Part shown: positions 1-64,000 of the stretch, piece after piece
Layout: each line of letters begins with the position of its first letter
Numbering within the stretch: position 1 is the stretch's first letter
NCBI GenBank assembly: GCA_019054805.1
Contig: JAHQIY010000006.1
Coordinates: 5,394,001-5,458,000, forward strand
Direction: 5' to 3'
Source: Brachionus manjavacas
Lineage: Eukaryota > Rotifera > Eurotatoria > Ploima > Brachionidae
Length of the DNA: 64,000 nt
Program-made: the position numbers and the translations under genes
The notes under the pieces: generated by a model
Seen by the model: the letters and a program-made list of their open reading frames with translations, nothing else
The model's database searches: none
Told to the model about the DNA's origin: nothing

Positions 1-2066
1 CATTAATCTGCATTGACCCATTGACATGGTATTATCTTTTTCTTCATCAATTGATAGATCTTTAGATAGTAAAAAATTTTTTTTAAAAAGTACAAAAATT
101 AAAAATAATTTATTACATTTTTTTATTTCATTCAAATTGTTAGTGATACTGCAATTGAAAAAAGATCGGAATTCTTTCAAAATATCGATGTATTTAAAGT
201 AATAAATTGGTATTTCAATTAATTTTTTCGAACATTCGGGAATCAGTGCTTGTCGAAGTAATAAGCCATTGTAAGTCACAAAAATTAGTTCATTATCTCT
301 TTGATTAATTTTCAAATTTAACAATTTTTGGTCAAACTTTTTTAAAAATTTTAAGAATTATTTTTTAATTTAATAAATGGTGTATTGTATTGTACAACTC
401 CATGAGAATTTGTTTTTAACTTTTAGGATTCATTTGAGATTAATAATTTTATGCTACAAGATCTTTAGACTTTTATTCATGATCTTGTAGCACAAACCTA
501 ATTTATATTCTTTAGAAAAAATAAAAAATTTTCTATCTCATAAAAAGTCATTTTATTAGGAGTTTAGTTAAAAAAATATAAAAAAGTAAAAATTCCAACT
601 TTTTCTAATTCCAATAGCTAAAAAAGTAAATTAATTAATTTCTAAAAGGGGTTAAACGTTTGATGAAGATATCTTTCCTTATTTGAAGAAGATTTCTCTT
701 TCAGTAGCAAAAGTAGATTTTCTTGTCACTCCTCCAAAATTCCCCTAATCTTAAAATTATTAGGGTTGTTTAAGATAGGAGCAATAACTTTCTAGCTGTT
801 TTTAAAATTTCTAAAATTCCCTTCCTCATCACAAGTAAACCCTAACCCGTCAGAAAAACTAATTATCAAGGGGATAATTAATCTCATATGGAGTTTTTTT
901 ACTGACAAAATATTGAAAAAAATGGAAAAATTTTATTAAATTTTTTTTAAAAAGTCTGATAAAGTTTTTTTTATAATTGAAAATAGATTTTACAGTTCTC
1001 GTTGAAAAAATATTTCTATTTGTTAATTATACAGATAGGATGAGTTAAGATTCCTCGATAGTTCAAGTTTTCTTAGCTGAGCACAAAACTCGGTGATCCA
1101 AACTTTATTATCCAAACCTTAGAAGACTCGTATTACCAAAATTAAATTTATCAAATGACTTAGAATTTTCTTACTCTGATAATACTTTCTACCAGACATA
1201 TTTCACAAATTGCTCATCGATGATTATTTTTCAGATATTATCCTAACAACACAAAAATTTAAATTCTAATTTAAAATTAAAAAAAAAAGATAGCCAAAAA
1301 ATAAACTATTTCAAATATCATTTTGAAAAGCCTTAATTCTTTCTTAATCTGAAAAAATCTACGACTTCATAATTTTATAATTTACCAAGAAGCCAGAACC
1401 AGCAAACACTAACCATTTAAACAAAACGCCGAATTTTATGGTTCATGCGTAATTATATTTTGTCTCTAATATTCCAATTTTAAAAAATTTAAACTCAATT
1501 TGATCTTTATTATTTTTATTTCAATTTTAATAGATACGTTTAGTTTTTCTTTATCTATGCAAGTGATTTATCTTGCACCTGCTTTAAAAAGTTACAATTT
1601 TTTTTAAATAAACATTTGAAAACATTTTCTCTTTTTTCTTTAATACATAAATTTATTTTAATTAAAATAGGTCTTGTTCAAATAAGAAGGCTTTGTTAAA
1701 ATATTTTGTAGAAATTTAATGTGAATTAATGAAATACTTTCAAAATAAATTCATCTTAATGACTCATAATTAAATTAAGCTTTTTATTTTAAAAAACTAG
1801 AAAATAAAATTTACCTCTTGTATAAAATTTTGTAAAAAAAAATCTTGATTTGATCGATTAAGTTTCATGTACTCAGAGCAGTCTATAACCTTAAATGTCA
1901 TGAAATTAGAAACTTTGAAATATGCTTTCGTACTTACTTTTTTTTGTTCCAAATTTATAATAATTGTTGAAATGTTAATTAACTCTGCTTGATCTGATCC
2001 CAGGTTTTCATCATTTAGACCCGAAGTTAAGCCATCAAGTAAACAAAAATACTTAAACTGAATCAT
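1..2066 (-). CDS. ERI1-like DEDDh exonuclease-fold protein, partial (3' end outside window), probably catalytically inactive
   Basis: Two exons on the minus strand, 1815-2066 and 1-336, joined in phase 0 across a 1.48-kb intron (donor after GAG, acceptor aaaaaag). The product runs off the window. The order of motifs follows the ERI1/THEX exonuclease family: an Exo I strand YFCLLDG, then ELINISTIIINLEQKKV where ERI1 has EIIEFPVVLLN, then ELIFVTYNGLLLRQAL where ERI1 has KFIFVTCGDWDLKTML, followed by a YFK...L..F stretch matching the ERI1 helix. Family members trim RNA 3' ends (histone mRNA, 5.8S rRNA, siRNA). Here the Exo I D-x-E reads D-G-L, and the Exo II aspartate position reads G/L, so at least two metal ligands are missing. 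The last residues before the window edge may be Exo III, also without its H and D. The resemblance is by eye. A divergent family member or a decaying paralogue are both possible. The long intron could hide a further exon. Confidence 0.5.
337..1814 (-). other. long intron of the ERI1-like gene, no other gene seen
   Basis: About 1.5 kb between the two ERI1-like exons. It is AT-rich, with homopolymer runs and stops in all frames. I see no exon-like stretch, RNA gene or transposon in it. It is roughly 25 times longer than the usual intron of this window. Confidence 0.45.
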
Positions 2067-2425
2067 TGGCGTTTAGAAGCAATTTTTGACTAAATTTATT
2101 AAAATAAAAAATGCCTATCTTAATAAAATTAATTTCTAAAGAGTGAGTTTTCGATTTATGTCGAACATATGCGAAAGTTTCCATTTATTTTTTGTCAATA
2201 TATTTTATCATTCAAGATGAATTTTTGGGCATCAGATTTTTAGCATCGATAAAATGTTTGACAAAATATTTAGTCAATAAAAATGATACAATATGTTACT
2301 TAGTTAACCTTTTTTTATATGACACGCTTGAGCTCTTTCAGTTATCAAAAGGCAAATGGAATTTAAAATAAACATTAATTAATTTAAAAAATTTATTCAA
2401 AAAAAAATTGTTTTATTCAAGTTTT
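2067..2425. other. intergenic spacer between two minus-strand genes
   Basis: AT-rich spacer between the ERI1-like start and the NRF-like stop. I see no gene. It should hold the 3' end of the acyltransferase mRNA and the promoter of the ERI1-like gene. Confidence 0.5.
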
Positions 2426-5400
2426 TTATTTTCCTCGTCTTGGGTCATAAACAAGTTTTTCCAATGCAACAAATGGCCATTCGAAAATAAGCGTGAAAAA
2501 ATAAGCCACAAATATTGAGACAATTATATGTGATATTGCAATGTAAACCTTTAAAAATAGAGGAGTTGAAAAAAAAAATAAAAAATAAAATCAAAATGTA
2601 CCAAAGTCAAATTAGTTGCATGGAATAATGACTCTTGCATAAAGTTGTAAGATACCATAATTACTGGATGAATCAAATAGGCACAATAACTGAGTCGAAT
2701 CAAAGGGACAAAAGCTTTTGCAGACAAAAATTTGTTTATTATTCCTTTAAAGAAATACAAAAGATTCTTATATTAAAACTTCTGATTTAATCTTACCTCC
2801 GTAGCCATAATGACAAGTGAAAATAACCCAACTAACAGCTAGTGGCCATGTGAACCGTGTTAATGAAAAGTAAAGTGCATATTCAAATGTATACATTCTT
2901 CTGGCATCTGAAAAAAATAAAATTAGGATCCTCAAGCTAAGAAAATAGGTTTTTAACCTTTTGCATGATTTGTATAGCCACCGAAAATAGCGGTGCCCAT
3001 TAAGATAAAACACAAAATCCATCCCAAAGCCACCCAATACTAAATTAAAAGTTTGATAAAAAAATATCATGTTTTTAAAGTAACATTTTACATAATTAAT
3101 TTTCACTCTGATCTTTGATTTTTGCAATTTGAAAAACATGTATCCTAAACAAAGTCCTACAATCCACGGAGAAGCTCTGCAGTATGGTTTTATGTACACA
3201 TCTTCCCACATATCAACTAAAACTCTATATTTTCAAAATTTCATATTTTTTTCAAAATTTTATATTCAAAAAAAAAATATTTTACAGAGCAATATCTTTT
3301 CTTCTAGAAACATAAACATTAGCAGTCAAAAATGCTAGAATAGATAAACTAGCCACCAAACAACCTGCAAGTAATGTTTTACCAGCTTTAGGAAATCTTG
3401 GTAGACAAAAATAAATAAATATAAACATAAAAATTCAAGTTTACTTAAGCAAAAGAATCAAAAATAGAGGGCTAATTGCATAAAATTGGTAGTCATTTGG
3501 GATGTACCACAAATAACCCATACACTTTAGAAATAAGTTAAAATCAAACACAATAAATTTAATTTATTCTACAGTTGTTCCTTTTCCATTGGGAACAAAG
3601 TTGTTTATAAACAAAACATAAGCCCACCAGTAATTCATACAATCATCGTTATTTCTTGGAAATTTCTTTAAAAAAAAGTAGAATATTTTCAAAATTTTTA
3701 TTTTTTAAAAAGTTTACTGCTTGATTCCATAAAGGACCGAAACCAACATAAGGCATTATCCATATGTAAATAATAATGGTGATCAAAAATGGAGGCGCTA
3801 ATCGCCAATATCTGCTAATATAATAGTAGGCCCATGCAAATGGTTTAAATCCATTTGAAGCTTCGTATTTAGGTAGGAAAGTTTTAGCTAACAAAAATGC
3901 ACTTAATTAAAAAAAAAATAAAAATTTAAAATTTTTCTCTTAGAATAATTTTGAAAAAATATTACCTCATCAAAAAAAATGTGTCTACGCCGAACATGCC
4001 GTTAATGATCAATTGAGCTTCTATGTTTTCATTAAGCTCTTGCATGGTTCTAATGTTATCTGAAACAAAAAGATAAATAAATTTTTAATTGAGGCAAAAT
4101 GGTCAACATACCAACGACAAAAAATTTAGTTCGTTCGATTATGTAGTTATATGTATGTCCCCATATGATCCAAACCATGCTAAAAAACCTAATTCCATTC
4201 AGGCATGTTATTGAGCCACCATTATCAGTCCTGAAAAATTTTTCCGTATTGGTATAAAACGAGCATTCTGTTATAAAAGTCATAAGTCTTGAGGTTTTCT
4301 TTTTTTTAGATTTCAAATGATTAATATCATTGTCAGTTTTTTTTAGATTCGAATTTGTCTCGAATTGGGTTTCTCGACTTACGAAACTTAAAATTCTCTG
4401 GGTGACATCAACTACGGTTGCGATAAACACCCATAAAACCAAAATAGAAAGTAAAGCTCTATTAAAAATTTAATTAATTAATTTAATTTAATTGAACAAA
4501 AATAAAATTATTTATTACATGAAAATAATTGTTGCTGCTGAGAGTTCTTCTTTCTCAACACACTCTACATCTTTCACCCAGGCATATTTAAAAACACTCA
4601 TTAATTTTAAGGCTAAAAATGAAATTTTAGAAATTTGATTTTAATTTTAATGACAAAATTGAGTTGAATATCTGATGCGAATAAAAAAGCACATAAAAAG
4701 CTTATTAAAATGAAAAATGTTAATATTTTTTTTTGTTTAAAATCTGATTGTGAATACAACTTAAGTTTCACTATTAAATCAAAATTCTTTTTATAATATT
4801 TGGATTTTCAGTTAATTTTTAAAAAAATTTTCTCTAAAAAAATTCTAGTGCAAATTTCCTAATTTGCTCTAAATTTAGATTTTTGAAATTACAATTATAT
4901 AGGAAATAATACAACATCGGAAGTTAATAAATCTATTGAATTTTATTTAACCAAAAGAAAATTCTCGATTAATACAAATTTTTAAATTGACTATTTATGT
5001 ATCCTTTTCAACATCACCCTTTTTTATCAATTTATTTTGTATATTTTTAAATTTTAATTCTAAATAAATAGTAATTGTTTCCGCAAAACTCGGCATATTA
5101 AATTTAACTTTAAAATTGATAAAATAAATGCGTATAGAATTTTCAATGATTTTTGCAGGCGATCATCTGCACAAAAAGTTAAATAGTTTTAGAATTAAAA
5201 TTTAAAACTTAAGAAAATATTGAAAATAAACTCAAAATTGCCACAATTGATCTTTTTTACAATTCGAAACAATCAGTTTAATTTGTTCAGTGTCACAAAG
5301 ATCGGATATACACATGCCATAAGTTAGACCGATGCTATCGTCGATTGGTAAGTCGCCCTTTTGGAGTTTTTTTTTTAAGTAATGAAATAAAGAAATTAGA

Positions 5401-6297
5401 TAAATTACAGCTAATCGTTCAACAGGAAATCCGATTGATGCTCTGCAATACTTTCCTCTCAAAGGTGGATTCAATGTTCCATTATAAACTTCGGTACACA
5501 GTTTAAAACTTCCAACCCAGTTAATGTTAGCTTCAAGAACACCCGGTGGCAATTTTGCCATTGAATCAAACACTTTTGATTCCAAATTAAATAAATAATT
5601 TTTTTATTGTGTTTTTTACTTTGTAAAGCCCACAATCTTCCATTAACAATTTCATCAAACCACAGTTTAGTGTAATTTTTACAGTATCCAGTTAGCCCAC
5701 CTAGAAATTCATCTTCTAGGTACTTTTGGTAATTATTGTAAAATTTCTCCTTATTCGAATACAAATAAAACAAAATTGCTGCTCTTATATTTGAATTTGC
5801 TAAAAAATTAATTTTTTAATTGCTGAGAATTTTATTTTATTTTTTATTATTTTTACTTATATATTTACGAATTTCACCAAATTGGACCGCAGTTGTTCCA
5901 TTTAGTCTCAATCTTGTAATAATGCTGTTCAAGTCATTGAAAATATCTGAAAAAAATTTATTTTATTATTTTTTCAATTAAGAAAAAAGATTATGACACC
6001 ATTAATGTTATCAGGTGGATTATCTTCTAATGCACCTAAGAGCAACAAAAGACCTCCATCTAGCATTGCATCAAGACTATTGTTGTCTAAATCGTCACTC
6101 AACTCTCCCTCTCCAGAACAATTTCCAGTTAAAACAGTATTAAGAAATTGTCCAATATAAGTCGCACTGCTTATATTCTGTAGTTCCAATTGAGATAGTG
6201 GTTCATTTATATCGAGACATTCGTTACAATTCAATATTCGAGTCTTACTAAAAAATACTGTTACAAGTAGCAACAAACCAAAAATTCTATCTTTCAT
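2426..6297 (-). CDS. NRF-6-like multi-pass acyltransferase (nose resistant to fluoxetine family)
   Basis: Sixteen exons: 6000-6297, 5857-5946, 5799-5620, 5572-5261, 4612-4519, 4458-4112, 4059-3966, 3901-3718, 3665-3573, 3524-3445, 3396-3286, 3224-3092, 3039-2958, 2907-2797, 2744-2602 and 2548-2426. They sum to 2475 nt, an 824-residue protein in one open frame. It starts with a signal peptide (MKDRIFGLLLLVTVFF), followed by a cysteine-containing extracellular NRF domain (RLWALQMFDSMAKLPPG; two short Cys clusters). The acyltransferase-3 domain follows, with LNGIRFFSMVWIIWGH carrying the characteristic His, GVDTFFLMSAFLL, RYWRLAPPF, CMGYLWYIPND, YIKPYCRASPWIVG and LIRLSYCAYLIHPV, and about 10-11 hydrophobic helices. 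In C. elegans the family acts in lipid/yolk transport and drug uptake; the chemical substrate is generally unknown. One 648-bp intron (4613-5260) separates the extracellular domain from the membrane domain; the others are 40-90 bp. It is divergently oriented to ARL6. Family assignment is firm; substrate is unknown. Confidence 0.93.
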
Positions 6298-6777
6298 CTC
6301 TATTGATTTAAAAAAAAAGTTAAATTTTTTAAATCATAGCTTATCAAATTTTATTAATAAGCCGGAATTTTAAGCCCTTGCGAGAAAAACCATAACCTTT
6401 GTTTAATTAATTTGTTTGTTTGAGCATTAAATCATGTAACACTGTCAATGTATTTAATTTAATAAAAATTTTGAAAATTATCTTAATATTTTTTGCCAGT
6501 CATGTTATTTAGATCTTACGATTTTTTTTTTAAATCAACAAAATTAAATAAGATAGCAAAATTATTTCATAATTTTTATCTAATTACCACGGATGGTTCA
6601 AGTAAAGATAAAGAAGAAAGCCCGATTTCTTTGAAGACTAAACTGCTGTTATCTCATTAAGTGCTAAGATTGATTACCATGGCAACTTCTATGCTAATCA
6701 AGGTTTATTCTAAAATATTGCTTGCGTTTGACAAAAATCCTTAATAACTTCGTCTTAAAATTCGATAATTATCGAAA
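6298..6777. promoter_or_regulatory. divergent intergenic promoter region NRF-like / ARL6
   Basis: 480 bp lies between the divergent ATGs of the NRF-like gene and ARL6, so both promoters must lie here or nearby. The only strong element I recognise is the X-box at 6673-6686 near ARL6. There is no obvious TATA box for ARL6. Confidence 0.6.
6673..6686 (+). promoter_or_regulatory. X-box (RFX/DAF-19 type site) upstream of ARL6
   Basis: ATTACCATGGCAAC fits the ciliary X-box consensus RTHNYYATRRNRAC at all 14 positions. It lies 92 bp upstream of the ARL6 ATG. RFX factors switch on BBS and other ciliary genes through such sites in worms, flies and vertebrates. A 14-base degenerate motif can occur by chance, but the target gene is a known type of RFX target and a second one lies before CFAP70. 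Confidence 0.75.
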
Positions 6778-7332
6778 ATGGGCTTACTGGATAAGTTAGA
6801 GAGTTTTTTAGGCGGAAAGAAAAAAGATTTTAATGTTCTGGTCATTGGACTCGACAATAGTGGCAAATCAACTGTATTGAACAACTTAAAAGCAAATGAT
6901 GATAGAGCAATAAACATTAATCCCACAGTCGGGTTTAATTCAGAAAAGGTTAATTTCAGAACTTTGAATTTAAGCTTTTTTGACATGTCAGGCCAAAGCC
7001 GCTACAGGAACCTATGGGAGCACTATTATCGCGAGGCAGACGCAATTGTGTTTGTTATAGATAGTTCGGACCGAATGAGGTTCGTAGTCTCCAATGAAGA
7101 ACTAAACGATGTTTTGGGTCACCGCGAGATTAAGGACAGAAAGATTCCTCTTTTGATTTTGGCAAATAAAAAAGATGTCAAGGGGGCTTTGAATGAGAGT
7201 GGTTTGAGAAATGAGCTAGAGATCGGCGGAATTAGAGGAAAACAGTATGAAATCTTTGCCACTGATGGACTTACTGGACAAGGTGTAAATGATGCATTCG
7301 AGTGGCTTGTAAACGAATTGAAAAGAGAATGA
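6778..7332 (+). CDS. ARL6: ADP-ribosylation factor-like protein 6 (BBS3)
   Basis: Intronless 184-residue small GTPase (human ARL6 is 186 aa). It begins MGLLDKLESFLGGKKKDFNV like the human protein, with an amphipathic N-terminus for membrane contact; Gly2 could be a myristoylation target. Nucleotide-binding motifs are intact: GLDNSGKST (P-loop, residues about 24-32), NPTVGF (switch 1), DMSGQSRYRNLWEHYY (switch 2, the ARL6-specific signature), NKKD (G4) and ATD (G5). GTP-bound ARL6 recruits the BBSome coat to the ciliary base membrane to move membrane proteins in and out of cilia. AATAAA polyadenylation signals follow the stop near 7352-7370. The lack of introns is unusual among neighbours, but other short genes here share it. 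An X-box precedes it. Identity is very secure. Confidence 0.97.
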   Translation: MGLLDKLESFLGGKKKDFNVLVIGLDNSGKSTVLNNLKANDDRAININPTVGFNSEKVNFRTLNLSFFDMSGQSRYRNLWEHYYREADAIVFVIDSSDRMRFVVSNEELNDVLGHREIKDRKIPLLILANKKDVKGALNESGLRNELEIGGIRGKQYEIFATDGLTGQGVNDAFEWLVNELKRE

Positions 7333-8431
7333 TTTTTTATTTTTTTTATTTTGAATAAATTTTTAATAAAGTAATTCTATCATTGTTCTATATTTTTTTA
7401 ATAAGAGTTTAAACTAAAAAGAATAGCTAAAGTTAAAAAATACTGAGCAAAATTCAAATAAATTAAAATTTTTATCTCGAAGGTGACAAAGATAGATATT
7501 TTTTTTTCTAACTGATAAGCTTTTTCATCATTTTCAAGTCGAGAGTTGGGATTGGAACTGATTTTTAGATTCATAATTTTTGCCTTTGATAAAAAAAGTA
7601 ATTCGAATAATTTGTACTCAAAAAGCCGTAGGAAATAAAAAACAGACTTGATTTCAATTCAAAACATTCAAATAAAAATCAAAAATTTATAACTACTTAA
7701 ACTATTTAAAACCTTTAATTTTTACAATAAATGCTATCGTAGAATGAATTTCATTTCATTTGAATTTACTATACCAAACTTTGTCAAAAAAATTAACTTA
7801 ATTTTTCAAAAAGAATTCTAATAAAATTTTTGTATACCTAAAATTTAATGTTGAATTTAGTTGTTAATAATTAAAATTAGCTCACTTCTTATCTATTTTT
7901 TTAAAGTAAAAAAAATTCTTCCATGTTAATATGTATAGCTAATGGTATTATAAATTTCATACTAATTTATAAAAAATTTACTGATTTTATCCATGAAAAA
8001 TACAAAATGATATTTAATATTTGCTAATATTAAGCTTACCAGCATAAAAGTTTGTTATAAATAAAAACTGCTAGTAATTAAAAAAATAAAATTTTACTTT
8101 TAATAATAAATAAAAAAATCAATTAATTTTAATTTAAGCAAATTAAACCAAATTTAGTTTTTTGAAGCTTTTTAATCCAAATTCAAAAAGTAAACGATAA
8201 ACCGTATCTAATCGTATGTTTGCTTTAAAATATTAAGTAACTAGATAGATGCCTAAAAATATATCTATAAGATTTTAAATAGAATAGAACTTACGTAAAA
8301 ACGAACGACTTGAGAATGTTGAAAATTAAAATAAAATAGATTAGCAATATTAAATTAATAATAAGAAAAAAATTCAACAAAAAAGTTACATAAAAAAACT
8401 AGCAATTATCGGGATCGGTTCAAGATAGCAA

Positions 8432-8962
8432 GTATTAAAATCGCTAATTCAAAATAGCTAAAAATTATACGAGTAAAGTGTCAAATAGCTAAGCTTTTGA
8501 TTAGGAGAAAAAGGGGTTTAAAATAGCTAAACATTTTTTTTAAAAAATTGAATCAAAAAATTTCAATTAGTTTATTACCGATAGTGAAATTTATTTGATC
8601 CAATATTTCATCAATAAGCTAAAATTTCATCAATATTATTCTTATCATAATTTTTTTAATTTTTATTAAATTGATTTGATTCTATCATCTAACAAGACAT
8701 ACTTTGATTTTCGCTTGTATTCAATACCTGTCTTTAACTTAAGCAATTCGGACTCAATGTATGTAAAGTTGTGTAATTGCGGCAGGAAATCTTTAATTAA
8801 GATCGAATAATAATTATAATGGAGAGGTTCTCATCTACTTATTTAGTACCTTTTTGAGCAACGGCTCCAATCTGTCACAGAGGTTACTGCATCGAGTTGA
8901 TCACCTACACCAATTATTGTTTATTTATATTTTAGCTATTTTGAACTTAGCTATTTTAATAC
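8432..8962. mobile_element. MITE-like element with imperfect terminal inverted repeats
   Basis: The sequence at 8432-8467 (GTATTAAAATCGCTAATTC...) returns as its reverse complement at 8931-8962, with about 32 of 36 positions alike. The arms enclose about 460 bp without a coding frame and contain repeated AAATAGCTAA units. This is the layout of a small non-autonomous DNA transposon. CAGTGCCGCAATTATC just outside the right arm may be the true element end; target-site duplications were not resolved. Confidence 0.5.
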
Positions 8963-10085
8963 AGTGCCGCAATTATCTGGTACCTTTTCCTATAATTTTG
9001 GTAAAACGATTTCTTTTAATCAGCATTAATTGAAAGCCTTCTGCGTTGTTCGAATAGTTTAATGGTGAAATTTAGCAAAACAAAGGCATTAGAGACTCAA
9101 TTATAAAATAAATTGATGATTTGGAAACAATTAAAATCAAAAAATGATAGTGAAATTTAAGAAAATTTCTTCTTGCTAATAAAATATTTTGCATAAATCG
9201 GAAAATTATTACATCTAAATGATCGGCATTTAAAATTTATAAAAAACGATAAATAAAAAACTTTAAAAAAAATGTAATATTAAAAAAAAACTATTGATAA
9301 TAAATATAAACAAGTGATGCTTATTTCAGTGAAATTTAATTTCACTTGAAATCTTATCAAAACTGCTTTAAATTATTATCAATATAAAACTTTTTTTATA
9401 AAATTTTCCAACTTAAACACTCAAATAAGCTCTTCTTTTCAAAATTAATCATTAATTATGGACATTTCAAAGCTATTTTGGAAAAAATTGAAAGTATAGA
9501 CAAAAAAATTTGATTTGGTTTTTGAAAAATCAAAAAAAAAAACTGAATATTATTTAACTTCAATTTGCAATTTTAAATTTTGCAAGCATTTGGTCTCATA
9601 TTAGTATAATTGAATAAAATTAAAAAAACGAAAATAAAACAAAATAATTGCAGGCATAAGAGTATAGATAATTTTAAACAAAATATTGCAACATAAACTC
9701 TGATCATCTACTATCAGAATGTGACAATTTGCGCCGATATATCGCTTGCAAAAAAATCTCCAACAAAAAAACCAAATCGTTTCTCCATCGAGTTTGTACT
9801 AGCAATTTAAATTCTATTCTAATACTTAATTTGCCGTTCAAAGTCTTGGCAAAACAAAACACTTGAATTTTTTTTTTATTATTATTTTTTTATTTTGAAT
9901 AAAAAAAGATTAGATAGATAAAATTTCCCAAGTCAGCTGATTTGACGAATGATTAACTTTTTTGCTAACCAATTAGTTCTAGCCAACTAATTCAGACTGG
10001 AATCGCAGTCCCCATTTTTTGTTTATCAAAAATAATCTATTTCCTTTAGACTCGGTAAATTCAGAGACGACAACAAAAAACTAGG

Positions 10086-10160
10086 ATGCACATTTTGTCC
10101 CAATCAAGCAAATTAAATAGACTAGGATTTTTTTTGAGCGCGCTTAACACCAACCAGAAG
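10086..10160 (+). other. possible first exon or 5' UTR exon upstream of VPS15
   Basis: An ATG opens 25 codons (MHILSQSSKLNRLGFF...) ending exactly at AAG|GTAAGTTG, a strong splice donor. The peptide is basic and serine-rich, like a mitochondrial presequence, but no convincing second exon follows before VPS15. It may be a 5' UTR exon of VPS15 or chance. Confidence 0.2.
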
Positions 10161-10444
10161 GTAAGTTGACTTGAATGCATTATTTTTGTGAGAAAAGAGC
10201 AAATTTTTGCTGGTCGGGTACCATCTTTGCCAAAGTTATCGTGATAAAATCAGCTCACTGGCGGAAAAGCTAATCTAATCAAGAGACTATTAAAAATATT
10301 TAAATTAAACATGAGCCTAGAAGCATTTAAGTGTATTCATATTTTTTAGATAACTAAATTTAAAAATTGATAAGATATCCCACTTTTCAACTCAACTGAT
10401 CACACTGTCTCATTTTTCTACTTTCTTTCATCTTTGCATCCGAA

Positions 10445-13400
10445 ATGGGCAACCAAATTGTAAGACCATCTGACATCCAGTCTGTGGACAACTACTACAG
10501 TGACTTGAAAAATTACATGCAATTTAAATCGAGTCTTGGCAGTACTACTTTTGTGAAGACGGCCAAAGTTGTCCTGATCGACTCGACCATGGACAAAAAT
10601 TATTCAGAGGCGCGCAACCAGCAGCAAGACTTCTTAAAGCAGCAGTATCAGCAATTGAGAGAACTGCAGCAGCTGGTGGTGGTGAAAATTTTTCCCAAGT
10701 ATGACCTGAGTGTTAAGCTGGACTGCTATTCGAGCCGTGTCAGACAAATTCAAAGCATCATCAATGCCCGCTACAAAAACACCACAAATTGTTTTCCATT
10801 TTTCGAAGTGCTCGTCACAGACCAAGCGGCCTACTTGTTCCGCCAGTACATAAAATACAACCTGTATGACCGGCTCAGCACCCGGCCATTCTTGACCAAT
10901 ATTGAAAAAAAATGGATCGCTTTTCAACTGCTGTGCGCAGTCAATGACATTCACTCACTACAAATTGTGCATGGCGACATAAAAATCGAGAACGTGATGG
11001 TCAACTCGTTTCTGTGGATAAGTCTGACCGATTTTGCCTCATACAAACCGGTCTACTTGTCCAAAAATCACCCCACAGCTGACTTCAATTACTTTTTTGA
11101 CATCAGTCGAAGAAGAACTTGTTATCTGGCGCCCGAAAGGCTAGACCAGCCCAAGGACTCCAAGCCCAGAATCAACACAGATCTGGACACGGGCCTGACC
11201 GAAATAGCGCCGCCAGACCCCAATGACTTCAAGCCCGAAATGGACATTTTCAGTCTTGGCTGTGTGATTGCCGAACTGTTTACCGAAAGGCCATTGTTCA
11301 GCTTTGCCCAGCTGTTGGCCTACAAAGACAACAAAAACGACCCGAAGCCCGAGCTCGAGTCGGAGATCAGTGATAGGAATGTGCTCGAAATGATCTATAG
11401 CATGATTAGTCTGAATGCTGCCGAGCGAAAAACTGCCAGTCAGTATCTGCAGGAGCAAAACGACAAGTCGTTTCCAAGCTACTTTGTTTTTCTGAGAAAC
11501 TGCATCAGCTATTTCATTGATGTGCGCCTAACTGGCGACGACTTTGTCATCAAGCTCAAAAATGATCTGCCGCTCTTGCTCAAAAATTTCAAGCTCAATC
11601 TAAACGAGTCGGACAGAGGCGAGAGTGCAGTGGACGAGTTGGCCAACAGCTGCCAAGAGAGCACCAACGATGCTTTCTTAATTCTCCTCTCGGTTCTGTT
11701 GTCCTCCATTCGAAAGATAAAATTTGCCGAAAACAAACTCATAGCTGTCGATTTAATGCAGACGTTTGGCAACTTTCTGCAGGACTCCATCAAGCTCGAA
11801 AGAATAATACCCTACTATTTGCATTTGTTGACCGACCTGTCACCAATAGTCAAGTTTCATGTGGTGTTTGCGCTGAACGATTGTCTCAGCTCGATAAACA
11901 AGCTGGACGTGCGAAACTTCAACATTTTTGCCGTGCTCATATTCGACCATTTGGAAAAGTTGAGCAAGGACGAGTCGTTTTTGGTGCGGTGCGCCGTCGC
12001 CAAAACCATATCCAGCTTTGCTCTGACGTCCATCCGCTACTTGGATCTCTCGTTCATAGCGCGAAACTCTTTTTTCAACTCGAATCTAAACCAGGACCAG
12101 CAAAAGTCCGAGGAAAACAAGACCTATGACAAAGAGTACGAAAAGTGTCAGACCAGAGTGAAGGATATAGTGCTGGCGCTGTTGACAGACAATGGCCAAA
12201 ACAGCCAGGTGAGCAACGCGGTCAGAGAAATCCTCATCAGCTCGAACATAACCAAGCTGTGCTTATTTTTTCAGCGGCAAAAAACATCCGATGTGCTGCT
12301 GGCTCACATGATCACAGTGCTGAACGAAAAGACCGACTGGTCAGTGCGCGCCGCCTTTTTCGACGCCCTGTGTCCAGTGCTCAGCAATCTCGGCTGGGAG
12401 TCCATAGACATTTTCAAGTCGCTGATAGAACAAGGCTTGCGCGACTCCGAAGAGTTTGTCATCTACCGCACTTTGTTGAGCTTGTCCAAAATGGCCGAGA
12501 TCGGCCTATTGGAAAAGCAGCAAATTTACTACTTCCTCAAAAATCACGTGGCGCCTCTTCTCTGCCACCCGTCCCTGTGGATCCGGCACGGCTGCGTCAA
12601 TTTTGTGACCACTGTTTGCCGCAATTCCAAAAACTGCACCCTGAACACTGCCGACATACTCGGCCCGGTCGCTTCCATTTTGGCCAAGTTCTTGCTGCGC
12701 TCTGACCTGATCTCGTTCGACCGAGCCGACGTCTTGTTCGAATCGCTGAAGCCGTGCGTCAAGCGCCAAATTCTGCTTTGCATAAGCCAGAGCGGAAACG
12801 CGGACACTCTCTTCCATTATTTTTACCAGAGACGCGATGCGCGCAACTACTTGCCGCGCTATTTCGAGCCCGATTGCCAAAATGCCAAGGACCTGTTTGC
12901 CAAATTGTGCAAATTGGGCTTCATGGAAGAGGACGACGAGAAAATACTCGAGCTCAAGGATTTTATCGAGAAGACAAAAAGATCTCAGCTGAGCTCGTCG
13001 GTAAACAATACCGAGCAAAATTTTAGCTCGTCACGTCAAGAGCAAAGCTTCAGGGACAAGATAATCAAGTTAAACTCGGAAAATTTGATTCCGCGAGCTC
13101 AGACCGAGTCCAAAACAGCCGAATTCACGGCATCGAGCTCAAATTTCAATTCGAGCTTGCCGCCACCTGACCAAGAGTCGGCCTACAACGCCGAATGGAG
13201 ACTCATGTTCGGCATGGAAGACTCCAAGCCGCTCAGACACAAAAACTCGTTCAAAAATTCGTCGCACAGCGACATTGTTTCGCCAACTGCCCAGTCCAGA
13301 CGCCGCGCTGTCTCCTTCAATTTCATCAACCCATCCAACTGCCTCAAAAAACAATTCAACTGCAACTATGAAGTGGAAAAGTACGTGGACCGAATGAAGT

Positions 13401-14944
13401 GTTTGTTTTACGACCAAATGAGCAAGAGAAAAAAATGCCAAGACTTCAGGGACACTGTCAACAAATCGGTCTGTTCAAATCTGATTTCGTTGAACAAAGT
13501 GGCTGGCAAATGGAAGCCCAACGGCACTTTGATTCTCAATTCCAACGAGCACACCAAGTGTGTGAACAAGATAGCGCGGAGTGGCGATGCGGAATTTTTT
13601 GCCACATGCTCCAGCTCGGAGCAGTGTGTCAAAGTGTGGTCAGTGGGAAATGTGCTCGAGTCCAGAACGGGCCTGTACAGGTCACTGCTCACACTTGACA
13701 ATAAAGTGGATCCAAAATTTAGGCCCATAAGCACAACTTTTTACTCCAAAAACTCGCTGGCCATCCTCAACGAGGACTTCAAGCTCTACTTCATGGACTT
13801 TGGCCGATCGCAAAATATTGAGTGCAAAATTTTGTCCAACGAAAAGCTATTTCGATCGACAGTGTGCAAACTATGCTCGCCCAACACCACATACGACAAG
13901 ATAAACTCGTACTACTTGAACAAGCCCTCTCAAAACATTGGTCTCAAATGCAACGCAAATGCTTGCTACTGTGCGGCCAATCTACCAATTGAGCTGATTA
14001 ATATTGACGACACTAGTCCGTCATGGCCAATGGCTTCTTTGAACGCCAACGAGTACTTTCACGGAGCCAAAAACTCGCCAGCAAAAGGCCTATTCTGCTA
14101 CTCGACGAGCACCGGCGGCTTCAGCTGCGTCGATGTTCGGTGCAAAGCCAAGGCGTTCGACATAAAGCGCGATCTAAAACGAGGCTTCATTACCAGCATG
14201 ATCACAGATCCGTGGTTCACTTGGATCGCCATGGGCACATCCACTGGCAATATAGAGATATTCGACTTTCGTTTTATGCTACCTGTGGTCAATTTTGAGC
14301 ACAGATCGAAAGCGAGTGTGGTAAAGATGTGCAACAGTCCGGTGTCGGCGAGAAAAATTGTGGCCTCGTATCAAGCGAACAATGAGCTGTGTGTATGGAA
14401 CATGGATGGTAAACTGGAGCCAGAGCTGGTCTTCTGGGGTGTTCAGTCGGTGCCGCCGTTGTGTCAGAATAAAATGAGCAATTCTTACATAAGTGGACTA
14501 ATGGCCGTCAGTTCTGGAGACGAGGCCGGCACAAATGGACTTTTGTGCTCTAGTACGGACATGAAGCTGAGGTATTTGGATCTAGTCGAGCCGCATCGAA
14601 ATTCCAGCATAGTTTCGTCCGCATTTAATTTCCAGTCCAAAGTGTGCGGCGAAAATTCAGCGCGAACCAACTTGGCATCTAGTATTCTCCCGCCAAACGT
14701 GGTTTACGAGACAAGACAGATTGAGGGAAACAAAGTCTTGCTTGAATTGGACCAGCAGTATTCGAACAACTCGAATGGCACTTCTACCAATTATTCATCG
14801 GCTGCTTTTACTTACCAAAATTGCTTTACACATCACCAAGATGCCATTACTGATCTATCTGTTTGCTATAATCCTTTGAGAAATAAAAATCAACCGCTAG
14901 TCATTACGGCGGCAAGAGATGGTACCCTAAAGATTTGGCGATAA
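10445..14944 (+). CDS. PIK3R4: Phosphoinositide 3-kinase regulatory subunit 4 (VPS15)
   Basis: Intronless 1499-residue protein (human 1358). It begins MGNQ, an N-myristoylation signal as in all VPS15. The kinase-like domain has the family-specific catalytic loop HGDIKIENVMV (about residue 176; HGD instead of HRD) and LTDFASYKP (DFA instead of DFG), followed by SRRRTCYLAPER. Helical HEAT-type repeats follow (about 370-800), then a long Ser/Asn-rich linker (about 850-950) and a C-terminal WD40 propeller (about 1000-1499, ending AARDGTLKIWR). VPS15 is the scaffold of the VPS34 lipid-kinase complexes that make PI3P for autophagy and endosomal sorting. The extra length lies mainly in the linker and propeller loops. 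Codon use is clearly richer in G/C at third positions than in most neighbours. AATAAA follows near 15018. Identity is secure. Confidence 0.96.
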   Translation: MGNQIVRPSDIQSVDNYYSDLKNYMQFKSSLGSTTFVKTAKVVLIDSTMDKNYSEARNQQQDFLKQQYQQLRELQQLVVVKIFPKYDLSVKLDCYSSRVRQIQSIINARYKNTTNCFPFFEVLVTDQAAYLFRQYIKYNLYDRLSTRPFLTNIEKKWIAFQLLCAVNDIHSLQIVHGDIKIENVMVNSFLWISLTDFASYKPVYLSKNHPTADFNYFFDISRRRTCYLAPERLDQPKDSKPRINTDLDTGLTEIAPPDPNDFKPEMDIFSLGCVIAELFTERPLFSFAQLLAYKDNKNDPKPELESEISDRNVLEMIYSMISLNAAERKTASQYLQEQNDKSFPSYFVFLRNCISYFIDVRLTGDDFVIKLKNDLPLLLKNFKLNLNESDRGESAVDELANSCQESTNDAFLILLSVLLSSIRKIKFAENKLIAVDLMQTFGNFLQDSIKLERIIPYYLHLLTDLSPIVKFHVVFALNDCLSSINKLDVRNFNIFAVLIFDHLEKLSKDESFLVRCAVAKTISSFALTSIRYLDLSFIARNSFFNSNLNQDQQKSEENKTYDKEYEKCQTRVKDIVLALLTDNGQNSQVSNAVREILISSNITKLCLFFQRQKTSDVLLAHMITVLNEKTDWSVRAAFFDALCPVLSNLGWESIDIFKSLIEQGLRDSEEFVIYRTLLSLSKMAEIGLLEKQQIYYFLKNHVAPLLCHPSLWIRHGCVNFVTTVCRNSKNCTLNTADILGPVASILAKFLLRSDLISFDRADVLFESLKPCVKRQILLCISQSGNADTLFHYFYQRRDARNYLPRYFEPDCQNAKDLFAKLCKLGFMEEDDEKILELKDFIEKTKRSQLSSSVNNTEQNFSSSRQEQSFRDKIIKLNSENLIPRAQTESKTAEFTASSSNFNSSLPPPDQESAYNAEWRLMFGMEDSKPLRHKNSFKNSSHSDIVSPTAQSRRRAVSFNFINPSNCLKKQFNCNYEVEKYVDRMKCLFYDQMSKRKKCQDFRDTVNKSVCSNLISLNKVAGKWKPNGTLILNSNEHTKCVNKIARSGDAEFFATCSSSEQCVKVWSVGNVLESRTGLYRSLLTLDNKVDPKFRPISTTFYSKNSLAILNEDFKLYFMDFGRSQNIECKILSNEKLFRSTVCKLCSPNTTYDKINSYYLNKPSQNIGLKCNANACYCAANLPIELINIDDTSPSWPMASLNANEYFHGAKNSPAKGLFCYSTSTGGFSCVDVRCKAKAFDIKRDLKRGFITSMITDPWFTWIAMGTSTGNIEIFDFRFMLPVVNFEHRSKASVVKMCNSPVSARKIVASYQANNELCVWNMDGKLEPELVFWGVQSVPPLCQNKMSNSYISGLMAVSSGDEAGTNGLLCSSTDMKLRYLDLVEPHRNSSIVSSAFNFQSKVCGENSARTNLASSILPPNVVYETRQIEGNKVLLELDQQYSNNSNGTSTNYSSAAFTYQNCFTHHQDAITDLSVCYNPLRNKNQPLVITAARDGTLKIWR

Positions 14945-15691
14945 TTTATGTGCATTTATGATTCTATCTTTTCTTTTTTTTTTTTTTATTGAGATTATTT
15001 TATTGTATATTATTTGAATAAATATTTTTCCAGAAGTTTATCAAAAAGCTGGGTATCCTTTTGCTTAGAAATATAGAGATGAAATTTTTTTTCTTTTGGC
15101 GGGTACCAAAATTTTCCAGTGATTGCCATTTTTGCAACTTAAAATTAATTTAATATTGAGATTTATTGTTTTTGTTTTTATAATATTTTTATTTGTATTT
15201 TTTGCTTGGTCAAAAAAAAAAACTTAAGTGAAATATTTTACATTTACATTCTATTTATGAATTTTTTATTTTTTAATTTTCATTAAGAAAATTTTTTTGG
15301 ACAGATGCTGATTTTTTTTAATTTATCTTTAAACCGTAAAATAATCTCATTTAAAAGCTCGTTAACTTTGGCTCCTAAGTTTAAATTGGTGAATTAAGTG
15401 ATTCTGTGAGTAGCTTTCCAGGAAAAATATTAGGATTTTAGAGGATTTTTTAAGTTGCGATTTAAAGAAAAAAAATTGTGATAAAATTGTGAATTGATGC
15501 CTAATTGAAAATAATTAGGCTAAGATGAAATGAGTCATTTGACTCGTTTTGGTGAAAATCAAAGAAATAAATATTTATAATATGAAAAATTTATTAAAAT
15601 TTTAATTTTAATTGAGAAAAAAATAAAAAATTAGCTAAATAAAAGTATTTTCAAAAAAATAGACCTTTAACACTCAAACACCGATTTTTTT
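14945..15691. other. intergenic region, nothing recognised
   Basis: AT-rich sequence between VPS15 and the transposon nest. It holds the VPS15 polyadenylation region and homopolymer runs. No coding or RNA features seen. Confidence 0.5.
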
Positions 15692-15885
15692 TTATACGTT
15701 AAGTACTAATAGGATCCAAAAAAACCCTTTAAAAATGGACCATAGCATACTGTACACCCAAAAATAGTAAATTATACCACTAATTTTCAATTTTCAATCA
15801 AGATTCATTTTTTTTCCACTAATCTAGTTAATGTACCAAAAATTTTTATTTTAAAACCATATTTTGATTACAATTATCATAAATT

Positions 15886-16420
15886 TAATAAAAAAAATAT
15901 CAAAAGAGCAATAAAAAATAGAAAAATTAAAAAAAACTATTGCTATATTTATTCAAAAAAATAATTTTTTTTTAAAACTGCGGATCACAAATTTTATATT
16001 TATTGATATTTTCGAATCGTTTATCATTATAATTGATTACAGCTGAAATGGTAGTTAGAATATCTAGATTCCATTAATTTTTTTTAATTCTTCGTTTCTT
16101 GATTTCTTTGACCATTTCATTTAAGTCTTCAAATTACTTGTGAAGATCGTAAGTGAACGCTTTACCTCGCATTCTAATTTTATTCAGAGATTTGAGTTTA
16201 TCGGGCTAAGCATTATCAAGATCGTTATGCTAGGTCAGTTGGACCCTTTAAAATGCTTTCTTTTGATAAGGTTTTAGTAATTTAATTTTAAAAAATATAT
16301 ATTTAAATATATATAAAATATATATATTTATAGAAAAAAATTAATTTTTTTATTTGAATAAATATAGCAATAGTTTTTTTTTTCTATTTTTTAATGTTCT
16401 TTTGATATATTTTTTATTAA
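15886..16420 (-). mobile_element. DNA-transposon remnant with about 80-bp terminal inverted repeats
   Basis: The left arm 15886-15970 matches the reverse complement of 16338-16420 almost base for base, with indels in the A/T runs; both contain ACTATTGCTATATTTATTC. Both outer ends read TTAATAAAAA, compatible with insertion at TTAA or TA. On the minus strand between the arms (about 16222-16075) a broken coding stretch reads KLKSLNKIRMRGKAFTYDLH, stop, FEDLNEMVKEIKKRRIKKN, stop, as expected for the decayed C-terminus of a transposase. The superfamily is not resolved. Confidence 0.6.
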
Positions 16421-16529
16421 AGTTATTATTTATTTTAAGAATTATTGAAATGTAGTAGAGTTTGTAATTAAAAACATAATTAGTAGTAGTAGTATGTTGA
16501 ACTGCAACTCCGAAAAATACCCGAGCAGA

Positions 16530-17310
16530 GCTCTAATGAGCTATAGCAGTCGCTTCTTTTTTCACAAGCCAAGCATCTAATTTCGACTTAAAAATATTCA
16601 ACGTTTTTGCGCTAACTATTTCTTCCGGTAATTGGTTCCATATGTTTACAACTCTATTTGTGAAAAAATGGAAACGCGAGGAACAGTTTTTTATCTGTTC
16701 ACGACGCAGAGACTTTGAATGCCTTCTTAAGTCGTTTACTTAACCACTTTGACCATAGCTTAATCCTTTTTTAAACTCAACTAACTCAATTGTATTAATT
16801 ATCTTGAACGACTGGATCAGATCTCCTCTCAATCTTCTCGTTGTTAGGTCCGTCAGGCCGAATTTAGGTAAGCGTGTTGAGTAAGTCAGGTGCTTTAAAT
16901 TTGGAACTAACTTAGTAGCTCTACGTTGAATCTTTTCTATCATATCGATAACTTTTTTTAGGTAAGGGCACCAAGAGGTTATGGCAAATTCTAAGTGAGG
17001 TCTGACCATTGAAGTGTACAGTAGTTTAATGTTGTTTACATTGGGATATCTAAGCGATTTTTTCAACATTCCCAGAATCCTATTAGCTCTAGCTGTGACA
17101 TAGTTTACTTGTGTGTCCCATTTTAGGTCATTTTTGATATATTTTCCGAGATCTCTTTCGCATACTGATTTATTAAGTGGAGATGACTCAATTTTGTAAT
17201 CATGTTTTGAGTTGTTACGACCAAAATGGAGAACTTTACATTTATCAACATTAAGCTGAGTAGACCAGTGTCGTGACCACTTACATATATTATCAATGCC
17301 ACTTACATAT
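16530..17310 (-). pseudogene. 5'-truncated non-LTR retrotransposon (LINE) reverse-transcriptase C-terminus
   Basis: Continuous minus-strand frame from about 17310 reading LNVDKCKVLHFGRNN, WDTQVNYVTARANRILGML, LLYTSMVRPHLEFAITSWCP, IEKIQRRATKLVP, RLRGDLIQSFKIIN. These are the standard thumb-region motifs of CR1/Jockey-type reverse transcriptases. One internal TAA stop (16740-16742) interrupts it. Beyond that stop the same frame continues with RFHFFTNRVVNIWNQLPEE to the natural end near 16535. The (AGT)n stretch at about 16480 lies at its 3' side, like a LINE tail. It is dead: 5'-truncated and with a nonsense codon. Confidence 0.85.
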
Positions 17311-17397
17311 AATTAGCCATGTCTTAACTTTAATTTTCCAAAAATAATACAATATTTTTAGAGGATCCAAAAACCCCTCGTCGGGCTTAACGTATAA

Positions 17398-17871
17398 TTT
17401 TTTTTTGCATGAATATAAAAATATTTTGTAATCAAAATTTATTAATTATAACATTTTTTTGATTTTAACTTTGATGGAAAAAAAATTGTCAAAAATGATA
17501 AAATTTATTGAGCAATAAGCAAAATAAATATCAAAAAGGGTCAATACGTGAAAATATGTAAATAATTTTTTTTTTTACGGATATTAGCTGATATCAGTTG
17601 ATATCATTTAGTATGATGTAACAAGTTAATTTCCGGCACCGTATAAAGTAAATTTCAATAATTTACATTCATAAAATTTGGTTTTGACCTCTATTTATAA
17701 AAAGATACAAAACTTATCAAAAAATTATTCAATTTATCAATTTAATTTTTAATTTTTTAAATTTATAATCTAAGATCTTTATTTTTTCAAGTTTAAAAAA
17801 AATTAAAAAATTCCTTTCTTAAAAATTAATCTAATAAATTTTAAATTTAAGTTTTTTTTTTAATTTTTAAG
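17398..17871. other. intergenic / unidentified 5' end of OXA1L
   Basis: AT-rich sequence. The initiation exon of OXA1L should lie here or further upstream, but I could not identify it. Confidence 0.4.
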
Positions 17872-19259
17872 TTTGCTCGTAAAGAATTTAGCACAGTTCT
17901 TTGTCTAAAAATAAGAAATGAACAACCAAAAAATACTCCATTTAATGATAGAATCTCTGGATACAAATTAAATAGCATAGACTCAAGATCATTTGTTTCG
18001 TTGGCATGGTTTGGTCTGTGGGGAAAAACGCCTGAAAAACAACCAGAAGCACCATTGAATTTAGCAAGCGAAAATATCAAAACCACTGGTGCAAGTGGAG
18101 TTTCGGAAGCGGTTAAACCTGATGCAATTACGTCAGAAAATCCAGATGTGGATTTATCCGCCGGGTATATACCAGAACCACCCCCAATTTTTGATGAAAG
18201 TATAGTTCTAAATGCGCTTGGAGAGCCGACTTTAAATAGTCTTGGTCTCGCTTCTTCATGGACTCCTGTTGGATGGATTCAATCTCTTCTTGAAATTTTT
18301 CATGTTGATCTTGGTCTACCATGGTTTCAAGCTATTGCACTTTTCGCAGTTTGTCTTCGCACATTTTTATTGCCTATTAATGTCAAAGCCCAAAGAAATT
18401 CTGCCAAATTGAGAAAAATTGCACCTGAAATGGGTCAGTTAAATGAAAAACTAAGCAATGCAAAAATGACTGGAAACAATCTTGAAGGTAAAATTTTGAA
18501 ATCTTCCATTTTATTTATCTAAAATTAGTTTACAAATAGTTGCAAGAGCTACTCATGAATACATTCAATTCATGAAATCAAACCAGATAGGATTTGGTTC
18601 AATGATGGTACCACTGCTTCAATTCCCCTTCGTAATCTCGACATTTATAGCTATCAGAAAAATGTGCAAGCTTCCAGTAGAAAGTATGGAAACTGGTGGT
18701 GCATTGTGGTTCACAGATTTGACTATTCCAGATCCGTATTTTATTTTGCCTACTATTGCTACTGCTTCTATTTTGGCAATTGTTTATCGAGGCGTAGACA
18801 CTGGAATGAGTTCAGCCAACATGACACCAACAACAAAAGCGATAGTTTATGGTGTATCGGCTATTTCCTATCCATTTTTCTTATTCATGCCAAGTGTAAG
18901 CTTTTTAAAATTTAAGAATTTAGATTAAATTAAATTATCTGTAGGGTGTAATGTCTTATGTGTGCACAACAAATTTTATTTCTCTGGCTCTGTCAGTTGT
19001 GCTAAATATGAATCCAGTGAAGAAAGCGCTAAAAATTCCTATATTGACTGAGATGGATAAGTTGAAAATTAAAGAAAGCCAAAAGAAAACCAAAAATTTC
19101 ATTGCAGGATTTAAAGAAAGCATTCAAAATCAAAGAATAATTGCTGAAGTGAAAGAAAGAGAATCTTTAAGAGAAAAACAATTTACTCAAGCCGGCACTA
19201 GGGTACCTATCAAAACTTTCAAGACAAATCCTAAAGAGAATAAAAAAGACGAATTCTAG
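17872..19259 (+). CDS. OXA1L: Mitochondrial inner-membrane insertase OXA1L (5' end unresolved)
   Basis: Exons 17872-18487, 18540-18895 and 18945-19259; introns of 52 and 49 bp. The protein inserts mitochondrially and nuclear-encoded subunits into the inner membrane. YidC/Oxa1 family signs: WTPVGWIQSLLEIFHVDLGL before the first helix, WFQAIALFAVCLRTFLLPI, ARATHEYIQFMKSNQIGFGS, PLLQFPFVISTFIAIRKM, GGALWFTDLTIPDPYFILP, a fourth and fifth helix, and a basic Lys-rich C-terminal tail for ribosome contact (KKALKIP to KENKKDEF). The open frame extends upstream of 18001 without an in-frame ATG to a splice-acceptor-like tttttaag at 17871, so a short presequence exon must lie upstream. AATAAA is found at about 19284. 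Identity is secure; the start is not. Confidence 0.9.
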
Positions 19260-20504
19260 TTTATTAAAAAAATAAGTTTTTAATAAATAAAAAATTCAAA
19301 TAATTAATTAATTTTTGCTCGATTAAAGTTAACTTTAAATTGTTGATTTGATTTTAATTTTAATTTTTAAAGATTTTGCGTAATTTTTCGAAAAAAAATT
19401 AAAATCCCAAAAAAAGTACACGAGTCTCCATAATAAATGTGAATTTTTGTAAAATTTTTATTCTCAATATTTGTAAAAAACGGTCGACCAAAAATGCTAA
19501 AAAAATGTAACTAAAATTTGCTGAGATTAATCAAACATTTTTATCTAAATAATTTTATCATCAAAAAATATAAAAAAAAATAAAGAAATTTAAAGTAAAA
19601 TATATGGATTATTTCAATTTAAAATTAAATTGACGTAAAAAATTATGAGAAGAATGAAGAATTTTCAAATCATGTAATTAATTTTTGATCAGATAATATT
19701 TTAAAATATCCATTAAAGGTCTAAAATTTTTTGGAGGTGACAAATTTAATTTTTTTAAGATGACAAAAGTAACTAAAAGCGGTGACTTATTTAATCTATT
19801 TTAGCTGACTATAAAAAACCAAACGACTAACAAATATATATATTGAGATGAATTTTTAATAATTTTGCAATTACAAAATAAAAACTATTTTATAGAAACG
19901 TTTTATTTTTATTTTATTTTATTTTAGTTCTAATTAAGCTTTTTAATAATTTTATTCTCTAAAATTGTAAGGAATGAACTTAAATTGTGACGTAGTCTCA
20001 TAGTTGACTCTAGCTCGATGGTTTGGACAAAAAGTTTTGTCGCAATCGTCTTGAACTTCCTTCCGATTTTGGTGCCATAGTTCAAGATTTCGATTTTAGT
20101 TGTCACCTCAAAATCATTATTTTTTTTTAAAATAATTAATTTGTCAATCAAAAAGTATTTTTTTCACTCAAATCATTATTTTATCAGTCAATAATTTTTT
20201 TTGTCTTCAAATGTAGTTTTTTTGTCAGTCCACTAGTTGATGGCCTTAAAAAAATAGTGATGATCTGGCTGTGGTAAATCTTTAAGATTGAAAATCAGAT
20301 TTTTTTATTTATGTATCAAAGTCTAAACTTGGTAAAATCGCTTTTAAGCTTAATATTCAATTGAAATTAAAAAATTCTATCAAAATCTTTATTATTTTAA
20401 TTTTTTTTAACTTTCTGAAATAGTGGTTTTTGAAAAATTTTATTTTACATCGTTTGCCATTTAAATATTTAAGTAAAAAAAAATTTTTTTCAAAGAAATA
20501 TTTA
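19260..20504. other. intergenic region, nothing recognised
   Basis: AT-rich region between convergent OXA1L and ITFG2. A somewhat less AT-rich island at about 19970-20130 has a 73-codon frame on the minus strand, but no recognisable protein or repeat structure. Confidence 0.45.
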
Positions 20505-23100
20505 TTAAGGATATAATATGTCATGAACAATTTTGCTGTCAAACATCTTAATATTCTGATTTTCCACTAATTGATTTAATTTAAATGAAAAATTTTTTCT
20601 ATGTGAAAAAATATTTTCACATTTGTATTTGAGTTGAGTTGTTGTTTTAAGCTTGGAATAAGCGATTATCGAATCTGTTTGAACCAAAGAAATTTTGTTA
20701 GTAATGGACGAAACGTAGATAAAAGAAAGCATGTTGCTTGAACTAGCAATTTGAGTTTCATCTTGTTTGTTAGATGATATTGGAGAAGCGTCAAGAGCCA
20801 ACTCGAATGCCTGATTCGCATTACATTGATGTAGATCAGCTTCAGATGACGTGCCTGTTTCAACCAAATTAAGACTAGGAATTTCACTGCAGTAATAGCC
20901 TAAATGAAATATTCGAATTGGTTCACCAAGATCAAAACATAGGTAACCTCTTGAACAATTAATTACAAAAACCTGACCCTCTGGTGTCGCCAAGACCAAC
21001 TCGTCATTCCCGTCTTTCTACAAAACAATTTGGGATTTGAAAATTTTTGATTTTTTTTAACTTACATTTATGTCCACTTTAAAATAGCTTATTACCAAAG
21101 CATTGATGTTCAAATGCCACAAAGCTGTTTTTTGGCTAACTGACACATTTGGAGACTGTCTATAAAAAAATATATCACCATTCATAGTTAGCATGTAACC
21201 GTAATTATCTGAGCCATTAAAAGCTATATTTGTGACTAGAAAAGTTTGAATTGTTGCTTTATCTATGTCTTGGGTGTTCAAATCGGTAAAAAAATTTACA
21301 CATTCTTCTATTAAGCTGTTCGTTCTATGTCTACTGTTTGATAAAATCAAAGATTTTTGAATTAGATCACTAAGTGAAGAGGTAGATGAAGAATTTGATT
21401 CATTAGATTGGTCAGAAGTCTGTGTTGGCTTGCACACAAAAGCAAATGCACCTGGCTGGGTTACTAGTAAGTGTTTGGCATTTGATGCATCTTTTAGTAC
21501 ATGAAGAGAATTGAGCTTGAAAATAAGTTTATTTTAGTTAAAAAAAAAGTAAACTTATAAGCTTACTTGATCCGGTAATTCCCATGTTTGCTCGAGTATA
21601 AATTTTCCGATGTCTTGAATTGAATAATTGTAGCTAGTGCTATTCAAAGTGCCTGTGGATGATTTAGTATTTATGTTACTGAAACTGTTGCTATTGATTC
21701 CCGAACTTGCTGGATGATTAGTATTTTCCCATTTAAAAACTCTTATTATTCTATCTGTGTACCCAACTATCATTCTTTTAACTCCGTTATTATCTTTAAT
21801 TTTTTGTAGTTAAATAATTGCTTTAAAAATAAATTTTTAGTTTACATATATCATCAATAATTAGAATTTTGGGATTCAAGAGTAGTTTTTTCTGATAGCG
21901 TAATGTCAAATCAAGCTTCCAATCACTTGGATTTGATTTTGCTGAAGAAATGTCGCTCGCATATCGCTTCTTTGAGTACACCTAGGTTGAGTTAAGTTTT
22001 TAATTTTTATTAAATTATTTGGGACTTTTTTTACTGAGCTAATTGTAAACAAATATACGTATCCAAGTGCGTCATGGACAATCAACATTTTAGTATCATT
22101 ATCTGTGATGTTATCGCAAGCCATGCAAGTTATCTTTTAAAAAAAAGCCAATATGAAATCAAATAAATTATTTATTTGATGAAAATTAGTAATTTTTACA
22201 CTTCCAAGTGGTTTTGAGTTTTTTAGCCATGGACTTGCTAAAGAGCCTTTGTAGATCAAAATTTCACCGTTGATTGTTCCTATTATTAATTCATTTTTCT
22301 ATTTAAAAAAAGTAAAGATTAAAATATAAAAATTAAGGGTTTATTAGGTTAAAAGAATCATTAAAATTAAAATTTTAAGGATTTTTAGAAATGTTAATAA
22401 GTCAATAAAAGCCTTGACAAAAATATTTTAAAAAATAAATCATTAAGATTTTGATATTTAAATTTTTTTCGAAGAAAAAAAAATTCAAATAAAAATGAAA
22501 AAATTCAACATTTCAAAAACATACCATTTTAATTAAATTTTTTCTTAAAAAAAAAAAGATTGTTTAAGAGTAAACTTAGTGAGATGAATAATTCCTTTTG
22601 ATTTCTAATTTTATTTTTTTTAAATAACTCTCATTATTTTCATGTTTTGTCATGAGGTTGTGATGTTTTTTTCAATTGAGCCAGTTCAGTTCAAAAAATC
22701 TTTAAAACTTTTATGAAAATTTGTGAATATGCTCGCTTAAACTTTTTTAATTTTCGCTAAAAATGAAATAATTATAAGAATTTAAGGTAACTTAAAAAAA
22801 CTGATGATAAAATATTATTTGACTCAATTCAATTCACGAAAAGCTTTTGTCAATTGTATTTCTTTGGCCTCATTCTAGCTGATTTCTTAAATCAACTAAC
22901 CAAAAGATTAAAGTTAAATTTCTGATAATGCCTGATTTTATTTTTAGGTATAAATTTTCGACTTGGTCTTGGCATACATAAAAAAAACTTACGTTATCTT
23001 GATTTATATCGTCTATTAAGATACATTGTGGATAAATAGCATGAGAACCAAAATCATGTTCAACCTGCGAATTGACGCTTATGCATCTACACGAATTCAT
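20505..23100 (-). CDS. ITFG2: KICSTOR complex subunit ITFG2
   Basis: Seven exons: 22993-23100, 22200-22298, 22035-22133, 21846-21981, 21567-21793, 21066-21515 and 20505-21017. They sum to 1632 nt, 543 residues (human 447). Signature stretches match human ITFG2 in order: HAIYPQCILIDDINQDN, KNELIIGTINGEILIYKG, the ITCMACDNI region, RMIVGYTDRIIRVFKWE and NDELVLATPEGQVFVIN. ITFG2 is a beta-propeller FG-GAP protein. With KPTN, SZT2 and C12orf66 it holds GATOR1 on lysosomes and restrains mTORC1 when nutrients are low. I chose the ATG at 23100 because MNSCRCIS aligns with the human N-terminus; an in-frame ATG at 23133 adds 11 residues. Extra length is in Ser/Asn-rich loops between blades. Intron 1 is 694 bp, the rest short. 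ITFG2 is missing from flies and nematodes, which helps place the organism. Confidence 0.9.
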
Positions 23101-23331
23101 ATCTATTATTTTATAAATCAATCTTATAATCATAAATCATAAGTTATTTTGTAAAAAAATTTAAATTGGTATTGAAATTCAAAGACTTTGCAACAAAAAA
23201 TTTCATTTTTCGTATCGCATCTTATTGCAATACATTTGATTAAATTAAATTTTTTTTCATTTTTAATTTTTATATTTATTAAGATAAATAATTTATCTAT
23301 TCTTTGGCCTTTATATTATTTTTTTGTCATA

Positions 23332-25093
23332 TTAACTTCTTTTCTTGAATTGATTTAAAATAAATTTTTTAAAATTTTCAAAATAATCGTTTTCGATAGA
23401 GTTTCTTAGTTCTTCAAAAAAATCAAAATAGTTTGAAATGTTATGGCTTAAATTAAAAAAAATAATTTTCAATCTATTAAATTATTTTAAAAATATTACA
23501 TCATTAATATTGTTTGTGCACTTATTTCTTTAGTAAATAACAAATGATGAATGTAGGCTCTGGTGAAATTTCTACAGGAATAACAGGTGCAGTCTCTTTT
23601 TAGTTGACTAAAATCTTCGGCAAATTTTTTATCATTCAAGTCAATTACTAAATCTTCTTGATTTAATTTCTCGGATTCTGGATCATCTAATTTAATTTTT
23701 TTTTTCGAACCTTCATTCTCTTCAATGTCATATTTCACGTCTTTAACTAAATCATTCTTAGGCTCAAAAATGGAAGCGTATCCTTTTTGCGTGATTATAT
23801 AGGGATATGTGCCTGTAAAGATATCAAAGCCTAGTTCAACTGCTTCAATTACTTGATCAGGTCTTGTAGGAAGTGAAAAAACTTTAAATTTATTTTCTTC
23901 TTCATTCGAAACACCATTCTTAAATTCTAAACGATAAAATTTAAATCAAAATTAAAAAAAAAATACACTACATCTGATATCTGAATTATTTTTTTATACT
24001 TTTGAACATCGCTTATTGTTAAACTTGTTTTGTCTCTCTCAAACCCATGGTAAGTTGATCCTTGGGAAAAAAATTAAAATCATTTTTATTATTCTCTATA
24101 TAAGCCTAAATTTTTAATTCATTTATATATATATATTATTTTAAAGCACTAATATTTAAAATCAAAAATAATTTTTTACATTCTTGATTTTTAAATTTTA
24201 TAAAAAGAATCAAGGATGTACTTAAAAAAAATAAAAACTTAAATAAAGTTAATTAGTGTTATAAAAAAAATTTTAATTATATTTTAAATTACCATTAAAT
24301 TTATAATTTGAGGTTTTTAAGTGCTCGGTAAAAAAATTCCTATTTTCAATATCGCTATTTCCAACAAGCGGCATAACAATTTCTCTATTCTTGATTTGAG
24401 TTTTAATTTTTAATTATCCCAGTTTAAAAAAATTTACTAGAGTTTTTTGTCTTTCTTCATCAAAAAACCAGTCAACAAAACTTTTTGTTCGCTCCATTGC
24501 TTTTCTAATCTGTTTCTTTGATTCAACAGGTTCATTGCAATCATCATAGGGACACTCAACAATATCGAAATGAACGTTTTTTATAAAATCATCAAACATT
24601 TGAGATGTAAGAAGATTTTTTCCTCTTTTGGACCAGATAGCAATTTTTTTGCCTTCATTATATCCATTTTTATAAAATTTAGAATTATCATGAATAGACA
24701 AAAAAGTTATATAATCTTTCATTACGATGAAATCGCCAAATGATTTTCCCATTTTTATCAAATTATCTTTGCTCTCAATTCTTAAATAATTTTTAGGTTG
24801 AAATATTTTAATTTTTAAATTAATTACAAAGTAGAAAATGGAATCTCGACTATTTTAGGTATGTTATTTATATACTTGAGCAAATCATTGGTGATGTATG
24901 GAATAGCTCCTTAGATTAAGTTTCATTTAAGTAAGGCTCTAGACAAGCAACAGAAAAAATTACCAGTCGACATAAAAAGAGTGCATGTGGGCGTTTTGGC
25001 CAGTTTATTTGAATCATTTTCTGAACAAAGTTTGCCAAGTCGCTCCAAACAATCAATACCTCGCTTGGTATGCTTTTGAATTTCGAACCTCAT
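23332..25093 (-). CDS. QTRT2: Queuine tRNA-ribosyltransferase accessory subunit 2
   Basis: Seven exons: 24964-25093, 24828-24909, 24438-24780, 24293-24389, 23972-24060, 23500-23918 and 23332-23446. They sum to 1275 nt, 424 residues (human 415). QTRT2 pairs with QTRT1 to swap guanine-34 for queuine in tRNAs with GUN anticodons; it acts in the cytosol and on mitochondria. Family landmarks: TLFMSTGAIPYITNDLL near the N-terminus, YITFLSIHD, KVFSLPTRPDQVIEAVELGF, DIFTGTYPY, and the zinc site CTCYSCRNFTRAYIHHLL followed by LMIHN (C-x-C-x2-C...H) in the last two exons. As in other QTRT2 proteins the catalytic Asp pair of the QTRT1 type is not evident, fitting a non-catalytic partner. An acidic Glu/Lys-rich insert precedes the zinc site. 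NDUFA5 ends only 160 bp upstream on the same strand. Confidence 0.92.
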
Positions 25094-25252
25094 CTAGAGA
25101 ATCTATTAAGAGCCTGTATAAATTTTGTTCGGATGCCAAATTACTAGCATTTAGGACATAAAAAGAGAGTCAATTTTTACACATTTTTATTTTAAAACTA
25201 TTTTGTCTCTAAATAAAGTGAAATTTATTTGGCAAATTAGAAAAGAAAAAAA

Positions 25253-25609
25253 TCAAGCCATTGGCCACTTCCATTGGTCTTTTGGTGGTTTGGCAATTAA
25301 TGGTTCCCACGGCTTCCATTCAAGCATCTTTCTAGAAAGCACTAGTTCATATTCGGCTTGTTTGATAACTTGTTCAATTTGACCACAATCGATTTTCTTT
25401 TCCAACTCAACCGGGTCTTGGATTGTCTTTACCAAATTAAATCGGTTCTCGACTAATTGTTTGGTCTGTTGCTTGTACACAGCGCTATCAGGCATTTTAT
25501 TCAAAGATTTGAGAAGCTTTTCGTACAAAACTGTGAGAGAATGATGCGGATTTTTGCTTACGGCCAAGCCGGTAAGCTTAGTCGACTCTTTAATGACCTT
25601 GGATGCCAT
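25253..25609 (-). CDS. NDUFA5: NADH dehydrogenase (complex I) subunit A5 / B13
   Basis: Intronless 118-residue protein (human 116) with the human pattern throughout: TKLTGLAVSKNPHHSLTVLY at the N-terminus, CGQIEQVIKQAEYELVLSRKM, and the diagnostic end EWKPWEPLIAKPPKDQWKWP. It is an accessory subunit of the matrix arm of mitochondrial complex I and has no cleaved presequence in the family. It sits in a tight minus-strand row with QTRT2 and ITFG2 downstream and CK2 alpha upstream. No obvious anomaly. Confidence 0.96.
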   Translation of the reverse strand: MASKVIKESTKLTGLAVSKNPHHSLTVLYEKLLKSLNKMPDSAVYKQQTKQLVENRFNLVKTIQDPVELEKKIDCGQIEQVIKQAEYELVLSRKMLEWKPWEPLIAKPPKDQWKWPMA

Positions 25610-26167
25610 TTTCTAAATAAATTAGAGAAATGATCTTACTGACCAAAAACTTCAGATTTTTAGGTCTGATAATCGGGATAGAAAAAAAATTTTTTTTTTT
25701 AATTTTTATTTATTTTTGTGACCTTCAAAAAGAAATATTTCAAAAAATAAAATTTCCCATTTTTTAAAACAATTTTTCTCCAAAAAAAAATAGAAAAGAA
25801 ATAAAAATAGACAAATGTTTGTTCCGAACAAAGTGAATTAATCGATGAGCTTAATGCTTACATGAAATTAAATTTGGTGCATTGCAGAAGCGGGACCTTA
25901 CTTTAAATTATACAAGTCTCATTTATCTAGGCTAGTATTTAAGTCCGAGCATTGTTAGCCTTTATTTTAAATCGCCCCTATTTGAAAAAAGAATAAATTA
26001 AATACATTTAGCTCAGACAAAAACTTTGAAAATTTTCCAAAGTTGGTTCCCGAAAAATACAAAAAAAAAACTAAGATTAAACAAAATAAATGAAGAGAAA
26101 AATTAGATTGTTTTTTTTATTTTTCAATTTTAAAATATTTTTTTATCTCTTTTTTCCTTAGTGTTGT
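25610..26167. other. intergenic spacer, no gene seen
   Basis: AT-rich spacer between the CK2 alpha stop and the NDUFA5 start, both on the minus strand. It presumably holds the CK2 polyadenylation site and the NDUFA5 promoter. No element recognised. Confidence 0.5.
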
Positions 26168-27737
26168 TTAAATGTCGTTTTCGTTATTCGTCGAGTTAGA
26201 TGCTGAATTGGCGACGATTCCTTTAAAAAAATTAAAAATCTTTAAATCATTTGAGTTGGCGCTTTTCAGCCGAAATTTAAACGCTTGACAATTTTTTCGG
26301 CTTCCTTATTTTTAGACAAAATTTCATTTTCGAGCTTAAATTTCGGCTCAAAACCCATTTAAAATGCCCAATTTTGCGTGACAATAATTTTTTTCCTCAT
26401 ATTTTTTAAAAATAAAAAACTAACTTTTAATTACCTAAATTGCTGGTAGCGTTCTCGGCATTTTTTACAACAGGATCTGAAAAAATTTTGAATAAAAATT
26501 GAAAATGAAAATTTTTTTTTCTCTATTAAAAAAATTACAAAAATAAGGATGATCCATGGCCTGTCGAGCGGTCAGTCGTTCAGCATGATCGTACTTAAGT
26601 AATTTATCCAAAAAGTCAATAGCCTCGGCACTGACCAAGTGCTGATTTTCACTATGCGTAAAGCGTTCCCATCTTTTTTTCGAGTGTCGACCAAGTATGT
26701 CATTAAACCGAGGGTCCAACTCGATATGATACTTTTCGATATACTCAAACAATTCGTCAGTACCGAGCACTTTGGCAATTCTAACTAGCTGATCGTAATT
26801 ATCGTGTCCGTGGAAGAAGGGCTCCTTGCGAAATATTAAGCTGGCCAGCATGCAGCCAAGACTCCACATGTCCAGCGAGTAGTCATAGTATTGATAGTCG
26901 ACGAGCAGCTCAGGACCCTTGAAGTATCTGGACGCGACACGAACATTATATTCTTGACCTGGGTGGTAAAATTCAGCAAGGCCCCAGTCAATCAGTCGCA
27001 GCTTAAATTAAAAATTAAAATATTGATTAGAGCTCATTTGGGCTCTTTTACTCGTTTATTCTCATGATCGATCATAACATTGTGAGGCTTGACGTCTCGA
27101 TGCATTATACCCATGCTGTGACAAAAATCCAGAGCCTTGAGCAGCTCGAACAAGTAAAAACGTATGTCAAAATCAGACAAGGTCTGGTAAAACTGCTAAA
27201 ATAATTGGTCTTAAATTTTTTTATTCCGGAAAATTTTGCCAAAAAAAAACACTACTTTAAAATCAGTGTTGTTGACATATTCCATTATTAGAGCTGGAGT
27301 TCTTGACTTGTAAATAAATTTGAAAATAAAATTTGATATTTTTTTTTTTATTAAAATAAAAAAAATTACTATTGGGTCCTTGACGACATCGTACATGGAA
27401 ATAATGTTGGGTCCACTGCGCAAATTGTGCAGAATTTTGATCTCTCTTTTGATTTTCTTTTTTTTAACTGGCTTTTGTGGTAAAAATTAGTGCAAACCTA
27501 GGGCATATAAAAAGACATGGTCACACATACCTTAAGAATTTTGACAACTATTTTTTCGTTATTGGTTACATTGACGCCTTCGAATACTTCGCTGTACTTT
27601 CCGCGGCCAAGTTTGCGCACTATTTGATAGTCGTCCTGGTTGCCCCACTCGACCACATGCGATTCGTAGTCCCAGTACTCGCGAGGCTTGTGTGCGTTTA
27701 CGTCCGCGTAGACGCGTGATTGACTCGGCGTTGCCAT
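26168..27737 (-). CDS. CSNK2A1: Casein kinase II catalytic subunit alpha
   Basis: Seven exons: 27531-27737, 27370-27471, 27256-27306, 27052-27195, 26539-27001, 26435-26476 and 26168-26220. They sum to 1062 nt, 353 residues (human alpha 391, alpha-prime 350). CK2 is a constitutively active Ser/Thr kinase that phosphorylates acidic sites in nucleus and cytoplasm as an alpha2-beta2 tetramer. Seen: N-terminal [19 protein letters not shown], which supports the active conformation; Gly loop [11 protein letters not shown] with the CK2-specific [15 protein letters not shown]; basic cluster [11 protein letters not shown] for beta-subunit and acidic-substrate contacts; catalytic [14 protein letters not shown] instead of DFG, typical of CK2; then [17 protein letters not shown]. 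It ends in a short Ser/Asn-rich tail. Codon use is richer in G/C than in most neighbours. Alpha and alpha-prime cannot be distinguished in an invertebrate. Confidence 0.96.
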
Positions 27738-28390
27738 ATAATAAAAATTATATTCAATCTAAACCGGATGGGAAAATTTAGAATAAAATGTTCAGGTGGA
27801 CAGCGAGACCGCTTCGCCTTTTTCATTCAACTGATAACTTAGACACAGCTTAATTTGTTATCTTAATGCTTCGATTTAAGTTTCATCATATATTCAAAAA
27901 TTTTTATTTTCAACTTTACAAATTTTAACTCAGTGTGTTGTGTGCAAGCATAGACTCTGTTTTATTTTTATTATTTTTTTTCTAGTTGCTAATGCGCTAT
28001 CTTTACATAGGTTTAATATGTCGCTTACCAAGTACTTTATTTGAACATATTCGTTCAAATATATGAAGCTAAAATCTAGTTGAAATAATTCGGCATATTA
28101 TTCTCGACTTGCAATCATCGCGATGCATTCAATTATGTGATTGAATTAATGAGTAAGTTGAAAATTTGTCTTAAAAAATTGAATGCGTGCAAATTTGTGC
28201 ACATTTTAACTAATTTTCATCTTAACTTTTTAACTTAATTTTAAAAAATTTAACATTTTTCTCCTACATAATTTACTTTACTTAAATTTTTTTAAATTGA
28301 AAAAAATTAGTATCATAGACAAAAAAATAAACAAATAGGGTTAATAAACAAACAAAATAAAAAGCTGATTGAAACTAAGTTTGGTTTACA

Positions 28391-28740
28391 GGCGTCCAAA
28401 ACGCTGCTTCTTGCCAAACAACAGTCTAAAAGAATATGGAACTTAAAGAAATTATTTAGTGATGAAAGAAAAAGAATATTTTGAAAATAAATTAATTTGA
28501 TGAACTTTTTTAAATTTTAAACTTCAGAAAAAATTAAATAATGATACAATTGTGGAAATATTTATTTAATTTAAATTTGAATTTTTGGTATAAAAAAAAC
28601 TTCTTATGGAAAATTTGTTCTGCTCAAGAAAAAATTATCTCAACTTCTGTCTAGCAATAGATTCAACTCTTTTTCTTCTCCCACTTGTCTCACGAAAAAT
28701 TACTTTTGAATCAGAAATTATTTGATTCCAAGGCAAAAAA
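28391..28740 (-). other. possible exons of an unrecognised short secreted peptide gene
   Basis: On the minus strand, after an acceptor-like tttttactag, about 28740-28635 reads LPWNQIISDSKVIFRETSG, then RRKRVESIARQK. A second GC-richer island after cttttag, at about 28432-28391, reads LLFGKKQRFGRL, then stop. A join from RQK to LLFG would be in frame but needs a weak gt donor (gttgag). RRKR, G-KK and RF-G-R are processing and amidation motifs of neuropeptide precursors. No signal peptide exon was convincingly linked. Speculative. Confidence 0.22.
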
Positions 28741-29608
28741 ATGAAATAATTTTCTAGTAAAAAGGATCACAATTTTTCTTCTTCAGATGAAAATAGAAAA
28801 TAATAAAAAGAAGCTTATTTTAAACGAATACTTGAGAACAAAGTTAATTAAAAAATCAATATTAAATTTGTTATTTTATTTTTTTAGAATTAAAATTGTG
28901 ACAAATAGAAGATATCTTATAAAAATAAAAAATTTATATGATAATTTCTTTTCCTCTTTAGTTATTGTCATTTTCTTCTCACCAGTCATAATTGGAAACA
29001 AATTTGAAAATTTCTAATTTTAACACCGGTTTTATCAGGACGTGAATGAAATTTTCTAAAAAAAAATTCTCCATATTATCTGATTTGTTAAAAAAAATAA
29101 TTAAAAAAAATGAACCACAATTTTATATCTTAAAACCATTTTTAGGAAAAAATTCTAAATTCGAATTAATTAAATTTCTAAAGCATTTTTCCTCTTCTAA
29201 ATCCATTAATTAAAAAATTTCCAAATCAAAATAAAGTCAGTATTTTTATTTATATATTGTGATGATTTAGTTTGTCATCACAATATTATTTAAAAATACA
29301 AATTTTTAATAATTGAGATTTATTTCCAATAAATAGATTATAAAAAAGCGTCAGAAAAAATTTCGAACATTAAATAAACTCTTTGAGAACAAAAAATAAT
29401 GAATATCACTTGAAATTCGAGCGTCCTCTTTAAGTTTAAAAAATTATTATTTCAAAACAAGTCAAACATTGTTAATAATAAATTAATAATAAATGCTATT
29501 TTAAAAGTCTTTCAATCAATGATTTAACTGTAAAAATACTTTAAAAACTTTTTAAATTTTTAAATTTTAGCCTAAATTAAACAGTCTCCAAAGATCAAAG
29601 TTAACATT

Positions 29609-29638
29609 ATGGCAATTTTATCCAAGTTATCCCAAAAG
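29609..29638 (+). other. possible short coding exon (MAILSKLSQK) with splice donor
   Basis: ATG in an otherwise featureless region opens ten codons that end exactly at AAG|GTAAGC, a good donor. An acceptor tattttag follows at about 29672. None of the downstream frames gives a recognisable protein. It could be a small or decayed gene, or chance. Confidence 0.15.
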
Positions 29639-30497
29639 GTAAGCTTTGTTTAAATTGTTTCCTATTTTAGAAAAATCAATTGGATTAACTTTTTTGGTAA
29701 CAAGCTCAAGATATTTGCTAGGATTTACCAAACTTAATAAACCATTTAAAAAATTTACTAAACTCTTCAATAATCCCAAATTTTATCTCCATCCTGATCT
29801 CCAAAGCTCAAAAAAAATTATGTTGATTTCTCAGATTTTCTGCTCTTAATAAAAGAAACCTATTTTCATTTGATTTAAAAACTAAATATTCGAATGAAAT
29901 AATTCAAGCTGAAAAAATAACCGCAATTAAAATTGTTGATTTTTCCAAAAGATAGATTGATTGAAATATCTTAAGCCTTATCGAAAGAGAAATTTTAAAA
30001 AATATTTTTCATGAAACTTATTAGTCAGAAGGGATTAGAGGATGATTAGTTTTTAAAGAAGAATGTTCATATTTCTTAAAATAATTGATAAAAAAATCAA
30101 TCATCAAATTTTTATTTTTTAAATTAATTTTAATTGTTTAAATGGATAAAATTCAATAGAAAAGAAAATTATCAATTAAATATGTGGGATGCTTTTGAAT
30201 GTTATTCTGACTATTAAAAATTAATTCTACATAACAACTGATCTCATTAAAATAAAATTAAAAAAAAGACAATTAAAGCATCAAAATGGACTTATTAAAT
30301 AATAATTTTACATATTTTTTTATTCTTAAATTTATCTTTCGTTCAATCGGCTTTTTGTTTTGGAATTTTTTAAAAATAAATCTAAAATAACCAAAGTTAT
30401 GTTTTATTTGAAACACTTTTAAAATTATATTTATTTGAAAAATATTAATAATTATTTATCAAAAAAAATTCCCTATTCTAATAGTTGCATTCCAAAA

Positions 30498-33452
30498 ATG
30501 AGATTAAAAAATTTTATTTTTTTATCATATTTACTAATTAATTTATCTAATGGACTATTTGCTTACTCATTTGAGGAAAAACTTACCTTGAATATTCTGC
30601 CAAATTCGAACGTTTATTTTCATTTTGAATTTGAATCAAAATGGTCTAAGTCCGGTAAATCTCAGACGGAAAACTTTCAAAATTTTCCAAAAATAATTGG
30701 AGATTTGGTATCAAAATTTGATATAGATGAGCTATCGCTGAGTCTATCACAGGGGAAATGGAAGCATAATCAATGGGGAATGCCAGTCGTAAGTGCACCA
30801 TCAGGTGGTGAACTGTGGGCATCTTTTAAAGAAAAGGCTGGTCAAAATATGTAAGCTTTTATTATTGATTTTATAAATTTGATATTTAATTTTTAAAAAA
30901 AAAGTATCGACTCGAATTGGCTGCAAAGTAGTCGAGCAATATCTGGCCTTTTCGGTTTATCTATAAATCTAGAAGAAAATCCTAATACAGCCATTCCAAC
31001 TTTTTCTATTCTTAGTGACACTAGAAACAGCTCTAATATTAGATATGCATCGATTCCTAACGAAATTGTTTGTACAGAAAATTTGACTCCATGGATCAAG
31101 CTATTACCTTGCGCAAAAAGTAAAGGAATTGCTCAACTTTTTAAACATGCTCCTAAGCTCTTTGAATCTCATTATTTTATGATAAATCTCTATTTTAAAA
31201 GAATCTGCGCGGTAAATTATTCGTACACCTTTAATGAAATTACCATTTATATTTTTTTACTTAAAGGACTCGGCTTGTTCTAATTTTCAATTTGATTTGA
31301 GACAAACTTTGTCATTGATTAACAATGCAGATTTGATGACTCGTCAATTGAACGATCAAGAGTCGACATGGTCTTTTTATGATTTCTTTCAAAATAAAAT
31401 TACTGGTTTGTGTCCAGTGGCCCAAGAATCAAGAGTTATTTTGAACCTGGAAAAAAAAGCTGTGAGTATAATTTAATTATTAATGAATTTTATCTGCGGT
31501 ATTCTGTTCCTACCATGCTCCGAGTAAAAATCGTATTAGAATTTTTTTATTAAAATTCTTGAGTAAATCTTCTTAATTTTGACACAAACAGAAAATCTTG
31601 TCTTTAGATTATTTTGATGATTGTGTTTTTTTATTTAATATTTAATTTATAAAAAAAATTCTTTTTTTTTTAAAAAAACGGCTTGAACACTAGTTTTTAC
31701 ATTAAATTTCTAAAAACCTATTCGAAATAAAAATTTGCAAAAAAATAAATATTAAAAATTGGATTTTTTTCATTAATTACGATAACATATCTAAATAAAT
31801 CAAAATTATCCAAAAAAAAAAAAATTTTTGGTTTTATTCCTTATTACCAAAATTAAAAAGATTTACGCTAATTTTCATATAAATTAAACTTTTTAAAATT
31901 GTCTTGATACTGAAAGCAAAAATTTTAAATTATAAAAGATAATATTTTAAATAAAAACTCAACTTTGCCTTAATATTGGATTTTTTTTTAAGAAATTCTG
32001 ACAATAAAATAATTTAGTGCTCTCAATTTTAATTGAATAATAAAAAACGATCTTAAAAACTAGTTAAGTAAAATCTAATTAACAAATTTGACAACTTAAG
32101 ATATTTTTAGCAACTGATCATATTATTTATAAATTTTATCTTTTTTTTTTAAATTTTACTTAACTTATTTTGAGCATTATTTTCCAAATCAATTCTTTAA
32201 AAAGAACATTTTAAGACTGCTTAAACTGAACTTTTTAGCAGATTTTACCCTATAACCTTACAGACTTGATAAACTTGGTAAGCTGTTTAACATATTTTCT
32301 ATTTATATTTTTTTAAATTAATTGATGCTTAAAAATTTTGATTAATTGATAAAAAGAATGGAATTGAAAATATCTTAATTATTTCGTTTTTTGAATTTTT
32401 TTTTGACTTAGTTTAAAAAATTTGATTTTCAGGAAAGCAATTTCAATTATTCTTTAAAAATATTAAATTAAGTTTTTTTTTTTAAATATAGTTTTCTTCT
32501 TAAAAGACATTGCCAAATTTCTAAATCAAAATTTAATTTAACAAAATAAGCATCATTCTTGTCTAGCGATATCATTTTTCTCTACACTCACAAAATTTTA
32601 CTTTATCACTGTTTACTGTTAATATTTTTAAGATATGATCAAATTTTATTTATTAATCTCAAATGCTATTAAACTTTTTTATGCAGAAGACAACTTTAAT
32701 TCCAACAACAAAGTCAGGTGAATCATATTCGTACAATTTAAAAGAATTTTTGAAAACATCCAAAGAATTCAATCCGACTATAGTTCAAAAAAGACAACTA
32801 GAATTGAGTAGAGCTTCCCCAATATCTATACATCGGTTTATAACTGGTAATGACATTAATTGATATTCATAATTTTTATTAAAATAATATTTAAGACAAA
32901 AACGAAATTAATTTTGGCATCAAGACAGTTATCAAAAATGAAAATGATGAAGAAATTTCTGTGATATATTTCGATACAATACCATGGTATTTCAGAGTTT
33001 ACATAAGTAGTCTAATGGTGAAAGATGTTGAAAAAAATCAAGATTTTAAGCCAGAGTCAATTGCTTTCAAGCCCGGTTTGGACCGTCAAAAGCCACATCA
33101 AATTGAAATCAAATTAAACCTAAGACCTAAAGGAGTTTATTCAATTTATTTAAGAGCTGATTTCGGGTATCTAAAATGGGACGAGTTTCCACCAGATGTC
33201 AACCACGGTTTCTATATCAATCCGGCCTTGGTAACCATTAACCAGAATGGGCAGAATACTAAAATATACTCAGAACCTTTATTAATGAATCTGCCAACTC
33301 CAGACTTTAGTATGCCGTATAATGTTATATGCTTAACATGTACAGTAATAGCTATCGGTTTCGGATCATTACACAATTTTACAACTCGAAAATTCAAATT
33401 CATCCGACCCAAGACTTTGATGGAAAAAATTAAAACATTTTTTAAAAAATAG
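30498..33452 (+). CDS. PIGT: GPI transamidase subunit PIG-T
   Basis: Five exons: 30498-30850, 30905-31211, 31267-31461, 32687-32846 and 32896-33452. They sum to 1572 nt, 523 residues (human 578). PIG-T is the lumenal core subunit of the ER complex that cleaves precursor proteins and attaches the GPI anchor. A signal peptide (NFIFLSYLLINLSNGLFA) leads. Conserved stretches follow: LSLSQGKWKHNQWGMPVVSA and PSGGELW, CTENLTPWIKLLPC, CPVAQESRVILNL, YFDTIPWYFRVYI, PDVNHGFYINPA, and the near-invariant NLPTPDFSMPYNVICLTCTV, which opens the single C-terminal membrane helix. A short basic cytosolic tail ends it. The start is the first ATG before the signal peptide. Intron 3 is 1.2 kb, far longer than the ~50-bp others. 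It is somewhat shorter than the human protein in loop regions. Identity is secure. Confidence 0.95.
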
Positions 33453-33603
33453 AACAATTTTTTTTATATCTTATGACAGCAGAGTTTAAATAAAGAAAAA
33501 AATATTTTTTAATTTCAATTTGTTTGCTTGGAGAAAAAAGAAACGGAATAAAATCTGCAAAATTTTTTAAATAATTTTTATTAAAAAAAAATTGTTTAAG
33601 AAA

Positions 33604-36600
33604 ATGAATCAAATTAAAAAATCTGCCACTTTGATGATATCAAGTGCTCTTCAAAAGCCTGTAAATAACTTTAATTACAAAGTAATGTTGCTCAAACGAA
33701 ATAGTCGTATGAAAGCTGCGCCAAATTTTCACGTTTACCCGGGGGGTAAATACGACCAGGCAATTGATGAATCGCTGAATTGGCTAGACGTGTTTTTTTA
33801 CTCAAGAGATTTAGAGCGGATTAAATCTAATCCGTCATTATTACGTAAATTCTATTTTAAAAGCCTAATCAATCATAACTCAATGGGAAGTCTTATGGAT
33901 AAACAATTGAAAAGTGATATTTGCTTACCGCTTGAAATGTCCTACAGACTGTGCGCAATTAGAGAGACATTTGAAGAAACTGGACTTTTATTAGCCATGA
34001 AAAAACAAAATTTAGATACACAAACCAAACTTTACTCAAGTTATTTTGTGGAAAATTTTAATGAACTAAAAAACTGGCACAAAATTATCAAAAAAGACTC
34101 TTCTGAGTTTATAAATATGTTTCTTGAACTGAACATTGTGCCGGACATTTTTGCTCTTCACGAGTGGGCAAATTGGATTACACCAGTGCATGAGAAAATT
34201 CGCTTCGATACCTTTTTTTTTACATGTTTTCTGACTGAAATACCATCTGAAGACTTATTAGATATAAACACTGATGAAATCGATTCACTTGAGGTAAAGA
34301 ATAATTTGTTTCTATTCAAAACCAACTAAGGTAACATTATTTTTGGGAAAATATATTAAAGGTTAAAAAATGTCATTTTTAATTATTTTTTTATAAAGAA
34401 TCAAAGTTAAAATAACTGAATTGAAAATATTTAATGTTGTCATTTTATAAAGGTCACTTTTTTATTTCTTTTCTATTATAAAAGGAATACATGTCGCAAA
34501 TTTTAAAGAATCATTTTTTAATGAGAAAAGTTTGATATTTTACAAATTTTTTTTTTTATTTTCAAAAATTGAATACTACAGTATTTTTAGATCTGAAATT
34601 AATTAGAGGCGGAAGCTTCTACAAAGCAATGATTTAAATTTTAGCTAAAAAAAGGGATGGATTAATTCATTTTCAGTCATTAATAAATTATTTAAATGAA
34701 CTTTTTAAATAAATTAAAGTTATGTAATCGCTCGATAATTAAGTTAATTTTGGTTTTATCAGATCACGCAATGGCAAATTTTAATTGATCATTGTTGCTT
34801 TTTAATTAACAAATTTATAGAAAAAAGTAAGGTTTCTACACTTTATTTTAGCTAATATAAATAATCAAAAAATTTTCTGAAATAGCTTTTACTTTTTTGT
34901 TTTAAGACGGTTTAGAAAAAAATAACAAACATTCATAGAATAAAGATAATTTAATTTAAATTAAATCAATCTTTAGGACAAATTGATGTTTTTGGTCAAA
35001 ATTTACTGTTAATGCTCAAAAAATTTTATTTGAAAAAAATTGTAACTAAAATATACTTAATAGCATTTTTTTAATAACAATTTATGAGTATGATCAGTAA
35101 ATTTTATTATCAAAGGCTTTAATTTGTAATCTTAAGTGAATTTTTATCTAGCTGATTTATCAGCGATATTTTTTTAATAATTTTTATTCTGTTCATGGGA
35201 TTTAAATAAATTTAATAAATGAATAAAAATAGAAGAATTTTTCAATTTTAATTATTTTAGCGGTTTTTCAAATTTGGTCATATTTTTCAGCTCCAGAAAT
35301 ACAGCTCTATATTATTAATGAAATAGTGAGAAAATATTTTTAATGAATTTTATTATTTAAGAAAATTTGATTAGAGAAAAAAGATAATGACTAATTATTT
35401 GTTCCTCTATAAAAATTCTTAATTTTTTCCAAATCATTTTGTGTAACAAAATATTTAATCATTTAAAAACCGGTTTAAATAATTAAATTTTTATTTTGTC
35501 CATGTTAATCTTTTTTCATAGGTATCGAGTAAAAAAAGACAAAGTAAATCGAAGAACATTTTTAGCGAAAATTTCTAAAAATAATTGGAACTTAAAATTT
35601 GTGAAATCAAAATCGCATTTTAAAATTAAAAGAATTCAAAATTAAAAATGCGATTTTTTTTTCACAACTTTTTACATAAATATTCATAATTTTTTAAACA
35701 TGATCAAAAATCAAGAGGCAACAATTTAAATGTTAAATTATTACGTGTTATATAAAATCAAGGTATAAACTATGGAGAATTTTTTTGTTTTTATTCTATA
35801 GTATATTAATAATTACAAACTACTCAAATGTCAGTGACGCAATTTATTTACAATCAGTCTACAGGTAGATAGACTTTATTTTTTTTTGGTTTTAATTAAA
35901 ATTTAGGCATTTTAAAATGATGAACGACAATTAACTTTAATTTTTTATTTTTGGAATTGTTAAAATATAAATAAATTATTTTTAAAAATAGAATACATAA
36001 ATTAAATTTTTAAATATTTTCATCAATCTCTTTTCAACGCCGATTTCTTATGCCAAAATCTAATGAGATTTATATTTTTATTTATTAACTTTTTTATTTT
36101 AAAAAATATTTACTTCAAAAAACGCATTTTTTGTTTACTATCAAATTTTATTCCCGCTATTAGTCATCTATAACCTATTCTGTGTTTTTCTTGGTTTTCT
36201 CTATTGAATTGAAAGGTTTTTTGTAAATATTATTTTATTTTCAAAACATCTAATTAAAAAATTGTGGGAAGTCTTATAAGATCTAAGTAACATTTCGATC
36301 ATCTTCCGCTTCAAATAATTTAAAAGAAGAGTTCGAGAAATTATCCTTTTTTTAATTAAGTTTTATACACCAGAAGAAGCATTGGAAAAAAATATACATA
36401 ATAAGATAAAATTTATTCCACCTCAACTTTACGAATTTAATAGAATAAAACGGTTTGTTGATGTGAGAAAATTTGCTGAGTATAGTTTGAATCGCCAGAA
36501 GTACGGCTTGACTCCATGGTTACCCATATTTGTAAACAATCGGCAAATCGGCCTCTTGCCAGGTTTGGAATTAATTTCAATCCACATTAATCCAGTCTAA

Positions 36601-36788
36601 TAATTTCTCAATTAGGTGATTACATGTACAATGTGGTAAGTGGAGAAAATAGAGCAGAAATAGATGCCGAGCCGATCAATATGAGCCACAGGCTCAATCG
36701 AATAATCAGGAATGAGTCCGATCCGACTAAGCCTATGTACAAAATAGTCTGCAACTATGACTTTGATGGTACCCAATTACCCCTTTGA
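33604..36788 (+). CDS. NUDT19: NUDT19-like nudix hydrolase
   Basis: Three exons: 33604-34293, 36361-36562 and 36616-36788. They sum to 1065 nt, 354 residues (human NUDT19 375). NUDT19 hydrolyses CoA and acyl-CoAs in peroxisomes and mitochondria. The fold start KVMLLKRNSRMKAAPNFHVY leads to PGGKYD. The nudix box is split by a long insert before AIRETFEETGLLLA (RE-x2-EE-x-G), which is the hallmark of NUDT19. Later landmarks are HEWANWITPVHEKIRFDTFF, YTPEEALEKN and PPQLYEFNRI. The C-terminus has no clear peroxisomal SKL-type signal (it ends TQLPL). The ATG at 33604 is the first in frame. Intron 1 is 2.07 kb. The gene follows PIGT by 151 bp on the same strand. Confidence 0.85.
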
Positions 36789-37692
36789 AAAATATCATTT
36801 TTTTAGAAAAAATTATTTTTTTTTATTTTAGTAAGAAGTAAAATTATGTACACAATTTTTATGAATTTCTTTTCCATTAATTGCTATTGATTACATAAAA
36901 ATATTTTGACAGTTTTTGTCAAGAAGTTTGCGCAATTGTTTGCTCTTAAATTAGACATTGGATTAAATAATTTAACCGGCATAGAATAAATAAAATTTTT
37001 ATAATACATACATGAGCAAATATTTAATGTTTGTTTATAGCACTTTTTGTAATGTTGGTCTAAATAAACATTTTATTTTTCACGGCTATTAGTTGTTTAT
37101 TAAATCAAGTGCTAATGTTTAAAGTGTAGCTGTTCATTCCAGCTATGTATTATTGGTAATTAATTGACAAGATTACATAAGCCTTCTGTCAAATTTAGTA
37201 TTTATATTTAGCAATACTGATGTTACATAATAATTGAAGAAAAAAAATACTGCGAATTTACGTTTTTGTTTTTTTTCATGAAAAAAAAAATAGGAAATTT
37301 ATTTGTCACTTAGGTCTGGCAAACTAATCAGCATAGTGTCATTTATTTTATTTTGATTTCAAAATTCTACAAAGTAAATTCAATTTTTTACTTGACGTTT
37401 TCGATTGAGAAATTATAGTCATGATTTGGTCTATCTAATTCAAAATTAATCGAACTTAAGATTGAGTTGGTGCCTTTTGCCAAATAATTATTTAAAAAAA
37501 AAACTTTGGATTTATTTAAATTTTTGTTTATTCACGGTTTTAAAAGGCTTGAACAATAAGTGAAAAAAAAGTGATATTTTAAATGCTAAAATTCTAGCAA
37601 GAATTTATAATGTTTTTGTTGTTGTTGATCACTTGGCAAAAGAGTGATCCGAGTCAAATCATATGTTTTTTTTTTCAAAAGTAATTTTGTAT

Positions 37693-37732
37693 TATGACCT
37701 GGCGCGGAAGGGGCGCCGGGCAGTTGTCATAA
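37693..37732. repeat. GC-rich imperfect hairpin
   Basis: TTATGAC at 37693-37699 pairs with GTCATAA at 37726-37732, and inside it GGCGC (37701-37705) pairs with GCGCC (37712-37716). It stands out as the only strongly GC-rich non-coding island in the window. Function unknown. Confidence 0.5.
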
Positions 37733-37986
37733 CAAAGAAAACCTTTGCTCAATTCCAACAAGAGCACAAGTCTAGCACGAACTAGTTTCGTGATCAAGCT
37801 AAATAATTCAGTTAGCTTCACAATAAACATAATTTTTGCCAAAGCGCTAATCAAATACGACCTAATTATAAACTGAGGCTCAAGCCAATTGAATTTAGTT
37901 TCAGTTTGACAGGAGGTATAAAATATTCGTTTAGAATTTTCATTTTATTTTCTAGTCGCTCTCGTTTCTCTTTCTTCATTTCGAGC

Positions 37987-38024
37987 TTTCTCTCTCTCTT
38001 TCTCTCTTTCTCTTTCTCTCTCTG
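37987..38024. repeat. CT-rich microsatellite
   Basis: TTTCTCTCTCTCTTTCTCTC-type pyrimidine run about 590 bp upstream of the TP53INP-like ATG. It could be a GAGA-factor-like site on the opposite strand or only a simple repeat. Confidence 0.7.
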
Positions 38025-38500
38025 CTTGGCATCTACATAATCGTAGATTAAGGATGCTGCGCCGACTTCAAAGCGGCTTATGCAAATGCGTAGTTTAAAT
38101 TATGCTGATTACGACAATAATTTATAATAGGAACGCGGCGTCATTTTCTTAGAATTTTGTTTGTTCGCAATTTAAACTTTAAGTTAGACACTTTAGTTCT
38201 CTAGGATCAGATGTTCGCATTGGAGCTAGTATAAAAGCAACTAGTTTTTGGCAACACATTCTCAAAATGGGAAATCACTAAACTAACAATAATTTCTCTT
38301 CTTTTTTTGTTTAGACTAAAACAACGATTTGCTTTCTAAGCATAGGGATTTTTGTTAAATTTGTTGGTAGCTTTTTGTTGTTCATTTCCAAGCTCTGAAT
38401 CTTTGCAACTATTACGAATCACAAAATTCAAGATACGCAATTGAATTTTTTGTTATAATGTCTTGTTGATAATTGTTAATTATTTCGATTTCTGTGCGGA

Positions 38501-38510
38501 TATATAAATA
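38501..38510 (+). promoter_or_regulatory. TATA box of the TP53INP-like gene
   Basis: TATATAAATA lies 101 bp before the ATG, followed by a purine/CA-rich 5' UTR (AAACAAAACAAAAAAAC). The position suits transcription start about 30 bp downstream. TATA promoters suit an inducible gene. Confidence 0.55.
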
Positions 38511-38610
38511 CTAGAACCAAACTCAACCAGCTCAACAATATCAAATTAAAAAACAAAACAAAAAAACTTTAAAGCAAATAAACACTAATAAAAAAGAGAA
38601 AACTCAAAAG

Positions 38611-39545
38611 ATGTTCAATCTACTCGGTAGCCTATTATTCGGAAATAGATCAGCACAGAGCCAAGCGCAGACAAACGATGCAAATACTCAAGTGGACAGG
38701 CGCGCAGAGGCGAAGACGTGTGAGGACTGGGACATAGTGGACAGGCTGGAGGAAGCGGACAAGTGTTCGAAGAGTGAGCAGGTGGTGTACGGGCCGGAGC
38801 CGGCGCCTAGCATGCTTGAGCGCGCCGACCACGACAATGACGTCATACTGGGCTCTTTTTTCGAAAAAAACGAGCACAGCACCGACGACCAAGAGCGCTA
38901 CAAGGTCCGCGGCTACGAGGACGATGAGATGCCCGAGGTGAAGAACAAGGACTGGCTGATCACGCCTCTGCCATGCTTGACATCCATCACTGCCTCGCAG
39001 CGCTCAGTCACTGAGAACTCTGAGCTGGAAAATCTGCTCATTGAGCACCCGAGCATGAGCGTGTTTGTCACCGCTACATCCACATCCATTATCGAGTCCA
39101 TTGATTCAGCTGATGCGCAGCCGGTAAGCTTCAAATTATGCTCGGTTTTGTATTGATTTTTGTCGAGGCAAAAATCGATATTCGAATAAATTAGAATTTG
39201 TAGCTGATTTTGTTTTTGTTTTTTTTTTAGGAAAAGAGAGAGGAGAAGAGCGGCTGTGAGAAGCGCAAGGGAGGCGAAATGGGCTCTGGTGACTCGGCCA
39301 ACAGCACTTTGAGACGCAAGGGCAAAAAGAGCAAAAAATCAAACGCCCTGTGCAACAAGGAAAATGTGCGCGCTCTCTTGTTCAGCGATGCCAAGAAGGG
39401 CTCAGCTCAAGCCAAAAAGTTTGACAGTGCCGCGCTCAATGGCAAACAAATGACTCGCTGCAACAAAAGCTCGGCATTCAAGTCAATCAATGTAAATTTG
39501 AACAAGCGAAAGTATCACAAATTGCAGCAGCCATCTGTCCTCTAA
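38611..39545 (+). CDS. TP53INP-like autophagy/transcription co-regulator (TP53INP1/2, DOR family)
   Basis: Two exons, 38611-39123 and 39231-39545, 275 residues. The N-terminus MFNLLGSLLFGN resembles MFQRLTSLFF of TP53INP2. An acidic patch DWDIVDRLEEAD carries W-x-x-V, a fit to the LC3-interacting region. NKDWLITPLPCLTSI corresponds to ESWFVTPPACFTA. LENLLIEHPSMSVFVT is nearly identical to the family hallmark LEDLLIEHPSMSVYVT. The C-terminal part is Lys/Arg-rich and ends with an Asn/Gln-containing tail, as in the family. These proteins shuttle from nucleus to autophagosomes, bind LC3/GATE-16, and co-activate nuclear receptors; they are stress-induced. Codons are G/C-rich compared with neighbours. 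I cannot separate INP1 from INP2. Confidence 0.88.
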
Positions 39546-40810
39546 ACACTCATCTCAGCTCTTTATTATCTAGATTAGCTTCATTTTTCTCAAGCAATTT
39601 ATTTCTATGTTAGTTAGATATTATTTTATTGGATTTTTTACTATTTTTTATTTTTTTTTGTTGAGTTAATGATTTTAATTAACGAAAATGTGTGTATATA
39701 TAGAAAACTAACCAAATATGAACGAAACGAAACTAAGCCGCAACATAGAAAAAAAGATAAAAAAATCATAAAATTTTCTCACAAAATCCTCGACAAAAAA
39801 AAAGTTACTCTACTTGGTTATTATTTATGTATTTTTAGGTGTACATATATAGTTTAGTAAAATATTGCTTTCGTTTTTGGAACGCGCCACAGTGGCATTT
39901 AGTGAGTGAACATTGAACGCAAGAAAAACGAAAGTTGAGAAAAAAAAAATTCTTTTTAAATTTTATAGACTTTTTATCATGGATTTTCGAATTTGTTTTT
40001 ATCAACAATTTTTTGAATACTATTGTGACAAATTATTTACACGAACTTTTTTTTATAGTTTTTTTTTTTTTTTTTAATTTTTTTATCATTTTTTAAACTA
40101 TAAATTAAGCAAACAAAAAAAAAATAAATTTTCAAACTTTAATTTTTTTCAATTCATTCAATGACTCATAAATCAAAACTATCCTAAAATTCAGCTAGCC
40201 TTTTATCAAAATCGATAAACAAAAAATAAATTAATTTTTCTCTTTCCGCTAACGCAGACTTGAGCAAAGTTTAATTGTCTCATTATGCTTGTATAATAAA
40301 TTATTTTAAAAAGCTTAATCAAATGCGAAATTGTAAGACTCGAACATGCTGATTAAATTGGCCGGAGAATTTGTAACATTAGAATTTAGATCCGGCCTGG
40401 AGATGATAATTTTATGAATACTTCAAAGCTTGATGAGAATTTATAATTTTTCAAATTAGAAAATTTTCTCCTCAATCGATATCTAATTTTATCATATTGA
40501 TTTTTTAAAAAAAGCTCACAGCTAGCTTCATAGATTAGTTGATCAACAATCTACGCATTAACCATATTTTCCTAATTTTAGTTTTTTGATAATCGAGATT
40601 ATTTTATTCATGATCCAACGCTGTCTAGTCGACATTTGTTTTGATAAGCCAAATTACGCAATTTAGCCAAAATGCGTAATTTTGCATCTAGTTTTTTTTT
40701 TCTTTTAAAAACAAAAAATCTCAAAATTTTTGGCTCTATGTTTTACTTGCATTAAAAATTCGACATCTAATTAAAATAATATTAAACAAAAAAATCTTAA
40801 TTTTCCAAAA
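39546..40810. other. intergenic region, nothing recognised
   Basis: AT-rich spacer between two plus-strand genes, with long A and T runs (for example about 40040-40090). No gene, RNA or transposon recognised. Confidence 0.5.
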
Positions 40811-43800
40811 ATGAAAATAAAATTTTTGAATTTTTATATTTTAACATTTTTTGCCAGCTACATTAGCCTAAAATGTTGTGAATTAACAGACAATATTGCG
40901 ATAATTCCGGAAAACAATGGTAAAATTTGCTTGATCAATACCAATTAATCTTTAATAATTGACCACTATCAGAGATTTTGATCCAATTTACGAGCTATTT
41001 GCGAAAAAATGAAAGACTTGAAATTCTAAGAAAATTTTTTGACATAAACTTTATAAGAAACTATTCTGTAAAAGAAAAAATCTCGCTGTTCAGCAGATAT
41101 CCAAGTGACTTTGATGTTGTTTACCTGAACGTAAGAAATTTCTTCTAAACTCAAAAAAAATTTGATGAAAAATTTTTCTAAAGGACTCTTTTGGTACTTG
41201 GATTTTTCCAGACCAACATAATAATTTAATTGCAAACATTCAATCTCATGGCCGAATACAAAAGAGTATTCAAATAAAAAATTCAAATGGTAATTTGAAA
41301 TTAAGATTACTAATGAAAATTTTAGCATTTTTAAAGTAAATAATGTTACAATGTGTAATGACCAGACCGAATTTAGAAACAGAAAATTGCTTCAATTAGA
41401 AAGAGAATTTGAACTAAAAGCAAAATTAAAAAAAAAAAAATCACTGCTGTCTTCCACAAAACTGATTAATAAATTAAAAGTAAAATACTTGTGGCAGCAA
41501 GGAATCACTGGCAAAGGAGTCAATGTTGCTATTTTTGATACTGGCTTACAAATAAATCATCCTCATTTCAAGAATATCATCCAAAGAATTGATTTTACTG
41601 ACGAAAATAATCCTGATGATAAAATCGGACATGGAACTTTTGTTTGTGGAGTGATCGCAAGCCAAAAAGAATGCTTAGGACTTGCACCTGATGCAAATAT
41701 CTACATATTTAAAGTATTCACCAAAAATCAAGTTTCATATACCTCATGGTTTTTGGATGCATTCAACTATGCTATTATGAAAAAAATAGATGTATTAAAC
41801 CTGTCTATAGGAGGTCCTGATTTTATGGTATGATTTAATTAAAAAAAAAATCCTTATTTCTCTATATCTAATTAGGATATGGCATTTGTTCGAAAAGTTC
41901 GAGAGGTTACATCTAAACGAATTATAATGGTTTCAGGCATCGGCAATGATGGACCTCTATACGGAACTCTAAACAATCCGGCAGATCAGCTTGATGTAAT
42001 AGGTGTAGGTGGCTTGGGCTCAGATGATAAAATAGCAAAATTTTCCAGTAGAGGAATGACAACTTGGGAGCTTCCATTTGGATACGGACGAGTCAAGCCC
42101 GATATTGTTACTTATGGAACTAATGTTGTTGGTTCACAAAGAAATGGTAGCTGTAGAACTTTATCAGGAACTTCGGTCGCGTCCCCAATTGTAGCAGGAG
42201 CCATTACACTTCTATTGAGCTCGCTGAGCAAAGCAGAAAAGCGTCGCATGAATCCGGCAAGTATAAAACAAATTTTAATGGCAAGCGCTGATCGAATTAA
42301 AGATGCCAACATGTTCGAACAGGGATTTGGAAAATTAAACCTAATCAAGGCGTACAAATACTTAAAAAATTACAAAACCCAAGTAAGCGTAGTACCGAGC
42401 TATGTTGACTTGACTGAGTGTCCATATTTTTGGCCATATTGTGCACAACCACTTTATCACAGTGGGATGCCGGTTTTACTAAATGTAACTATAGTAAACC
42501 CTTTAAAAGTATCAGGAAAAATTCAATCACCAGTAACTATTTTTCCAAAATTGTCAAAAAGAAATTTTTTTTGATTTTTTTAGCCTAAGTGGTATCCTTC
42601 GCGCAAAACAAATGGAGGCTTTTTAAAAATGAATTTTGCTTATCCGTCTGTTTTGTGGCCTTGGTCGGGATATTTAAGCATTGGAATTACTGTGGATAGT
42701 TTAGCAAGTGAATTTGAGGGAATTGTTGATGGACTGATCCGTTTCAAGGTACACTCTGAATCAAATGATTTATTAAACGAAATAAATTTATATGTAAAAG
42801 CAAAAATAATTCCGACACCTTCGCGTAGACAGCGAATTCTCTGGGACCAATTTCATAACTTAAGGTATCCTTCTGGATATTTTCCCAGAGATGACTTGAG
42901 AATGAGAAATGATCCACTTGATTGGAATGGCGATCATGTAAACATTTGATTAACTTTTTCAGATTTAAGCTTATTTTTCAATATAGATACATACGAATTT
43001 TAGAGATTTGTTTCAATATTTAAGAGATTCTGGATATTTTATTGAAACTCTTGGTTATAGTTATAATTGTTTTAATGCTTCTAATTATGGTAAGTAAATT
43101 AAAAAGATAATTTAAAAAAAATTCCAAATATTTCCAGTGTTTTTGCAATTGTCTTCTTTGACTAATTACGATTGAGACTGAAGTTTAGTTCATTTATCTT
43201 TAAGAATTTAGCTGATAATTTGATTTTTTATCTCATACGAAATTACAAATTTTTATTAAATTAACTTTATCAATCATTTTAAAGAACTTTAATTTTTCTA
43301 AAGGAATACTTATGATTGTGGATCCAGAAGAAGAATTTTACAAAACAGAAATTAAAAAAATTGAAAATGACGTATTGAATAATCAATTGTCTTTGATTAT
43401 TTTTGCTGATTGGTATAATACAACTGTAATGAAAGCGGCCAAGTTTTACGAAGACAATAGCAGAAAATGGCTCACACCTTTAACTGGTGGTTCAAATATA
43501 CCAGCTTTAAACGGTAATTAAGAAATCGACTGAAAGTAAAAATGAAAATAAATTTTGTTTTAGAGCTATTGGAACCATACAATATTGCATTTGGAGATAA
43601 AATTTATGATGGTGAATTTCAAATAGGGGAACATGTTGGTGTCTATTCATCAGGAACATCAATCACAAAGTTTCCAAAATCTCAAAACAATTACTTAATA
43701 AACAGGAATCTAAGAGATGAAGGTGAATTATTTTTAGCTGACATAGCAAACAAAACTTCAAAAAATTCCAAAACTGAGCTGGTAGCCATTCTTGGTCTGG

Positions 43801-44463
43801 CTCAGCCAAACTTTGAATCTGGTCGAATTGTAGTCTACGGTGATTCAAATTGCATTGATTCAAGTCACATGAAAAAAGATTGTTTTTGGCTAATTTCAGC
43901 ATTAATCGAGTATGCATCCTATAATGTTCTCTATTCTGCTTTTAAAGAGTCCAATTCAGAAAATTTTATAAATAAAAATTTTAAAGAAATTGACCGATTT
44001 AAAGTATCAGATTTTGAAAGTCATTCAAAGATTTTGAGCAAAAATCGAAACACATATCTACAATGTCCAGAACCTATATATGAAGCAAATAATTTTATAA
44101 ATTCTGTAGATGAGAAATTTTTGCCAACTGAAAAGTAAATTTTCTATTTTGAAATTAAGCATTTTTAGTTAATTCTTTAAAAGAAATTCTCGCAATTTTT
44201 TAAAAATGGCCAATCTTTCCAATGATGACATTGAGATAAATGAAATTAAAGAAGTAAGTGAAGAAGTTGATCAACGATTGTATGTAGACGATAATGAAAA
44301 CATTGCTATACAAAATGAAATGAACGATAAACTGAGTATGAGCTTTTGGGAATTTAGCTTTGTACCATGTATTGCCCTTATTTTAGTACTTTTTGTATGC
44401 TACAAAAAGTTTTTTCGGTACAGAGCTAAATTTCGAAATAAAAGGTCCAACTATAAAAAATAA
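40811..44463 (+). CDS. MBTPS1: Membrane-bound transcription factor site-1 protease (S1P/SKI-1)
   Basis: Ten exons: 40811-40919, 40973-41130, 41184-41289, 41337-41827, 41876-42532, 42584-42937, 42987-43089, 43304-43513, 43564-44134 and 44184-44463. They sum to 3039 nt, 1012 residues (human 1052). S1P is a Golgi subtilase that makes the first cut in SREBPs and ATF6 and activates GlcNAc-phosphotransferase. Seen: a signal peptide, a pro-domain ending in [10 protein letters not shown], the catalytic triad in [15 protein letters not shown] (Asp), [13 protein letters not shown] (His) and [14 protein letters not shown] (Ser), oxyanion region [37 protein letters not shown], the conserved downstream [41 protein letters not shown] and [16 protein letters not shown]-terminal membrane helix ([15 protein letters not shown]) and a basic tail finish it. 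The prodomain is divergent. No defects seen. Confidence 0.96.
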
Positions 44464-45089
44464 ATAAATTTGATGTGTAAATTATGCTGATATTTGTATT
44501 ATTTATTTCTCAAGAAAAATAAATAAAAGTCTTAATAATATTTATTTCTATTTAAAATTTCTCCTAAAAAACTTTTAAAAATTTTTTTCTTTTAAAATTA
44601 TATTGGAAATAATTAGATTTTTTATCGTAAAATTTGGTAAAATTATTTAAATAAAAGGTATTTTTAAAAATATTGTATTAAATATGGTATTGGTAAAAAT
44701 TTTAAATTTTAAACCAAAATATTAGATAATCTCTTCAAATCCTTGATAGTGCAAATTTTGGATTATTATTTCTTTTCCTTGTCTGAATTCTTTCACATAA
44801 ACCAACATTAAAAAAAACAAGTTATTCAAAATTAAGCAGTTCGATCTATTTTGAAGCTAAAATTTGATACTCCCTCCAACATTTTACATCGTGGGGCCTC
44901 AAACAAACTTAAACTATTGACAGTCTTGAATCGACATTTTGAGTTGAGAAACTTATTTGTCAGGGCATGACTGAGTCATTCTGTTCGGTTGGTCATCAGA
45001 CTGATGAAAGAATATAAAGACTGTTTCTAATCAAGATATATCGATTATCCAAATACATTGTTCAATTTATACCTTAGGATTTGTTTTTT

Positions 45090-45700
45090 TTTCCTGAACT
45101 ATCAAATATTTAATCATGTTATTTTTAACTTTAAACATTTGGATAAGGTCATCTCTCATAAGCCTTTCAGTTAATTTATCAAATTAAAAGACCTGAGTCT
45201 TTTACGATAGTCTAGATTTTTAAAACCAAAAAGCACCAGTACCTATTCTTTTTATGTCTTTTAAAATCTTTATGTATTTTTGTAAATATGGCGATCACAC
45301 TGAAATAGCGAACTCTAGGTTAGACTTTGATAGACTTTTATATAGAAGCTCAATGACCGTCTGTGTCCTAGACTAAATACCATGAAGAATCTGACCCAAT
45401 CTTATATTGCTTTTTGGGGATGCAGAACACACTTGCGATCAACATATAATTTCGTTTTGAATCCAAATTCCTAGATTTTACTGGATACATGATCTTAAAA
45501 CAACATGAAATTTACCATTAACTAAATCAGTCATAACGTAGTCAGTAAGAATCACTTTATTTCGAATAAAACTCTTAATTTCGTATTTTTCAAAATTTAG
45601 ATCCATGGACCACTCATTAAACCAACTAACTAATTGTTCTTTATCTTCTTGAAGTAACTTAAATGAAACATTTGGATTTTTCTATCAATAGGACAAAGTA
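45090..45700 (-). pseudogene. degraded LINE reverse-transcriptase fragment
   Basis: Minus-strand translation shows KLLQEDKEQLVSWFNEWSMD followed by LNFEKYEI, then after frame breaks SNLEFAISV, SPYLQKYIKILKDIKR and finally LTERLMRDDLIQMFKV. This is the same order of motifs as in the better-kept LINE at 16530-17310 (VRPHLEFAITSWCPYLKK..., RLRGDLIQSFKI). Several stops and shifts; no function. Confidence 0.7.
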
Positions 45701-45750
45701 TCTTGCAGACATCTGCATAGATTCGTCAGAAAATCAACACTCTCTAATAT

Positions 45751-45832
45751 ATTGTAAGAACGTAAGAATCTAAATTTACCACTTTGGACGCTTGTTCAGA
45801 GTGGTAAATTTAGATTCTTACGTTCTTACAAT
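45751..45832. repeat. perfect 32-bp inverted repeat with 18-nt loop
   Basis: Bases 45751-45782 (starting ATTGTAAGAACGTAAGAATC) are the exact reverse complement of 45801-45832. The 18-base spacer is TTTGGACGCTTGTTCAGA. It directly abuts the degraded LINE. It could be a young fold-back element, an inverted duplication, or a structured RNA/recombination site. Confidence 0.9.
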
Positions 45833-46541
45833 TGTTGATTTAAATACATTGCTGCTATGATACATAAATTAACCTTTTTTCACCTAAATTATGGTTAATT
45901 AACGATATTTTTTGATAGATATAATGAAAAAAATTTCAAATTTTAGTCGAAAAAATTGCAGTTTTTGGGGAATTTTTTTAAAATTTATAAAAAGAGAAAA
46001 AAAAATTGAAATTCTGTTTAATTTTTAGACCAAAATTTGAGCCAATTTTAGTTATTTTTGTCCTATAAAACATAAAACTAGATTAAAAAAGCGCAAAGCA
46101 AAATTTTCAGAATAAATTTTCCGGAAATTTTCAAAATTTTGGATATTTTTTATTTATCGCGAAAAGAAATTTTAATGTTAAAAAGTTGAAGATTGAAGAA
46201 TCTACTCTGTCAAGTCAATTACTAGTCAAGTAATGAAAAACCAAAAACCTCGATTTATTAATTAAGCAATAAATAATTTATTCAACTTTAATTTACAATT
46301 TTTTTTGATCTATTAAACAAATGAAAAGAATACATTTCAATGAATTGACATTCAATTTCTATTATCAAACTTAGAATTAAAAAAAAGGAAATATAAGAAT
46401 TAAAAAAAATTTCTAGTTGAAACAATTCAAAAAAATATTTAATCTAAATTTTATTAAATTAAAACATTAAATGCGAATGAATACAAAATAAATTTAAAAC
46501 GATTAGAAGGTAAATAGCTTAATTTTTTTCAATGACAGTAA

Positions 46542-46954
46542 TTATTTTTTTCCAGGAACACCCCAAACACCTTGCAAGCCACTTGCAAACATATTTCGGT
46601 TTAGTCTTTTGCGCTTCATAATATTATATGGTTTTTCAAATGAGTCGAAATTGAAAAATGATCTCTTCTCTGGATCAAATTCTTTTGGATACGAGTCATG
46701 ATTCAGTTCATTTAGTTGGAATAATTTGTCCAATATTGGCCTAAGCTTAATATACTTTTCTCTTAGATTATCAATCTTGGACTCCATCAACGAATCCTGT
46801 ATTTCATTTGGTAAATTGTCTCGAAATTGGTCTTCTGTCAAACAGTATACCTGTGCAAAATATTAAATTTTTTATCAAATCTTTATTAAAAATGGACTAA
46901 GCTTACTTTAGTCAAAACTAACAAAACAACTACTAGTTTCAAAATTGGATTCAT
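46542..46954 (-). CDS. probable neuropeptide precursor with a C-terminal amidated peptide
   Basis: Two exons, 46907-46954 and 46542-46850, 118 residues. Exon 1 encodes only a signal peptide (MNPILKLVVVLLVLTK; cleavage probably after VYC or VYCLT). An acidic spacer follows (about residues 20-75). Then DPEKR and SFFNFDSFEKPYNIM, a KRKR processing site, and LNRNMFASGLQGVWGVPGKK as the final residues before the stop. Family knowledge: prohormone convertases cut after dibasic sites, and Gly before KK is turned into a C-terminal amide, so a mature peptide ending -GVWGVP-amide is predicted. A -P-amide end is shared with calcitonin/DH31-type hormones, but the rest does not match them. The splitting of the signal peptide onto its own exon is typical of peptide hormone genes. 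A TATA-like box lies upstream. The architecture is convincing; the family is unknown. Confidence 0.7.
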
Positions 46955-47020
46955 TTTAAGAAAACCCCAATATTCTTTTTTAATTTTTAATTTTGATGCC
47001 AAAATGGTAGTCTTTGCCTT

Positions 47021-47028
47021 ATTTATAT
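47021..47028 (-). promoter_or_regulatory. TATA-like box of the peptide precursor gene
   Basis: On the minus strand ATATAAAT lies about 70 bp before the ATG at 46954, at a plausible distance for transcription start. In an AT-rich genome chance matches are frequent. Confidence 0.4.
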
Positions 47029-48723
47029 TCGGTTTGATAAAATTAATTTGTTAATAAAAAATTAATGTTCTTTTATTAAATTTTAAAAAATCATGAAATT
47101 TCTAAAATATAAGAATGACAGTGATGTTAATTGTTAATTGTTAAGTTAAATCATGCTATTGAAAATAAAACTAAGAAATCAATTTACTGTTAAATGATAT
47201 AATAATAAAAAAATTAAACAATCAATTTTTAATTACTTGAGCTAAAGATTTAAATCATTAGCTAAATGATTTTAATTTTCTTTACTAAAATCAAAGCCTC
47301 CTACATCACATAGTTTATTCCCTCGAAACTATAGACCAAAATTTATAGTCGATTTCGTGTGCTTCAAAACTAACTGCGATTTATTAAAGGGATTTTAGTC
47401 ATTATCATGAGATATTTGATTTTTTGAGAGCCATTAGTCTCAATTTTTAAGTTTTAATTGTAAATTTTGCTAAAAATATTCAGACCAAATTTTCTAATTA
47501 AATTTCATTTTATAAAAATATTTATTTTTTATTTCTTGGATAGCTTTTAATTTATTTACATCAATAATCTAAATTCTTAAAATTTATTTATTTTCAAAAA
47601 AGATCCCAAATCTTTTCAATTTGGAAAAAAATTGAGATCTTGCTACAAGATTATCTAATTAATAAAAAACTCGACTTATTTGAACGGATGCTTAATTGAC
47701 TCCAAATTTTTATTAAAAGCTTTGAAGAAAAAGAAATCGGATGTTTCAAATACGAAAATCAGGATTGTCAATATCAAAATTTAAAATTAGAAATTGCGTA
47801 AAAATTTAAAATTAGTCCATGTTTGATAGAAGTTTCCCAATTCAGAGAATAAAGAATATCAACCAATTGAAGAAATTGAGTAATTTTGTCTAATTCAACT
47901 CTTAAATTTGAATATTTACTAAAATTTAGACTCCTTTATTGACTTGATAAATAAATTCAAAAATTTTTCATTTAAATATTAAAATTTTCACTTGTGGGAA
48001 TTAATTAATTGTCATCGATTAAAAATTATACTTTTTAAGACAGTATTTGAACAAATTTGTTATTTTATAGTGATTCGAATTTAAAAGAACTTTATAGTAT
48101 GTGAGGAAATAAGCATTTTTACTAATTTTTATTAGGATCAATCCTTTTTATTCAATGAATATGACAGAATCGGTAATCAAAAATTAAAACCGATAATTTT
48201 TTTATGAAATATCTCTAATTCCAAAATAAACCAGTGGAAATACTTACAATCCTAAAAGAATGAAATTAGTAATTTTCTTAAACTAATGAATTAAAAAAAA
48301 AAAATGGAAAAAATATCCTCAAATTTGTGAAAAAGGAAGTTGTTAGGGAAAAAAATTAAAAATTATTCAATAATAAAACTAATTATAGTGGTTATCATCA
48401 AAAAATTGGTGGAAAAAATAATTTTGACGTCTAGTGTTCCTTAAGTAAAATATTTGTTTTAATTTTGTTCTGCGTCATTTAAAAAAAATGTTTCCTGTTA
48501 GAAATAAATATTTAAAAAAAAATCTAATACAACAATAAGTTTAAATTAAATTAATTAAAATTTATTACAAATAGATTAGCTAATTATTACTAAAAATGAA
48601 ATATTTAAAATTATTAAGTTAAACTTTATCTTGTTTACTGAAAAATTTTTTTACTTTAATTAATTTTACAAAAAATGTCTGATATTTAGACTTCCTTTAG
48701 AATTTTTTATTCTTAAATTCGTG

Positions 48724-49088
48724 ACTTAAGCATTTCGGGGTTGTGAAGTTCGTTTCAATTCAGAAAAACTTGAATTAGTTATTTAATAAAAGAGATAATT
48801 TAGTTCTATAAAATGCTTAATTTTAAGCAAATTTGCTTAATTCAGTAAAATTAGCCTGAATAAATCTCTGCAATGTTCTGCATTTTTCACGCCATTTAAA
48901 AGAATTATATTCAACTGTGCAATTACTATGCAGAGTTTTTGCAGACATATATCTTTGGATTAAGCATAGTTGCTTAAACATTTTGAATTTTACAGAAATA
49001 AATTTTCTCTTTTATCAAAAAATTTATTCGAGTTTTCAGAATTGAAATGATCGAATTGATACAAACTTCACAACGCCAAGCATTTCCA
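48724..49088. mobile_element. MITE-like inverted-repeat element
   Basis: The left arm AAGCATTTCGGGGTTGTGAA... (48728-48768) recurs in reverse complement at 49038-49087, sharing TTGTGAAGTT and CAATTCTGAAAA-type blocks. The interior contains small palindromes such as TTAAGCATAGTTGCTTAA. No coding potential. The arms are imperfect, so it is old. Confidence 0.45.
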
Positions 49089-50197
49089 AAAGACATTTTT
49101 TTTCAGAGAAAGATTTAAAGTCTGAAAAGTAAAGTTCTTATACAATACAATACCGTTAATCAACCTTTAAGTAAGTATTTAAAAATATTGTCTTTTTTTA
49201 AACAAGATAATTAATAAAATTTTCAAAAAAGAAATTTATTAACTTTTCAGCTATGTTTTCTTAGACTAAAGTAACAAGCTCTTTTGATTTAAATGAAATG
49301 AAATAATTTGAATTGATTCCTTTCTTAAAGTTTATTTGTTTGTTCAATGTAACTTTATTAAATTTTTGTTAAATGCGTCACTAAGAAAATTTAACGGCGT
49401 TTATTTCATTTAAATTAGTCGATTAAATGAATGATCAAATATATTCAAATTTTAATAAAATTTTCTCTTTTATTTAAAGAAAAAAAAACTTTTAAACTTA
49501 AAAATAGCAAAAACGGGAGGATTCTATTTAATTTTTTTTTTTTACCAATACAATATATAAAATTAAAATTAGCAAGATGATAATATGTATAGCTATTTTT
49601 TTTCATTTGTTTAATACTTAAATATTGAAAAGAGTTAAGATGCAAATCTTTGAAATTTTATTTTTTTGCTAATATCCCTACTCCAATTATTTGTTTTATA
49701 CTCCAATTATTATACAATCATCCTGTTAACTCTGACACTTCTTATAATTGTTGAAAAGAAAAAAAAATACAAAAAAATAAATCTCTTTTTTTTCAAGAAT
49801 AAATTAAATTAAAAATTTCTAAATTTTATTTTTTAATGTTGCTTATTTATAGTAGATTCAAATTTTATTTCCTTAATTTTGTTTAATTAATTGATTAATT
49901 TATTTAAGTCAAAAATTTAATCTCAATAATGGATTGCTTTATATTCTAAAAGTAACCATTGTCTTTAAAACTATTAGTCTGATTTAATTTTATTTTGTCA
50001 ATACTAAATTTTAATAATTTTAATTTTAAAATAATCAACTTTAATCTTTATTCTAAAAATATATATTCAAGTTTTACATTTAATTAATGAGCTTTTGTAG
50101 AATAATAAAAGGACGAACAAAATCTAATTTGTAAAAATAAAATAAACTTAATTAAAATGTTTGTCTTAATTATAAAATTTAGCCAAATTGAGCCAGA

Positions 50198-53100
50198 TCA
50201 ATTTTTGCCCAGTTTAGCCTCGACTTCGTCCAAAACTTTGATAGCTGCATAAGGAATTCGAGTACCAGGACCGAATACAAGTTTGACGCCAGCTTTGTAT
50301 AGCATATCATAGTCTTGTGGAGGTATGACACCGCCACAAATAACAGTAATGTCCGATCTATTCATATCTTTCAGTTTTTGAATAAGCTGCGGCATAAGTG
50401 TCTTATGACCAGCGCCTAGAGTGCTAACTCCAACAACGTGACAGTCCGAGTCAACAGCTTGGCTAGCCACTTCATCAGCAGTCTAATAAAATTAATTCAA
50501 TCTTTATTTAAAAATAAAACAAAAAACTTACAGCAAATAATGGTCCGATATCGACATCAAAACCAAGATCACTAAATGAAGATGCAATAATCTTAGCTCC
50601 TCGGTCATGACCATCTTGTCCAATTTTAGCTACAAGTATACGAGGTCTTCGACCATCCTTGGCTTCAAAATCTTTAACTCTATTCATTACTTTTTGAAGT
50701 TCCTCTTCAGCAGCGAATTCATTTTTATAAGCCCCACTGACCAAGTTGTCTTTGGCAACATAACGCTGAAACACAACTTCCATTGCATTTGTAATTTCAC
50801 CCAAAGTGGCTCTTGCTTTAGCAGCTTCAATACTAAGTTCTAGCAAATTGCCCTGACCGGTTCGGCAACACTCGGTTATTTTATCCAAGGCATCCTGAAC
50901 TTTATCGTGATTTCTTATGCTCTTAAGTTTTTTAATTTTGTCAATTTGAGACTCTCTAACTTTAGTATTATCTATTTGCAAAACATTTAATTCCTCTTCA
51001 TTTTCTAGAGCATACTGGTTTACACCAACAATTACATCTTTACCACTGTCAATTCTGGCCTGTTTCTTGGCAGCACATTCTTCTATTTTCAATTTTGGTA
51101 TACCTTGTGCAACCGCTTTGGCCATTCCACCCATGGCCTCGATTTCTTCAATTACTTTTAGTGCTTCATTATAGATTTCATCTGTCAAAGATTCCATCAT
51201 GTAAGAACCTGCCCACGGATCAATTACTTTGGTAATGCTTGTCTCTTGTTGAATGATAATTTGAGTGTTACGAGCAACACGAGCGCTAAATACAGACGGT
51301 AGAGCTAGGGCCTCGTCAAATGAGTTTGTATGCAATGATTGAGTTCCTCCAAAAACAGCAGCCATTCCTTCAATTGTAGTTCTAACTATGTTATTGTATG
51401 GATCCTAAAAAATTATGATTTGAGCTGATTTATACAAAGATCGATTTGATCTAAAGCTTCTACAAACATATATAATAGAATGACAAAACAAATAATATTG
51501 TTTTGCCATTCATTTATTTTTATTTATTATCAACTTATATTTTTTAAAAACTAATTAAAAGTTTCTTAAAAAAGCAAAATTAATTGAAAACTTAATTATT
51601 TATTAAATATTGTATATCAAATAAAAGCTCAGCTTATTAGCTTTAATTTAAGCACATAAACTTAAACTTTAAACTAAGTAATTATAAATAAAATTTGACT
51701 TAAAGACTACCATATATTTTTCATTAAAACAATTATATAAAATAGTGAAAAAAATAATAATTTGTAAAAATTTTTATTTTTTTATTAAGTTGAATCAAAT
51801 TTATTAAAGTGTTCAAAATTTGGTGTAAATATCTTGTTCCGTTCAAAAGTTATACGATCAAAATCAAAAATATACCAAATTTTTTACTTTTTAAAATAAG
51901 GTTAAAATTAAAATTTAAGGGTTTTTTGAGTATATATTTTGAACCGAATGTAATAAAAAAAAGATCTATATATCATCTTGATTCTTGTTTGATTATCTAT
52001 CAGATGATATATAAAACTTATTAAAATAATATCATTAACTAGGAGGACATTGAGATTATTCAGGTGGAGTCAAGGTTATGCCGTTTATTTCCGGTATAAA
52101 CAAAGCAGATACATTATCGAAGTGTTTTGTAATCATTAATGTATAATGTATATATGTATAAAATTTCAAAAATTTTCGATGAACCAATCACTAGATTTTA
52201 TCGAAAACAAACTCGCGCCAACCTTTATTGAACACCCGTTATATATATTTAAATTTGGATAATAGTTGAATAAATTATTTGAATTCTTTTGATATTCGAA
52301 TTTACAAGTTAAGAAAAGATTTACAAGCCAATTTTAGAGAAAATGATGTCATTTATCTAAGGAAACTTTTTAAGAATATATTCATTCAGTTAATTTTTGG
52401 ATAAGTAAAACTTTTAAATAATTTAATAAAGTTTGGCATAAAATCTCAGATATTAATGGAATAGATCTTAATCCCTTTAAAAATTCTAGCTTTAAAAATA
52501 AATAAATTTTAAAATAGACAGAAATTTGAAATTTCAAATAGAAAATTATAATTGTGAAATATCATATTTTTCAGAAAGTTCCGCTAAATTTTGATCATAA
52601 ACGAAAATTTTAAAATAGCCTCAAAAAGAAACTATCATAATTTTTCAGAATTTTATCCTCCGTTTTAAAAATTTTATTTTGAAAAAACTAAAAATTCCAA
52701 TTATGAATTTCGAATAAACTTGAATTCAAGTGGATATAAATCCAAGGCATTGTGAATTTCCAAATAAAAATTCCAGTACAAAATTTAAATTCTTAATAAA
52801 AAATTTAAGAATTTAAATTTGTATTACAGATTCTCATTTTAACTTTAAAAGGTGAAACAATTAACAGTCTAATTTAAAGAAAACATTTAAACAAATATTT
52901 GCCAATAGATTGATTATTTTTAATAAAATAGTATGTTAACTTAGAATCGGAAAATAAAATTTTTAAAATTATTCATTTACGATAAGTAAGTAGCGAAGAC
53001 AGAATTTTAACATTTAAAATAAATAAATTTACAAATTGCAAAAAAAAATTCCAATTATAAATCATAGAGACAAACAATAAAAAAATCTTAAAATTTTGTT

Positions 53101-54985
53101 ATTTTATTTGATCATTTATATTTCCCTGTTAATAAAAATTAATTTTTATTTGTTGAATTTAGTGAAACATATTTTGTTTCATGTTGTTTTGTCATCAAAG
53201 TTTAAAGTATTCAATTTTATCAATTTAGTTTAATGAAAAATAATTTTATTTTTGTAATTTTTGAAAGGTTTGAATGACAATTCAAAATGCCTATATCCAA
53301 AAATAAACTAACAAATTAAAATGATTTCTCTTTTTGATGAAATTCTTTCATTTTTTTCATATATAATGGTATTATGCTTTAAACATTTATTTGTGTTAAA
53401 ATTCTGTTTTCTTAAAAAATTCCTTTAATAGACGGCATTATCGTTATATTTTACATTTTGTCAATTTTTTATTTGATTAAAAATTTTTTGAAGTATTCCA
53501 TCGAAAAGAGTTTCACCTTATTAATAGTTTCAACAAATATTGAATTTTAACCTTTAAATATATTTTTATGAATAAAAAAAAGTTCAGCCTCGCTGTTAAT
53601 TTTGTAAAACAATAAAAAAATAAATTACTTGAGCAGTTAGTGACCATCCTGATGTTTGACAATGGCATCTAAGAATTTTAGATTTTGGATTTTTTGGCTT
53701 GAATTTTTTTTCAACTAGATGAGCCCAAAGTCTTCGAGCAGCTCTTAATTTGGCAATTTCCATGTAAAAATTCATTCCGATTCCCCAAAAAAATGACAAT
53801 CGCGGGGCAAAATTGTCAACATCAAGACCGGCTTTGATTCCAGTCTCAATGTATTCAATACCATCGGCTATTGTGTATCCCAGTTCCAAAACAGCATTGG
53901 CACCAGCCTCTTGCATATGGTAACCAGATATTGATATGCTGTTAAATTTTGGCATATTCTATCATAAATAAATAAAATAAATAAAGATTCATTGAAATAT
54001 ATAGATTATACTTTTGATGTATAAGCAAATATATCAGCTATGATCTTCATTGAGGGTTCAGGTGGAAAAATATATGTGTTTCTGACCATAAATTCTTTGA
54101 GAATATCGTTCTGAATAGTTCCGCTGAGTTTAGCCAGGGGAGCACCTTGCTCTAATGCAGCCACAATGTACATAGCCATGATTGGGAGAACTGCACCGTT
54201 CATTGTCATTGACACAGACATGTTTTCCAAGCCAATGCCATCGAATAACTGTTTCATATCTTCTACTGAATCGATAGCTACTCCAGACATACCGACGTCA
54301 CCCATTACTCTTGGGTTATCCGAATCATAGCCTCTGTGTGTGGCCAAATCGAAAGCAACACTAAGACCTTGTTGGCCTGCCTTAATATTGTCTTTATAAA
54401 ATTTGTTGCTCTCTTCGACTGTACTAAATCCGGCATACTTAAAAATATTTGAAATAATAATTGCAGATTTATTTCAAATTTTAAATTACTTGTCTAATTG
54501 TCCATGGTTTGACAGCGTACATAGTTGGATAAGGACCTCTTGTAAATGGGTATTTACCAGGGATTTCATCATGTGTTGATGGATTAACATCTTTACTTGT
54601 GTACAATGGCTTTATTTTGATACCCTTATTAAATTTAGATTAAAAATTTCTTATAAAATAATAAAATTAAAAAAAATTAGCAAAAAAATTCTCAAATCAT
54701 TCAGATATAATAAAATTAAAAATCTGTTAGATTCTGTAATTATTTAGTTTTTAATTTTCAAAAACTGGATAGAAAAAAAAAATTTCTTACCTCTGGTGTT
54801 TCACTGATTAATTTATCCGGATTCTTGCCTTTCATTTGTTTCTCGGCAAGTTTTTTCCAATCATCGTACAAATCATTACGCGTTTTAGTTGTGGCAATTG
54901 ATCTGTAATCATTTGCCAAGCAATATTTTGTAATTTTTTTCAATTGATTCGATGAAAACGAACGTATCATTCTTAAAATAAACAT
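50198..54985 (-). CDS. MMUT: Methylmalonyl-CoA mutase, mitochondrial
   Basis: Six exons: 54791-54985, 54490-54624, 54012-54437, 53629-53958, 50532-51404 and 50198-50482. They sum to 2244 nt, 747 residues (human 750). The enzyme converts methylmalonyl-CoA to succinyl-CoA with adenosylcobalamin in the matrix, in propionate and odd-chain fat breakdown. The basic, Ser-rich N-terminus is a matrix presequence; an in-frame ATG at 54970 is an alternative start. Substrate domain: [67 protein letters not shown]-type segment, [20 protein letters not shown]. The cobalamin domain has the base-off motif [12 protein letters not shown] (D-x-H-x2-G) plus STLGAGHK and GGVIPPQDY. Intron 4 is 2.22 kb; the others are short or about 165 bp (intron 1). 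Requiring B12, it shows the animal gets cobalamin from food or symbionts. Confidence 0.97.
51405..53628 (-). other. long MMUT intron 4, nothing recognised
   Basis: 2.2 kb of AT-rich intronic sequence between the catalytic-domain exons. No nested gene or repeat structure was recognised in it. Confidence 0.5.
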
Positions 54986-55184
54986 TAAAAAAATAAGGCT
55001 AACATTTTCATTAGAAATACACCGTTAAGTGTATTCTTTAAAAAAACTATTTTTAAATTTTTGAATAAAACCAAAGCTAAACATTAAAAAATATTTATTA
55101 AAAATTTATTTTTATGTTTGAACAAAATTAGACTTAGGCGAATCGTTTAGAACTAAAAATCACTTCAATCTAAAGATTCAGGAC

Positions 55185-55946
55185 TTAAAACATGTTTAGC
55201 AGTGCAAATATACCATAGAGTAAAAAGCAAGGATACAGAACCAGAATTTGTTGATTAGACATGTTGAGAGAATAGACAAAAAGTTTACTAGATGAAATAC
55301 TACACCATAATATAAAAACAATAGACAATATCAAACCAACTAAAGACTTCATTACCAGAATAGTTGACATAAACGACAGAAAAACCATTGGCAAGAGGCA
55401 GTAACCTAAAGTGCTTCCAATACACATAGCATTTACACCTTTTTCTGACATTAAATTTAGCAAAGCATACATGGAAACACAGCCTAGGGCCGTAATTCCA
55501 TAAATGTATCCGAATTGAATTTTTCCCACTAATAGCAGAGAAAACCCATAGGCTATGCAGAAAACAAGAGGGCCGGCAAGATCCTCGTCATGAATTATGC
55601 TCTCGTGAGGAGTGGCAAAAGGGTTTAGAACACATTTTGTCTTTCGGTAAATATGGTCAAAATTGATTCCCAACTCTTCTAAAAGAGGAGGCTCATTATC
55701 AAAATCTGTTCCTTGATTGACAAAATCATTTGGTTGCATGAAACCATCCTGAGCCATAAATGTATCATTTTGCGATGGATTATAAAATTGTTGTTGATTC
55801 CAACCTGTGGGATAATTTTGATTTGGAACTTGATAAGTAGTATTTTGGTCATAATATTGGGTAGTATTATTCATATCTGCAAAATGTAGCTGAGAATTCG
55901 CTTTATTTGAGTTGTAAAAGTTATCATTTGGATTAAAGTAAGCCAT
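55185..55946 (-). CDS. YIPF5: YIP1 family member 5 (YIP1A), ER-Golgi membrane protein
   Basis: Intronless 253-residue protein (human 257). The cytosolic N-terminal ~90 residues are rich in Asn, Gln and Tyr, as in family members. The family signature [19 protein letters not shown] precedes the Yip1 domain. [56 protein letters not shown] and a final [16 protein letters not shown] give five membrane helices. YIPF5 cycles between ER exit sites and cis-Golgi with YIF1 and binds Rab GTPases. It lies 200 bp upstream of MMUT on the same strand. Identity is secure. Confidence 0.96.
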
Positions 55947-57750
55947 GTTATAAAAAAATATCTACAAAATTTTTAAAGTTAATTTTATTAATTGATATAA
56001 CTGCTAAAAAACAAAATACACACACCCTTAGAATGATTTAAGTAAATTTTATATTAAGAATAAGTTAAAAATTTAAATTTTTAATTAAGAATGAACGAGT
56101 AATTGTTATTTTTCAAGTCCAATTTGTTTAGGCATAAAATCACCTTAAAATTGATCATTTGATTTTGATGCGTTGGAATTCAGTTTGCTTGAAAATAAAA
56201 GAATTAAGCATTATGCAAAAAAAAATATTTTTTAACTTATATTAAATTTTCTTTGTATCCATTTACTCAAAAAAGAAAAAAATTTTGCTCTGTCGAGCTT
56301 TTCTTATAAGCAAAAAAAACCTTATTTTTGCAAAAAATATAATTTAATAGTATTTAAATATTTTTAAATTAAATTGCAAAATAGGCAATCAAAAAAAATA
56401 GATTTTTCAAAATTGCTTGAAAGATTTAAATGTAAATAAGATTTTGAAAAATTATAACTATTTATTTTTCCCCAATTTTTGTTAATTAGAAAAAAACTAA
56501 TCAATAAAAATTGAAAATAAAATTTAAATTTAAATTTAAAAAAAATAAATATTTTTTTTTAAACTAAATTGATGTAATTCATTGTCGATAAAAATTTTAA
56601 AAAAAATTAAAATAAATAAACGAAAACATTCATTGTTTTCAAAGATTTAAAAGAGAATTATTCTATATTTTACTCAATAGGACATCCATGTCAAAAAAAT
56701 TATAAAGATTTTTTAGAAGCATAAATATCAAATATTTTAATAATAATTTTTAAATAATAATAATAATAATAATATATATTTGCTACAGCAAGACTAGCTT
56801 GTGGAGATGACCTACTAGGAGGTCGCCTATGGTAGCTCCTTGCACATAACACATAGAAAGTACTGAAAAAAGAAATCCTGTTTAAAATTTTTAGGTCAAA
56901 GTAAGAGTTAAGATTCTCGAAGAGAAAAATTTTATAAATTATGTTCATCTTCAGGATTGTTGACTTGACCGGAATGCATCGTATCCATTCTTGAACTTGT
57001 TGACGGAGTCAGCGTCTGTCACTGTAAATAATATATTAATTTATTTTTCAAACTTTTAATTTTTAAAGGATCATTGAAATCAGCACTGTAATATTTTAAA
57101 CTACAAATTATTTTTACAAAAAATACAAAAAAAATTAAAAAGAAAATGAATCGAGTCCTTGAAGAGGAAGAATAATCTGTCCCGAAAAGTGAAAAATTTG
57201 AATGATTTGTGAAAAAAAAATCATGAGATCAATGCATATCACTCTGGAAGAATAGGCCTTGCTGGATTTGTATGAATAAATTTTAAAAAATAGTTGTTTA
57301 GTAGTAATATATTAAGAATTGTTTATTTTTTAATTTGTTACATGCGTTTCCATTTAAAGATTATAAAAAAAAAAAATATAAAAATGAGTTTACATATAAT
57401 TTAATTTAAATAGATTAATGTAAGTGTTTCATCTTAAATGAAAAAAATTTTGGTATTCGAGCTAAATGTCTCACTTTTTAATTTTTAAAAATTAGATTAA
57501 ATTTTGTTTCTCAATTTACTTTATTTAAAATATTCAAGTTAAATTAAATGTTTTTGTTTTGAACGGTGTTTATTTTTTGACTAACAAAAAAAATAAATTT
57601 TAAAAATAACTGTGTCAAATGAACATGATATAGTAGGTCTTTTCTAAATTAAAGATTTTTAAAATTTTATGCTTAGGCGCTAATTTTATCAATCAAGAGA
57701 ATAATTCGTATTAAATGATAAAAAGTAAAAATTCGGCCAAAATGGATAGT
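55947..57750. other. 1.8-kb intergenic region with a LINE tail fragment
   Basis: AT-rich spacer between DNAJA2-like and YIPF5. Apart from the LINE fragment (56750-57025) I see no gene. Confidence 0.5.
56750..57025 (-). mobile_element. LINE 3'-end fragment with (TAA)n tail
   Basis: On the minus strand about 57022-56955 reads VTDADSVNKFKNGYDAFRSS, which fits the last residues of CR1/Jockey-like LINE ORF2 (typically ...VTADSVNSFKNRLD..W). A GC-richer stretch follows (56780-56850) and then a (TAA)n simple repeat at 56753-56774 on the downstream side, as a LINE 3' tail would be. Severely 5'-truncated. Confidence 0.55.
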
Positions 57751-59302
57751 TTAGTGAGTATTGCATTCGACTCGTTGTCCACCAGCAGCTTCATCGTCTT
57801 CATCGTCACTGCCATTAGCCATTCCGTAGCCGAAGCCGCCTCCGTGGGCCCCAGATGAGCTTGCGCCTTTAGTTGCCTCAAATTCCATCATAGAAACCTC
57901 GTCGACATGGTCACCTTGCGGAATTTCAATCTTCGCCTTCGGAGGTAGAAGTGTCTCAAGTTTCTATTTGAAAAAAAAATTCAAATCTTTTAAAAAAAAT
58001 TGTCAAATTTGGTACAAACAACAACAATAAATTTTTTTTAATTTTTTCCTAAAAGTTAACAGTGTGGCATTCTCTCTTGGCATTCTTCAATCCTGAACAA
58101 TTTTAAAAATTTTGATTTGTTTTAATCTAACTAACTGTTAACTTTTAGACTCAAGGTTTTTTTTTTACCAAATTCTACAAAACCAAATAAAATTTTCATA
58201 CCGATAATACATCTTCGGTCAAAGAATTATTTTCGGGAAACTTGACATCAAACTTTATATATAAGTTTCCTCTTTCGCTCGGATGCTTATACATAGGCAT
58301 ACCTTCCTTGGGTATGGCTCTAATGCTGCCTGGTGCCAGTATTTCACCTGCCGGATGATTTAACACCAGCGATCTGCCATCTAAGTGTTTAATAACTATT
58401 TTGAAACCGCACAAAGCTTCAGTAATGTTTATAACATGAGTAATGAACAAATCGTCCTGATTTCTGGTAAATACATCATGTTCACTCTGCTGCAAAATGA
58501 CCAACAAATCACCGGTATCTACGCCTGGCTCTTGATTGCTCTCGCCACGGAATGTTATTTTTTGGCCATCACTCATTCCCTTGTCCACATTTACCTCAAT
58601 TTTTTTCTTCTGCTTTATGGTTTTTTTTCCGCTGCACTGTTTACACCTGTCTTTCTCATTGATAACCTCTCCTTCGCCCGAGCACTCCCGACACACTCCC
58701 TGTACCTGCTGCACCATTCCGGGACCCAATTGCCTATACTGAACCGTAAATCCGCGACCATTACAGGTCTTGCAAGACACGCCGGCACCGGACTTGCCGC
58801 CTGAGCCCTGGCACCCACCGCACAACACAGATCTTTCGACTTCTATGGTTTTCTTCAGGCCGTTGTACAAGTCCTCTAAGGTTACCTTGAGAGGATAGGC
58901 CATGTTTTGAGTTCGCCTTTTCTGCGGACGGCCTCGGCCTCCACCTCCGCCGAAAAGGTCGAACGGAAAAAACGGATTGCCGCCCTCGAATCCGCCACCG
59001 CTGAAGCCTCCGAACAAATGGCTGAATATGTCCTCGAATTCGGTGCCTCCGATTCCGTCCTTGAGGCCCTCGAGGCCAAATCTGTCATAGGTTTCTCGTT
59101 TGGACGGGTCGTTCAGCACTTCATAGGCAAATTTTATTTCCTTGAACTTTTCCTCGGCCTTGTCTTTCTCTTCGGCGCTGACATCGTGAAATTTGTCCGG
59201 GTGATGAAGCTTGGCCAATTTGTAGTAGGCTTTTCGGATCTCACTCTCGCCAGCTGTTGGCGAAATATTCAGCAAATCGTAGAGCTTTGTCTCTTTGACC
59301 AT
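57751..59302 (-). CDS. DNAJA2: DnaJ homolog subfamily A member 2-like co-chaperone
   Basis: Two exons, 58202-59302 and 57751-57963, 437 residues (human DNAJA2 412). A type I HSP40 that delivers clients to HSP70 and stimulates its ATPase. J domain with HPD (residues about 34-36), Gly/Phe-rich region (FGGFSGGGFEGG...), four zinc-finger repeats (CGGCQGSGG, CKTCNGRG, CRECSGEG, CKQCSGKK), and C-terminal substrate domains with GDLLVILQQSEHDVFTRNQD. The tail is acidic and Gly-rich and ends QRVECNTH. DNAJA2 ends CAHQ, so CNTH sits where the CaaX farnesylation box is; its last residue is unusual. The intron (58201-57964) is 238 bp. G/C-richer codons than most neighbours. Confidence 0.93.
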
Positions 59303-61597
59303 TGTTGTCTTGGTTTGTGTGTTTGTGGCAAAATACCAATACTAGACAAAATAAAAATCTAAATTAGAAAAATTCCCAAAATATTTGGACAAAAGCAAAC
59401 TTTTATTTATTTAAAAGTCAAAAATGCATTTTATTAGATAATAAATTATGAGCATGGTAACAATGCTTTGCAGCAAAAGTTTAGTCAAAACAAGCTCATA
59501 ATGAAAGTGAGTAATGAAATTTATATTTAGTTAGCTTTATAGTAAAATTAAGAAAGATAGACATAAATTTAAGACTTAGGTGTTCGTATACTAATTGTGC
59601 GCTAAATTTCCCAACCAAAATTATCTAAATGACATGCTTGCCAAAATGAGAAATTTCTTGCAATTGTGTATACTAGATGTAATTTGGCTGTAACGATGGT
59701 AGAAATGATCAGCTATGCTAAAAAAGTGAAAATTGCAGCCGACTTTTTGTTCGAATATGTTTTTTCTATCACCAAAATTCTGCGCATTTATTCTAAATTA
59801 TTTTCAAAAAATGCTAAAATTAATTTTTATAATTGTATATTTGGTTCACTTATGGAATCGTTTATGTCTTAAAATATTGCTAGCAATCAAACCTTAAAAA
59901 AAGTGTAATTTTAGTTTTAAAAAAAATTTGTCACTCGACACATGTTCACCATAAAGAATCGAGTCTTTGCTCTCACAATTATCTAATCTAATTTTGTGAA
60001 GATAAATTTAGCTGGACTTTTTTTTTAATTTCTTTCCAATAACACCAGAAAATCAAGTAATTTTTTTTAACGCCGAACATTCAAATTTTTTAAGAAAAAT
60101 AATTTAATAGAATAGCTGATGATTTTCATTGACAAAATGTTTATAATTCATTTCGGAAATTTTCAAAAGTTTTAGATTGTAACTGAGACAAATAGGTTTC
60201 AGGTGCTGATTATTTTTGTTTTACAAATTTTTTTAGTGATTAATCCCGCAAATAAAATATCTAAAAATTCAATATTTTAAAATTTCTATTTTTTTAAAGT
60301 GGCTTTTGTTTTAAAGTTTGTTACATAATTTTTATGAAAAAAACATTTTATGAGTTTAGAAAACTACGAAAAAATTTCTATATAAATGTATTTCTATGAG
60401 TTTTGCATTTATTTATTTTTTTTAATTAATTATTACATCATCTAATTTAACAAGAAAGAGAATTAAAAAAATATATTATTTAATTCAAGTCGTTTATTTA
60501 ACTTTTTTTGCGCTTAAAGTTTATAAAAAATTTATAATAACATTATCACTACTTCTAATAATTAAATTTTCATATCTTAAAAATTTTTAATATTTTTCAA
60601 ACTAAATTATTATAAAAGAAAATTTAAGAATTATTTTGAGTGCGTAATTAAAAATGAAGTCAAAAAAATTATTATTATTGAATTAAAAAAAAATTACTAA
60701 AAAATGAAAACGAAATCCTTCCGGGTAATGAACGATTATATAATTGAAATAAAATATAGATTGAAACCTTGGCAAGTCGATTTCTGAAAAGTTAAAATTG
60801 CTTGATTGCTTGTCATCGAGATTGTTCTTCTCAAAAAAACAATTTCTTCAATTTATCTTCTAATCATTACTTAAATAATATGTTTAAAAGTCAAAAAGAG
60901 CTCAATAAATTTGAGCTACGATAAAACTTTCTTCTTAAAAGGGCTTATAGTTTATGAAGCAATTCAATGTTCAAGCCGCTTTTTGTAAATTATTTGGCAT
61001 TTTTATTTGCAAATTTTTTGTTTTCTTTACCGATTCATTTTATATTTTATTTTTAGCAAGTGCTCCTAATTTCTTTGCTGTAAGGATACACCAATTTAAA
61101 ACTAATAAATCAAAATTAATACTTCTTTATTAATTTAAAAAGAATTAATAAATTAATAAAGAAGTATTTATTAATGCTTCTTTAATAATATTAATTTTAA
61201 AAAAATAATTTAACTTACGATTGATAGACTGCATATAATGATGATGAAATATAAAAAATATTTCCAAAAATTAATTGAGTTATTTATCACCAAAAAAATA
61301 GAATAAACTCTTAATAATGCTCTCTATATTAAATCAATCGTTTCTTAAAAACAATTTTAATATAAGATATTTAATCTATTTAAAATTAAATTTATTTTTA
61401 TACGTATTAAAAAATATTTTGAAAAATCGAAAATATTTTATATTTTATTAATTTTCAATTCAGCTTTAACAAATGTTTAATTTTTTAATTTTCAAGTTTC
61501 TATGACAACGGTTTTTAAATATACAACAGTTAAAATTAATATTACTAAAATAATTTTCAACTGACATAAATCTTTAATATCAATTAACTTTTTTAAA
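59303..61597. other. 2.3-kb divergent intergenic region DNAJA2 / CFAP70
   Basis: AT-rich, with no coding exon recognised. A 68-codon frame at 59666-59872 has no recognisable similarity. The CFAP70 X-box lies at its right end. I found no clear heat-shock element next to the chaperone. Confidence 0.5.
61496..61509 (+). promoter_or_regulatory. X-box (RFX type site) upstream of CFAP70
   Basis: GTTTCTATGACAAC fits RTHNYYATRRNRAC at all 14 positions and lies 89 bp before the CFAP70 ATG, almost the same distance as the site before ARL6. Motile-cilia genes are established RFX/FOXJ1 targets. Confidence 0.72.
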
Positions 61598-63978
61598 ATG
61601 CAAGACGGTCAGAAATCGAAGCTATCGCTCTATTCTGGTAATGACAAATCAGCCGAAAAGATAAACATTTTTATTAAAAAATGCAAAAATTTAGTAAAAA
61701 TTTTAGTATACTTGAATTTCTTTTTAAAATAAATTCTTTAAAAGGTAACCCAAAAGCCAGAAGGTCTTTCTTTATACGCCAAAATAGATTTTAATGAAGT
61801 TCAAATCGCTGAATCGCCCAAATTTCATATTACTCCAGAAAATACACCGGACATAAATTTTAGTGCAAATCTAAATGTCATCACTAGTGACTATTATAAT
61901 ATCGACGATCTAGCTTTCAAGCCAGTGATCAGTAAATAAATAAAAATATTAAAAATTTATTATTTATTATTTTACAATTGTTTTTTAGTTACTTTAATAG
62001 AAGTGTTACCCAAAGAAAAGAAACAAAAAGAAGAAAAAATTCAAGCATTCGGTCAATGCACTTTTGACTTATTAGAAATAATAAGAGGCAAGACTGAGCT
62101 GTCTCTTAAACTGCCAGTTTATGCAACGCCTGGATCAACATTGGAAGCTCACTCACAAGATATTCCTTTGGTAAAAGCAAAAAAAATAAAAATTACAGTT
62201 CAATTTAATCTTCACTTTAGCCTGAGATCGAAGTGAGAATCATGATTGAACAACCAATTTTAAGTGATGATGATTTATCAAAAGCAAATATTTTGACCAT
62301 ATCTCTTGACTCAATGTACGCTGTTCCCGAGCCGTGGTTGAACAACAATCGAGAGTACGCTTACACCACTTCTTTGCCTTTGCCTTTAAGTGAAGAAAAA
62401 GATAATCCAATTGCTTTTGTAAATGGTATCCTTAAGTCACCCGCAGATCCACCTCTAAAACAAAAACGCTATGCTGATACTCGTGGAATTCAAGCTGCTA
62501 CTGCTATTTTATTGCCAACATTAGCTCATCATGAAGAAGAAGATGTTGAAGAGCTTGGTGATTTTACTGCCAAAGAAGAAGCTGAATATAAACAAACAGC
62601 TGAAAAGGAAAAGCACCGAATTGTATGGAATTCTGAACGAAGATGCTATCTGAACCATTCTTCCAATATAGCGTAATTAAATTAAATTAATTTTTTTTTT
62701 GATAAAATTGTACTTGAAAATTTTAGGTATTTGAATGTTTATATTATAGATATTTAATAAAATATAAAAATATATGCATCAATATCTATAATAGATGTAA
62801 TGTTGAGATTATTGAGGAATTTTTTTTTTAATTTCAATATTCTAATTGATAACTATAGATGAAATCCATATTCGTAAATATTATGTATAATCTCATAAAT
62901 AAGTCACAAAATTTTATGTCTTGATTTTTTTTATTTATTGAAAAATAAAATACAAATAAAATTAAGAATCGGTTTTTTAAACAAAAAATTAAGTCATTGA
63001 CTTTAATTGACTTAAAACTTGTGACTCAAAAACAGCTTTCTATAAACATCATTATTCACATCCAATACACATGTTTTAATAATAAAAAATAGGTTGACAG
63101 GATGATTTTTTTTCTTTTTTTTTTTTAATTTTAATTTTGAATTTTAAGAATGAGAGATCAAATATTAAAAGCAAGATATTGGCCGATTGAAATTATGAGA
63201 TCAGCTATTCCTACAGGTGTCAAAGGAAGAAAGGTATTTTTTTGATAAAATTTTAAATTAATTTTTTAAATTTTTTTTTTCAAAGGATGAAGATTTGAAT
63301 ATGTCATATCACGGAGTTGCCTATATTGACATGCAACCGTTGCTTTATCCCGGAGCAACCCATATCCGAGGAGCTTACAAAATTCATCCTTTCCAAGACA
63401 ACGAGTACTCAACTAAAACCAAAAGAAAGAATGGCATCGCTGATGAAGCACTAAAAGTTATCTGTTCGTTGTATGACCGAAATTTTGCAGTATTGCCTAT
63501 CAAGAAAGACCAAAAAGTTGTCGAAAAAAGAGAGAATAAAAAAGTGTGTATAAATTTTTTTTTGAATTTTTAAATAGGAATTTTTTAGGCTCGTGAGTCG
63601 AACGCTGATGCCCATGACATAAGTCAATCAGTGCAGCAAATAATTGAGTCTAAATCTTTCGTAATTATTGATATTAAATTCGATAAGCCTTTGATTCCTA
63701 GAAAACCTCTAGATTATTTAGCCAAGAAGTATTTTCCAATTTTTTTACAAAAAAATTTGACTAAAATTAAATTTTAGAGTTTCTGAACTAATACCTCCAA
63801 GACCAAAGTATCCATTGAAAACTAATAGTGCTGAAAAAGCGGTTGCTGATTATCATGGCCAAATAAAAAGCATTTTGAACTCAGTTTTAGAAGACTATAG
63901 AAAGTTAAATCTGGATCAAAATGAATTTAGCTCTGAAAACTCGAGCAAGTCATCCAGAGAATCTGAACTGGAATATAA
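61598..63978 (+). CDS. CFAP70: Cilia- and flagella-associated protein 70, N-terminal part (continues beyond window)
   Basis: Exons 61598-61693, 61745-61931, 61989-62170, 62221-62672, 63149-63233, 63286-63543, 63589-63728 and 63778-63978 give 533 codons plus 2 nt in one open frame. The order of motifs follows vertebrate CFAP70: a C2-like start with EKINIFIKKCKNL and LSLYAKIDFNEV, LAFKPVIITLIEVLPKEKKQ with KEEK, EIEVRIMIEQPILSDDDL, DSMYAVPEPW, HRIVWNSERRCYLN, KARYWPIEIMRSAIPTGVKG, SYHGVAYIDMQPLLYPGATH with IRGAY, LIPRKPLDYLAKKVSELIPP and AVADYHGQIKSILNSVLEDY. The TPR half expected by homology lies outside the window. At the end TATAA|GTAATT can be a donor; read-through would stop at 63980-63982. 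I prefer the donor because the family continues. CFAP70 sits at the base of outer dynein arms and tunes ciliary beating. Confidence 0.92.
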
Positions 63979-64000
63979 GTAATTTTTTATTTTTAATTAT

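Follow-up and report, generated by a model that had tools for sequence, protein, structure and literature searches.

Amidated precursors of Spiralia follow a general plan of a signal peptide, dibasic sites and an amidation glycine. Calcitonin precursors have a layout and length like those of the rotifer precursor described below. The DH31 core, SGxxxAKxxMGLAAA, is devoid of Cys. PSLamide, HFAamide and QSGamide are amidated spiralian peptides, and many peptides of this type are without a known receptor (PMC8557429). According to the text of the same article, very few precursors were identified in a study of three bdelloids, and an in-depth survey of the Gnathifera, which lack deeper sampling, was called "the next frontier" (PMC8557429). 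Among rotifers, an APGW/AKH precursor has been reported in Brachionus plicatilis (PMC10730642), an EP/CCHamide has been described (PMC6617912), and FCAP, FMRFamide and RYamide precursors were listed for a set of taxa including Rotifera (PMC6425005). The accessible portions of PMC5818035 and PMC7251081 contain nothing on rotifer peptides of a comparable kind.

The window, i.e., the whole stretch of Brachionus manjavacas DNA that was analysed (64,000 nt; contig JAHQIY010000006.1), carries on its minus strand a gene of two exons coding for a 118-residue protein, including a C-terminal GKK, and then a stop codon (Table 1). A preliminary description made from the letters alone had proposed this two-exon gene and its 118-residue product; its coordinates proved to be exact, with the strand (minus) left unstated. 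The C-terminal end of the protein reads ...EKRSFFNFDSFEKPYNIMKRKRLNRNMFASGLQGVWGVPGKK-stop. The UTRs implied by the TATA box and the AATAAA signal (5', ca. 40 nt; 3', ca. 90-110 nt) are close to the means of 52 nt (5') and 94 nt (3') for B. plicatilis transcripts (PMC1925144). Trans-splicing was dismissed, no conserved leader being reported for B. plicatilis in the accessible portion of that article (PMC1925144).

Table 1. Features of the putative prohormone gene (positions in the window; residues of the 118-residue protein).
Feature	Position	Strand	Residues	Remarks
TATA-type TATAAATA box	47020..47027	-		66-73 nt 5' of ATG; by eye
Exon 1	46907..46954	-	1-16	MNPILKLVVVLLVLTK; signal-peptide n-region and hydrophobic core
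Intron	46851..46906	-		56 nt; GT-AG; GTAAGC...TTTTGCACAG (...CACAG); phase 0
Exon 2	46542..46850	-		Remainder of precursor and stop codon
Acidic spacer	46668..46841	-	20-77	Net charge -6
KR cleavage site	46662..46667	-	78-79
Possible second product SFFNFDSFEKPYNIM	46617..46661	-	80-94	Between KR and KRKR
KRKR cleavage site	46605..46616	-	95-98
Predicted mature peptide LNRNMFASGLQGVWGVP-amide	46554..46604	-	99-115	17 residues
G (putative amide donor) and KK, C-terminal	46545..46553	-	116-118
Poly(A) signal AATAAA	46450..46455	-		87 nt 3' of stop

Hydrophobicity of the signal peptide peaked at 3.48 (residues 7-15) and was followed by a polar chain. By the -3/-1 rule the likely signal-peptidase cut is VYC|LTE, after residue 19, which is coded in exon 2; the signal peptide is thus not wholly on exon 1. 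It had been described as lying on an exon of its own. The acidic spacer and the KR, KRKR and terminal GKK of that description were all recovered, with the charge and at the residues listed in Table 1. These dibasic sites flank a peptide ending in an amidation Gly, and the secreted part of the precursor is without Cys (none after residue 19). The mature form is probably the 17-residue LNRNMFASGLQGVWGVP-amide, for which a monoisotopic [M+H]+ of 1844.959 ([M+2H]2+ 922.983) was predicted. A cut after the internal R-L-N-R would give a shorter, 14-residue form, NMFASGLQGVWGVP-amide (computed m/z 731.369, 2+). The 15-residue SFFNFDSFEKPYNIM, absent from the earlier account, is a possible second product (computed mass value 943.427).

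Copper type II monooxygenase domains gave 12 matches in the genome. One of these loci (L008) was identified as PHM by comparison with solved structures, matching peptidylglycine alpha-amidating monooxygenase at 1.4e-24 vs dopamine beta-hydroxylase at 6.5e-6; PHM is the first half of PAM. Another (L006) has an additional domain at its N-terminus and on inspection resembles DBH. A homologue of 7B2/secretogranin V (L041; 106 bits) was the sole match reported in the genome. Processing enzymes of the kind expected with a prohormone, PHM and 7B2, are thus present.

The locus is read as a real single-copy gene of a monogonont rotifer for a secreted peptide prohormone that yields LNRNMFASGLQGVWGVP-amide and possibly SFFNFDSFEKPYNIM too, with a probability of roughly 0.72. 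This reading is favoured because of the exact two-exon model, the rarity of the layout, the UTRs implied by the TATA box and AATAAA, an exon 2 frame that scores, though weakly, as the best of six, the single place returned by searches of the genome, and the presence of PHM and 7B2. If the gene is expressed and its intron spliced as modelled, the chain would enter the secretory pathway via the signal peptide and a prohormone convertase would cut it at KR and KRKR. A carboxypeptidase would then trim the terminal KK, and PAM would convert the glycine to the amide. The resulting LNRNMFASGLQGVWGVP-amide, possibly along with SFFNFDSFEKPYNIM, would be released to act as a peptide hormone or neuropeptide, with a GPCR as its probable receptor; neuronal origin, release site and receptor are presumptive parts of this scheme, as are cleavage and amidation. 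The preliminary description's reading of a secreted, amidated precursor remains the best one for the layout, as predicted from sequence.

The rarity of the layout was estimated by requiring four features together in a model of one or two exons: a start containing a hydrophobic core, a polar body, a dibasic site no more than about 40 residues from the C-terminus, and G[KR][KR] directly before the stop. One place in the window, the precursor gene, had this layout, and it was absent from the other loci examined (three loci containing the precursor gene excluded). Markov-simulated windows, a null that is no model of real coding sequence, contained it in 1 of 60 and 2 of 1,500 cases, i.e., 3/1,560. 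This frequency predicts two or three chance layouts genome-wide (114 Mb), so the layout evidence is good but not final. An open frame due to chance, or a decayed, unexpressed gene, would fit this expectation. It would also fit a simulation of intergenic sequence of the same composition, in which 21 open runs of at least 103 codons arose per 1 Mb simulated, so that the length of the frame by itself means little. Codon bias is likewise weak (exon 2, 0.119 bits per codon, best of six frames; exon 1, -0.164; training set judged on itself), and neither frame length nor codon bias was accepted as proof of a gene. Against a chance or decayed frame, the layout occurred in 0 of 1,500 simulated windows once the model had to reach 100 residues, and a TATA box, a short intron with consensus ends and a poly(A) signal are all present; such an origin is judged very improbable. 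The gene might instead code for a small protein that is secreted constitutively or is antimicrobial, with KR, KRKR and GKK incidental and the C-terminus no regulated signalling peptide; K and R are abundant when coding sequence is AT-rich. The placement of the sites is prohormone-like, however, with KRKR directly before the peptide and GKK exactly terminal, and the lack of cysteines in the secreted part also speaks against such a protein. In addition, G[KR][KR] ended only 2 of 836 distinct open runs of at least 60 codons, the precursor gene included (339 kb of window and loci, some overlapping; three loci with the precursor gene omitted). Incidental sites are considered improbable.

The remaining alternative is a divergent calcitonin/DH31-type ligand for the calcitonin-receptor-like class B GPCRs of the genome. 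The ligand would be the 17-mer or, if KRKR escaped cleavage, a 36-mer (KR|SFF...GVWGVP-amide). In its favour are the G-x-P-amide end and the GKK, the P-amide being predicted from VPGKK-stop, and the similar layout of calcitonin precursors. The 17-mer and the 36-mer (KR to P) were locally aligned with seven peptides of the calcitonin, DH31 and CGRP types, and the scores did not exceed those of shuffles in which the terminal PG was retained (36-mer, p 0.15-0.94; 17-mer, p 0.17-0.98). The top score, 22, was with Ciona calcitonin (p 0.15 and 0.24), and human calcitonin aligned as GVWGVPG vs GV-GAPG (p 0.25 and 0.17). A Cys-Cys ring is absent, the DH31 core was not seen by eye in the precursor, and KRKR, which the 36-mer would retain, is normally cut. 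In the genome, the 7tm_2 profile gave 27 matches, of which four class-B1-like loci were set against solved structures. All four matched the calcitonin receptor best, namely the class B1 receptor L024 (ectodomain, 2.3e-10; TM part, 5.8e-13) and the fragments L028 (3.3e-6), L026 (3.4e-9) and L027 (7.4e-7); this favours a calcitonin-type ligand. By position, L024, which has a hormone-receptor ectodomain, and L034 are one gene (G000:C1:2.115 Mb), and L028 and L029 another (C1:2.390 Mb). To our knowledge the PDB holds no invertebrate PDF, DH31 or DH44 receptors, so the best matches do not fix the receptor subtype and cannot separate PDF from DH31 types. Searches for a canonical DH31 gave the following results. 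The GGPG-basic pattern had 24 matches vs 21 in the control, and the 20 of the 24 that were translated contained no DH31 end by eye, a point for the divergent-ligand alternative. The GxPG-basic pattern had 162 matches vs 278 in the control; 30 were translated, two of them common to the GGPG-basic list. A Drosophila DH31 query, run with no positive control, had no match in the genome. Pfam PF00214 also had none, and that search is uninformative because all of the 14 control genomes were blank as well. Since no significant similarity extends beyond the P-amide, and both the Cys pair and the DH31 core are lacking, the sequence does not support membership in the calcitonin/DH31 group. The hint in this direction in the preliminary description failed the alignment test against the PG-keeping shuffles, the P-amide end alone being shared. 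A calcitonin/DH31-type ligand is accordingly an unlikely identity for the peptide, and a link of GVWGVP-amide to the calcitonin-receptor-like receptors, as judged from these comparisons, is a weak possibility.

Seven other, similar class B-like GPCR genes (L014, L016, L018-L022; open frames of 561-653 aa) were seen in the genome. Four of them are located at 2.84-3.77 Mb of contig C3, suggesting an expansion that is in part local.

DNA and protein searches of the rotifer's own genome returned the precursor gene itself only, with no second copy. The W-G-x-P-G-basic DNA pattern had three matches there vs seven in the reversed control, the other two being WGLPGN and a stop. No Pfam family was found at the cut-off; the best match, SARAH, lay in the spacer (E 0.0068; 16.8 bits vs a cut-off of 23.1) and, being sub-threshold, was taken as chance. 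A phmmer search of the PDB gave nothing below 0.56, and scans of viral contigs and GTDB genomes, both of them microbial or viral sets, gave no relative, a negative of little weight for that reason. The spellings GVWGVP, VWGVP, WGVPamide and GVPamide were not found in the main text of 5.39 million open-access papers. The earlier statement that no known peptide family is recognisable agrees with Pfam, the PDB, the own genome and open-access text.

The precursor gene is situated within a gap of about 5.7 kb (gene ends by eye) between MBTPS1 (site-1 protease; 5.1e-94) upstream and MMUT (methylmalonyl-CoA mutase; 2e-116) downstream. Both neighbours are interrupted by short GT-AG introns (by eye). 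Downstream of the precursor gene there is a near-perfect hairpin with arms of 39 nt at 45751-45789 and 45794-45832, 95% complementary, and a 4-nt loop. At other loci of the genome, six identical-reading GGPGNNIPQRHNVVVLATKP stretches (L054-L059; four minus-strand, two plus-strand) lie within 32 kb of contig C10 and read as an amplified repeat or a gene cluster. The open frame of a further locus (L090) is presumably an MLH3 homologue. Of the oligonucleotides published for B. manjavacas mlh3 (PMC10395877), the guide matched exactly at L090 alone, a second place in the genome differing from it by three mismatches. The forward primer and the two arms of the repair template also fit L090 without a mismatch; as one arm overlaps the guide, the four matches are not fully independent. 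The genome is accordingly that of B. manjavacas or a very close relative.

As judged from its sequence, this is a genuine-looking amidated precursor, unassigned to a family and ordinary in kind. Tentatively, at somewhat less than even odds, GVWGVP-amide may stand for a family so far undescribed, confined to rotifers or gnathiferans and with its own receptor, or for a much-changed ligand of this rotifer's calcitonin-receptor-like GPCRs. The preliminary description had gone further and proposed an undescribed signalling system; the peptide does match no family tested, but that claim exceeds the evidence. The gene offers a clean, testable peptide candidate in a poorly surveyed branch, in a species that has candidate class B receptors and in which CRISPR knock-out works (PMC10395877).

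Compared with calcitonin/DH31, the rotifer precursor shares the P-amide end, the final G-x-P and the precursor size; it differs in having neither the Cys pair nor the DH31 core, and in carrying KRKR inside the corresponding span. The start of SFFNFDSFEKPYNIM, NFDSFE, is NFDxxE-like and may resemble that of orcokinins. With orcokinin and pedal peptide it would share this start, whereas it is single-copy and without a GFGF-like end. Resemblances to tachykinin, GnRH, NKY, leucokinin, AKH and iPTH/PXXXamide were considered against published descriptions alone and were not adopted. In the accessible portions of PMC10730642, PMC6617912 and PMC6425005, none of the published rotifer precursors resembles the GVWGVP-amide precursor. 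The APGW/AKH precursor as described in PMC10730642 has APGWamide/AKH, absent from the present one, and the EP/CCHamide as described in PMC6617912 is a two-cysteine peptide, unlike anything in the GVWGVP-amide precursor. GVWGVP-amide also fits none of the family names and motifs in sections 5 and 15 of PMC8557429. With the spiralian amidated precursors of unknown receptor, the rotifer precursor shares the general plan.
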